Positions 1-35,223 of a stretch of 35,223 nucleotides of DNA are shown piece by piece. Under the pieces are notes generated by a model that had not been told where the DNA came from, did no database searches, and saw nothing but the letters and a program-made list of their open reading frames with translations. Made by a program: the position numbers and the translations under genes. Numbering within the stretch: position 1 is the first letter of the stretch; the number at the start of each line of letters is the position of its first letter. Source of the stretch: a virus; IMG/VR virus record IMGVR_UViG_3300031958_000003, positions 1 to 35,223 of that record; one strand, given 5' to 3'.

Positions 1-1
1 T

Positions 2-799
2 GAGGATGTTGTGGCGCGCGAGTACAGCGCGCGCACCGAGCGCGCAGTGCAGCGTGTTAATCGCATCTTGCGCCACCCGGCGCACGAATGGGCACTCGGC
101 AACATCGACCGCGCCGTAGTTGCTCCAGGGAGCCGCGTGCGCGTGTCAGATGATGGCGGCACGCTGCTGGGCGCACAGGGCTTGCTGGAGGTCAAAACCG
201 CCAGCGCTTACAAGGCCGGAGAGTGGGGCCGCGACGGCGATGAAGACGCCGTGCCTGTGCACCATCAGGCGCAGGTGATGTGGTACATGGGCATCACCGG
301 GCAGCCATGGGCCGATGTTGCTGCCCTCATCGGCGGTCAGCGCATGATCGTCCGTCGCATCGAGCGCGATGACGAGATCATCACGGCAATGCTGGAACGC
401 GCGCATGAGTTTTGGCACAAGCACGTGCTGACGCGCCAGCCGCCGGAGCCTACCACAGCCAAGGATGTCGAGCGCCTGTTCCCCGCAGACAATGGCGAAG
501 CGGTCGAAGCCGACGAATCACTGCTCGCGGCATACAACGCCGCGCGCGAGGCAAAGGCGCGCATTGCGCAAGCCGAGGCTGACTACGAGGCCGCGACAGA
601 GCGCATCAAGCTGGCATTGGGCGAGCGATCAATCCTGGCGCTCAACGGCCAGCCGCTGGTGACGTGGAAGGCCGCAAGGCCGACCCGCCGTACCGATTGG
701 AAGGCGGTAGCGGAAGCGGTGCATGCGCCCGCTGACGTGATTGCCGCATACACAACCGAAACCCCCGGCAGCCGCCGGTTTTTGCTCAAGGAGATTTGA
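2..799 (+). CDS. YqaJ-type viral recombinase / alkaline exonuclease, 5'-truncated by the window edge
   Basis: The reading frame is open from base 2 and enters from outside the window, so the N-terminus is missing; a GTG at 11 is in frame but is unlikely to be the true start. The visible part has the core of the PD-(D/E)XK YqaJ fold: an ALGNIDRAVV strand carrying the acidic residue, then LLEVKTA with the E-x-K catalytic pair, then HHQAQVMWYMGITG, the usual Q-containing helix. The C-terminal third is a charged coiled coil. The family degrades one strand of dsDNA ends to make the ssDNA on which RecT acts. The next gene, recT, follows by one base, so the two form an exonuclease-annealase pair. 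The family call is firm; the exact start cannot be seen. Confidence 0.85.
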   Translation, partial: EDVVAREYSARTERAVQRVNRILRHPAHEWALGNIDRAVVAPGSRVRVSDDGGTLLGAQGLLEVKTASAYKAGEWGRDGDEDAVPVHHQAQVMWYMGITGQPWADVAALIGGQRMIVRRIERDDEIITAMLERAHEFWHKHVLTRQPPEPTTAKDVERLFPADNGEAVEADESLLAAYNAAREAKARIAQAEADYEAATERIKLALGERSILALNGQPLVTWKAARPTRRTDWKAVAEAVHAPADVIAAYTTETPGSRRFLLKEI

Positions 800-800
800 C

Positions 801-1727
801 ATGGCAACCACCCTCAAAGCAGCAGTCACTGGCCAAGCGCCAGCCACTCGTAAACCCGCCAACGACATCGCCGTTTTGCTCTCCGATCCGAAGATCAAGG
901 CGCAGATGCAGATGGCGCTGCCAAAGCACGTCACCGCAGATCGCCTGGCCCGTGTCGCACTGACAGAAGTGCGGAAGAACCCGGCGCTAGCGCGCTGCGA
1001 CCAGACCAGCTTTCTCGGCGCACTCATGACGTGCGCCCAGCTTGGGCTTGAGCCTGGCGGCCCGCTTGGGCATGCCTACCTGGTCCCGTTTGAAAACCGC
1101 AAGGCCAACCGTACTGAGGTGCAGTTCATCGTCGGCTACCGAGGGATGATCGACCTGGCGCGCCGATCAGGCCAGATCGTCAGCATCGAAGCACGCCCGG
1201 TGTACGATGGAGACACCTTCGAAGTGTCGTTCGGTCTCGAGAGCAACCTTCGGCACGTCCCCGACTTCGACAACCCGAACCGGGTTCAGCCGGACAAGCT
1301 GCGGTTCGTCTATGCCGTCGCCAAGCTCAAGGATGGCGGCGTGCAGTTCGACGTGATGAGCCGCCGCGAGGTCGAGGCCGTGCGCGCGCAATCGCGCGCT
1401 GGCACAAGCGGCCCGTGGGTGACGCATTTCGAGGCGATGGCGCTCAAGACCGTGCTGCGCAGGCTGTTCAAGTGGCTGCCTATCAGCGTGGAACTGGCGG
1501 CCGCCATCGAAGCGGATGAGCGCGCTGAGATCGGGTTGCCGCAGGACAACGTGCTGGCTCCAATAACCGTGGATGCTGAGACTGTGGAAATCTTGGCACA
1601 ACCGCCGCAGCCGCAGGCCGAGCAAGAGCAGCCCAAGCAACCCGCAGAGCCAACTGCGCAAGGCACTCCCGCTGCACAGCATGACGATTGGATAGAGGAG
1701 TACGAAGCCGAGGAGGGCGACCAATGA
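801..1727 (+). CDS. recT: RecT single-strand annealing protein
   Basis: This 308-aa protein starts at ATG 801 behind AAGGAG, rather than at the upstream in-frame ATG 741, which lies inside the exonuclease gene. It carries the RecT core: RVALTEVRKNPALARC, then SFLGALMTCAQLGLEPG, then HAYLVPFENRK, then FIVGYRGMIDLARRSG, and a C-terminal HFEAMALKTVLRRLFKWLP helix. RecT coats ssDNA and anneals complementary strands during phage recombination and replication. The last ~55 residues form a Pro/Gln-rich linker ending in a strongly acidic tail (DDWIEEYEAEEGDQ), a plausible protein-docking peptide. The stop overlaps the next gene's start (ATGA), so the two are translationally coupled. Confidence 0.95.
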   Translation: MATTLKAAVTGQAPATRKPANDIAVLLSDPKIKAQMQMALPKHVTADRLARVALTEVRKNPALARCDQTSFLGALMTCAQLGLEPGGPLGHAYLVPFENRKANRTEVQFIVGYRGMIDLARRSGQIVSIEARPVYDGDTFEVSFGLESNLRHVPDFDNPNRVQPDKLRFVYAVAKLKDGGVQFDVMSRREVEAVRAQSRAGTSGPWVTHFEAMALKTVLRRLFKWLPISVELAAAIEADERAEIGLPQDNVLAPITVDAETVEILAQPPQPQAEQEQPKQPAEPTAQGTPAAQHDDWIEEYEAEEGDQ

Positions 1728-2383
1728 GGACCTACAGCATCACCATCACCGGCAAAACCCCGCTGCTGATGCACTACGACAACATCGAGTGGGCCGACTT
1801 CATGGACCGGTGGAAGGCCGACCCGGCGAACAAGAAGGTCAGCAAAGCCGGGGATGATCGCTCACCAGCTTGGCGCTGGCTTGGCAGCGTGTACCACGAC
1901 GGCACGCGGATCGTGATGCCGCAGGAAAACCTCATGCGCTCGATCATGGAGGGCGGAGCGATGGTGCCCGTGCCTGGCGCAAAGATGGGCAAGACCTTCA
2001 AGGCCCAGACGCAAAGCGGCATGATGAGCGTCGAACCGTATTGGCCGCTTACCATCGATGGCCGCGAGATCGCCTGGGCCGACATTGAGCGACTCAAGGA
2101 CGAGCAGGACTTCGAGGCGCACAAGGGAGCCGTGCGCGCGCTTGGGTTTGACCTGCTGGTCAAGCGCGCAAAGATCGGCTCGTCAAAGCACATTCGCGTG
2201 AGACCCGAGTTCCCCGCCGGTTGGCAACTGCACGGGCATATTGCCGTGTGGGACGAGCAGATCACGAAGGACGCGCTTCAGACGATCCTCAACTTTGCCG
2301 GGCAGTACAAGGGGCTTGGCGACTGGCGGCCCGGTGGGCGGACGCCGGGGCCTTTTGGGACGTATGAGGCTAGGGTCGATTGA
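1724..2383 (+). CDS. Phage protein with RAMP/Cas7-like features, coupled to recT
   Basis: This 219-aa protein starts at ATG 1724, which overlaps the recT stop. I do not recognise a characterised family. It begins with a beta strand (YSITITGKTPLLMH), has IVMPQENLMRSIM at about 63-75, and ends with an amphipathic helix followed by a glycine-rich stretch (GLGDWRPGGRTPGPFGTY, about 198-214) and a final strand. That layout, an early strand, a P-x-x-N-x-x-R-S helix and a terminal G-rich loop, is what RAMP-fold proteins (Cas5/Cas6/Cas7) show. The ENLMRSIM segment parallels ENALRSVM in the Csf2 of this same window. The RAMP link is my inference. Position argues for a role in recombination or nucleic acid binding. 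Confidence 0.6.
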   Translation: MRTYSITITGKTPLLMHYDNIEWADFMDRWKADPANKKVSKAGDDRSPAWRWLGSVYHDGTRIVMPQENLMRSIMEGGAMVPVPGAKMGKTFKAQTQSGMMSVEPYWPLTIDGREIAWADIERLKDEQDFEAHKGAVRALGFDLLVKRAKIGSSKHIRVRPEFPAGWQLHGHIAVWDEQITKDALQTILNFAGQYKGLGDWRPGGRTPGPFGTYEARVD

Positions 2384-2404
2384 GTAGGTGTTGAGGTGAG
2401 GCCG

Positions 2405-2479
2405 GGCCAGGCTGGGCATGGCGAGGCGCGGCGCGTCCTGGCCAGGCTTGGCATGGCGAGGCGCGGCAGGGCATGGCAA
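2405..2479. repeat. GGCNN pentamer array 1 (15 units)
   Basis: Fifteen consecutive 5-bp units, all beginning GGC except one (GTCCT at 2435). The array contains a 28-bp direct repeat (2405-2432 and 2440-2467) with a single mismatch, offset by seven units (35 bp). It begins 21 bp after the stop of the preceding gene. Because the period is five, long low-complexity open frames appear here on both strands; they are artefacts. Confidence 0.85.
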
Positions 2480-2492
2480 GGGCTGTTTCCAG

Positions 2493-2512
2493 CGGACAGC
2501 GTAGGCTGTCCG
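2493..2512. other. Perfect hairpin between the two pentamer arrays
   Basis: CGGACAGC (2493-2500) and GCTGTCCG (2505-2512) are exact reverse complements around a 4-base loop. The hairpin sits almost centrally in the 54 bp separating the two GGCNN arrays. No T-run follows, so it does not look like an intrinsic terminator. It could be a protein-binding palindrome or an RNA processing structure in the operon transcript. Confidence 0.7.
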
Positions 2513-2533
2513 GTGCGAATAGCATCGGGGCCG

Positions 2534-2608
2534 GGCGTGGCGTGGCAGGGCCGGGCCGGGCAGGGCCTGGTCGGGCGCGGCAGGGCAGGGCCCGGCGTGG
2601 CAAGGCAA
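2534..2608. repeat. GGCNN pentamer array 2 (15 units)
   Basis: Fifteen consecutive 5-bp units, fourteen starting GGC and one GGT (2569). The array has exactly the length of array 1 but a different unit order. Every unit puts GG at the same phase, so the + strand is strongly G-rich and the - strand C-rich. Confidence 0.85.
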
Positions 2609-2614
2609 GGGCCC

Positions 2615-2654
2615 TTTTGGGCATTTTTGGGCAATTCTGGCGATTTTTGGAGAA
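2615..2654. repeat. Four 10-bp T-tract units upstream of a start codon
   Basis: The units TTTTGGGCAT, TTTTGGGCAA, TTCTGGCGAT and TTTTGGAGAA follow without gaps. T-runs spaced one helical turn apart are the classic pattern of intrinsically curved DNA. The array ends next to the AAGGAG ribosome site (2655-2660) of the gene starting at 2667. Whether it is a promoter element, a curvature element or simple drift cannot be told from sequence. Confidence 0.65.
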
Positions 2655-2666
2655 AAGGAGCGCAAA

Positions 2667-3146
2667 ATGGCACAAAAACACTACTCATGGCAGGACGGCC
2701 TGCCGACTGGGCCGGATGTGACGCTGATTCGCAAGCGCTGGCCTGATCTGAAAGTTGGGCAGCGCATTGAGTATCAGGAAATCGCAGAGCTGCTCGGGAT
2801 CGAGATCGGAACATCTCGCTGGCAGACGGTGACCGACGCATGGCGCAAGCGTGAGCTCGATGGCGGGCGCGTCATCAAGTGCATCCCAGGCAAGGCGTTC
2901 GTCGTTGCTACTGCCGAGCAGATCATCGACGACACCTACTCAACGCTCAAGCACATCTCGCGCGCCGCGCGGCGTCAGCGCATTCACCTTTCAACGGTCA
3001 AGGTGGCGGATGCGCAAACAAAGGCGGTTGTTGATCATCAGGCCCGCTTGATGCACGCGGTCGAGCAAGACGCCAAGGCCAAGCGACAATTGGCGCTGCC
3101 ATCAACGGCGGTTCAGTCGATGCCGAAGATCAACCGGGTGGTGTGA
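2667..3146 (+). CDS. Hypothetical phage protein, possible nucleic-acid-binding adaptor
   Basis: This 159-aa protein starts at ATG 2667 behind a strong AAGGAG. I do not recognise the family. The middle (IEYQEIAELLGIEIGTSRWQ followed by TDAWRKREL) reads like a winged-helix or HTH-type segment, and the C-terminal half is helical, basic and alanine-rich. No signal peptide or membrane segment is present. It lies between the repeat spacer and csf1, ending 3 bp before the csf1 start. It is therefore either the last recombination-module gene or an accessory of the Cas block. Confidence 0.7.
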   Translation: MAQKHYSWQDGLPTGPDVTLIRKRWPDLKVGQRIEYQEIAELLGIEIGTSRWQTVTDAWRKRELDGGRVIKCIPGKAFVVATAEQIIDDTYSTLKHISRAARRQRIHLSTVKVADAQTKAVVDHQARLMHAVEQDAKAKRQLALPSTAVQSMPKINRVV

Positions 3147-3149
3147 TCC

Positions 3150-3962
3150 GTGAGCATTTTGTCCCACACATCGCTCATACACGCAGCGGACGGCCACCCG
3201 GCCCACGGTCTTGAGCGGGAGCCGTCAACCGGTGGCGTGTGTGCCACCTGTGGCGCATCAATCGACGCGGGGGTGCCGATCTCCGCCATTGAGACGCCAA
3301 CCACGTCCAGTCATGCCGATCTTTTTCGCTTCGGCGGGCGGTACGTTTGCGACGCATGCGCATGGCTGTTTGGCGCGGGCAAAGGTAGGCCGGGCAACTT
3401 CGCCGCCACCCCGCAGCGCCTGGAGTACACCGTCATCAGTCTAGAGTCAGTCGTGGAGGACAAACGACCGTGGCTGACCGTGCTTCGCGAGCTGGCCGAG
3501 ATGCCAGCAGACACGCCCGTCACAGGCGTCATGACCACCGATGTCAAGCCTCGCTTGTGGCACCGCTGTCGTCTCGCGACGATAGGACGCTTTGGTCTGT
3601 ACGTGCACGCGCCCGAGTACGACGTGAGCGAGTGGTGCGATTTCGACCTGCGGGCATGCCTGGCCGTGATCGATCTGATGCTCGCGCCCCTGCGCGCGGG
3701 CTTTGCTAAGTCCAGCGTGTACCACGGCCTGCTGCGCGACTACGCGCGCGCCAGCCGCGATCTGCCGCAGGCCATGTCATGGGACGCGGCGCTGGCCCCT
3801 CACCGCCAGCAGCCGCACTTTTTGCCCGCGCTGATCGCCGCGGGTGTCATTAAAGGAGAGAAGACCGATGGCAAATCCACTGCAAGACCTATTGTCCACG
3901 CTCAGCCCGCCGCAGCAGGCGGCGATCCGGCTGATCAAGCTAAGCCTCGACTGTTTCAATAG
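3150..3962 (+). CDS. csf1: Csf1-like large subunit of a type IV-B CRISPR-Cas complex (zinc finger protein)
   Basis: This 270-aa frame starts at GTG 3150, 3 bp after the preceding stop. The N-terminal part has a four-cysteine zinc finger: C31-x2-C34 and C67-x2-C70, with the second pair in RYVCDACAWLF. This is the hallmark of Csf1, the Cas8-like subunit of type IV complexes. The remainder is mixed alpha/beta with no nuclease motif. Assignment rests on this finger plus position directly ahead of cas11-csf2-csf3-cysH, since sequence similarity in the family is weak. Residues 240-270 overlap the start of cas11 in another frame and look like alternate-frame sequence (Ala/Pro/Lys-rich), so the functional core may end near residue 235. 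Confidence 0.75.
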   Translation: MSILSHTSLIHAADGHPAHGLEREPSTGGVCATCGASIDAGVPISAIETPTTSSHADLFRFGGRYVCDACAWLFGAGKGRPGNFAATPQRLEYTVISLESVVEDKRPWLTVLRELAEMPADTPVTGVMTTDVKPRLWHRCRLATIGRFGLYVHAPEYDVSEWCDFDLRACLAVIDLMLAPLRAGFAKSSVYHGLLRDYARASRDLPQAMSWDAALAPHRQQPHFLPALIAAGVIKGEKTDGKSTARPIVHAQPAAAGGDPADQAKPRLFQ

Positions 3963-4320
3963 CGCCGAAGGCACCGGCCTTTTCGCCGGTGTCGAGCGCT
4001 ACAACGTCTTGGCCGGGCGCATCGAAATCTGTGCTGTGCAGGCGGACAGCCTGCCGCGATTCTGGGCGCTGCTGCTGCGCCGCATGCAGTGGCCTGTCCC
4101 GCCGAAGGGGGCGGATGCGGCCATCCTGGAGGCCATCAGTGCGCCCGACGCGCACGAGGTGCTGCGCGTGCTGGCGACCGAGACCGCCAGCGTCATCACC
4201 CTGGCGCGCATGGCGCACGACCAGGACAAGACCGCGCGGCGCGCACTGCGACAAGCCGTCAATCCAGAGACGGACGAAATCGCCGAATTCGGCGACAAAT
4301 CCTTGGAGGGCATCCTATGA
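3868..4320 (+). CDS. cas11: Cas11-like small subunit (type IV-B)
   Basis: The protein is 150 aa from ATG 3868, which has AAAGGAG about 10 bases upstream; an in-frame GTG at 3844 is less well placed. It is almost entirely helical, beginning MANPLQDLLSTLSPPQQAAI, and has no catalytic motif. That fits the small all-helical Cas11 subunits that form the belly filament beside Cas7 in class 1 complexes. The gene overlaps csf1 by 95 bp and its stop overlaps the csf2 ATG (ATGA). The call depends mainly on size, helical content and position between csf1 and csf2; the sequence alone would not identify it. Confidence 0.65.
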   Translation: MANPLQDLLSTLSPPQQAAIRLIKLSLDCFNSAEGTGLFAGVERYNVLAGRIEICAVQADSLPRFWALLLRRMQWPVPPKGADAAILEAISAPDAHEVLRVLATETASVITLARMAHDQDKTARRALRQAVNPETDEIAEFGDKSLEGIL

Positions 4321-5156
4321 AGTACCAAATCCTGCTGCAAGCCGTCACGCCCATCAGCCACGGCGACACCGTGACCGGCGTGGACAACCAGACCAACACC
4401 CGCATCTTCATGCGCCAGGGCATGCTGATCGACGGCAAGCCTGCGCGCGTGCCGTCCGTCTCCGAGAACGCCCTGCGCAGCGTCATGTTTCGCTACCCGC
4501 TGCACGACCACCTGCTGCGAGCTTTGGAGATCGAGCGCGGGCAGCTGCCGCAGTCGGTCGTCAACTTGCTCTTCTCCGGCGGCAGCATGGCAAGTGGCGC
4601 TAAAGCCCCGACCAACGAGATCGAGCTTGGACACAAGGTCAAGCAGCTCTATCCGTCCATCGACCTGCTGGGCGGCGCTGTCGACGCCTTTATCCTGCCG
4701 CGCTCTCGCATGCGCCTGGCGGCGTGGCTGGTGGCGCGCGAATACCTGCCTGCGCTGCGTTTGGTGGCCCCGGAGCTTGCCGACGAGGCCGCCGGTGTGT
4801 CGGCCTACGACATGCTCACGGAGGAGACACGCACGCGCGGCGCCGGCAGCGAGTCAAGCGGCAACCAAATGCTCTACACCTACGAGACGCTCGCTGCCGG
4901 CGCCAAGCTGCTGCTGGAGGTGAGCCTGGACCCACACACGCCGACCGCTACAGCGGCTGCTGTTGCCCATGCGCTGGCCTGCTGGGATGGCTATATCGGC
5001 GGGCAAGGGCGGCAAGGGCGCGGGCGCATGGAGGTTGTGCGCGCCTCTCTTGGTGGCGCAGACGCCTATCTCGCGCATCTCGAGACGCACCGTGACGCAA
5101 TGCGCGACGGGCTGGTGACGGGCAAGCTGGGCACGGAGCGGGTGCTATGCCAGTAG
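4317..5156 (+). CDS. csf2: Csf2, Cas7-family backbone of a type IV-B complex
   Basis: This 279-aa protein starts at ATG 4317 behind GGAGG. It has the RAMP/Cas7 layout: an N-terminal strand (KYQILLQAVTPISHGD), a VPSVSENALRSVMFR helix (about 45-59), a middle insertion with a Gly/Ser-rich stretch (TRGAGSESSGNQML, 173-186) that could be the thumb, and a C-terminal glycine-rich loop (YIGGQGRQGRGR, 226-237). Cas7 proteins polymerise along RNA and form the complex backbone; RNA contacts usually involve the thumb and G-rich regions. The gene overlaps cas11 by 4 bp and csf3 by 10 bp. This is the most secure member of the block. Confidence 0.85.
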   Translation: MKYQILLQAVTPISHGDTVTGVDNQTNTRIFMRQGMLIDGKPARVPSVSENALRSVMFRYPLHDHLLRALEIERGQLPQSVVNLLFSGGSMASGAKAPTNEIELGHKVKQLYPSIDLLGGAVDAFILPRSRMRLAAWLVAREYLPALRLVAPELADEAAGVSAYDMLTEETRTRGAGSESSGNQMLYTYETLAAGAKLLLEVSLDPHTPTATAAAVAHALACWDGYIGGQGRQGRGRMEVVRASLGGADAYLAHLETHRDAMRDGLVTGKLGTERVLCQ

Positions 5157-5884
5157 ATTGGACGCGCATCGGCCCGCTGCCGCAGGTATCGCCGTGGCGG
5201 CACGGGCAGCGAACGCTCACCTGGGAGCAGCGCCGCGACCAATACGCGGCCCTGCCCAAGACCGGGCTGACGATCATCGCAGAGCTCGCGACGCCGGTGA
5301 TCCACGCCGAGCGTGACCGGACGCACCTGGACGGCATCCTGTCGAGCGCGGCCATCACCGACCACCCCGCACCGAGCAAGTGGGACAAGGTGGCCATCGT
5401 CCCGCTGCCGATCGACCTGCTGTGGGTCAGCCCACGCGGCCTGCCGCTATGGGCCTGCACGCCGCTGATGGTGTCAGACGATGCTGTGACCAGCCACGAG
5501 TACTGGCACAAACGCTACCCGACCGACCGGGCCGACTTCGGCGTCAAGCTGAGAGCCAACACATCGTCAGGCCGTTGGCGCGAGTACAGGATGCCGGTGG
5601 CGGCACAGTCTGCATCACGACTTGTGGCAGTCGCCATCGGACACGCGGCAGAGGTGCAGCGCCTGCTCGATGGCATCACGCACATCGGCAAAAAGGGCAG
5701 CATGGGCTATGGCCGCGTACTGCGCTGGTCGGTAGTCGAGACGGCAGGCGTGACGCCCGATGACATCCTGTCACGCCGCCCGGTGCCGGTCGCATCCCGG
5801 CTACGACAGGGCGACCCAGTGCCTGCGCGCGGCTGGACGCCGCCCTACTGGTACGCACCGCACTGGGAGGACTGCGTAGGATGA
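5147..5884 (+). CDS. csf3: Csf3, Cas5-family subunit of a type IV-B complex
   Basis: This 245-aa protein begins at ATG 5147, inside the end of csf2. It has an LTIIAELATPVIH strand (41-53), the H-L-D-G-I-L motif (60-65) typical of Csf3, an SGRWREYRMP segment (141-150), and a C-terminal RAMP glycine-rich loop (IGKKGSMGYGRV, 180-191). Cas5-type subunits cap the 5' end of the guide RNA. The last ~50 residues are Pro/Arg/Trp-rich and follow the RAMP domain. The stop overlaps cysH (ATGA), so expression is coupled. No Cas6 gene is present in the window to process a guide. Confidence 0.85.
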   Translation: MPVDWTRIGPLPQVSPWRHGQRTLTWEQRRDQYAALPKTGLTIIAELATPVIHAERDRTHLDGILSSAAITDHPAPSKWDKVAIVPLPIDLLWVSPRGLPLWACTPLMVSDDAVTSHEYWHKRYPTDRADFGVKLRANTSSGRWREYRMPVAAQSASRLVAVAIGHAAEVQRLLDGITHIGKKGSMGYGRVLRWSVVETAGVTPDDILSRRPVPVASRLRQGDPVPARGWTPPYWYAPHWEDCVG

Positions 5885-6645
5885 CGCCGATGCAGCGCGC
5901 GACCTATCTTGCCCACTGGCGCACCAATGCCATGCAGCGGCGCGTGTCTGAGGCGCGCGCTGTCCTTGAGCGCGCATCCGCCCTTGGGCGCGTGTCGGTC
6001 AGCATGTCGTGGGGCAAGGACAGCGTGGTGGTGGGGCATCTTGCGCTGCAGTGCCTGCCGCCGCCCGTTGCCATGCTGCACATCGCCAGCAGCTACCGGC
6101 TGCCAGGCTTTGAGCGCGTGCAAGCGTACTTTGCTGCACGTGCAAACCTGCACATCATCGAGCCGCGAAGGACCCTGCAAGAGACCATCGAGTGGCTGCG
6201 AGAGGTGGGGCTGCCGCACGAGCGCACGGCGGCACAGCAGCGGGCGGTTGTCAAAGCGATCAAAAAAGACGTTGGCACCGCATGGTGTATCGACCACGGC
6301 TTTGGGGTGCAGGTGATGGGCATCCGGGCGGATGAGAGCAAAGCGCGCCGGGCATTTTTGCGCGCAAAGGGCGCGATCTACGACGCGCACGGTATCAAGT
6401 TTGCCTGCCCGCTTGCCTGGTGGACTGCAAAGGACGTGTGGGCGTATATCGTCGCCCACGACCTGCCGTATCACCCGCTCTACGACTGCGAGACGCACGG
6501 GCATACGCGCGAGACGCTGCGCAATACGGGGTGGCTATCCACAGACGGGGCGGAGCGCGGCCGGATCGTGTGGCTGCGTGAGCACTACCCTGAGCAGTAC
6601 GCGGTGCTGGCGCGTCAATTTGAGCAGGTGAGGGCATATACTTAG
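5881..6645 (+). CDS. cysH: CysH-like PP-loop ATPase associated with type IV-B CRISPR-Cas
   Basis: This 254-aa protein belongs to the PAPS reductase/adenine nucleotide alpha hydrolase family. The ATP-pyrophosphatase loop is SMSWGKDS (41-48), and a second motif, GIRADESKARR (147-157), matches the family. It lacks the C-terminal E-C-G-(I/L)-H segment with the catalytic cysteine of true APS/PAPS reductases, so sulfonucleotide reduction is unlikely. Chemistry through an adenylated or pyrophosphate intermediate (as in DndC or ATP sulfurylase-like proteins) is more plausible. A cysH-like gene next to csf genes is the recognised signature of subtype IV-B. It overlaps csf3 by 4 bp and closes the block. 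Its target is unknown. Confidence 0.88.
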   Translation: MTPMQRATYLAHWRTNAMQRRVSEARAVLERASALGRVSVSMSWGKDSVVVGHLALQCLPPPVAMLHIASSYRLPGFERVQAYFAARANLHIIEPRRTLQETIEWLREVGLPHERTAAQQRAVVKAIKKDVGTAWCIDHGFGVQVMGIRADESKARRAFLRAKGAIYDAHGIKFACPLAWWTAKDVWAYIVAHDLPYHPLYDCETHGHTRETLRNTGWLSTDGAERGRIVWLREHYPEQYAVLARQFEQVRAYT

Positions 6646-6663
6646 GCGATAAAGCGCTAGAGT

Positions 6664-6831
6664 TTGCTTGCTGCACTACTCAATCGGCGAGTTCACGGCG
6701 CATATCCGCTTGGGGCTCCAGCGCCACTCATCTTTACTGCATGCGAACCGAAAGTGCGGACCAAAGATTGGAGCAAGTTTTGCGCTGAGGTATCTAAGAA
6801 ACTTCGCAGTCCTGAAGATATGAAGGTGTGA
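6664..6831 (+). CDS. Possible small gene or remnant (55 aa, TTG start)
   Basis: Between cysH and the next gene, a frame opens after TAG 6658 and runs from TTG 6664 to TGA 6829. It encodes a protein-like sequence ending KDWSKFCAEVSKKLRSPEDM. It has no ATG/GTG start near its beginning and no good ribosome site. Its stop lies one base before the ATG of the following gene, as in a real operon. It may be a short gene using TTG or the 3' remnant of a longer gene lost by deletion. Confidence 0.35.
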   Translation: MLAALLNRRVHGAYPLGAPAPLIFTACEPKVRTKDWSKFCAEVSKKLRSPEDMKV

Positions 6832-6832
6832 T

Positions 6833-7165
6833 ATGGACTACATAGCTGAGGCATACCGATACGCGGACATGCTCGATCATGCGGAAATGTATCACTGCAC
6901 CGAACTTGGTGATGGTGACGATGCTGTGATATACGGATGGAAGATCACGGACAATCCGTGCCACGATGCGGCGGCATTGCTTATTGCCATGGCCCAAGAG
7001 ATCGAGAAGATGCGAGCGGACGCCGAACGCTACCGGTGGTTGCGCGACGAATGCGGGCTCCAAAAGCTGCCATACGACGATTACGGTATTGGGCCGATGT
7101 TTCCGTGTGGCGAAGAGCTTGATAAAGTCGTCGATGAGTTGCGCGGCGTCGGGCCGGGGTCGTGA
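6833..7165 (+). CDS. Hypothetical phage early protein with AERYRWLRD motif
   Basis: This 110-aa acidic protein starts at ATG 6833. The segment EIEKMRADAERYRWLRDECG is the type of short helix often found at the C-terminus of small early proteins in proteobacterial phages; its function is unknown. No membrane segment or signal peptide is visible. It is the last + strand gene of the left arm. Its stop is one base from the stop of the convergent Rz gene, with no terminator hairpin between them, so early and late transcripts must read into each other here or be stopped elsewhere. Confidence 0.7.
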   Translation: MDYIAEAYRYADMLDHAEMYHCTELGDGDDAVIYGWKITDNPCHDAAALLIAMAQEIEKMRADAERYRWLRDECGLQKLPYDDYGIGPMFPCGEELDKVVDELRGVGPGS

Positions 7166-7166
7166 T

Positions 7167-7706
7167 CTACCGCGCGCCGTTGGTCACTTTGTCCCACTGT
7201 CTAATGGCGTCGATCCTGGCGCGGCATTGCTCGTAAAGGGCGGCTGCATCGAGTATCCATCCAGTGATGTCGGCATCGGTGGAATCGCCGGCAGGCTGGC
7301 CGGGATCGGAGGCAGTGGCGGCATTGGTTGTAGCAGGGCTGCCGGTGGGCGAGGACAATCCGAGGCGGAAAGCGGGGGATTGTTGTAGCAGCCAGCGAGC
7401 GTCAGCAGACAGGCAAGGGCGGCCAGTGGTGGCGGTTTTGAGATCATGGCGAAGTCTCCGGTTGACGGCGTCGAGTTCGGCCAGCCGTGCATCGCGCTCG
7501 GCAATAGCGACGTCACTTGCTTTGAGCGCGACTTCGATGCGGTGGCGGGTTTCCTCGGCAACTTCGGCTTCACGAGCGGCGATCTCGGCGCGGATTTGCG
7601 CGACCTCTGATTTACGCGCGCGGTTTTCCCACGTATAACCCGCGGTAAAACCGACGATGCCGGCAATGACTGCGACGGCAGCAGAAAACGCAGGCAGCTG
7701 GATCAT
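7167..7706 (-). CDS. Rz-like inner-membrane spanin
   Basis: The 179-aa protein has a single N-terminal membrane anchor (about residues 5-23) followed by a long charged coiled coil (about 30-95), the architecture of i-spanins. It is the last gene of the lysis cassette and contains a complete Rz1-type lipoprotein gene in another frame, which supports the call. i-Spanin and o-spanin together fuse inner and outer membranes after endolysin action, implying a Gram-negative host. The ATG overlaps the stop of the gene ahead (ATGA). Confidence 0.85.
   Translation of the reverse strand: MIQLPAFSAAVAVIAGIVGFTAGYTWENRARKSEVAQIRAEIAAREAEVAEETRHRIEVALKASDVAIAERDARLAELDAVNRRLRHDLKTATTGRPCLSADARWLLQQSPAFRLGLSSPTGSPATTNAATASDPGQPAGDSTDADITGWILDAAALYEQCRARIDAIRQWDKVTNGAR
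7184..7447 (-). CDS. Rz1-like outer-membrane lipoprotein spanin, embedded in Rz
   Basis: The frame is open further upstream, but the functional start is ATG 7447, preceded by GGAGA. The 87-aa product has a signal peptide with a lipobox (LTLAGC) and then a mature domain very rich in proline (repeated PP and P-x-P from about residue 26 on). That matches lambda Rz1. The gene lies wholly inside the Rz frame, the nested arrangement seen in lambda. Confidence 0.88.
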   Translation of the reverse strand: MISKPPPLAALACLLTLAGCYNNPPLSASDCPRPPAALLQPMPPLPPIPASLPAIPPMPTSLDGYSMQPPFTSNAAPGSTPLDSGTK

Positions 7707-7906
7707 GACTCGTTGCTGTACATGGTCACGTAGCCGATGGTCAAGCGCACGTCATCGCAGCCGATAGATGACACGATGTCGCCGATCTGCTTGACCGGCA
7801 GCCTGGATATGACCTGCTGTGATGCGTCAACGGTGTCACGGCATGGTACTCCGTGATACGTGATCTCTACGCAGACTGTGGCGGTGTATCTACGGTCGTC
7901 CGTCAT
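7703..7906 (-). CDS. Hypothetical small protein in the lysis cassette
   Basis: This 67-aa protein overlaps the endolysin stop at its start and the Rz start at its end (4-bp ATGA overlaps on both sides), so it is a genuine cistron. No membrane segment, signal peptide or known motif is visible; beta-strand propensity is high (RRYTATVCVEITYHG and VRLTIGYVTMY). Its role is unknown; position suggests a lysis modulator or a passenger. Confidence 0.65.
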   Translation of the reverse strand: MTDDRRYTATVCVEITYHGVPCRDTVDASQQVISRLPVKQIGDIVSSIGCDDVRLTIGYVTMYSNES

Positions 7907-8412
7907 GGCGCGCTCTCCACGAACTCAGCCATCCGCGCCATCCAACCCTTGGCAAACACCGCATTGGCCGGACGCACCGTGATGACTTCGCCAAGGTAGC
8001 GGATACGTTCTGCCAGCACTTTGCGGTAGAGCCACGAGTAGTTGGCCCCCCGCACAGCGGCCATGGTCACCGGCCCCAAGATGCCGTCCATAGCAGGACC
8101 ACCAAGCGCTTTCTGGAGAAGTCTCACGGCGGTTTTCACACCGCTATGCACTGCGGTGTCCACAACCAGACCGCGCAGCGGCTCGGGCAATGCGGCGAAA
8201 CCGGGCTTATCGATGTAGTTCGACCTGTAGATTCGCCGCGCTTCATCTACGGTCAGCGCTTCCACATCCTTTTTCGTGACCGGGCGGCCCCGCCACTCAG
8301 CAAGGGTGGATTGTGTGATGCCGTATTTCGTCGGGCCGCCCCGATCTGCGGGATGATCGACAAATCCACCTTCCCGGCGGATGATGTCGTTGATGATGTC
8401 GTCAGTCGTCAT
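7903..8412 (-). CDS. Endolysin, glycoside hydrolase family 108 muramidase
   Basis: This 169-aa protein begins with the GH108 signature IIRREGGFVDHPADRGGPTK, where E14 in EGGF is the expected catalytic glutamate, followed by YGIT. The C-terminal part (RIRYLGEVI and FAKGWMARMAEF) fits the peptidoglycan-binding region of the family. It has no N-terminal signal-anchor sequence, so export should need the holin. Length is normal for the family. It is flanked by the holin candidate and the spanins. Confidence 0.93.
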   Translation of the reverse strand: MTTDDIINDIIRREGGFVDHPADRGGPTKYGITQSTLAEWRGRPVTKKDVEALTVDEARRIYRSNYIDKPGFAALPEPLRGLVVDTAVHSGVKTAVRLLQKALGGPAMDGILGPVTMAAVRGANYSWLYRKVLAERIRYLGEVITVRPANAVFAKGWMARMAEFVESAP

Positions 8413-8632
8413 CGGCTTTTTTCTCTAACGGCTCGGTCGTGATCCAACGCAGAAAGCTGATGATGCCGTAAAGCACGACGCCGGCGATTGCGTAATGTTC
8501 AGCCGTTAGCTTGATTTCGAGCAAGCGCTCGATTTGCGGTGCTGCCCCCACGAGTACGCCCAGTAGCGCACCTGCCCAGTGGGTGCGGCTACGCCAAAGG
8601 CCGCGCAACTTTCGTTCGATCTCGATTCCCAT
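8402..8632 (-). CDS. Holin candidate, two membrane segments
   Basis: The 76-aa protein starts at ATG 8632 with GAGGG about 8 bases upstream; ATG 8638 and a TTG further up are alternatives. It has two predicted hydrophobic helices (AGALLGVLVGAA and YAIAGVVLYGIISFL) and a charged C-terminus (EPLEKKADDD). Size, topology and position directly before the endolysin support a holin. The gene overlaps the endolysin by 11 bp. Confidence 0.7.
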   Translation of the reverse strand: MGIEIERKLRGLWRSRTHWAGALLGVLVGAAPQIERLLEIKLTAEHYAIAGVVLYGIISFLRWITTEPLEKKADDD

Positions 8633-8643
8633 TTGCATGTCCC

Positions 8644-9024
8644 TCAAAATAACCCCACCTTAGCTGCGACGAACATCACGGCAGCAGTGGCCGCAGCCCA
8701 TAATGCGCGCTCGACCCACTCCGCGGTTTTGGCCTGCATCGGTTCGGCAACCTCAAGCGTGCGCACTCGCTCGTCGATTTTCTGGACTGTCGCCATCACA
8801 CGTTCGATTGAGTTAGATGCAGCGGCCTGCCTTTCTTCCACAAGCGCCAGCCGTGTGATGGCCTCTGACATCCTTTGTAGCGCATCGCGCAGCCCGCGCA
8901 GTTCCTCTTTGACCACCGACTGGTCCGCGCGGATTTGCGCAATGTTGTGCGTAATACGCTCGATTTGCACAATAGCGTTGTGCTCTATCTCTGGCGAGCG
9001 GATGTCGTCAGTCTCGGATGTCAT
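8644..9024 (-). CDS. Coiled-coil protein with C-terminal membrane anchor (XhlA-like lysis accessory)
   Basis: This 126-aa protein is mostly a heptad-rich helix (about residues 15-100) and ends in one hydrophobic segment (ALWAAATAAVMFVAAKVGLF). That shape is shared with XhlA-type phage proteins, which act with holins. Its position just ahead of the holin candidate fits a second lysis membrane protein or an antiholin; the exact role is inferred. Confidence 0.6.
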   Translation of the reverse strand: MTSETDDIRSPEIEHNAIVQIERITHNIAQIRADQSVVKEELRGLRDALQRMSEAITRLALVEERQAAASNSIERVMATVQKIDERVRTLEVAEPMQAKTAEWVERALWAAATAAVMFVAAKVGLF

Positions 9025-9286
9025 GTCGGCACCGGTAGATCGTTGGCAGTTGGTGGCCCATTATCTCCGACCAGTAGCTCAAACGACAATGATCGCGCTC
9101 CAGCGGCCGGAACAGCGCATCGATGATCGGGCGCAGCACGCGCCCGGCCAGCTTCCCCTGCTGCTCCATACGATACGCAGCAGCACTGATAGTCTCATCG
9201 GGCATACCTTTGCCTAAGGTCAGCACGACCCACAGCAGTTGGTCAAGGGCAATGGCGATATTGAGTAGGCGTTGGCGCATGATCAT
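9008..9286 (-). CDS. Conserved hypothetical phage protein near the lysis genes
   Basis: This 92-aa protein starts at ATG 9286 (or ATG 9280) behind GAGGCGG. A hydrophobic N-terminal helix (LLNIAIALDQLLWVVLTLG) is followed by GKGMPDETISAAAYRMEQQG and a C-terminal H-C pair. I have seen similar proteins between tail fibre and lysis genes of betaproteobacterial prophages; the function is not established. It overlaps both neighbours, as expected in a packed late operon. Confidence 0.6.
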   Translation of the reverse strand: MIMRQRLLNIAIALDQLLWVVLTLGKGMPDETISAAAYRMEQQGKLAGRVLRPIIDALFRPLERDHCRLSYWSEIMGHQLPTIYRCRHDIRD

Positions 9287-9849
9287 GCCGCCTCTACTTC
9301 GTCCAAAGTCTGTGCCGCATCCACAGCCGCTTTGCGCGCCCAGCTCTGGGCATAAGCAGCCTGAGTCTGCGCGGCAATTGCGCCCGCAATCGCTAGCAAG
9401 TTGGTGATAGAGGTGACCGGCATATTGTCGTTGTCGTGGTCACGCCACACAGGAGGCAATAGCCCACCAGCTTGCGCGATGACAATCGCAGATGCGAGCA
9501 ACTCCTGGCTGCGCTTGTCAGCATCCCAAGTTCGCCCAAGCGCTTGTACCGGCTGCACGCACTGAGCATCGCGCTCGGCTTCGATGCGGGCTTTTTTCTG
9601 GGCTTTGGCGGCAGCTAACAGCGCCTGCAGATGCGGATCGAGCCGCTCACTGCCGAGGTACTCGCAGTCGGCCAGATTGCATGCCGGCACTTCCTGCGGC
9701 TCGCCAATGGGGGTGACTGCGATGAAAACACCGTTCGGTTTGTATTCCGTCGGCACACGCCAGACTTCGACCGTGGCAGGCTTGTCTAGCTGCGGCAGTG
9801 GGTGCTGTACGCCGTCGAGGATGAGGGCGTGATTTTCGATGGTTAGCAT
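9283..9849 (-). CDS. Tail fibre assembly-like protein (DUF4376-type C-terminal region)
   Basis: This 188-aa protein starts at ATG 9849 behind AAGGAG; an in-frame ATG at 9867 lacks that spacing. The N-terminal half is a small beta-rich domain (LTIENHALILDGVQHPLPQL) ending near YLGSERLDPHLQ. The C-terminal half is helical (WDADKRSQELLASAIVIAQ, then MPVTSITNLLAIAGAIA), typical of the DUF4376 segment on phage fibre-associated proteins. It directly follows the tail fibre gene, the normal place for a fibre chaperone. Confidence 0.7.
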   Translation of the reverse strand: MLTIENHALILDGVQHPLPQLDKPATVEVWRVPTEYKPNGVFIAVTPIGEPQEVPACNLADCEYLGSERLDPHLQALLAAAKAQKKARIEAERDAQCVQPVQALGRTWDADKRSQELLASAIVIAQAGGLLPPVWRDHDNDNMPVTSITNLLAIAGAIAAQTQAAYAQSWARKAAVDAAQTLDEVEAA

Positions 9850-9863
9850 AGCGGGCTCCTTGA

Positions 9864-11270
9864 TCACACCTTCGCGAGGCGGGTACCAATGGTATTGGAA
9901 ACGCCCAGCGGTGTGAGGTCTGCGCGCCCACAGAACAGCCCGGCGTCCGAGCCGTTAACCCAACGGCCGCCGTGGAACCAAGCCCGATCGTCGGTGTTGG
10001 CGTCACTAAAGAATTGATCACCAGTCGAGCCGTTGCCGTACGTGTTATCAAGAGAGTCTGGCACAATGATGCCGCTCTCCAGCAGACTAATGTTGAAAGT
10101 CACCGGCCACCCGCTCGTTGTTAGTGCGGACTGACCTGTATCGAAATACCCCGTCGAGAAGTCGTTCGTCGTGGTACTGCCTGGCACGTTGCATTGCCAG
10201 CGATGCCAGTTGCCGTCCTTGCGCTTGATGCCGTCGGTCATCTGCCATACGTTGCCCCACAAGCCCACAATCCCGCGCCATGTGGCCTGTGCGACATCGC
10301 TTGCATCAACATTGGCAGCAGACGATTCATTGACACGGCCCTGGCCGATGAGGGACTGCATATCCAGCCCACCCATCTCGATGGTGGCGAGCATCTGGAT
10401 GGCGGAGAGGTCGTAGATCGACCACAGCCGAAAGCCGGAAACGCCGCCCATGTTACGTGCATACGCCCTGGCGCGCGCGGTCGGAAAGCTCGCGTTCACC
10501 ATGGGCATCACTCCGGGGATGGACTGAGCCTTGCTGCTGCCGTCGTAAGACGCCTGGTATTTACCGACCCAGATTTGGTCGAACCTCACGCCACCTGCGC
10601 CAAGAAAAGCGGGGTGCACCGAAAACCCACTCGCTGGATACGGCGAGATCATCCAGTATGTCTTGCCTGCGTAGGTGCCAGACGGCACCGTGCCAGCCTT
10701 AAAGTAGAACCTCGGAATGCGCACCATGTATTGGCCGTCAATGACCTGCGTGGTGATACCAGCGTAGGTCGGGTGCCAGTTAAACCACAAATTGTGAGTA
10801 TTAACGATAGGGTTAAAGTTTTCATCTACACGCCGATAGTTCAGCGGTGAGCCTGCGCCGCCAGTTTGCACCTGTACCAAGCCGACAACATTAGAGACTA
10901 CAGTCGATGGTATTGACACCCAGGTACGATCACCGCGCAGGAACGTTGCACTATTTGCTGTCCCGCTGCCGAGGGCGGAGGTGGGGATGTTCGAGGTCGA
11001 GGTGCCGGTGAGGTTCGCGGCGTTGTCCGCCGTGGCAGCGGCTATTGCCTTGGCGTTTGCCAGCGTCATGACGTCGAGCCAGGCCGTGTTCGATGCGTTG
11101 CGCATCTTGAGCTTGCCGGATGTGGTGTCGGCCCAGAGCTGATAGGGATACGTCGGCGATGGCGCGGTCGCGCCGCTGTTTTGCGTGACGATGGCATACA
11201 GCGCCGCGTTCAGGTCGGCAAGGAACGATGCGCCTGGTTGATCTGCGATGTTGTAATCGTGTTGCGCCAT
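9864..11270 (-). CDS. Tail fibre with C-type-lectin/FGE-like receptor-binding tip
   Basis: This 468-aa protein starts at ATG 11270. The N-terminus (YQLWADTTSGKLKMRNASN) is the short anchoring module seen in many phage fibres. From about residue 170 it resembles the formylglycine-generating-enzyme/C-type lectin fold, with GLWGNVWQMTDG, WFHGGRWVNGSDAGLF and a final GTRLA strand. This fold displays variable loops in diversified phage receptor-binding proteins. No reverse transcriptase or template repeat is visible, so there is no evidence of a diversity-generating retroelement. Likely the main host-recognition protein. Confidence 0.8.
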   Translation of the reverse strand: MAQHDYNIADQPGASFLADLNAALYAIVTQNSGATAPSPTYPYQLWADTTSGKLKMRNASNTAWLDVMTLANAKAIAAATADNAANLTGTSTSNIPTSALGSGTANSATFLRGDRTWVSIPSTVVSNVVGLVQVQTGGAGSPLNYRRVDENFNPIVNTHNLWFNWHPTYAGITTQVIDGQYMVRIPRFYFKAGTVPSGTYAGKTYWMISPYPASGFSVHPAFLGAGGVRFDQIWVGKYQASYDGSSKAQSIPGVMPMVNASFPTARARAYARNMGGVSGFRLWSIYDLSAIQMLATIEMGGLDMQSLIGQGRVNESSAANVDASDVAQATWRGIVGLWGNVWQMTDGIKRKDGNWHRWQCNVPGSTTTNDFSTGYFDTGQSALTTSGWPVTFNISLLESGIIVPDSLDNTYGNGSTGDQFFSDANTDDRAWFHGGRWVNGSDAGLFCGRADLTPLGVSNTIGTRLAKV

Positions 11271-11281
11271 GAGTGCCCCTT

Positions 11282-14200
11282 TCAGTAACCCTTAGCAAGC
11301 CAGTCAAACACTCGCGAAACCGGGTTCCCTCCTGAGTCTCTGAATGTTATATCAAAACCGGATACACTGCGATTGTTGATCTGATAATAGTCACCGCTGT
11401 TCATATTCGTCGACGTAACACCAATGACAGGAGCGATTTTGAAGGGTGGGCTGAAGGTAATGGTCTTCGTGCCCGCACCGGAAATGACGCCTGACGCCTG
11501 TTCAATTCTGTCGGGCATGTCCACGGTGACTTCCAATTGCGGCACGCGGATGGAGTGCATATCCGAAGCTGTCTCCAGCACCAGCCGAAATTGGAAGCCG
11601 CGCGCCGTCCAGTCGGCCACGGTGAAGCTTTGCCATGGCGACCAGGTGGGAGATCCTGCCGGGTCGTCGTTGGTGGTGCGCACGTAGAGCGTGGCCGTAG
11701 CGTCGGTGACCTGCTGGCCGACGATGCTAGGCCAGAGGCTCACATTGTCGGTACGCGCGCCGATGGTGTCGGCTTCGTCAATCGTTTGCACCTCAAGCAG
11801 TGCAGTGATGCGTGAGGTGTAGACAGCGCCCAGGTCAATGGATTCGCTCACCCATTCGCCAGATGCCGCCACGCCGCCCAGCAGAGACAGGCGCGGCCAG
11901 GTGGAGACGTTGCCGGTCTGCTGGCTGATAGTCTGGCGGCTGTCGAGGCGCAGCGCGCCTTGATCGATCCACGTGTTTGTGCGTGTGCCAGTCCACTCAA
12001 GTTGTGCAACTAGCGTCTCCACAACATTTAGCGAGAAAACATCCGGCGCGTCTGTGACAACAGATGCGGCATTGACGGATTCGTTGCCTGAGCTATCCAC
12101 CCACTTGGCCAGATAGGTGCCGGAGAGCAGCGGCAGTACGGCGCTGGTGGCCGATCCTGGGATAGCGATGCCAATGTCGATGGCGTTCTGCCAGGATGCG
12201 CCTGTCAACAGCGGACTATGACGCACGCGCAGGTAGCCGCCAACGATCACGTCGAGGTCGGGCGCTGGATCGAAGATCAGGTGCGCATGGCCGGCGATGG
12301 CGGCAAGCGCCAGGCCCGTCACATCGGCTGGCGGCGCCGTTTTGCCGTAGAGGGTGCGCACGAGCGTTGCCGGTGCGCTGCGGCGGCCCAAGGCATCCAC
12401 CGCACGAACAGAGACTTCCCACTGGCCCGGCATTGCGGGCGCGATTTCAATGGCGGGTGTCGTGACGGTCCGCGTATCCGGGTTTCCGCCATCGACGCGC
12501 CAGGAGACTTCGTAACGCGCCGCGCCCAGCACGGAGTCCCATGAGACTTCGGCGCGCGCCGCGACCACGCCCATAGCGGCGAGATAGAGCGACTCCGAGA
12601 TCGACAGATTGCTCGGCGCTGCGGGCACCGTGATGCCGTAGGCCGTGGTGCGTATAGGCTCCAGGACTAGATTGTTCTCGATGGCGGCGTATTTGTCTGG
12701 GCGGTGAGCCAGTGCCGTGATCTCGACGATACCGGTATCCACTTCCTGCACCGCCACCACCCGCCACGTGGTGGGCGAGAGGTCTGATGCGGCCAGCACC
12801 CAGACCGCACCCGACAGCGGCGCGGCGGAGAAGGCGGGCGAGACGGCGAGCACGGTCTGGCTGCCCGCGCCGGTGGTTACGCTGCGCGTCTCGACCGTGC
12901 CATCCGGCAGCATGCAGGAGAGGCTGTAGGTCTTGCCCGCTGCGATGGTTACCGGCGCATCGAGCGTGATGCTGGTAGTAGTGGCCGCCTTGATACGCCC
13001 GCCGAAGCGCTTGCCAGCGCGGGATGCGTCCTGGATGCGGATGACCGCGCCGGGGTAGATGAGCGCGCCATCGAGCCCGGCACGGAAGGTGACCGTCTCG
13101 GTCTCCATCCGCTCGGTGTAGAGCAGCCAGCGCCCCACCCGGTGCGCCTGTCCGCGTGAGGTGCAGCCCACGGCCACGATCTCGGTTTCGCGCACGCCCC
13201 ACTGACGGATGCCTTCCACGTCTTCCACGTATTCGATTTTCTGGCGGTACATGTCCGCCGGGTCGTTCCAGGTCACCAGGGCGACGGTGTGACGCTGCTT
13301 GACGGAGCTGCCCGAGTAGGTGAATGTGCCGTCAATGACGTTGGCCTCGGTGAAGAGCGCCACCGCGGTGATCGTCCCCTGGCTCCACCAGGCCATGCCG
13401 CGGAAGATGGCCGCCATCTGCTGGAGCACGGTATAGGCTTCCTGCCGAGTTTGCAGGTAGAGGTTGCAGGTGAATCGCGGCTCCATGCCACCGAAGCCGT
13501 CCGGCACCAGCTCGTCGCAGTAGCGCCCGATCTCGTAGAGAGCCCACTTGTCCACCTGACTGGCGTCGATATACGCGCCCAGCCCGTAGCGGGTATTGGT
13601 GAGCAGGTCGTAGAAGCACCAGGCCGGGTTGTCCGTCCAGGCGATCTTGAATGTGCCGTTCCACACGCTGCTGTAGTTGCGCGTGATCGGATCGTAGTTG
13701 ACCGGCACCTTGACGCGCAGCCCACGAATGTCATAGCCGCGGCGCGGGATGCGGTTGAACTGGGCCGCGTCGATCTGGATCGCCACCAGCGCGCTGTTGG
13801 GATAGCGCAGCTTCGCGTCGATGATCTCGGTGTAGCTGTCCCAGTAGGTCTGGTTGCGCAGGTTGGACTGGGTGCTGTCCGGCGTCAGCCTGCGCACCCG
13901 CACCTGCCACGGCCCTGGCGCAGGCAGGTCGAGGTGGTAGCTGCGCTGGTAGCGGCTCGTTGTCTTGCCGCTGATCTCGTCCGTCTTCACCTCCTGCCAG
14001 CCGCCGCCGTTGTTATTGATGTCGATGGCCAGCTCGACCGAAGTGCCGGTCATGTTTCCCGTCGATGGATCCTGATAAGTCAGCGCTGGCACCGAAACGG
14101 TGACGCGCACGGCGGAGAGATTGACGTTGCTGATCGAGCGCACCACCGGTGAGCTAGCCTTGATCTCGGTGACAACGGCGACCTCTGACTCGACGGCAGC

Positions 14201-14476
14201 AAATCCTGGAATGTACTCCTGCGACTGCGTGCCGTTGCGCGTGACGACGGTGACGCCGCTGAAGTTGTAGCTGCCGTCGGCGGCCTGCAATGGCGTATCG
14301 TCGAGGTAGATGGACTTGAGCCCATCAACCAGCCCCGCGATCTCGCCCTCTGACACGCAATCAATCACACGTGCGAAGGCGCGCGAGCGCAGGCTGTCCG
14401 GGGCCTCGGTCGGAACATGCGTCGAGCCGCCGCCACCCTTTCCACCACCGCCCGCGCCACGGATCAGATCGCTCAT
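11282..14476 (-). CDS. Tail tip attachment protein, lambda gpJ family
   Basis: At 1064 aa this is the usual length for gpJ-type central tip proteins. The N-terminus (glycine-rich GGGGKGGGG, then SLRSRAFARVIDCVSEGEI followed by GLVDG) is highly characteristic. The middle carries the tail-hub region (DLLTNTRYGLG, AYTVLQQMAAIFRGM) followed by fibronectin-III-like domains (about residues 635-810) and a beta-rich C-terminus. It forms the tip that contacts the receptor and sits after I and before the tail fibre gene, as in lambda. Confidence 0.95.
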   Translation of the reverse strand: MSDLIRGAGGGGKGGGGSTHVPTEAPDSLRSRAFARVIDCVSEGEIAGLVDGLKSIYLDDTPLQAADGSYNFSGVTVVTRNGTQSQEYIPGFAAVESEVAVVTEIKASSPVVRSISNVNLSAVRVTVSVPALTYQDPSTGNMTGTSVELAIDINNNGGGWQEVKTDEISGKTTSRYQRSYHLDLPAPGPWQVRVRRLTPDSTQSNLRNQTYWDSYTEIIDAKLRYPNSALVAIQIDAAQFNRIPRRGYDIRGLRVKVPVNYDPITRNYSSVWNGTFKIAWTDNPAWCFYDLLTNTRYGLGAYIDASQVDKWALYEIGRYCDELVPDGFGGMEPRFTCNLYLQTRQEAYTVLQQMAAIFRGMAWWSQGTITAVALFTEANVIDGTFTYSGSSVKQRHTVALVTWNDPADMYRQKIEYVEDVEGIRQWGVRETEIVAVGCTSRGQAHRVGRWLLYTERMETETVTFRAGLDGALIYPGAVIRIQDASRAGKRFGGRIKAATTTSITLDAPVTIAAGKTYSLSCMLPDGTVETRSVTTGAGSQTVLAVSPAFSAAPLSGAVWVLAASDLSPTTWRVVAVQEVDTGIVEITALAHRPDKYAAIENNLVLEPIRTTAYGITVPAAPSNLSISESLYLAAMGVVAARAEVSWDSVLGAARYEVSWRVDGGNPDTRTVTTPAIEIAPAMPGQWEVSVRAVDALGRRSAPATLVRTLYGKTAPPADVTGLALAAIAGHAHLIFDPAPDLDVIVGGYLRVRHSPLLTGASWQNAIDIGIAIPGSATSAVLPLLSGTYLAKWVDSSGNESVNAASVVTDAPDVFSLNVVETLVAQLEWTGTRTNTWIDQGALRLDSRQTISQQTGNVSTWPRLSLLGGVAASGEWVSESIDLGAVYTSRITALLEVQTIDEADTIGARTDNVSLWPSIVGQQVTDATATLYVRTTNDDPAGSPTWSPWQSFTVADWTARGFQFRLVLETASDMHSIRVPQLEVTVDMPDRIEQASGVISGAGTKTITFSPPFKIAPVIGVTSTNMNSGDYYQINNRSVSGFDITFRDSGGNPVSRVFDWLAKGY

Positions 14477-14478
14477 GC

Positions 14479-15081
14479 CTAGTACTCCTCGGCAACCATG
14501 CCAGCGCTGATGACCTGCGATCCGACGATCAGCCGCCCGTAGCAGATCGGCACCGGGTTGCCTTGCGCTGCGGTATTGACCGCGCCGTCGAAAACATAAG
14601 AGGGTTTGTTTTCCGGTCGATCAGCCGGGCCTCTGGACTTCGGCTGCGGCGCGAGCATCTGCGCCACGCCGCCAAGGATCAGGCCCACCCCGATTTGCCC
14701 GGCCATCACGCCGACAGCTCCGGCAGTCACCACGCCCATGCTGGTGCCCATTGCCAAGCTATTGGCGAGCCAACCCGCCGGGCCGCTGATCATGAACAAG
14801 GCCGCCCCCAGAATGATGCTGCCCAGCCCGCGCCCAGCGCCTGCCGTCACCGGGACGATCTTGATGGCATCGTCCGCAGGCAGGGCGAGCGTCTCCAGGT
14901 CGCGCGGGTCTTTGCCGACCAGCACGCGGTAGCCGGGGGCGGAATGCTCCAAGAGATAGACGCGAAAGCCCGGAATCGTCGCACACAATGCGCGCACAGC
15001 CTCGGCGGGCGAGCGCACCTCGTAGCGATGACGCCGACCGAAACGCTTGCCCAGATGCCCGTAGAGCAGCACGGTCAGCAT
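14479..15081 (-). CDS. Tail assembly protein, lambda gpI family
   Basis: The 200-aa protein opens with a ubiquitin-like strand pattern (LTVLLYGHLGKRFGRRHRYE), then a glycine/alanine-rich hydrophobic middle (AGAGRGLGSIILGAALFMIS, then GPAGWLANSLAMG) and a C-terminal strand region with NPVPICYGRLIVGSQVISAG. This is the standard gpI layout. It lies between the K-like and J-like genes and overlaps K by a few bases. Role: tail tip assembly. Confidence 0.9.
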   Translation of the reverse strand: MLTVLLYGHLGKRFGRRHRYEVRSPAEAVRALCATIPGFRVYLLEHSAPGYRVLVGKDPRDLETLALPADDAIKIVPVTAGAGRGLGSIILGAALFMISGPAGWLANSLAMGTSMGVVTAGAVGVMAGQIGVGLILGGVAQMLAPQPKSRGPADRPENKPSYVFDGAVNTAAQGNPVPICYGRLIVGSQVISAGMVAEEY

Positions 15082-15800
15082 GGCGCGCCCTCTCCGAGCA
15101 GGCTGCGGTGGCGCAGCACATGGGTGGTGACGTGCCGCCAGTAGCCGCCGTAGACGTCCCGGCTGGACAGCCTGCCGTGGCAGTGGTGGATGATATGGCC
15201 GTCGGCGTCTATCACGCCGGCATGATTCGGCACTGGCGAGGCGACCTGCATCAGCACCGCGTCATGCACGCGCGGGCCGTCCGTGACGACGACGAAGCCG
15301 GCATGCTCGAAGTTGTCGAGATACAGGTTGGCGCCCTTGAGCCACCAGTCGTCCTCGCGCGTGTAGTCCGGCAGGTCGATGCCGCAGACCTCGCGGTAGT
15401 AGTCGCGGCAGAGCGTGTAGCAGTCCAGCACGCCATGGACGAAGGGCCGCCCGATGAGCGGCGCGCGGTAGCCGGAGGGCGTGAGGACGCGATGCTCACC
15501 GGTGGGGTGATTGACGATCAGCCAGGGCAGCCCCGTCTTCTCGCACATCACGCGATCGGCTTCCGACGGCTCGGGCGGTAGGTAGGGATGGCTGTGGCAG
15601 ACCGCCACCACCTCGCCCATGTCCTCGGCCATCGCCTGATCCTCCGGGTGGATGGCAAACTCGGCTTCGCCCGCAATGTTGCGGCAGGGCACGTAGCGCA
15701 GCCGCCCCTTGACGACCACCGCCAGGCCGCAGCACTCGCGCGGCGCTTCGCGGGCCGCGTGCGCCGTCACGTCTGCGAGGATGTGGGTCAGATCGATCAT
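15075..15800 (-). CDS. Tail tip peptidase, lambda gpK family (JAB/MPN plus NlpC/P60)
   Basis: The start is taken at ATG 15800 (MIDLTHILADV); an upstream in-frame ATG at 15890 lies inside the preceding gene. The 241-aa protein has an N-terminal JAB/MPN metalloprotease domain (ECCGLAVV, then the zinc motif VVAVCHSHPYLPPEPSEAD) and a C-terminal NlpC/P60 domain (GVLDCYTLCRDYYREVCG with the catalytic cysteine, and PNHAGVI with the histidine). Role: tail tip assembly, possibly cell-wall cleavage. Confidence 0.93.
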   Translation of the reverse strand: MIDLTHILADVTAHAAREAPRECCGLAVVVKGRLRYVPCRNIAGEAEFAIHPEDQAMAEDMGEVVAVCHSHPYLPPEPSEADRVMCEKTGLPWLIVNHPTGEHRVLTPSGYRAPLIGRPFVHGVLDCYTLCRDYYREVCGIDLPDYTREDDWWLKGANLYLDNFEHAGFVVVTDGPRVHDAVLMQVASPVPNHAGVIDADGHIIHHCHGRLSSRDVYGGYWRHVTTHVLRHRSLLGEGAPC

Positions 15801-16486
15801 CGGATCAATCCAGCAGCCGGAAAGCCGCCGAAGGGCAGCACGGCGTACTGACCGAAGCGCAGCTTGCACGATGCCAGGCGCTTGCCGCACTGGTCAAGCG
15901 CCATGCTGGTGGTAGGCCTGTCGTTGATGTCCGCTACCGGCCCGCCGGTATAGCCGCACTCGGCGGAGCGGTAGCGCCAGGCGCAGACGTTTTGCACCAC
16001 CTGACGGCGCGGCAGCATGACGCCGGCTAGATCGAAGGCCGCCGACAGCTCGAACTCTACCAGCACCTTGTTTTCCAGGCTCTTGCGGTCGATGAACCAG
16101 ATTTCGCGATCGATCCATTGGTTCGGGTCGGCAGACGGATTGCCGGATGCGAAATTGACCGCGTCCAGATACTTGGCGAAGGTGCGCGTGCGGGTGAGCT
16201 TCGCGCCGATGATGGAGTCCGCCACCGCGCCGATGAGGCCGATGACATTGGCCACGGCGAGCTTGGGGCGCGGCAGCGATCCATGCCCGCGTTTCTCGAA
16301 GCCGGACGCATCGATGGGAAGCCGCACGTATGTCTGACCCGCCCAAACGATGTCGTTGCCCAGCTCGTTCGGTCCATGCGGCGTGAAGCGAAGCACATCC
16401 ATGCCGCCGACGACGGTGGTATCCATATCATAAAGCTCGATGATCGCGCCGGGCGTGAATGACTGGATGTCGGCTTTGACCGTCAC
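15797..16486 (-). CDS. Minor tail protein, lambda gpL family
   Basis: This 229-aa protein sits between M and K homologues. The C-terminal domain has four cysteines in the gpL arrangement (VCAWRYRSAECGY, then LDQCGKRLASCKLRFG). In lambda the corresponding domain binds an iron-sulfur cluster, so the same is likely here. The N-terminus is a beta domain (GAIIELYDMDTTVVGG). Starts and stops overlap those of both neighbours. Confidence 0.92.
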   Translation of the reverse strand: MTVKADIQSFTPGAIIELYDMDTTVVGGMDVLRFTPHGPNELGNDIVWAGQTYVRLPIDASGFEKRGHGSLPRPKLAVANVIGLIGAVADSIIGAKLTRTRTFAKYLDAVNFASGNPSADPNQWIDREIWFIDRKSLENKVLVEFELSAAFDLAGVMLPRRQVVQNVCAWRYRSAECGYTGGPVADINDRPTTSMALDQCGKRLASCKLRFGQYAVLPFGGFPAAGLIR

Positions 16487-16812
16487 TCGAACACCTCCTC
16501 AAATGCCGCCTGCAGAACTCCACCACCACTGGCCTCGAAGCTGCGAGACCACTTACGGCATACCCAGCGCCCGGTCGTGCCATCGAGCGCCGTCCAGTCG
16601 AAGGATTCTACGCCGCCGCGCGCGCGCAGGAAGCCTTCCGCCGCCGCCAGTGTAGCATCATCGGCGGCCAGTCGAACCGTATAACGGCGCGGCATGGTGT
16701 GGATGCCATCTGCTACGCGCTGCTCGTAGCCATCGCCCATGCGCGCCACCTTGACGCGCGGCTCGATCTCCAGCGCCTCGCCGGCGGCAATCGGCCACGT
16801 CCAGGTCGGCAT
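16483..16812 (-). CDS. Minor tail protein, lambda gpM family
   Basis: The 109-aa length and the sequence (VKVARMGDGYEQRVADGI, then the region ending GRWVCRKWSRSFEASGGG) match gpM-type tail tip proteins. It overlaps the L-like gene by 4 bp and lies 3 bp beyond the tape measure gene, keeping the H-M-L-K-I-J order of lambda. Confidence 0.92.
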   Translation of the reverse strand: MPTWTWPIAAGEALEIEPRVKVARMGDGYEQRVADGIHTMPRRYTVRLAADDATLAAAEGFLRARGGVESFDWTALDGTTGRWVCRKWSRSFEASGGGVLQAAFEEVFE

Positions 16813-16815
16813 CTT

Positions 16816-19800
16816 TTACGCTCCAGCAAGCAACCCACCAGGGCGTTTTTCCGCCACCAGCACGCCGCGCACCGCGGCCTCGATGCGCCGGCCAAGATCG
16901 GCTGCCGCTGCGGAATCGCCCTGCACACGTCCGACAGCATCGGTGTTGACCACGACCGACACGTTGTTGACCGTCCCGCCTACAGCAGGCACTGCGCCGC
17001 CGGAGGCAAAGGCCAGCCGCCCGATGCTCACACTGGGCAGCCAGCCGCCGCCGTTGATGGCATCGAGCATGCGGTAGCCAATGCGCCGCGCCACGTCGCG
17101 CCGGATGACGTACTCGCCCGGTGTGAGCATCGCCGGCACGGTGTCGCGCGTGCCGCTGCCCGGAACCGGGCCGCCGGTGGCGAAGCGCCTGAACAGCCCG
17201 GCGAAGAAGCCGCCGATTCCTCCACCGCCCCTGCCGAAGCTGCCAAAAATCTGCTCGGCCAGCTTTTGCGCGGCAATGCGCTGCAGGCTGGCGACCACCG
17301 CGCGGGCGAAGTCGAGGAAGGCTTCCTTGGCGTTCTTCGCGCCCGTGCCGATCTGCTCGAACATGGCGGCGAAGGCGTTTTTGACGTCCGTGTTGATGGC
17401 GGCGGCCACCGGATCGATGACGTTCTTTGCCTCCAGCAGTGCAGTTTTCCACAGCTCAACCTTGGCCACTGCTTCCGGCCCTAGGGCGTTAGCAATGGCC
17501 TCCATCTTCGGCAGCAGGTCCTCCATGGCTGCCGCGGCCTCGCGATGCGCGCTCGCGATCATCGCCTGCGCCTGGCTGGTGGTGATCAGTCCCGCCTGCG
17601 CCTGTGCGTTGGCCGATTGCTCCGCCATGTGCATGCGTTCCAATGCCGCTGACCACTGTCGCTCAAAGGCGGCGAGCTCGGCCTCCTTCGCCTTGAGGTC
17701 GATGAGCCGCTCCGCCAGCGCCGCGCCTTCGGCGTCTTGCTTCAGCTTTTCGATGGTGTCGCGCATCGCCCGCTCAATGGCTGCGCGTCGCATCTCCGGC
17801 GTCTCGGTGCCGGTCATGCGGGCGATCTCTGCCTGCGCCTCGGCAACCGCGTCGCGGATGTCCTGCAAGGCTTTTTCGCGGTCGATCTCCAGCCGGAACT
17901 TCGCCGCCATCTCGCGCCCGTTCAGCGCATCGAGCTCCGCGCGCAGATTCGCCGCCGCCGCCCTTGCGTCATCGAGCCTTTGCACGATCTCGGCCTGCTG
18001 ATTGGCGTCCCTCGGCTTGACGCGGGAGAGCCTGGCAATCAGGTCTTCCTGCGCGGCCAGTTCGCGTGAGAGTTTCTCGCGCTCGACGGCGAAGGCCTGG
18101 GCGTCGATAGCCTCCTTCGCTTTCCAATAGTCGGCCACTTTGACGAGCCGGGCCGCCAGCGCCGTCTCGATGATGTCGCTCTGGGTCTTGAGCGCGGCCT
18201 GCATGGCGCGTATGTCGTCCTCCATTGGCTTTTTGAGGTATGGCAGGCGTGTGAGCTTTTCGCCTTTGCCGGCGTCCTTGCCGACACTTGCTCGTACAAG
18301 AGCCTCGGCGTCCTTGAATTGCTTTGAATCCAGAGCGATCCCGGCATTCTTCGCTTGCTCGCGTAGTTCCTTGAGCGCGGCGGCAAGCGGGTCCAGCTTT
18401 TTGCGGTACTGATCTAGATACTTATCAAACTGCTTTCCAAGCAGTTCTTTGCCAAGGTTGGACTTCCCAAGGCTTTCTTCTTCTTTCTGTAAATCCTTCA
18501 GAGCCTTGCGGTATTCCTCGAGTTTGCGCTGATCACGGTCGAACAGCGCGCGCACGCCAGGCGAGCCGCCGCGCGCCAGCGTCTCACGTCGCACGTCTTG
18601 CAGCTTTTCCAGTCGCTCGATCTCTTCTCGAAGCGCAGCCACATCGCCATCGCCGTACTTCTGTCGTTTTCTCAAGCGATCAAGCGCTTCACTGGCGCGA
18701 TCCGCGCTTTGTTTTGCCTTGTTCGCCGCAGATTCCGCATTGTTGCCCCAGATAGCCCAGGCTGTTGCGCCCAAGGTCAACATGGTTAGGATGGATCCCA
18801 ATGGGCCGCCAAGGAAACCCAGCGCGGTGGATAATGCGCGTGCCGACACGCTGCCTGCATTCATGGCCGCATTGAGTTCAGCCTGAGCGGCTGCAAGGCG
18901 CTGCTGTGCGGGCACAAGCTGATTCTGCACGATGGACAGGCGTGCCATGCCCGTTGCATTGGCAACGGCGGCTTTGGCAGAGGCCAGCATGGCCTGGGCC
19001 TTGGCTACTTCGTGTTTGGAGAGTATTAGCGCCGTGGCGGCGGCTTGCCGGTCTGCGTTTATCTTCACCAGCATCTTGCCAACCGATTCGATAGCCGCAT
19101 GCCCCATGCGCGTGAGCGCAACCGTTACCGCGCCTACAGCTGCCATCAGCGCCGCGCCAAACACAGCGTCAATATGCCTGGCCAGGCCGACGAAGGCATC
19201 GGCAATCTTGCTGGTAATGCCGCCAGCCTGGTTGAGGCGATCCACGGTCTTGCCGAATTCGTCGCGCACCTGCGAGAGCGCCTGACCGATGGTACGCGGC
19301 ATGGCATCTGCCTCGCGCTGCAATGCGTCACTTTGCGACTCGAGCGCGCGCGTGATGATGTCCGTAGTCAGCAACCCCTGCTCGGCCAGCGCGCGCAGTT
19401 TGCCGATTGGCAGCCCGAGTCCGTCGGCCAGCGCCTTTGCCAGCCGCCCGCCGTTTTCCATGATGGAATTGAACTCGTCGCCGCGCAGCACGCCGGAACC
19501 CAGCGCCTGGGAAAACTGCCGGACGACCGAGGCCGCCTCTGCCGCCGATGCCCCTGATACCTTGAGCGCAAGCGCCGTCGCCTCGGTCGTCTTGGCGATT
19601 TGCTCCTGGCTTAGTCCGTAGCTGCTGGCTGACTGCGCCAGCCTCCCATACAGCGTGGCGATGGCCTCGTATCCAGCGCCCGTCTTCGCCGCCACCCGGT
19701 AGGCGAACTGCTGCGCCTCTGCGAACTTGCGCGCCCCATCAACGGCCAACCGTAAGCGGGCATTGACCTGTTGCACCTGGTCCGCCATGTTCGCGAGTGC

Positions 19801-19968
19801 CGCGACGCCACCGGATAGACCCGTCACGCCCAGCAAGGCCAGCCAAGCATTGCGCACCACCTGCAACTGTCGTGAGATGGATTCCAGCCCGGCGCGCGTC
19901 TTATCAATGGCTGGAGACGCTTTATCCTTTGCGGTGATGACGATATTGATGCCGGTAGAGGTGGTCAT
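16816..19968 (-). CDS. Tail tape measure protein
   Basis: This 1050-aa protein is dominated by long alanine-rich and charged coiled coils. It has a conserved N-terminal region (ATLYGRLAQSASSYGLSQEQ, LKVSGASAAEAASVVRQFSQ, then ALGSGVLRGDEFNSIMENGG) typical of lambda/HK97-like tape measures, hydrophobic segments around 380-410 and a glycine-rich C-terminal region (FGSFGRGGGGIGGF, then FATGGPVPGSGTRDTVPA). Its length sets tail length. ATG 19968 follows a 167-bp gap after the GT frame instead of direct overlap. Confidence 0.95.
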   Translation of the reverse strand: MTTSTGINIVITAKDKASPAIDKTRAGLESISRQLQVVRNAWLALLGVTGLSGGVAALANMADQVQQVNARLRLAVDGARKFAEAQQFAYRVAAKTGAGYEAIATLYGRLAQSASSYGLSQEQIAKTTEATALALKVSGASAAEAASVVRQFSQALGSGVLRGDEFNSIMENGGRLAKALADGLGLPIGKLRALAEQGLLTTDIITRALESQSDALQREADAMPRTIGQALSQVRDEFGKTVDRLNQAGGITSKIADAFVGLARHIDAVFGAALMAAVGAVTVALTRMGHAAIESVGKMLVKINADRQAAATALILSKHEVAKAQAMLASAKAAVANATGMARLSIVQNQLVPAQQRLAAAQAELNAAMNAGSVSARALSTALGFLGGPLGSILTMLTLGATAWAIWGNNAESAANKAKQSADRASEALDRLRKRQKYGDGDVAALREEIERLEKLQDVRRETLARGGSPGVRALFDRDQRKLEEYRKALKDLQKEEESLGKSNLGKELLGKQFDKYLDQYRKKLDPLAAALKELREQAKNAGIALDSKQFKDAEALVRASVGKDAGKGEKLTRLPYLKKPMEDDIRAMQAALKTQSDIIETALAARLVKVADYWKAKEAIDAQAFAVEREKLSRELAAQEDLIARLSRVKPRDANQQAEIVQRLDDARAAAANLRAELDALNGREMAAKFRLEIDREKALQDIRDAVAEAQAEIARMTGTETPEMRRAAIERAMRDTIEKLKQDAEGAALAERLIDLKAKEAELAAFERQWSAALERMHMAEQSANAQAQAGLITTSQAQAMIASAHREAAAAMEDLLPKMEAIANALGPEAVAKVELWKTALLEAKNVIDPVAAAINTDVKNAFAAMFEQIGTGAKNAKEAFLDFARAVVASLQRIAAQKLAEQIFGSFGRGGGGIGGFFAGLFRRFATGGPVPGSGTRDTVPAMLTPGEYVIRRDVARRIGYRMLDAINGGGWLPSVSIGRLAFASGGAVPAVGGTVNNVSVVVNTDAVGRVQGDSAAAADLGRRIEAAVRGVLVAEKRPGGLLAGA

Positions 19969-20146
19969 GGCTTCCCTGTTGCGCGATTTACTGTTTTACG
20001 TGTTCATCATGGTCGGCGCGCTGGCGTTATTTATGCTGCTGCTCATCGGCCACTGGCTTGGATACTGGCTGGTTTCGGTGTTCTGCATTGCCGCCGTCTC
20101 CGAGGCGTGGAAGCGCAGACGCCAATTCGCAGACCTCATCCGCTGA
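19967..20146 (+). CDS. Possible small membrane protein encoded opposite to the late operon
   Basis: On the + strand, ATG 19967 (with AGAGG at 19957-19961) opens a 59-aa frame ending at 20146. It fills the gap between the GT frame and the tape measure gene and overlaps both by a few bases. The product has two clear hydrophobic helices (LLFYVFIMVGALALFMLLLI and YWLVSVFCIAAV) and a basic tail (WKRRRQFADLIR), which reads like a real membrane protein with positive-inside charge. The - strand here has only a 30-codon frame. Either it is an independently transcribed moron-type gene or a fortunate antisense frame. Confidence 0.5.
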   Translation: MASLLRDLLFYVFIMVGALALFMLLLIGHWLGYWLVSVFCIAAVSEAWKRRRQFADLIR

Positions 20147-20662
20147 CCTCCGTCACCCACCGCTCCCAGTCCTTTTTCTCCGCCTGCGCCACGCGCGCGG
20201 CCACCGCCATGTCCAGCAAACGCCGACGGCGCATCGTCTGCGCCGCCGTGAGAAAATCCCGCGCGTCCGTCCAGGCCATGTCCATCACGTCACGATAGGC
20301 GTATCCGGCATCGACGAGGGCGGCGACCCACTCGTGCCACCAGAGGCGGTTTGCGCGAGACGATCCGCCGCGCCCTGGATCACCGGCAGCACCCGCCGGA
20401 CGAAAAAATCCGCGTTGACCTCCAGCACCTTGGCGGCGAGCTCCGCCAGCACGTCCGGCGTCTGATCCTCCAGCCAGGCGCGATCGACGCCTGCGCCAAT
20501 GGCCGTGGCCTCGATCACGGCATCAGCATGACGCATGAGCGCACCGGCAATGTCGCCGGCGGCAAGCTCCGCCGCGATGGGCTCGATGGCCTTGAGAAAG
20601 CGCGGCAGATCGCGCACCTTGATGGGAGTAACGACGATGCCGCGCGGGTCAAGTGACGTCAT
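20136..20662 (-). CDS. GT-type tail assembly chaperone made by -1 frameshift
   Basis: The G-like frame (start ATG 20662) can be extended by slipping -1 at T TTT TTC (20402-20408). Ribosomes would then read on to TGA at 20136-20138, giving a product of about 175 aa (87 residues of G plus 88 new ones). The new part includes the protein-like WWHEWVAALVDAGYAYRDVM and AWTDARDFLTAAQTMRRRRL. In lambda-like phages G and G-T act together as chaperones on the tape measure protein, and this frame sits in the T position. The extension has no sensible start codon of its own. Confidence 0.8.
20285..20662 (-). CDS. Tail assembly chaperone, G-like short form
   Basis: The 125-aa unshifted product starts at ATG 20662 and ends with GGTSGSPPSSMPDTPIVT, a low-complexity tail that is what follows when the ribosome does not slip. 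The body is helical (VRDLPRFLKAIEPIAAEL, then HADAVIEATAIGAGVDRAWL and LAAKVLEVNADFFVRRVLP). Sequence resembles small tail chaperones of siphophages, and position upstream of the tape measure fits. Confidence 0.85.
   Translation of the reverse strand: MTSLDPRGIVVTPIKVRDLPRFLKAIEPIAAELAAGDIAGALMRHADAVIEATAIGAGVDRAWLEDQTPDVLAELAAKVLEVNADFFVRRVLPVIQGAADRLAQTASGGTSGSPPSSMPDTPIVT
20402..20408 (-). other. Programmed -1 frameshift slippery heptamer T TTT TTC
   Basis: In the G reading frame the codons are GAT TTT TTC, giving the X XXY YYZ heptamer T TTT TTC. Both the P- and A-site phenylalanine tRNAs can re-pair after a -1 slip. The -1 frame is open from here for 88 codons. No other slippery heptamer was found in the overlap between the two frames. 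Confidence 0.8.
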
Positions 20663-20663
20663 A

Positions 20664-21125
20664 TCACAACGTCTCCGCCAAGGCCCAGACGTGATCTGCC
20701 ATTGCCTCTGTGACCGTCGAGCCCGTCACTGAAGACAGCACTGGCAACATGGCCGCCACGATGGGGTGGTACCTGTCGTACTCTGTTGAGTACTCCCACC
20801 AGTCATACAGCTCCGGCATACCGCCGGCGGCTATGGCCTGTTCAGCCGCATCGCGCAGACCCACCGCGCGCAGGGCAAGCCGAAGCTGGCGCGCGGTCAC
20901 CGTCCACGTTGCCTTGCGCCCGTCGCCGATGATGTCGGCCAATGGTTTGAGCCAGCGCCGACCACGCCCGCTGGCAACGATCTCATCCCACCAGACTTCA
21001 GCTATCTGCTCGGCTAGTATGGCATGTTCGGGCACTTCCGCAGGGCGAACGGCCTCTGGGCCATCCGCCAGCACACGGATTTGGTCCTCCCCCTCAAACC
21101 ATAACCAAACGTACACAACGGTCAT
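20664..21125 (-). CDS. Hypothetical tryptophan-rich structural-region protein
   Basis: This 153-aa protein starts at ATG 21125 behind GGAG. It is acidic and aromatic-rich (VVYVWLWFEGEDQIRVL near the N-terminus; MPELYDWWEYSTEYDRYHP towards the C-terminus). I do not recognise the family. It lies between the fibre-like cassette and the G chaperone, with its stop overlapping the G start region. A fibre accessory or chaperone role is possible but not supported by any motif. Confidence 0.65.
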   Translation of the reverse strand: MTVVYVWLWFEGEDQIRVLADGPEAVRPAEVPEHAILAEQIAEVWWDEIVASGRGRRWLKPLADIIGDGRKATWTVTARQLRLALRAVGLRDAAEQAIAAGGMPELYDWWEYSTEYDRYHPIVAAMLPVLSSVTGSTVTEAMADHVWALAETL

Positions 21126-21142
21126 GCTTACTCCAGATTATT

Positions 21143-21757
21143 CTATTCCAGAAGATAGATGGCCGGCACCGACGCGGCAGCCGCAAAGCTCAGTGTCCCC
21201 GGCGCAGTCGCCGGTAGCGTCGATCCGCTACCATCAGCATGCAGATAGCTAATGACACCTATGGCGTTTATCACGCGCCCAAGGGCAGTTTGTTGGCTTC
21301 CAATAGGCAGCGCGCGCACTGTCGCCCCAGAAGAGGCAATCATGCTCGCCCAATAAAGCGTCCCCGCCTGAAGCGTGTAACTGAGACTGCCGGTTTTTTC
21401 GCCAGTCGTACCGATATCCAAATTGGTCACTGAATCCAGCAGTTCGCCAGGTGCATCGCTGTCATTGACCTCAGTATTGTTGTAAATACCGATAGATGCC
21501 GTACCGGATAAACCAGTCGTGACCGAGATACGCAGGCCAGTTAAAACGACCTCGCGCGGCACGGCCAGCGGGATGAAGTATTGCCGCGAAGGCGACAGAA
21601 CAACTGTCACAAGATTCGCACCAGCCGCATCGCCAACAATCTTAGGCGTAGCACTGCGCTTTGGATAGGCGATCTGTGCTAACTGCGGCATACTATCCTC
21701 AACGCGCAGCTCCTCGATGCGTCCGCCGTACAGTACGAGTGGGCGTTTGATTGCCAT
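21143..21757 (-). CDS. Beta-rich virion surface protein (fibre or decoration type)
   Basis: This 204-aa protein begins MAIKRPLVLYGGRIEELRVE, an opening often seen at the head of phage fibre or decoration proteins. The rest is a beta sandwich pattern (LTGLRISVTTGLSGTASIGI, then YNN; SLSYTLQAGTLYWASMIASS) like carbohydrate-binding modules. No catalytic motif is visible. Four bases separate it from the upstream gene. Ligand and location are inferred only. Confidence 0.6.
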   Translation of the reverse strand: MAIKRPLVLYGGRIEELRVEDSMPQLAQIAYPKRSATPKIVGDAAGANLVTVVLSPSRQYFIPLAVPREVVLTGLRISVTTGLSGTASIGIYNNTEVNDSDAPGELLDSVTNLDIGTTGEKTGSLSYTLQAGTLYWASMIASSGATVRALPIGSQQTALGRVINAIGVISYLHADGSGSTLPATAPGTLSFAAAASVPAIYLLE

Positions 21758-21760
21758 CGT

Positions 21761-22273
21761 TTAGGCCAGGACGATGCCGTCTTCGATCTCGGTGGCAATA
21801 GCAGTAGCCGACGTTGCCACCCCCAGCAGTTGCACCACCTGACCAGATCCGGAAGGCGGCGTTTCAACGGTCGTGCCGGGTGTGGTGGCCGATAGATACT
21901 GACGCGCTCCCACGGTCTTACCGGTTACCTGGTTGTTGGTGCCCTCGAAATAGACCGTAGCGTTCGACCCAGACGACACTGCGGCAAGCACAAAGCCATG
22001 CGCCTCCTTGCCAACCGTGCTGGCGTCAGCCTTGCGCACGCGCGGCCCACCGGAATTCCAGATGTTCACAAAATCGCCCGCGGCCAGGTTTTCGGAGGCC
22101 TGGATGACTGCCGTGTCGGCGCCGATGCCGACTGGCAGCACACTGTTGTCCAGCCGGCCATTGGCATCTAGAGCCACGATATGCCCATCTTGCGCAGGCG
22201 TACCGCCGACGACAGTTGCTTGCACCTCTTGGATACGACCATTGTTGTGCGACAGATATTTACGTGCAGGCAT
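21761..22273 (-). CDS. Virion protein with repeated small beta module, fibre or head-decoration type
   Basis: This 170-aa protein starts at ATG 22273 behind a strong AGGAGG. The sequence (HIVALDANGRLDNSVLPVGI, then ASENLAAGDFVNIWNSGG and ARQYLSATTPGTTVETPPSG) resembles the small beta domains on phage fibre and capsid-decoration proteins (DUF2190-like). Its C-terminal half resembles the C-terminal half of the collagen-like neighbour, suggesting duplication of one module. Confidence 0.6.
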   Translation of the reverse strand: MPARKYLSHNNGRIQEVQATVVGGTPAQDGHIVALDANGRLDNSVLPVGIGADTAVIQASENLAAGDFVNIWNSGGPRVRKADASTVGKEAHGFVLAAVSSGSNATVYFEGTNNQVTGKTVGARQYLSATTPGTTVETPPSGSGQVVQLLGVATSATAIATEIEDGIVLA

Positions 22274-22288
22274 GATAACCTCCTATAG

Positions 22289-22759
22289 CTATTGCAAAAT
22301 ACTCTGACGGGGCGTGAGCAGAATGCGTGTAGCAGTAACCGCCAGGGCAACCATCTGGACCCATCCAGCAGATGGAGGGGTATGCGACAGAAGCCCTGAA
22401 GCGATGACATACAAAGGCAACCCCGGTGTCCAGGACCAAGACGGCTCATCGATCTCTCCGGCTGTCAGCACGGTTGCAGAATCGCCGGCTAACGCAGCGC
22501 CGGTGGTCAACCCCAGCAGCGCATCGGCATGGGCAAGATTGGTAGGATCGGCATAAACTGCACCTGCCGAAGTAGCGACCACCATCCGATGGCCGGACAG
22601 ATTTTGAGCAGCGACGATAGAGAGCGTCTGGGCGCCGCCAGTACCAGGTGGGCCTTGTGGTCCTGGTGGGCCGGGCGGACCAGGCGGGCCGGGCAGCACC
22701 GCGCCGGAGACGAGCACCGTCCCCGGCTCCTTAACGACCACCTTGAAGACATCAGTCAC
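22289..22759 (-). CDS. Collagen-like virion fibre protein
   Basis: This 156-aa protein starts at GTG 22759 behind GGAGG and overlaps the preceding gene by 8 bp. Residues 24-40 are five G-x-y triplets (GPPGPPGPPGPQGPPGT), a short collagen-type triple helix that trimerises phage fibres. The C-terminal domain (about 45-156) is beta-rich with the SGHRMVVATSAGAVYADPTN and GLPLYVIASGLLS patterns. It probably protrudes from the virion as a trimer. Confidence 0.75.
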   Translation of the reverse strand: MTDVFKVVVKEPGTVLVSGAVLPGPPGPPGPPGPQGPPGTGGAQTLSIVAAQNLSGHRMVVATSAGAVYADPTNLAHADALLGLTTGAALAGDSATVLTAGEIDEPSWSWTPGLPLYVIASGLLSHTPPSAGWVQMVALAVTATRILLTPRQSILQ

Positions 22760-23081
22760 GGGTCATGTCCTCCAGCACCACGAGCGTGTCCTGCTCGTAG
22801 GTGCGCCGTAGCCCGCTGGCGTGTGTCACCTCAAGGTCGAACCGGTAACTGCCCGGCGCTAAGCCGGTCGCCGCATACGGCACCAGCATATCGATGCGCC
22901 CGGACGCGGGCGTGAGAGTGAGCCGCCCATCTATCGTCGATGCGTCGATGACTACTGCGCCCGCTGCATCGCGCACCTGGAGCCGCGCGCTCGCCCCGGT
23001 CAGATCGATGGGGTTGCCTGCGGCATCGCGCAGTTCCCAGGCGCGCGTCCAGGTGTCCCCCCGGTAGAGCTTGACGGCCAT
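22752..23081 (-). CDS. Ig-like/BppU-type N-terminal fibre module
   Basis: This 109-aa protein reads LYRGDTWTRAWELRDAAGNP, then IDLTGASARLQVRD and PASGRIDMLVPYAATGLAPG, then SYRFDLEV: the strand order of the small Ig-like domain found at the start of phage baseplate upper proteins. It is coupled to the collagen-like gene and may attach that fibre to the tail. No other domain is present. Confidence 0.65.
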   Translation of the reverse strand: MAVKLYRGDTWTRAWELRDAAGNPIDLTGASARLQVRDAAGAVVIDASTIDGRLTLTPASGRIDMLVPYAATGLAPGSYRFDLEVTHASGLRRTYEQDTLVVLEDMTRD

Positions 23082-23091
23082 CCATCACCCA

Positions 23092-23841
23092 TCAGACGGC
23101 CTGGATCACGCGGCCGAAGAGCCCAAGCGGGCCGGTGTCGCTCTTGGTCACGTCAGCCAGCACCCGTCCCGAGAGGTCGAATTTCTGCAGCTCCTCGCCG
23201 ATCAGGCTGAAATCCTTGCTCGGATTGAGCACCACGCGGTACAAATCGACAATCACGCGCTTGTTGGAATCGGCGGTGTTGAGGCCATCGAAACGCAGCC
23301 ACACCTCCGGCTGGGCGGATTTGAACATCGCCAGCCGCTTGGCCGCGCCGTAGCTGTAGTTAACCTTGAACGGCTGCGTGAAGCCGGTGATATTGAGAAG
23401 TTCGATGGCTCCCTGCTCGGCATGCACCTTGTAGTGCGTGCCTTCGGTCAGGGTGGCAGGGCTGGCCGCCGAATCCTTGACCACCACGGACGACACGAAC
23501 TGGTTGGCCAGCAGATAGATGCCACCCACAACCGCCCCAGTCGGCAGCGCCTCGTTGGTGACGCTGCCGGAGTTCACGCTGCTGGTCTGGCCGTAGAGGG
23601 TGAGCTCCAAGTTCTCGATGCTGAAATCCTCCACCGAGCACGTGAACTCCCCGTCCTTGCCCTTGATGAGCGACAGGTCGGTGAGCCGCTGGCCGGAGTA
23701 GCTCTCCTTGTGCGCGATCGTCTCGACGTTGAGCGACACCCTGAGCTCGGGCACGTTGCCCAGCCAGCGCATGGCCTGCGGGTTGCCGCCGGTGCCGCGG
23801 GTGCCGATGTAGACGCGGCCTTGGCCGGAAAAGTAAGGCAT
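23092..23841 (-). CDS. Major tail tube protein
   Basis: This 249-aa protein starts at ATG 23841 behind AAAGGAG. It has the tube-protein pattern: an N-terminal loop with RVYIGTRGTGGNPQAMRWLG, then VPELRVSLNVETIAHKESYS, then LIKGKDGEFTCSVEDFSIEN (the long beta hairpin), and a C-terminal VIVDLYRVVLNPSKDFSLIG strand pair. It lies before the fibre cassette and the G/GT genes, where lambda V would be. Confidence 0.85.
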   Translation of the reverse strand: MPYFSGQGRVYIGTRGTGGNPQAMRWLGNVPELRVSLNVETIAHKESYSGQRLTDLSLIKGKDGEFTCSVEDFSIENLELTLYGQTSSVNSGSVTNEALPTGAVVGGIYLLANQFVSSVVVKDSAASPATLTEGTHYKVHAEQGAIELLNITGFTQPFKVNYSYGAAKRLAMFKSAQPEVWLRFDGLNTADSNKRVIVDLYRVVLNPSKDFSLIGEELQKFDLSGRVLADVTKSDTGPLGLFGRVIQAV

Positions 23842-23843
23842 GG

Positions 23844-24008
23844 TCAGTCTCCTTTACGGGTGGGTTGCTTGGGTTTCGGTTCCGGCGCGGCCTCGGCCAC
23901 GCCATGCTCAATGAGCCAGCGGGCGGTAGCTTCGTCCACGTCGAGCATGTCGCCGGGCTGGTATTCGCGCCCGGCGTCGGTGTGGGGTTTGATGAGGGTC
24001 ACGATCAC
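23844..24008 (-). CDS. Small conserved phage protein (DUF7210-like), GTG start
   Basis: This 54-aa frame runs from GTG 24008 (GGAG upstream, 4-bp overlap with the preceding stop) to TGA at 23844. It begins MIVTLIKPHTDAGREYQPGD and contains the D-x-D-E-A-T-A-x-W-L-I-E segment found in tiny proteins of many phage head-tail regions; the tail is Pro/Lys-rich. Function is unknown. The non-ATG start and short length make it easy to miss. Confidence 0.75.
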   Translation of the reverse strand: MIVTLIKPHTDAGREYQPGDMLDVDEATARWLIEHGVAEAAPEPKPKQPTRKGD

Positions 24009-24436
24009 GTTTCGGCTCCTTGGATGACTTCCCCGACCTCAAAGGCCAGCGGGTAAATCAGCACACCGTCCTGATACTCCGGCTGTGATGGAGTTACGGG
24101 GTGCATCGACTGGTATCCGGGCGCTGGCTGCCAGCCCATCAACGCTTGCAGACACGACTTGACAAGATCGGCGGCGTCAGCACGTGCGGCCTCGCCGGTA
24201 TCGAACTGCTGGACGTTGCGCACCACGACAAACACCGTCCATCGACTTGCAATGCGCGCCGTCCTGCCGTGCGCCGTCACCTCTAGCACGCGGTGTCCAT
24301 CAGACGCGACAAAGGCTGCAGGCAGCTTTTTGCCGCCAACACCGTCAATACCAAGCAGCGCCGCAGAATGCACACCAGCAAGCCCTGGCACAGCATCAGT
24401 GAGGCGCTGGCGGATAAGCGGCTCGATTTCAAGCAT
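24005..24436 (-). CDS. Tail terminator-like protein (Gp37 family)
   Basis: This 143-aa protein begins MLEIEPLIRQRLTDAVPGLA. Its organisation (helix, then strand RIASRWTVFVVVRN, then a helix ADLVKSCLQALMGW and final strand GVLIYPLAFEV) matches small tail terminator and completion proteins. It lies after the virion morphogenesis protein and before the tail tube, which is where a terminator belongs. The family assignment is moderate. Confidence 0.7.
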   Translation of the reverse strand: MLEIEPLIRQRLTDAVPGLAGVHSAALLGIDGVGGKKLPAAFVASDGHRVLEVTAHGRTARIASRWTVFVVVRNVQQFDTGEAARADAADLVKSCLQALMGWQPAPGYQSMHPVTPSQPEYQDGVLIYPLAFEVGEVIQGAET

Positions 24437-24439
24437 ACA

Positions 24440-24922
24440 TCATAGCTCCAAGTGCCGCGAGATTTGATCAATGATAGACCTTTGCCAATCTGGCGGCAGG
24501 TCCACGCGGCCGGTGCGAACGGGAAAAAACCGTCGCGCAGGGATCTTCTTGCGCTTGCTGCCGAACTGATGCACGCTTGCATAGGGCTGGCGCGATCCAA
24601 CAGTCACGTGGCTGTCGCTGACGCTCTGGATTTCGATGCTTGAGCGCAGCGCGCCGGTGTCTTGCAGGATGCGCGGGTTGGCTACGGCGGCCCTCTTTGC
24701 CTTTTTGGTCTTGAACCGACGGGCGCGGCCAAGGATGGTCTTTGGCTTGAGCGGCGTCCACTTCTCGCCATACGGCGACGCCTCGCGCTCAAAGCTGTCA
24801 AGGATGCGCGACACCAGCTCTTCGCCGATGTCCCTCATGGCTGGTCCCGCGTTTTTAACGCGTGCGCGCAGCGCATCCAGCGCCTTTAGGACTGCGCGAT
24901 CATCAACGGTGATGGTCATCAT
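24440..24922 (-). CDS. Phage virion morphogenesis / tail completion protein
   Basis: The start is ATG 24922 (or ATG 24919) with AAGGA upstream and a 4-bp overlap with the previous stop; the frame is open further upstream but inside that gene. The 160-aa product has the typical basic segment of the family: PYGEKWTPLKPKTILGRARR, then ILQDTGALRSSIEIQSVSDS, then SRQPYASVHQFGSKRKKIPA and RRFFPV. In related phages this protein joins head and tail. Confidence 0.85.
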   Translation of the reverse strand: MMTITVDDRAVLKALDALRARVKNAGPAMRDIGEELVSRILDSFEREASPYGEKWTPLKPKTILGRARRFKTKKAKRAAVANPRILQDTGALRSSIEIQSVSDSHVTVGSRQPYASVHQFGSKRKKIPARRFFPVRTGRVDLPPDWQRSIIDQISRHLEL

Positions 24923-25347
24923 GGCAGCATCCTTGCGAGCGATGTATCGGTCAGCATACGCGGTGGCGCCCATACCGCAGCGCCTGGCGGCACTGCTGCC
25001 CCATCTGGCGACGGAAACAGCGCCACCTTGCCTGTTGCAATGTCCCGCAGCTCACGCGCGGCATCTCGATACGCGATGTAGACCGGGTTGTCCTCGGTGC
25101 ATTGACGACGCCATAGATTGTAATGCGCGACGATGGCGACCAAGCGCTTGAGCGTGTCCGGGGCCGGATCTGGGATGGGAGCCGATGTTGCCGCTCGCAC
25201 ATAGCCCATGACCTCTGCTTCAGCGTCCGATAGCGCTGCATTGACGCGCTCAGCGTTTGCGAGGCCAAGGTTTTCCAGGTCGGTCAGCTGCAAGACCGTC
25301 TCGGCCCCCAGGCGGGTCTCAAGCTCTGCGCGCGTCAAGATCGGCAC
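24919..25347 (-). CDS. DUF1320-type head-tail connector protein (Mu gp36-like)
   Basis: This 142-aa protein starts at GTG 25347 behind AAGGGG. It has the family layout: ILTRAELETRLGAETVLQLT at the start, a helical ALSDAEAEVMGYVRAATSAP, then TLKRLVAIVAHYNLWRR and a flexible C-terminus. Members sit between capsid and tail genes of Mu-like phages. Position agrees. Confidence 0.82.
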   Translation of the reverse strand: MPILTRAELETRLGAETVLQLTDLENLGLANAERVNAALSDAEAEVMGYVRAATSAPIPDPAPDTLKRLVAIVAHYNLWRRQCTEDNPVYIAYRDAARELRDIATGKVALFPSPDGAAVPPGAAVWAPPRMLTDTSLARMLP

Positions 25348-25350
25348 GGC

Positions 25351-25563
25351 TCACCCCTTTGAGCGGCGAGCTCGTGCTGGTAGCACTTCGGGCTCAGGTG
25401 ACTGCACGGACTCGCTCGTGGCGAACTCTTGCGCTTGCTCTACCGCTTGCGCGTAGCCCTGCGCTATCCAAGCGCGCGCAAGATCGTCGGCAGGCTCGCA
25501 TAACACGCCAGCGTTGAGCGTTTGCGCACCGGCCTGGAAGGTCCGCACGATCAGGATGCGCAT
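25351..25563 (-). CDS. Small hypothetical head-region protein
   Basis: This 70-aa protein begins MRILIVRTFQAGAQTLNAGV and has a short helical middle (DDLARAWIAQGYAQAVEQA) followed by a flexible basic tail. Similar tiny proteins with an N-terminal strand pair and an A-R-x-W-I-x-x-G-x-A helix often follow capsid genes. The function is unknown; 3 bp separate it from both neighbours. Confidence 0.65.
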   Translation of the reverse strand: MRILIVRTFQAGAQTLNAGVLCEPADDLARAWIAQGYAQAVEQAQEFATSESVQSPEPEVLPARARRSKG

Positions 25564-25566
25564 GGG

Positions 25567-26547
25567 TTAGTTGCTGGTGGTGAGTTTGACCAAAACCGCC
25601 GGTTGATGGCACAGCGGCAGGCTATTGCACTGGGTGTGCAGCACGATCCCGCGCCCGCCTTCGCGCTCCCACTGCTTGACGTAGAACGGCAGGCCGACGG
25701 TGTTGACCGTTTCGTTGAAGTCAGCCGGGGCGAAGTAGGTGGCGAAGGTGTCCATCGTGCCGACGGGGAAGGCGTGCCCCTCGTTGGCCGCGATCAAGCG
25801 ATTGCCGCTGACGGATGCCCGGTATTCGACGAAGTTGATGCCGCCGAATTGGAACCCGCCACGCATATCTTGGCCAAGGCGCGCGGCTGCTTCGCTGTGG
25901 TATTTGTAGGCATCGACCACTTTGGGGTGTTCGATCAGCTTGGCGTAAAACTCCGGGCTCACCAGCGCGGTCACGCCGGTCATCGTGTCGCCCTTGAGGT
26001 TGTCCTGGATCTGATTGATCACGTCCGCGCACTTGGCAAGCACGCTCGTGGTGGCGGTGCCAAGCGTGAAGTCAACCGTCACCTGGGTAACACCAAAGGA
26101 GGCAAACAGGTTTGCAATGACCGAGCCGTCGCCATTGGTGACCTGGCCCTTGAGCGCGCCCATGCGTTTCCACTCCAAGGTGATGTCATGCTTGGCGCGC
26201 ATGCGCTGCAAGCGGCGGGCGACTTCGGAAGCAACGGTGTTCAGGCCCTCAATGCCAAATCCGCGCACATCTTGCACGTCGCCAGGCATCACGATGTCCT
26301 CATGGACGGTTTGCTTGATCGCAAACGCCACGGTGCGGCGGTTGATGGCGCTTGCCACCGTCCCATTACCGCCCCATTCATGCGACGGCAGCACGGCAAG
26401 CGCGCCCGACGCCTCCTCAATCACAATTGACCGAGATGCAACGCCGCGCGCCGGGAACAGGCCCATTTGGCCGATCATCCCCCACTGGACAGGGAACTTG
26501 TTGATCGCCGCGGTCAGTTCGGCATTGGTGAAATCATTGAGCAGCAT
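25567..26547 (-). CDS. Major capsid protein, lambda gpE family
   Basis: The start is ATG 26547 behind AAAGGAG; the frame remains open further upstream without a better start. At 326 aa it is close to lambda gpE. The sequence shows PVQWGMIGQMGLFPARGVAS, RRTVAFAIKQTVHEDIVMPG and a C-terminal GGINFVEYRASVSGNRLIAA, then AFPVGTMDTFATYFAPADF, all characteristic of the gpE-type HK97 fold. It follows the decoration protein gene as in lambda. Confidence 0.93.
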   Translation of the reverse strand: MLLNDFTNAELTAAINKFPVQWGMIGQMGLFPARGVASRSIVIEEASGALAVLPSHEWGGNGTVASAINRRTVAFAIKQTVHEDIVMPGDVQDVRGFGIEGLNTVASEVARRLQRMRAKHDITLEWKRMGALKGQVTNGDGSVIANLFASFGVTQVTVDFTLGTATTSVLAKCADVINQIQDNLKGDTMTGVTALVSPEFYAKLIEHPKVVDAYKYHSEAAARLGQDMRGGFQFGGINFVEYRASVSGNRLIAANEGHAFPVGTMDTFATYFAPADFNETVNTVGLPFYVKQWEREGGRGIVLHTQCNSLPLCHQPAVLVKLTTSN

Positions 26548-26558
26548 TCCAGGCTCCT

Positions 26559-26930
26559 TTAGACGGTTGCGCGGGCCAAAATGCCAAGCGCTTTGAGTTG
26601 AGCGATAGCGGCGTCTTTCTGCGCGTTGTTTGGCGAGCCGCCCCAAACCAAGTTGTCGCGGTCAACGACGATCGCATGACGCGCCACAATCACGCCAGGC
26701 TTATCGCCTGTGGTCGCGTCAACGGCAGCCAGCGAAACGCCGACCGCGTTTTGCGTGCCGTCCGAAGCGCCCGGATTGAAGGCAGCGATCTTGCCGCTTG
26801 CGGTAATGCGCCCGACGACTTGGCCGATGGCGATGTTTTGGCCGGATGCGACGATCACGTCGTCGCGGCTGTACCCTTGAGGTGCTTCGTATTTGAGGAA
26901 CTGGCCCTCGGTTTTGGTCATGGTCGGCAT
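26559..26930 (-). CDS. Head decoration protein, lambda gpD family
   Basis: This 123-aa protein starts at ATG 26930 behind AAGGAG. It has the gpD-like pattern: FLKYEAPQGYSRDDVIVASG, GQVVGRITASGKIAAFNPGA, and AVGVSLAAVDATTGDKPGVI followed by VARHA and the terminal helix. Decoration trimers stabilise the expanded capsid. The order protease, D, E is the same as in lambda. Confidence 0.92.
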   Translation of the reverse strand: MPTMTKTEGQFLKYEAPQGYSRDDVIVASGQNIAIGQVVGRITASGKIAAFNPGASDGTQNAVGVSLAAVDATTGDKPGVIVARHAIVVDRDNLVWGGSPNNAQKDAAIAQLKALGILARATV

Positions 26931-26942
26931 TTCTGCGCTCCT

Positions 26943-27272
26943 TTACGACTTGATGATGGACTCGACCGCCGATAGCAGGGCTTTCATGCGCTGCTGCTCG
27001 CCGTCTGGCTTGGTAGCGGCGGCCTTGTTAAGGCTGGTCGAGGCAAAAAGCGCGGCATCACGCGCCGGTTTGGCGACGGCCTTTAGGTCGGCGGCGAATG
27101 CGGCAAAAGCCGCGTCGCTCATCTCCAGGTAGGGCTTGTCGTCCGCCGGGACGTCTCGTCCAACGGCCTCAAAAAGCGCTGAAAGATCGGCGCGGCGGCG
27201 CTCGACGCGAGCGGCCTCGATTTGCGCTTCCAGCTCCGCAATGCGGGCCTTCAGTGCCTCGACTTCGTCCAT
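26943..27272 (-). CDS. Nested scaffold protein (internal start of the protease gene)
   Basis: ATG 27272 (MDEVEALKARIAELEAQ) is preceded by AAGGAG about 9 bases upstream, one of the better ribosome sites in the region, while the full-length start at 27815 has a weak one. Initiation here yields a 109-aa coiled-coil protein lacking the protease, equivalent to Nu3 in lambda. It would be made in excess over the protease. Confidence 0.7.
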   Translation of the reverse strand: MDEVEALKARIAELEAQIEAARVERRRADLSALFEAVGRDVPADDKPYLEMSDAAFAAFAADLKAVAKPARDAALFASTSLNKAAATKPDGEQQRMKALLSAVESIIKS

Positions 27273-27815
27273 AGATGGTTTCTCCTTTGTGGTGATGGCA
27301 GTTGCGGTGGCTGAGAAGGCGTGGGCCTGGGTGTCCGGGTCAGCCCCAACCGGTACAAATGACACCTCCCGAACAGCGGCGTCCTCAAACACAGCGGCAA
27401 CTGTCATCTGCCGCCCGTTGATCGTGATTGGCTCCGATACTTCGCGCACTTTTGCCTGCATGCCGATGGAAAGCTGCACGGGGAACCCTTCTGCAAACAG
27501 CGCGGCGATCTTTGACCCCGCTTCGGTAGCCTGCAAAAGCTCGCCTTCAACCGCCAAAAACGGCAGGCCATCCGCGCCGGTAGCTTTGAAGATGCGGCCC
27601 TTGCCCGCAATACCGTCGATGCTCTGGTTGTGGTCGACCAGGATTGGCAATTCCTCGCCCTGCGCGTTTTGCAGAGTATCCAGGTCAATCGCCACGTCCC
27701 CCAGCCAGCCGTAATTTGGGATGACGCCGCCCGAATACGCGACGCCAGAAAATCTGCGCGGCGCGCCTGCGACAGGGGCCGCCGAAAAGGTCAGCGAAAG
27801 AGATGGCGTGCTCAT
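26943..27815 (-). CDS. Head maturation protease with C-terminal scaffold domain
   Basis: The 290-aa protein has an N-terminal HK97/Mu-type serine protease domain: His62 in PILVDHNQS and Ser116 in FPVQLSIGM are the expected catalytic residues, and AAVREVSFVPVGADPDTQA is the usual motif near the domain end. A long coiled coil (from about 182) acts as scaffold. An internal start with a strong ribosome site (27272) probably makes the scaffold alone. Fusion of protease and scaffold is as in lambda C/Nu3. Confidence 0.85.
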   Translation of the reverse strand: MSTPSLSLTFSAAPVAGAPRRFSGVAYSGGVIPNYGWLGDVAIDLDTLQNAQGEELPILVDHNQSIDGIAGKGRIFKATGADGLPFLAVEGELLQATEAGSKIAALFAEGFPVQLSIGMQAKVREVSEPITINGRQMTVAAVFEDAAVREVSFVPVGADPDTQAHAFSATATAITTKEKPSMDEVEALKARIAELEAQIEAARVERRRADLSALFEAVGRDVPADDKPYLEMSDAAFAAFAADLKAVAKPARDAALFASTSLNKAAATKPDGEQQRMKALLSAVESIIKS

Positions 27816-27863
27816 GCGCCCGCATCATAAGCGCAAGTACGCAAAATCGCGGCTAGAACGGGT

Positions 27864-28607
27864 TCACGGATTTGGGTCGCCGAAAATTGCGCGCTTTATC
27901 GTCTTGATGAGCGCCTCAATGGACGCGATCTGCATCCCAAGCAGTAGGGCCGCGCGGGTCATGGACTCTTGCAGCAAGGAGACCTTTTGCTCACCAACGT
28001 TGGCAAGCGTTTCGCCCCACATCGTTGGCTTTGCGCCCCAGCCTGGGTCGGCTACGCCTTCCGCCGGCGGGTTTTGTGTCACGCCTCCGCGCTCGCGTGC
28101 CTGGTCAGCGGAAAGGGATCGCAAGACGCACCGGCAGCGGTGCCCGAGCGGCGGCGAGTGGGTATTCCAAAACTGGTCGTCAACCGGGCGAATTACGCCG
28201 TCAAGCGCAAGGTGCGACGGGCGCACGCGGCTGTCGTTGATGGCGTCGTACATGAGATAGGGCCTGGTGGCCTTTGTCTCCTCGAATCGCCGCCAATGCC
28301 CTGCGTTGTAGGCCGTCTGCACTGCGTTGCGGTAAATGGTCTCAAGGCGATGCCTGGGCAGGCTCCAATCCTGCTGCGACGCCCATTTCTGGAACTCTTG
28401 CAGCGTGCCGCCCTCGGCCACATGGCGCACCAGATCGTCCGCGACACGCTGTATTTGGTCCAGCTTTGCAAGGCCGGAGACGGTAAACGCCTGGATGCGT
28501 TTTTCGGCCTCAAGCGCGTAGAAAATCTTCGGCAAGGTGACCCTGCGGCGGCGAAGATCGGCAATGATCTTCGACGGCGGATCGTCAAGTGGGGCCTTGA
28601 CGGCCAT
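27864..28607 (-). CDS. Head morphogenesis protein, Mu gpF-like / SPP1 gp7 family
   Basis: This 247-aa protein carries the conserved block of the family at about 138-187: RPYLMYDAINDSRVRPSHLA, then a D-G-V-I-R-P segment, then FWNTHSPPLGHRCRCVLRSL with the paired Cys. An N-terminal helical region (about 1-130) precedes it. Members associate with portal and capsid during assembly. It directly follows the portal gene, as in Mu-like phages. Confidence 0.9.
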   Translation of the reverse strand: MAVKAPLDDPPSKIIADLRRRRVTLPKIFYALEAEKRIQAFTVSGLAKLDQIQRVADDLVRHVAEGGTLQEFQKWASQQDWSLPRHRLETIYRNAVQTAYNAGHWRRFEETKATRPYLMYDAINDSRVRPSHLALDGVIRPVDDQFWNTHSPPLGHRCRCVLRSLSADQARERGGVTQNPPAEGVADPGWGAKPTMWGETLANVGEQKVSLLQESMTRAALLLGMQIASIEALIKTIKRAIFGDPNP

Positions 28608-28616
28608 GGCAGTCCG

Positions 28617-30146
28617 TCAGCGCTCCGACGGCGATTCAATTGCGCGCGCCACTTGTGCGGGTGCGGCCTCTGCGCTCTTTTGCGCCTTGCCACCGGCGTG
28701 CAGATACCCCATCACTTCAGCGGCAAATAAGGCGCGCTCAAAGGTTTCACGGAATCGGCCGTCATCCGCATCGCGCAAGGCCACGGCAAGCCGCTCGTAC
28801 AGGTCCTCGACGCTCTCCGCGCTCATGATGGCGGACTTGATTGCGGCGGATTCAATCGGGCTTACAACGGACGGCAGGATGCGGGCGATCTCATCTTCGA
28901 TCGCCTGCTGCCCTGCGGTAAATCGCTGGCGGTCTGGCTTGCGCGGGGCATCGGGAGTCGCAAACGTGGCGGCCATGCTCGCATCTGCCGATTTTGCCGG
29001 TGTGCCGCCCGCCCCTACGCCCACATCTGCGACGGCTGCCGCAACCGCCGGGTTCAACTCTTCGAAGTCGTCCGGCTCCAGGCCGTATTTTTCCTCGATG
29101 TAGCGGCGTGTGAATTGCAGCATTCCGGCCCGGACCAGGATTTCATCGCGCTTGGCGCGCTCCATTTGCAGGCCGGTCTCGTCCTCCATCACAAAGCGCG
29201 GCGCAGGTAATGCGTTGAGCGCAGCCAATGTGTTGAGCACGCGCTGCACCGCGTCCGTGACCAGGCGAATATCGGCTCGGCGCTTTTCTTGCCGAATCTC
29301 ATTGTGCACCTCGCCAAGGGCACGATTGCCGCTGCCGCCGTCTGTGCCGCTGGTGAGCGTCTGACCAAGGATCAGTCGTTGGATTCGCCGTGTGCACGCT
29401 AGCTCGAACTCGGTGAACTTGTTGGGGCTATTACCCGGCGTATCGACCGTGACGATTTCTTCCTCGCGGTCAAGCGCTGCCACCGGTCCGCTTGAAAGGC
29501 TGCGCAGCATCTCCACCATTGCCTGCTTATCTGAGAGCGTGCGTCCTACAAGCAACGGAACTGCGGCCAGCTCCAAGAACTTGGCCCAAAATCGCCAACC
29601 GTGGGTGCGGAAATACCACGGCCAATAGGCCTTTGCCAGAAGCGCTTCGCCCATCGGTTTGCGCAAGCTGCCCTGGTGCACGACGGCGAAGAACTTCCGC
29701 GGATCGGCGGGCGTGTTGTCGTTGCGCCAATAAAGCGAGCCGTCTGGATGCACCAAAAACCACTCAAACGGGCACTGAATAACGTCGCCTATTGCGATGC
29801 GCCCGCCACCAGCGTCCTCATAAACCACCTCGAAAACGCTGTAGCCGTAAGGCACTGCATCCCATGCGGACGACATAATCGTCGGTATAGCGCCCGACGC
29901 CGCATCCTCGAAGAATTGGCGCGCGCGCGATTGATCGTGCTCGATACGCCATGGCGTGTTGAGTGCGGCGTCGCGGCGCGTCTCAAGTGCTGCTGATACC
30001 TCGTCGTCGTCCGCGATCCGGCGTAGCTTGGTGCGGTCGATGCCAAGCTGGGCTAGGATTTCATCGGCGTCCCCAAGCCATCCAAACCTCGCCAAGGCTC
30101 GCTCGATCGAGATGGCGGATGAGTATGCTGTTGGTGTTTGAGCCAT
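28617..30146 (-). CDS. Portal protein, DUF935 / Mu gp29 family
   Basis: At 509 aa this is the normal length. Family signatures include RRDAALNTPWRIEHDQ, PYGYSVFEVVYEDAGGGRIA, ECPFEWF-like VIQCPFEWFLVHPDGSLYWR and RKPMGEALLAKAYWPWYFRT, followed by the conserved VDTPGNSPNKFTEFE and FILGQTL-like LILGQTLTSGTDGG. It forms the dodecameric channel at the packaging vertex. The C-terminus is helical with many acidic residues. Confidence 0.93.
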   Translation of the reverse strand: MAQTPTAYSSAISIERALARFGWLGDADEILAQLGIDRTKLRRIADDDEVSAALETRRDAALNTPWRIEHDQSRARQFFEDAASGAIPTIMSSAWDAVPYGYSVFEVVYEDAGGGRIAIGDVIQCPFEWFLVHPDGSLYWRNDNTPADPRKFFAVVHQGSLRKPMGEALLAKAYWPWYFRTHGWRFWAKFLELAAVPLLVGRTLSDKQAMVEMLRSLSSGPVAALDREEEIVTVDTPGNSPNKFTEFELACTRRIQRLILGQTLTSGTDGGSGNRALGEVHNEIRQEKRRADIRLVTDAVQRVLNTLAALNALPAPRFVMEDETGLQMERAKRDEILVRAGMLQFTRRYIEEKYGLEPDDFEELNPAVAAAVADVGVGAGGTPAKSADASMAATFATPDAPRKPDRQRFTAGQQAIEDEIARILPSVVSPIESAAIKSAIMSAESVEDLYERLAVALRDADDGRFRETFERALFAAEVMGYLHAGGKAQKSAEAAPAQVARAIESPSER

Positions 30147-30212
30147 GTGTCAATGTTGCCAGCAACAGTGATGCTATACGTTTGGAAACGATTCCGGACG
30201 AAGCGTTAGGCC

Positions 30213-30623
30213 TTACGCTGGCGCATCGCATCGTTCCATGTCGCCACATTCCCCCGCCTTGAGGACAGCCAGCATTACTGTGGCAGCCAGCCCCGGGCGC
30301 TTCTCAAGCAGCTTACGCGCGCCTCGCTCAGTGTAGCCAATCGCCTGAGCGATCTCGGACCAGCTTTTGCCTTGCGCTCTCAGCCTAGCGGCCAATGCGC
30401 GGTTGCGCTCCGTGCGCAGTCGGTGGCTCCCAGCGATGTACAGCCGCTGGCCTTGGAAATACTCGCAAAACCTGGCGGCGTCTTGCTCGCCAATGGCCAG
30501 CACCAGCGCGGCCCACGTGCGGCCACGGCGGCGAGCAGGAACCCGGATTTCCCGGCCACCAAGCGCCAACGCCAAGTGCGCAGCGGCGGCGTGCCCAAGC
30601 AGCTCGACGATTTCGGGCGTCAT
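30213..30623 (-). CDS. Mor-type HTH transcription activator-like protein
   Basis: This 136-aa protein resembles the Mor/C activators of Mu in layout: an N-terminal helical dimer-type region (LLGHAAAAHLALALGGREIR), ARFCEYFQGQRLYIAG, then the HTH RNRALAARLRAQGKSWSEIA, QAIGYTERGARKLLEK. In Mu such proteins drive middle/late genes. Its place between terminase and portal, with the ATG overlapping the terminase stop, is unusual for a late-gene activator, so its control target is open. Confidence 0.65.
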   Translation of the reverse strand: MTPEIVELLGHAAAAHLALALGGREIRVPARRRGRTWAALVLAIGEQDAARFCEYFQGQRLYIAGSHRLRTERNRALAARLRAQGKSWSEIAQAIGYTERGARKLLEKRPGLAATVMLAVLKAGECGDMERCDAPA

Positions 30624-31804
30624 CAGAAAGTCCTCCCACCAGCGGCAATTGGCCGCGACGCCGCCATGCCAAGCGCTGAAAACGCATAGCTGAGCGCGTC
30701 CACGGCGTCGTCGTGCTCGCTCTCTGGAAATGCGAGCAGCTCATCACGAAACCATGCCGGCACACCTGACTGGTCGTGACGCACCATGCGTTGCTCGTAG
30801 CGCGTGAGCACCGGCAGAAAGCGTGTCAGCTTGTCCTTGTCTGGCCTTATGCCGCGCACCGGAAGGGTCGTCGTGCGCAACAGCTCTTGCACCACTGCGG
30901 CCTGGTACTGCGTCTGCTCGACCGCGATCACGCGCGGGTTGTGGCGCGCTGCGGCGGCCTTGATGCGGTTGAGAACCTCGTGAAAACCGCACCGATGCCG
31001 CTCAACCTCCTTGACGTACACAATACCGGTCTCCGTGTCTCGCGCCAATGCCACGATGGCGGTGTAGTCAGCGCCGTCTCGCTCGCTGATAGCGAGGTCA
31101 ACGCCAAGCACAATAGGCAGCCCCGGCGGGCATGGCGCATCGACTAGCATTTCAGGCTTGACCAGTCCGGCCCCGATATTGACGAACTCGCCATCCAGCT
31201 CCTGTTTTGCAAACTGGCTGTGGTATTGGCTAGCGACGGACTCGACAAATCCGGCGTTTTCGTGCAGCGTATTTGTGCGCGTGGGAGCGCGCACTATCGT
31301 CATATCTGGTGTTGCCTGCTGCACAAACAGTCGATAGAGCCAGTTGTATCCCTTCGGTGTTGTGGTGATCCATCCGCGTCCAGGCTTTAAGCGCAGGCGT
31401 CCGATCATGATCATCCACGCCTCATCATTTGGCAGTTGCGCTGCTTCGTCTATCCAGAACCATCCAAGGTTATAGCCGCGCAAACGATCCGGGTTGTCTG
31501 CGCTCCTGAAATAGGCCTCATGCCCGGTCCTAAGGCGGACCCAACGGTCTCCCTTGCCGCGCCTCTCGTCCAGCACTAGAGGGCCGGCGATTTTTTTGAG
31601 TGTCTTGTACGGCTCTTCGGTCATGTCAGAAGTTGGGGCCACCACCATCCCAACGGACGGCGGTTCGCGCAAGATTGCCATCGCGCCGGCGAATGTTTTC
31701 CCAGACCCAATGCCGCCAATAAACGCCCGGTACTTGTGCGGCGAACGCCAGAACTCGTACTGCGGTCGTGTGCCGTCATAATCTAGGTGGAAGTATATCG
31801 CCAT
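30623..31804 (-). CDS. terL: Large terminase subunit (ATPase-nuclease)
   Basis: The start is taken at ATG 31804, 7 bp past the small terminase stop; an in-frame ATG at 31858 lies inside that gene. The 393-aa protein has Walker A GGIGSGKT (30-37), Walker B WFWIDE (115-120), a coupling motif TTTP (147-150), and the RNase H-type nuclease residues D236 (LGVDLA), E296 (AVEQTQ) and D365/D366/D369 (HDDAVDALS). It packages DNA into proheads. Confidence 0.95.
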   Translation of the reverse strand: MAIYFHLDYDGTRPQYEFWRSPHKYRAFIGGIGSGKTFAGAMAILREPPSVGMVVAPTSDMTEEPYKTLKKIAGPLVLDERRGKGDRWVRLRTGHEAYFRSADNPDRLRGYNLGWFWIDEAAQLPNDEAWMIMIGRLRLKPGRGWITTTPKGYNWLYRLFVQQATPDMTIVRAPTRTNTLHENAGFVESVASQYHSQFAKQELDGEFVNIGAGLVKPEMLVDAPCPPGLPIVLGVDLAISERDGADYTAIVALARDTETGIVYVKEVERHRCGFHEVLNRIKAAAARHNPRVIAVEQTQYQAAVVQELLRTTTLPVRGIRPDKDKLTRFLPVLTRYEQRMVRHDQSGVPAWFRDELLAFPESEHDDAVDALSYAFSALGMAASRPIAAGGRTF

Positions 31805-31811
31805 CGCGCCA

Positions 31812-32327
31812 TCAATCGCTATCGCCAACGATGCGTAGGTTGTGACGCAGCACGACATCGCCTTGCTGCTGCCCGCTGTCTAGACCCCAGTTGATCCGCT
31901 CTAAGCGCTGGATGATGGCAAGCGCCTCTGCCGTGATCTTGGCGGCCTTGAGGTCTTCAAACGCCAGCACCTTTTCGTCCTTGGTAAATGCCGCTTTGTG
32001 CGCCTTGAGGCCTGCGTAAAGCCGCTCGCGCGCGGCGTTGGTCTCCTCCTGGTGCCGCCTAACCACCTCTGCCGCACGATCTGCTGCGGCATCGATGGCA
32101 GCGGCCTTTTTCTCCGGCGCCGTCGGTGACGTCCCGGTGAGCTTCTCGGTGACTTTCCGCCGGATGATCTCAGCGACATCCTGCCCATCGCTCCAGCCCT
32201 CGGCCTTAGCGCGCCGAACGATGGCGGCCTTATCTACGCCGTACTTGGATGCCAGCTCCCCGAAGCTCGCACCCGCCTCCCGCTCTGCGCGGACGTCTGC
32301 CCACGTCTCTTTGCTCAGCCTTGGCAT
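31812..32327 (-). CDS. terS: Small terminase subunit
   Basis: This 171-aa protein has an N-terminal HTH (TWADVRAEREAGASFGELAS, then KYGVDKAAIVRRAKAEGW) for DNA recognition, a central charged helical region for oligomerisation, and a C-terminal part (KITAEALAIIQRLERINWGL) for contact with TerL. It lies immediately ahead of the large subunit. Packaging strategy cannot be told from the sequence; no cos site was recognised. Confidence 0.88.
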   Translation of the reverse strand: MPRLSKETWADVRAEREAGASFGELASKYGVDKAAIVRRAKAEGWSDGQDVAEIIRRKVTEKLTGTSPTAPEKKAAAIDAAADRAAEVVRRHQEETNAARERLYAGLKAHKAAFTKDEKVLAFEDLKAAKITAEALAIIQRLERINWGLDSGQQQGDVVLRHNLRIVGDSD

Positions 32328-32330
32328 AGC

Positions 32331-32801
32331 TCAACCATTATCCGGGTCATGATGCTTTGCCACCAAGTCTAACAGAGCCAGCGCGTCGGCCTCGTTATCG
32401 TCCGCTGGTCGATGACCAAGCGCGCGGATCGCGGCCATCATCGCGTCCTTGCTGGCGTTGCCTTTGCCGGTCATGTGCCGCTTTATCGTACCAACTGGCA
32501 CGCCCTGGTACGGTATCTGGTGGTGCTCACACCATACCGTGAGCGTGGCCAGAAAGCCACCGTAAGCATGGGCTGCGTCGGTCGAGACGTGACGGCGGAC
32601 CTCCTCAAAGTACACCGCGTCCAGCCCATCTGCGCACTGCTTGATCTCGGTGAGCCAGCGCTTGAAGCGCAAGAAGCGCATCCCGCCCCCCTCGAAGCGC
32701 TGCGGCTTGAAGCTCTCGCTGCCGCTGATGATGTGTCCGTCACGACTGCGCAGCGCCCAGCCTGTGGTGGTGCCTAGATCGATGGCTAGGATGCACTGCA
32801 T
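32331..32801 (-). CDS. RuvC-like Holliday junction resolvase
   Basis: The start is ATG 32801 behind AAGGAG; the longer frame upstream is not needed. The 156-aa protein has the RuvC/RNase H fold: D8 in LAIDLGTTTGWA, E66 or E67 in AVYFEEV, and the C-terminal acidic cluster DDNEADALALLD (134-145, D139 the likely last metal ligand), plus a K-rich TIKRHMTGKGNASKDAM segment. Phage resolvases of this type remove branches before packaging. It directly precedes the terminase genes. Confidence 0.88.
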   Translation of the reverse strand: MQCILAIDLGTTTGWALRSRDGHIISGSESFKPQRFEGGGMRFLRFKRWLTEIKQCADGLDAVYFEEVRRHVSTDAAHAYGGFLATLTVWCEHHQIPYQGVPVGTIKRHMTGKGNASKDAMMAAIRALGHRPADDNEADALALLDLVAKHHDPDNG

Positions 32802-33070
32802 TGCTGCTCTCCTTCGTGCTTTCTCGGCCGCCCGCGCTTGTTCGGTGGCCTTGCGCCTACCCGCACTCCGGCCACGAATCCGTCCTCGTCGATGTGGAAC
32901 GTCGTATCCGGGTATAAGCATCGGCGATGCTCGATCATCTCGCGCTGGTACTCTGGGATGCAATCGGCGCAATACCCGCTTGCGCCTGGATTGCTCAATC
33001 GTGCCGCATTAACCCAGAGCGAGTACTGCTCCCTGCTGCTGAAGCACTTCGGAATTTTGGTCATTGTCAT
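32786..33070 (-). CDS. Small zinc-binding protein with a C-terminal AT-hook
   Basis: The start is ATG 33070 behind AAAGGAG; an upstream in-frame start at 33100 overlaps the previous gene more. The 94-aa product has three Cys near the middle (YCADC, then EHRRC) plus an earlier KCFSS, suggesting one zinc site, and ends with NKRGRPRKHEG, a classic AT-hook for minor-groove binding. Its frame overlaps the resolvase start. Family unknown; a DNA-binding accessory of replication or recombination is likely. Confidence 0.7.
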   Translation of the reverse strand: MTMTKIPKCFSSREQYSLWVNAARLSNPGASGYCADCIPEYQREMIEHRRCLYPDTTFHIDEDGFVAGVRVGARPPNKRGRPRKHEGEQQCSAS

Positions 33071-33093
33071 TGCATCACTCCTTTCGTAAGCCA

Positions 33094-33324
33094 TTACCAC
33101 GGTATATCAGAGCCAGCAGGCGGCTGAGAATACAATGCCCATTGCCGTTTTACTTCGTCGATCAGCGCCTGCGCTTCCTTTTCCCCTCGGATTTTCTTCA
33201 CATTGGCGTAGTAGCGTTGTCTCATTTCCCGTTTCCATCGCATCACCTCTCTTGCCTCACATTCCCGTCGGAATGTCTCCGACCACGTGCATCCATCTTT
33301 CTCGCAAGGTCTCATCCCGCACAT
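33094..33324 (-). CDS. Small Cys-rich conserved phage protein (DUF7696-like)
   Basis: This 76-aa protein has three N-terminal Cys (MCGMRPCEKDGC) and a CEAREVMRW segment, followed by RYYANVKKIRGEKEAQALID: the pattern of a small family in phage replication regions. It may bind zinc. ATG 33324 lies 3 bp past the stop of the P-like gene; ATG 33315 is an alternative start. No function is known. Confidence 0.65.
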   Translation of the reverse strand: MCGMRPCEKDGCTWSETFRRECEAREVMRWKREMRQRYYANVKKIRGEKEAQALIDEVKRQWALYSQPPAGSDIPW

Positions 33325-33327
33325 CGG

Positions 33328-33963
33328 TTATTGCATGGTCATTTTGCGGGTCAGCATGTCGCGGATGGCCGCGAGCCGCTGCTTGGCCACCTCGGGCGGT
33401 ACGCTGCACTGCCCGGGGGCTGGAAGCGCATCGCGCCGCTTCGGCACCTCAGCCGGCATCTTGCCGGTGCGGATGGCCTCGATTGCCTCATCGAGCGCGG
33501 CCTGCCAGCGGCCTTTGATCGACTGGTATGGGTAGGCCGAGAGGTCTGATCCGAGCTTTACCGCGGCCCAATAGATCGCCGGCGTGCTCCATCTGTCCTC
33601 GCCTGTGTCGCGCTTGCGTATCTGCTCGACCGCTTCCAGAAACGCGCGCTCGTAGTCCAAGGCTGGGCGGCAGGCCTTGAGAAACTCAGCGAACGACGGC
33701 GGCCAGTCGAACATCCTGCGGCATTCTGCAAGCCCGCGCCTGATCTCTGCCATTGTGACGCCCTCCTCGACGAAACCTTCGGCCCATGCCAGACGCCAGT
33801 TGTCGATGGCTTGCTGATTCGCAAAAGCCGAGCGCCAGCGGTGCGGGTATAGACCGTCCAGGCGGTTGAAAAGGTGGTCGATCAATGCCACCCCGTCGAG
33901 CTTCGGATGAGGGTCAATCCACGTGCTCAGGCGTGATGTCGATGATGTCGTGATCTGTGTCAT
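33328..33963 (-). CDS. Replication protein P-like helicase loader
   Basis: The start is ATG 33963 behind AAAGGAG; the frame extends upstream through the O-like gene but only this start has a ribosome site. The 211-aa protein has the lambda P-type core: LIDHLFNRLDGLYPHRWRSA, then WRLAWAEGFVEEGVTMAEIR, WPPSFAEFLKACRPA. P-type proteins bring the host DnaB helicase to the O-origin complex. Its place right after an O-like gene (50-bp overlap) supports the call. Confidence 0.85.
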   Translation of the reverse strand: MTQITTSSTSRLSTWIDPHPKLDGVALIDHLFNRLDGLYPHRWRSAFANQQAIDNWRLAWAEGFVEEGVTMAEIRRGLAECRRMFDWPPSFAEFLKACRPALDYERAFLEAVEQIRKRDTGEDRWSTPAIYWAAVKLGSDLSAYPYQSIKGRWQAALDEAIEAIRTGKMPAEVPKRRDALPAPGQCSVPPEVAKQRLAAIRDMLTRKMTMQ

Positions 33964-34747
33964 GTCTGCTCCTTTGCATGCTGATTCGGTTTCGGTTGAC
34001 GTAGGCCACCGGGTCGAACTTCTCCGGCCTGCTGGGCCTGCTGTTGTGTGGCGTGGAAGATGTAGCACGAGCTCGCAGATACCAATCCGCCCTGAAGCCC
34101 TGCCACCCGGCAAGGCAGCAGTGCGCGATGGCGTCATGTAGGCTGATGCCAGCCTTCATTGCTTCGGCGCGGATGCCTGAGAGCACTGTCGGCGTGACGG
34201 GGCCTGCTCGCTTGGCCTTGCGCACTGCAAGCCAGTCGGCGAAGACCTGTTGGTCAACGTCTGGCGGGCATGGCATTTCCTGTCGTTGACGTCGGCGCGG
34301 CGTTGTTGTGCGCTTATTTATTACTGACGGATCTATTGACGGATCTATGGTGGTTTGGGTGACATGGATGTCACCCGTCTGCGACATGGATGTCACCCGT
34401 CTCGCGACATGGATGTCACCCGTGACATCAGTGTCACCCGTGACATCAGTGTCACCCGTCTGCGAGCTTTTCCGCAGTCGGCCGACGTCGATCATGTACT
34501 GCCTGGTCGTCCCAGGTGCGCCGCCATTAGGATTGCCAACGACCGCGATCCAGCCCTCGGCGATGAGCTCATGAAGCACACGCTGCGCCTGCCTAGTAGA
34601 GCATGACAGGCGTTCGGCGAGCCTGGCAATGCTCGGGTGCAGGCTGCCGCCATCATCGTTGGCCCAGTCGCACATGGCGAGCAGGGCGAGCTTCTTACTT
34701 GCCGGGAGTTTTGTGCGCCATGCGTACACCATCAGCTTGATGCTCAT
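33914..34747 (-). CDS. O-like replication initiator with internal origin iterons
   Basis: This 277-aa protein has an N-terminal winged helix (KKLALLAMCDWANDDGGSLH, then IARLAERLSCSTRQAQRVLH), the origin-binding part in O-type initiators. Its linker (about 97-129) is encoded by five DNA repeats that are likely the binding sites themselves. The C-terminal region (VFADWLAVRKAKRAGPVTPT, then GISLHDAIAHCCLAGWQGFR, ADWY) is the type that contacts the P-like protein. The ATG overlaps the Cro-like gene's stop (ATGA). Confidence 0.85.
   Translation of the reverse strand: MSIKLMVYAWRTKLPASKKLALLAMCDWANDDGGSLHPSIARLAERLSCSTRQAQRVLHELIAEGWIAVVGNPNGGAPGTTRQYMIDVGRLRKSSQTGDTDVTGDTDVTGDIHVARRVTSMSQTGDIHVTQTTIDPSIDPSVINKRTTTPRRRQRQEMPCPPDVDQQVFADWLAVRKAKRAGPVTPTVLSGIRAEAMKAGISLHDAIAHCCLAGWQGFRADWYLRARATSSTPHNSRPSRPEKFDPVAYVNRNRISMQRSRHDTDHDIIDITPEHVD
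34308..34358. other. AT-richer segment beside the iterons with a 12-bp tandem repeat
   Basis: Next to the iterons lies the most AT-rich stretch of this gene (starting around GCGCTTATTTATTACTGA). It contains two exact tandem copies of TGACGGATCTAT (34325-34336, 34337-34348). In lambda the DNA unwinding element flanks the O-binding iterons, so this is the candidate unwinding site. The evidence is position and composition only. Confidence 0.55.
34361..34459. repeat. Five origin iterons inside the O-like gene
   Basis: Three copies of GACATGGATGTCACCCGT (34361-34378, 34383-34400, 34406-34423) are followed by two of GACATCAGTGTCACCCGT (34424-34441, 34442-34459). Each contains a GACA-N4-TGTC dyad. 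Successive starts are 22, 23, 18 and 18 bp apart, so the repeats change reading frame within the gene, which shows that DNA rather than protein is conserved. The layout equals the lambda origin inside gene O. Confidence 0.88.
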
Positions 34748-34944
34748 GGCCGCTCCTCGATCAGATCATGCACCGAGACGTTGAGCGCCTCCGCGATGGC
34801 GCTCAGACGTTCCAGCGTGATTGGCCGCTGCCCACGTTCGAGTCTGCTGACCATGCTCTGGTCGAGGCCCAACGCGGCACCGAGCTTCTCTTGCGAGAGC
34901 CCGGCGGCCTTTCGCATCTCTTTGATTCTGATGCACATTTTCAT
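34744..34944 (-). CDS. Cro/CI-type HTH repressor
   Basis: The start is ATG 34944 with AAGGAG upstream. An in-frame ATG at 34977 lies at the edge of the -10 box of the promoter, so it is not used. The 66-aa protein is essentially one XRE-type HTH domain: RIKEMRKAAGLSQEKLGAAL, GLDQSMVSRLERGQR. It has no C-terminal protease domain, so it is Cro-like. It is the first gene of the - strand replication operon and probably binds the operators just upstream. Confidence 0.88.
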   Translation of the reverse strand: MKMCIRIKEMRKAAGLSQEKLGAALGLDQSMVSRLERGQRPITLERLSAIAEALNVSVHDLIEERP

Positions 34945-34967
34945 GATTTGCTCCTTCTGGTCTAAAA

Positions 34968-34981
34968 TGACGAACAAGTCA
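34968..34981. promoter_or_regulatory. Operator candidate TGAC-N6-GTCA (distal)
   Basis: TGACGAACAAGTCA has TGAC and GTCA as inverted arms. It shares the right part CAAGTCA with the operator at 34997-35010. It overlaps the -10 box of the leftward promoter, so a bound repressor would block that promoter. Confidence 0.6.
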
Positions 34982-35006
34982 TAGCCCAGATGGCGGTGAC
35001 TGTCAA
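34978..35006 (-). promoter_or_regulatory. Leftward sigma70-type promoter for the Cro-like/replication operon
   Basis: On the - strand TTGACA (35001-35006) is followed by 17 bp and TATGAC (34978-34983). Transcription should start near 34971, about 27 bp before the Cro-like ATG. The -35 box is a perfect consensus; the -10 box matches at four of six positions. Confidence 0.75.
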
Positions 35007-35010
35007 GTCA
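34997..35010. promoter_or_regulatory. Operator candidate TGAC-N6-GTCA (proximal)
   Basis: TGACTGTCAAGTCA has inverted arms TGACT and AGTCA. It covers the -35 box of the leftward promoter. It matches the operator at 34968-34981 in arm sequence and spacing, with centres 29 bp apart. Confidence 0.65.
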
Positions 35011-35028
35011 TGGATGCACCACTTGACA
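35001..35028. promoter_or_regulatory. Inverted repeat linking the -35 boxes of two divergent promoters
   Basis: TGTCAAGT (35001-35008) and ACTTGACA (35021-35028) are exact reverse complements separated by 12 bp, and each arm contains one TTGACA box. The two promoters therefore point outward from a shared symmetric element. Confidence 0.75.
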
Positions 35029-35051
35029 TCATGCGCGGCGTGCATTATTAT
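35023..35051 (+). promoter_or_regulatory. Rightward sigma70-type promoter
   Basis: TTGACA (35023-35028), a 17-bp spacer and TATTAT (35046-35051) form a near-consensus promoter pointing out of the window. The leader up to ATG 35112 is about 55 bp. It probably drives the immunity or early-left genes on the other side of the control region. Confidence 0.78.
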
Positions 35052-35111
35052 GGTCATCAGCAGCATCCCGCTGTACCCGTGCCTCAGGGGGTCTGGGGCT
35101 AGGAGAAGGAA

Positions 35112-35223
35112 ATGGACCAAAAAGCATTAGGAGAGGCTCTAAAGCTGGAGCGTGACGGTGTCGAACCCACTGCCGAATACACGGCCGCAGCCGGCCCTGG
35201 ATGGGGCTGGATCAAGGTGTGGA
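35112..35223 (+). CDS. Start of a divergent gene, cut by the window end
   Basis: ATG 35112 is preceded by TAGGAGAAGGAA, and the frame stays open for 37 codons to the end of the window. The visible N-terminus (MDQKALGEALKLERDGVEPT) has no HTH signature, so it does not look like the start of a CI-type repressor. The family cannot be named from this fragment. Confidence 0.65.
   Translation, partial: MDQKALGEALKLERDGVEPTAEYTAAAGPGWGWIKVW

What the first reader, a model, noticed from the sequence alone, without database searches (positions are those of the whole stretch)
2384..2666. Two matched 75-bp GGCNN pentamer arrays around a perfect hairpin
Arrays 2405-2479 and 2534-2608 each have exactly 15 pentamers, 28 or more of the 30 starting GGC, and they flank a hairpin with an 8-bp stem and 4-base loop. 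The equal length, shared phase and central palindrome look arranged. Possibilities are a recombination or att-like hot spot, an RNA structure that processes the operon message, a G-rich strand that forms G-quadruplexes, or a protein-binding array. It lies just upstream of the cas block in a system that otherwise has no repeat array.
Basis: seen in the sequence. Interest (0 to 1): 0.7.

Follow-up and report, generated by a model that had tools for sequence, protein, structure and literature searches.

The report
Two phage VIPR guide-RNA arrays
The two repeat arrays are most probably guide-RNA genes of a VIPR system, a CRISPR-like RNA-guided silencing system described in 2026 that phages appear to use against rival phages, and the protein that reads the guides and its helper are encoded on either side.

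Summary
The arrays are real and far beyond chance. They are not a recombination site or a G-quadruplex spacer. They are two vrRNA (guide-RNA) genes of a VIPR system (PMC13142463, preprint, April 2026). Three features fit. (1) Each array is a run of GGY+NN pentamers, 17 and 16 units, with fixed GGY and freely varying NN. (2) Two nucleotides after the last unit, each array has a small tail hairpin; it stands at exactly that place in 15 of 16 tails of the clade, with 8 different stems. (3) The genes on either side are the two VIPR proteins: 1724-2383 is a Vipr, a Cas7-like RAMP (profile hit to the solved SUSP1 Vipr, 36pp, E 7.6e-47), and 2667-3146 matches SUSP1 Vap1. The same arrays occur in at least 113 other viral loci, 71 of which encode Vipr, against 0 of 112 bacterial loci with ordinary GGCNN microsatellites. 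The link to the cas block is not supported: that block is a separate, array-less type IV-B system, and none of ten relatives carries both modules. Expression, Vipr binding and targets were not shown; a target search in IMG/VR and 399 genomes found none.

The parts
1724..2383 (+). vipr: Cas7-like RAMP protein, 219 aa (phrog_4652), with the glycine-rich loop GLGDWRPGGRTPGPFG
   Evidence: phrog_4652 E 2.4e-18; profile of 70 homologues hits 36pp SUSP1 Vipr E 7.6e-47; alone E 1.8e-7; AF2 pLDDT 96.2; nearest folds are Cas7/Csm3 RAMPs, Z 11
2395..2479 (+). vrRNA1 guide tract: 17 pentamers GGY+NN (one is GTCCT); NN order GA CG CA TG AT GA GC GC CT CA TT AT GA GC AG AT AA
2480..2523 (+). vrRNA1 3' tail: GG, hairpin GCTG-TTTC-CAGC (2482-2493), then the 8-bp hairpin CGGACAGC-GTAG-GCTGTCCG (2493-2512); an alternative outer stem pairs 2482-2488 with 2517-2523
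2529..2608 (+). vrRNA2 guide tract: 16 pentamers GGY+NN without a break; NN order CG GT GT AG CG CG AG CT CG GC AG AG CC GT AA AA
2609..2622 (+). vrRNA2 3' tail hairpin: GG then GCCC-TTTT-GGGC (2611-2622)
2667..3146 (+). vap1-type accessory gene, 159 aa, predicted DNA-binding
   Evidence: A family HMM started from this protein and L027:518-1057 hits SUSP1 Vap1 E 5.5e-21 and MakoManhole gp77 'DNA binding protein' E 1.4e-23; it follows vipr in all 25 loci where both were called

Best explanation
Positions 1724-3146 are a VIPR system: vipr, two vrRNA genes and a vap1-type gene, carried in the recombination (exonuclease-RecT) region of a phage genome. Each array is inferred to be transcribed as a ~100-nt RNA with a repeat tract and a structured 3' tail. 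By analogy with SUSP1, Vipr subunits would line up along the tract, one per GGYNN unit, holding the GGY bases and presenting the NN bases. The NN pairs would then read double-stranded DNA as NNxNNx... (one skipped base), and the bound complex would block transcription of that locus, probably in a competing phage, prophage or satellite. Vap1 would be a DNA-binding helper. Shown here: the anatomy, the protein homology and fold, the compensatory tail hairpin and the co-occurrence across phages. Inferred from the SUSP1 work: expression, RNA binding, the targeting rule and silencing.
For: Arrays with free NN occur in 113 viral loci found by DNA pattern alone; 71 of these encode Vipr, against 0 of 112 bacterial loci with homogeneous GGCNN microsatellites (Fisher p 5e-29). 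NN shows all 16 dinucleotides and no autocorrelation at lags 1-12, so the arrays are not slippage products. Intergenic arrays lie on the coding strand between co-directional genes (147 ++ against 9 --). A hairpin at exactly +2 is present in 15/16 tails of the clade, with 8 different stems; at any other offset at most 1/16. The window Vipr matches 36pp by profile and alone, and folds as a Cas7-type RAMP. The downstream gene belongs to the Vap1 family. The same array finder recovers vrRNA tracts at the SUSP1 locus. The published definition matches: 9-16 YNNGG repeats, structured 3' tail, vap gene, phage-borne.
Against: No target was found for either vrRNA: none in the window or in 2 Mb of held loci, none in IMG/VR by exact half-guides, none in 399 genomes of one order at up to 3 mismatches. 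vrRNA1 has one broken unit (GTC for GGY) and, counted from GGTGA, one unit more than the published range. No sigma-70-type promoter was found nearby. There are no expression data. About a third of the array loci had no Vipr in the stretch held, many of them short fragments.
Confidence: 0.93

Rival explanations
1. The arrays are an autoregulatory site: Vipr binds GGYNN repeats in its own operon message and controls translation of vap and the genes behind it, with no guide function.
For: Arrays are sense-strand, often just upstream of a start codon, and flank vipr in many loci. TRAP (known from the literature, not tested here) binds triplets with 2-nt spacers in the same 5-nt rhythm.
Against: Free NN, several arrays in tandem per locus and a fixed tail structure fit guides better; in SUSP1 equivalent arrays are discrete ~100-nt RNAs with DNA-targeting activity. 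A dual role is not excluded.
Confidence: 0.04
2. The arrays supply guide RNA to the adjacent array-less type IV-B complex (Csf1, Cas11, Csf2, Csf3, CysH).
For: The block lies directly downstream and co-directional; the natural RNA of type IV-B complexes is unknown (PMC8175902).
Against: Four records with close Csf2 homologues have no GGY array and no Vipr; six Vipr relatives have no Csf2. The arrays have their own cognate protein. Csf2-type backbones are expected to step 6 nt, not 5 (general knowledge).
Confidence: 0.05
3. Ordinary tandem repeat or G-rich spacer (slippage microsatellite, G-quadruplex, recombination hot spot).
For: G-rich; bacterial chromosomes do hold GGCNN microsatellites; array 1 has a partial internal duplication.
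Against: NN is as varied as shuffled order at every lag, whereas the bacterial microsatellites have mostly 1-3 NN types; specific linkage to Vipr.
Confidence: 0.01

Closest known systems
VIPR of Escherichia phage SUSP1 (type II; PMC13142463, PDB 36pp)
   Same: RAMP protein of the same family, GGY/NN pentamer tracts with structured 3' tails, vap1 family gene behind vipr, phage-borne
   Different: Window Vipr is only about 25% identical; SUSP1 tracts are GGT-rich, the window's GGC-rich; the SUSP1 tail is reported as a pseudoknot, the window clade's is a short hairpin at +2; in the window both vrRNA genes lie between vipr and vap, in SUSP1 one lies upstream of vipr and the others downstream of vap
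Class 1 CRISPR-Cas backbone proteins (type VII Cas7, Csm3)
   Same: Fold of the window Vipr (Z about 11)
   Different: No CRISPR array of identical repeats and spacers; 5-nt GGYNN repeats instead
Type IV-B CRISPR-Cas
   Same: Neighbouring block 3150-6645 has csf1, cas11, csf2, csf3, cysH and no CRISPR array
   Different: A separate module, not linked to VIPR in the relatives examined
TRAP (trp RNA-binding attenuation protein) sites
   Same: Triplets spaced by 2 free nucleotides (from the literature)
   Different: TRAP sites are (G/U)AG, not GGY, and carry no tail hairpin

Membership tests
VIPR system | Vipr RAMP protein (RRM core, G-loop) | tested here: met
   36pp match E 7.6e-47 by profile, 1.8e-7 alone; Cas7-type fold
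VIPR system | vrRNA tract of about 9-16 YNNGG (GGY/NN) repeats | tested here: met
   16 GGY units in vrRNA2; 16 GGY of 17 units in vrRNA1
VIPR system | Hypervariable NN between fixed GGY | tested here: met
   All 16 NN present across arrays, no autocorrelation
VIPR system | Structurally conserved 3' tail | tested here: met
   Hairpin at +2 in 15/16 tails of the clade with 8 different stems; the SUSP1-type pseudoknot was not looked for
VIPR system | vap accessory gene beside vipr | tested here: met
   2667-3146 belongs to the family that includes SUSP1 Vap1, HMM E 5.5e-21
VIPR system | vrRNA is transcribed and bound by Vipr | not testable with these tools
   Needs small-RNA sequencing and pull-down
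VIPR system | DNA targets readable as NNxNNx | tested here: inconclusive
   No target in held loci, IMG/VR half-guide scans or 399 genomes of one order; host unknown
CRISPR array of the type IV block | Identical repeats separated by unique spacers | tested here: not met
   Pentamer GGYNN units only
Type IV-B guide source | Arrays travel with csf genes | tested here: not met
   Absent from the four csf2-bearing viral records; no Csf2 in six Vipr relatives
TRAP binding site | (G/U)AG triplets | tested here: not met
   Triplets are GGC/GGT
Known Rfam RNA family | Match to a curated covariance model | tested here: not met
   No Rfam match at the arrays in the window or L127-L129 even at E up to 5

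The most novel reading that the evidence does not exclude
The vrRNAs, or the Vipr RNP, also serve the array-less type IV-B complex encoded directly behind, so that a phage joins a VIPR guide supply to a CRISPR-like effector whose RNA source has been unknown.
Probability: 0.04. Interest if true: 0.9.

Novelty: new member of a known kind. Interest (0 to 1): 0.5.

Why it matters
VIPR was described only in April 2026, in a preprint. Here the arrays alone, found by a DNA pattern, led to the same protein family without using that paper, which is independent support for the pairing of GGY/NN arrays with Vipr and Vap. The clade adds a GGC-rich version with a simple tail hairpin at a fixed place and strong compensatory change, which helps to define vrRNA ends. 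The window also puts a VIPR next to an array-less type IV-B block, where competition or cooperation between two RAMP systems in one phage could be tested.

Tried and rejected
Rfam: nothing at the arrays. Literature for pentamer repeats in phages: nothing useful before VIPR was searched by name. STAXI RNA considered and dropped (a repeated pseudoknot motif, and no Rfam match here). Hairpin test over all arrays from all phages: no excess (27 seen, 36 expected), because tails differ between clades; the signal appears only within the window's clade. A search for relatives of the window's Vap among viral contigs found none at that sensitivity; its family was reached through the array loci instead. 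Target search: the 46 half-guide matches in IMG/VR do not extend into the other half (best 24/34, chance level), and no genome of one order (399 sampled, reached through a Roseateles record) matches at up to 3 mismatches. A sequence search of the same 399 genomes with the window Vipr gave only marginal E-values (1e-4 to 1e-3), not followed up. NN composition fits codon positions 1-2 on both strands slightly better than uniform (KL 0.080 against 0.098), too weak to use. No cultured phage matches Csf2. Errors.

Full report
Observation. The arrays are real. Counted as GGC or GGT plus two free bases, array 1 is 2395-2479 (17 units, one of them GTCCT) and array 2 is 2529-2608 (16 units, none broken). 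A run-score test gives 13 for each against at most 4 in 300 shuffles of the window. They stand only here and only on the + strand. The 8-bp hairpin exists at 2493-2512.

Relatives by protein. Six viral contigs carry a close relative of the upstream protein. All six have GGCNN arrays in the gaps around that gene, of differing lengths (8-15 units), on the coding strand.

Relatives by DNA pattern. In 113 of these loci the NN bases are varied: all 16 dinucleotides occur and there is no autocorrelation at any lag from 1 to 12. In bacterial chromosomes the same kind of pattern instead finds mostly plain microsatellites with one to three NN types. Fixed triplets with free spacers point to selection on the triplets, not to slippage.

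The linked protein. Intergenic arrays lie on the coding strand between co-directional genes (147 ++ against 9 --). Without prior choice, the family that most often flanks them is phrog_4652 (28 of 96 downstream genes, 29 of 96 upstream). The window protein 1724-2383 belongs to it. Iterative HMM searching finds the family in 71 of the 113 viral pattern loci, in 5 of 8 bacterial loci with varied NN, and in 0 of 112 bacterial loci with uniform NN. A second family, represented by window 2667-3146, follows it in 25 of 25 loci where both were called.

Identity. The profile of the first family has one clear hit among solved structures, 36pp, 'SUSP1 Vipr protein', E 7.6e-47; the window protein alone hits it at 1.8e-7. 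The model (pLDDT 96) is a Cas7-type RAMP, nearest to type VII Cas7 and Csm3, Z about 11. The preprint on SUSP1 VIPR (PMC13142463) describes a small RAMP protein, vrRNAs of 9-16 GGY/NN pentamers with a structured 3' tail, a vap gene, and DNA recognition in which NN pairs are read with one skipped base. The SUSP1 locus, fetched as a yardstick, shows the same kind of layout, and its Vap1 matches the second family at E 5.5e-21.

Tails. In the window's clade a 4-bp stem stands exactly two bases after the last unit in 15 of 16 tails, with 8 different stem sequences; at other offsets at most 1 of 16, in shuffles at most 2. The window's two tail hairpins are 2482-2493 and 2611-2622. The minimum-energy fold of this tail is a longer imperfect hairpin that competes with the short one.

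Neighbouring cas block. Genes 3150-6645 match type IV Csf1, Cas11, Csf2 and Csf3 and a CysH-like protein, as in array-less type IV-B systems (PMC8175902). Four viral records with close Csf2 homologues lack GGY arrays and Vipr; six viral records with the closest Vipr lack Csf2. L253 is 95.5% identical in DNA to the window from 3160 to 6641 but not upstream. The two modules move separately, and their contact in the window is a single case.

Targets. Under the one-base-skip rule neither guide matches the window itself or the held loci. Exact half-guides gave 46 stretches in IMG/VR, none of which extends. No genome among 399 of one order matches the full guides at up to 3 mismatches. The host is unknown, so this is uninformative rather than negative.

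Verdict. The finding is a pair of vrRNA genes of a VIPR system: a new member of a very recently described kind. Identity rests on tests made here; activity is inferred from SUSP1.

Noticed in passing
window 3150-6645: A complete type IV-B-like block (csf1, cas11, csf2, csf3, cysH-like) without CRISPR array in a phage record; L253 shares it at 95.5% DNA identity from window 3160 to 6641, with unrelated sequence upstream, so it looks like a mobile cassette.
   Followed up: partly
phages collection: 119 cultured-phage records (mostly Escherichia, Salmonella and Shigella phages including Felixounavirus and SUSP1/SUSP2, also Gordonia phages Trine and MakoManhole) carry a Vipr homologue; those listed with annotation are called hypothetical protein.
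   Followed up: partly
all viral arrays: The first N of each NN is purine-rich (A 36%, G 33%, T 18%, C 13%) at every genome GC content, while the second N is nearly uniform. Unexplained: a structural preference of Vipr or a property of the targets.
   Followed up: partly
window 2405-2474: vrRNA1 contains a near-duplication: NN units 3-8 (CA TG AT GA GC GC) and 10-15 (CA TT AT GA GC AG) share four of six units, so the guide may have grown by internal duplication.
   Followed up: no
L013 6331-7000; L040; L078; L121: Some contigs carry extremely long or many-fold GGYNN arrays (134 units in L013; 11 consecutive arrays in L121), perhaps the overlapping arrays mentioned in the VIPR preprint.
   Followed up: no
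L143, L149, L205, L236, L239: Vipr with NN-varied arrays in bacterial assemblies or MAGs (Fibrobacteres, Patescibacteria, Alphaproteobacteria, Bradyrhizobiaceae, Dokdonella fugitiva), possibly prophages.
   Followed up: no
window 34361-34459: Near-perfect direct repeats (22-bp and 18-bp units, 2.6-2.8 copies, 97-100% matches) in the right end of the record.
   Followed up: no

Follow-up and report, generated by a model that had tools for sequence, protein, structure and literature searches.

A predicted array-less type IV-B effector operon that moves between phages, found beside a VIPR-like locus in a siphophage genome

The window analyzed here is a stretch of 35,223 bases that comprises a single virus record. 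On its + strand lie, in order, genes for a RecE-like exonuclease, RecT and a homologue of the RAMP protein Vipr, two tracts of GGYNN repeats, a gene for a 159-amino-acid protein, the five genes csf1-cas11-csf2-csf3-cysH and, 3' of cysH, a small gene of no assigned function (6833-7165), after which the lysis genes follow on the opposite strand (Table 1). Outside the csf locus the record carries siphovirus-type genes encoding a replication protein, a RuvC-like resolvase, terminase, portal, head protease, tape measure, tail fibre J and endolysin. An earlier note on this DNA, made from the sequence alone, had described a type IV-B module inside the recombination operon of a temperate siphophage. 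The siphophage assignment agrees with the presence of tail fibre J, tape measure and portal genes. The description as temperate finds no backing, as neither an integrase nor a repressor was found among the genes examined. The recombination-operon setting holds in that recET is a neighbour, but recET is not the sole neighbour, as a VIPR locus (1724-2666) also adjoins the csf genes.

Table 1. Genes, putative guide RNAs and comparative segments at the locus (coordinates are those of the window)
Feature	Coordinates	Strand	Evidence
RecE-like / YqaJ exonuclease	11..799	+	PHROG 434 7.9e-63; Pfam YqaJ 1.5e-14; operon partner upstream
RecT annealing protein	801..1727	+	Pfam RecT 4.8e-56
Vipr homologue, RAMP protein	1724..2383	+	family profile to SUSP1 Vipr 36pp, 1.2e-12
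vrRNA-like guide gene 1	2395..2528	+	16/17 GGYNN units (2395-2479), hairpin tail; fold z = -3.05
vrRNA-like guide gene 2	2529..2666	+	16/16 GGYNN units (2529-2608), hairpin tail GGGCCC-TTTT-GGGC; fold z = -1.31, not significant
Candidate accessory gene of VIPR (vap), 159 aa	2667..3146	+	homologues near vipr in 6/6 related viral VIPR loci
csf1, Cas8-like subunit, Cys4 zinc finger	3150..3962	+	PADLOC typeIV_Cas8 3.1e-10, N-terminal part only
cas11, small subunit	3868..4320	+	PADLOC typeIV_Cas11 5.1e-5; 55-92% identity in relatives
csf2, Cas7 backbone	4317..5156	+	PADLOC typeIV_Cas7 1.2e-33; PDB 7jhy 2.8e-8
csf3, Cas5	5147..5884	+	PADLOC typeIV_Cas5 1.3e-32; PDB 7xfz 1.8e-6
CasCysH-like PP-loop ATPase	5881..6645	+	Pfam PAPS_reduct 3.9e-20
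Mobile unit (homologous at the nucleotide level to both closest cassettes)	3160..6644	+	95.5% to L002; 86.4% to L003 (3160-6646)
VIPR + csf cassette + gene 6833-7165; about 0.9 kb instead in sister phage	1715..7163	+	L052 flanks 87%, 95% identical

Judged from its gene content, the segment 3150-6645 is almost certainly an array-less type IV-B effector operon of the form csf1-cas11-csf2-csf3-cysH. The assignment follows from the published definition of the subtype, since csf1, csf2, csf3, cas11 and cysH are all present and an array, cas6 and dinG are all absent. The five genes are intact, and neighbouring genes overlap or abut. The earlier note had read them as an array-less IV-B module of five coupled genes, and profile and PDB matches, as well as the lack of an array in the window, bear this out, as they do the protein features that it had named. 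Both RAMP proteins match type IV profiles (the PADLOC E-values in Table 1 for Csf1, Cas11, Csf2 and Csf3 are whole-protein values); the sequence of Csf2 alone retrieves the type IV-B Csf2 structure 7jhy as its top PDB match, and the Csf3 family profile and alignment match the solved Csf3 (7xfz). The glycine-rich loop of Csf2 is kept in 20 members from phages, plasmids and archaea, and the HLDGIL motif is found in Csf3, whose structure model was too poor for use (pLDDT 44). The Csf1-type CxxC/CxxC finger corresponds to C31-C34 and C67-C70, in which all four cysteines are invariant among six aligned relatives, and the helical small protein is matched by three type IV Cas11 models in PADLOC besides the one tabulated. 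The CysH-like PP-loop ATPase retains the S-x-GKDS loop, and its alignment with other IV-B CysH proteins reveals no family-wide conserved cysteine in the C-terminal part; in both respects it resembles published CasCysH, in which the catalytic cysteine of the reductase is missing (PMC8175902). Among the ten genes of 1-7165, PADLOC detected no Cas protein beyond Csf1, Cas11, Csf2 and Csf3, and Pfam and PADLOC searches of the ten proteins detected no cas1/cas2, cas6 or dinG. Membership of type IV-A was ruled out, as the window lacks a dinG helicase, cas6/csf5 and an array.

No repeats of CRISPR spacing occur anywhere in the window, which also holds no tRNA and no match to an Rfam family, and no CRISPR array was found in any cassette-bearing record examined. 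CRISPR-like repeats in two other carriers were rejected, as those of carrier L063 fall inside a pentapeptide-repeat gene and those of Skermania phage SPI1 inside a tail-region gene annotated as hypothetical. For the group formed by the window and its two closest cassettes, L002 and L003, a cassette-specific non-coding RNA outside coding sequence was also ruled out, as homology stops at the gene ends. No promoter, array or non-coding RNA that belongs to the cassette itself is common to its relatives. A promoter scan of both strands, limited to sigma-70 consensus sites, found nothing, which is weak evidence for read-through; we infer that the csf cassette depends on read-through transcription from the operon of the phage that hosts it.

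The locus upstream of csf1 is assigned by its sequence features to VIPR in the sense of a 2026 preprint, in which the vrRNA repeat has a period of 5 nt (PMC13142463). The Vipr homologue has no Pfam match; its tblastn alignment with phage SUSP1, whose locus served as the positive control for VIPR detection, extends over 92% of the protein, and its AlphaFold model (pLDDT 80) resembles Csm3 and the type VII Cas7 in Foldseek searches. The vrRNAs of VIPR systems are defined by 9-16 GGY/NN units followed by a tail at the 3' end, and the two putative guide genes of the window have 16 units each and tails that resemble those of relatives; the longest GGYNN run in 60 resampled windows was 5 units, as compared to these 16-unit tracts. 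In six of six related viral loci, Vipr and GGYNN tracts are accompanied by a homologue of the 159-amino-acid gene, which we regard as a candidate vap. The window and SUSP1 share a Vipr RAMP protein and GGY/NN tandem-repeat RNAs in a phage, whereas the SUSP1 Vipr is only ~24% identical to the window homologue and the ORF beside vipr in SUSP1, taken as the vap1 accessory gene of type II VIPR, has no detectable homology to the candidate vap in a comparison of few sequences. When both tracts were decoded by the 1-nt skip rule, searches of IMG/VR with 9-unit seeds returned 4 matches, which is about the chance expectation, and none extends convincingly past the seed. No vrRNA target with up to 3 mismatches was found among 399 genomes from the order to which one metagenome-assembled genome (MAG) with a cassette belongs, and none was found in the compared loci.

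The position of the two loci raises the question of whether they form one system. VIPR and csf genes are adjacent on the same strand, with only 4 nt between the vap stop (3146) and the csf1 start (3150), and Vipr and Csf proteins are both RAMP proteins that bind repeat-spaced RNA. The Csf complex could therefore load vrRNAs of the adjoining locus as a hybrid VIPR/CRISPR effector, or, in another form of this idea, the IV-B complex could draw on or protect VIPR guides, with both RAMP systems acting as one effector and CasCysH as its output enzyme. However, a search of 24 further IV-B carriers, made up of 16 plasmids, phage SPI1, 4 virus contigs and 3 genomes, found neither a Vipr gene nor a tract of nine GGYNN units, and csf2 is absent from all seven other VIPR carriers, with the caveat that virus records may be fragments and that absence counts for less in them. 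The identical search recovered Vipr and a GGYNN tract in six of six VIPR carriers. These counts rule out VIPR and IV-B as a conserved pair, and the 5-nt period of vrRNA (PMC13142463) does not match the kink that Csf2 imposes on RNA every 6 nt (PMC7937560). For these reasons VIPR and IV-B are probably two systems and not one, both forms of the single-effector idea are very unlikely, and the adjacency in the window looks like two RAMP modules gathered in one accessory slot.

Nucleotide comparisons with related phages indicate that the five csf genes pass between phages as a gene-exact cassette. Homology to the two closest cassettes begins 10 bases into csf1 and runs through the end of cysH, with no shared DNA directly outside it. 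One of them belongs to a sister phage (L002) that is 87% identical to the window in the recE-recT region, 95% in the lysis region and 92% in the terminase region. In the sister phage recT is followed by 0.9 kb and then by the lysis region, so the 5.4-kb VIPR-plus-csf segment of the window is absent there; its csf cassette instead lies in the head operon, ending just ahead of the head protease. The same five-gene set thus occupies two sites in near relatives and has possibly moved more than once. In the window the insertion slot lies between recT and the lysis genes, directly behind the VIPR locus. Elsewhere the cassette is found 3' of recE-recT (L005), 3' of a tail protein gene (L061 and L062, the former partial because its contig ends after cas11), 3' of SSB and DNA methyltransferase genes (L063) and between terminase subunit genes (L013).

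These placements bear on two claims of the earlier note, which had suggested a role for the complex in the early programme of the phage, perhaps as a partner of the recombinase. The recET site recurs in L005, but other phages hold the cassette at head, tail and terminase sites. A function with the RecE/RecT machinery would accord with the recET operon here, the location 3' of recE-recT in L005 and the proximity to SSB in L063; since the operon setting varies among phages, and the sister phage and others hold the cassette in head, tail or terminase operons, this idea is unsupported, and we regard it as largely refuted by context and barely credible. Nor is an early-programme role a property of the cassette, since that of the sister phage resides in a late head operon. 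The sporadic distribution and the many insertion sites would also suit selfish or neutral cargo that hitch-hikes without benefit to the phage. However, the genes are intact and overlapping, and dN/dS values of 0.06-0.34 relative to relatives for cas11, csf2, csf3 and cysH point to coding constraint and hence to proteins that are maintained, making mere cargo a highly improbable explanation.

The phage cassettes form a lineage of their own. In a Csf2 tree, ten members from phages, prophages and MAG contigs group in one clade on a long branch with a support of 1.00; Csf2 identity is 62-98% inside this clade and 19-30% to plasmid IV-B, archaeal IV-B and phage SPI1. Three members (L012, L013 and L014) are contigs of bacterial MAGs, of which L013 is clearly a prophage and the other two are too short to tell. 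L012 comes from a Gallionellaceae MAG, and its Csf2 is nearly identical to that of L005, which suggests that Gallionellaceae are the host group of the L005 phage. No close csf2 was found in public phages, and a survey of 369 genomes for type IV Cas7 yielded one convincing full-length match, in the same MAG as L012, the others being weak and partial. The statement in the earlier note that IV-B is mostly reported on plasmids is compatible with this rarity, but it does not hold in absolute terms, as type IV systems have been published from prophages, lytic phages and archaeal viruses (PMC10848311); a IV-B system in a phage is therefore not new in itself.

The plasmid IV-B systems of Mycobacterium sp. 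JS623 (PDB 7jhy) and of Rhodococcus plasmids share with the phage cassettes the csf1-cas11-csf2-csf3 genes plus a cysH-like gene, the lack of an array and of cas1/cas2, and the conserved Csf2 glycine loop. In contrast to these plasmid systems, from whose Csf2 they diverge to the extent given above, the phage members sit in late or early phage operons and some carry cas6e. The Fuxiviridae IV-B of Bathyarchaeia viruses is likewise virus-encoded and has CysH, whereas it is described as residing in an archaeal virus with a two-repeat mini-array (PMC10848311). ORFs 40-44 of Skermania phage SPI1 (KR011061), a cultured phage, comprise unannotated csf1-cas11-csf2-csf3 and a PAPS_reduct gene; its Csf2, however, is 26-30% identical to the phage clade and clusters with actinobacterial plasmid systems. 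In the open-access literature we found no report of a separate phage IV-B lineage, nor of a gene-exact exchange between sister phages, a cas6e gene within an IV-B operon or IV-B beside VIPR.

Two cassettes, those of L013 and L063, depart from the textbook definition of IV-B in that an extra gene between csf3 and cysH matches Cas6e (respectively, PADLOC 8.9e-14 and 1.5e-15; Pfam PF08798 8.2e-12 and 1.3e-12, above the Pfam cut-off). The two proteins are 65% identical and conserve a Y-E-V-H-Q-H-L-H motif, at a position that we take to be the site of the catalytic histidine in I-E Cas6e. Most cassettes lack the gene, and the Cas6 annotated at the csf3 position of a Thermococcus plasmid (L048) is a probable misannotation. 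No array was found near either cas6e-bearing cassette, and the L013 genome contains no second Cas6e. The presence of cas6e without a nearby array fits the use of I-E-type crRNAs made elsewhere.

A proposal for RNA source, target and enzymatic output can be set against these observations. In the IV-B complex that has been studied, Csf2 and Cas11 form a filament on heterogeneous RNA of 55-60 nt, with a spacing of 6 nt (PMC7937560). Since the cassette has no detectable RNA of its own, the RNA would have to come in trans, and the facts that the cassette resides in phages that compete, that every gene tested is under selection and that some cassettes have cas6e lead us to favour, tentatively, a ribonucleoprotein that loads RNAs supplied in trans and is used in conflict between mobile elements. 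Following read-through transcription from the hosting phage operon, Csf2 and Cas11 would build their filament along trans-supplied RNAs, such as host crRNAs, other small RNAs or the guides of rival elements, and Csf3 and Csf1 would cap it. CasCysH, presumably of the ATP alpha-hydrolase type and without the reductase cysteine, would then act on the captured RNA or its pairing partner. The selected effect would be in mobile-element conflict, most likely the disarming or redirecting of RNA-guided silencing that targets the phage; the complex may act against rival replicons or against host defence, as the earlier note had supposed.

Sponge and scavenging hypotheses for IV-B have already been published (PMC8175902), and a sequence-blind sponge is the main competing explanation. 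Here the Csf complex would coat any RNA of ~55-60 nt and soak up host or rival guides without a base-paired target. The heterogeneous RNA on the published complex (PMC7937560), the absence of an array from every cassette and the free movement of the cassette among operons are all consistent with it. In addition, co-expressed I-E crRNAs were not enriched in the studied IV-B system (PMC7937560), which counts against specific crRNA capture. However, a sponge leaves unexplained why CasCysH and Csf1 are conserved and why L013 and L063 carry cas6e, and we consider it unlikely, albeit well ahead of the cargo and single-effector explanations. The preferred reading remains the loading of trans-supplied RNAs in conflicts between mobile elements.

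A phage lineage of type IV-B distinct from the sampled plasmid and archaeal ones bears on the function of these systems and on the guide they use. Sister phages whose cassettes lie in an early or a late operon, with or without VIPR and with or without cas6e, constitute natural experiments, and the position behind VIPR makes the question of which RNA the IV-B complex uses a testable one. In SPI1, a cultured phage whose type IV operon has gone unannotated, the RNA bound in the course of infection would be accessible to sequencing.

The csf1-cas11-csf2-csf3 genes, together with a PAPS_reduct gene, also occur as an unannotated set in a cultured phage, Skermania phage SPI1 (KR011061). Two phage or prophage IV-B cassettes (those of the prophage L013 and of L063) contain a cas6e-like gene, and no array is present near either of them.

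Type IV genes in SPI1 and additional genes in other cassette-bearing loci
Feature	Locus	Position	Placement
csf1-cas11-csf2-csf3 + PAPS_reduct gene	L032 (SPI1)	10846-14479	
cas6e-like gene	L013	11490-12002	between csf3 and cysH
cas6e-like gene	L063	10618-11127	between csf3 and cysH
Helix-turn-helix protein, 127 aa	L004	9556-9939	between csf3 and cysH
85-aa gene, no assigned family	L031		between csf3 and cysH

Immediately upstream of the csf cassette in the window lies a VIPR locus (1724-2666), in which a gene for a homologue of Vipr is accompanied by two guide-RNA tracts, each with 16 GGYNN units; this locus is missing from the earlier note's account of the cassette's surroundings. Within the first tract, at 2405-2459, the unit block CA TG AT GA GC / CA TT AT GA GC is present twice, with the two blocks flanking a degenerate GTCCT unit; judged from its sequence, this guide looks as if it may have originated by internal duplication. 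The position of the vrRNAs is variable within the clade of the window's VIPR, as the tracts of the related viral locus L008 (4829-4873 and 7555-7599) flank vipr on either side, each well apart from it. In the sister phage L052, the slot behind recT (11782-12707) is occupied by an unrelated ORF of ~170 aa, and this slot therefore looks like an accessory-gene site.
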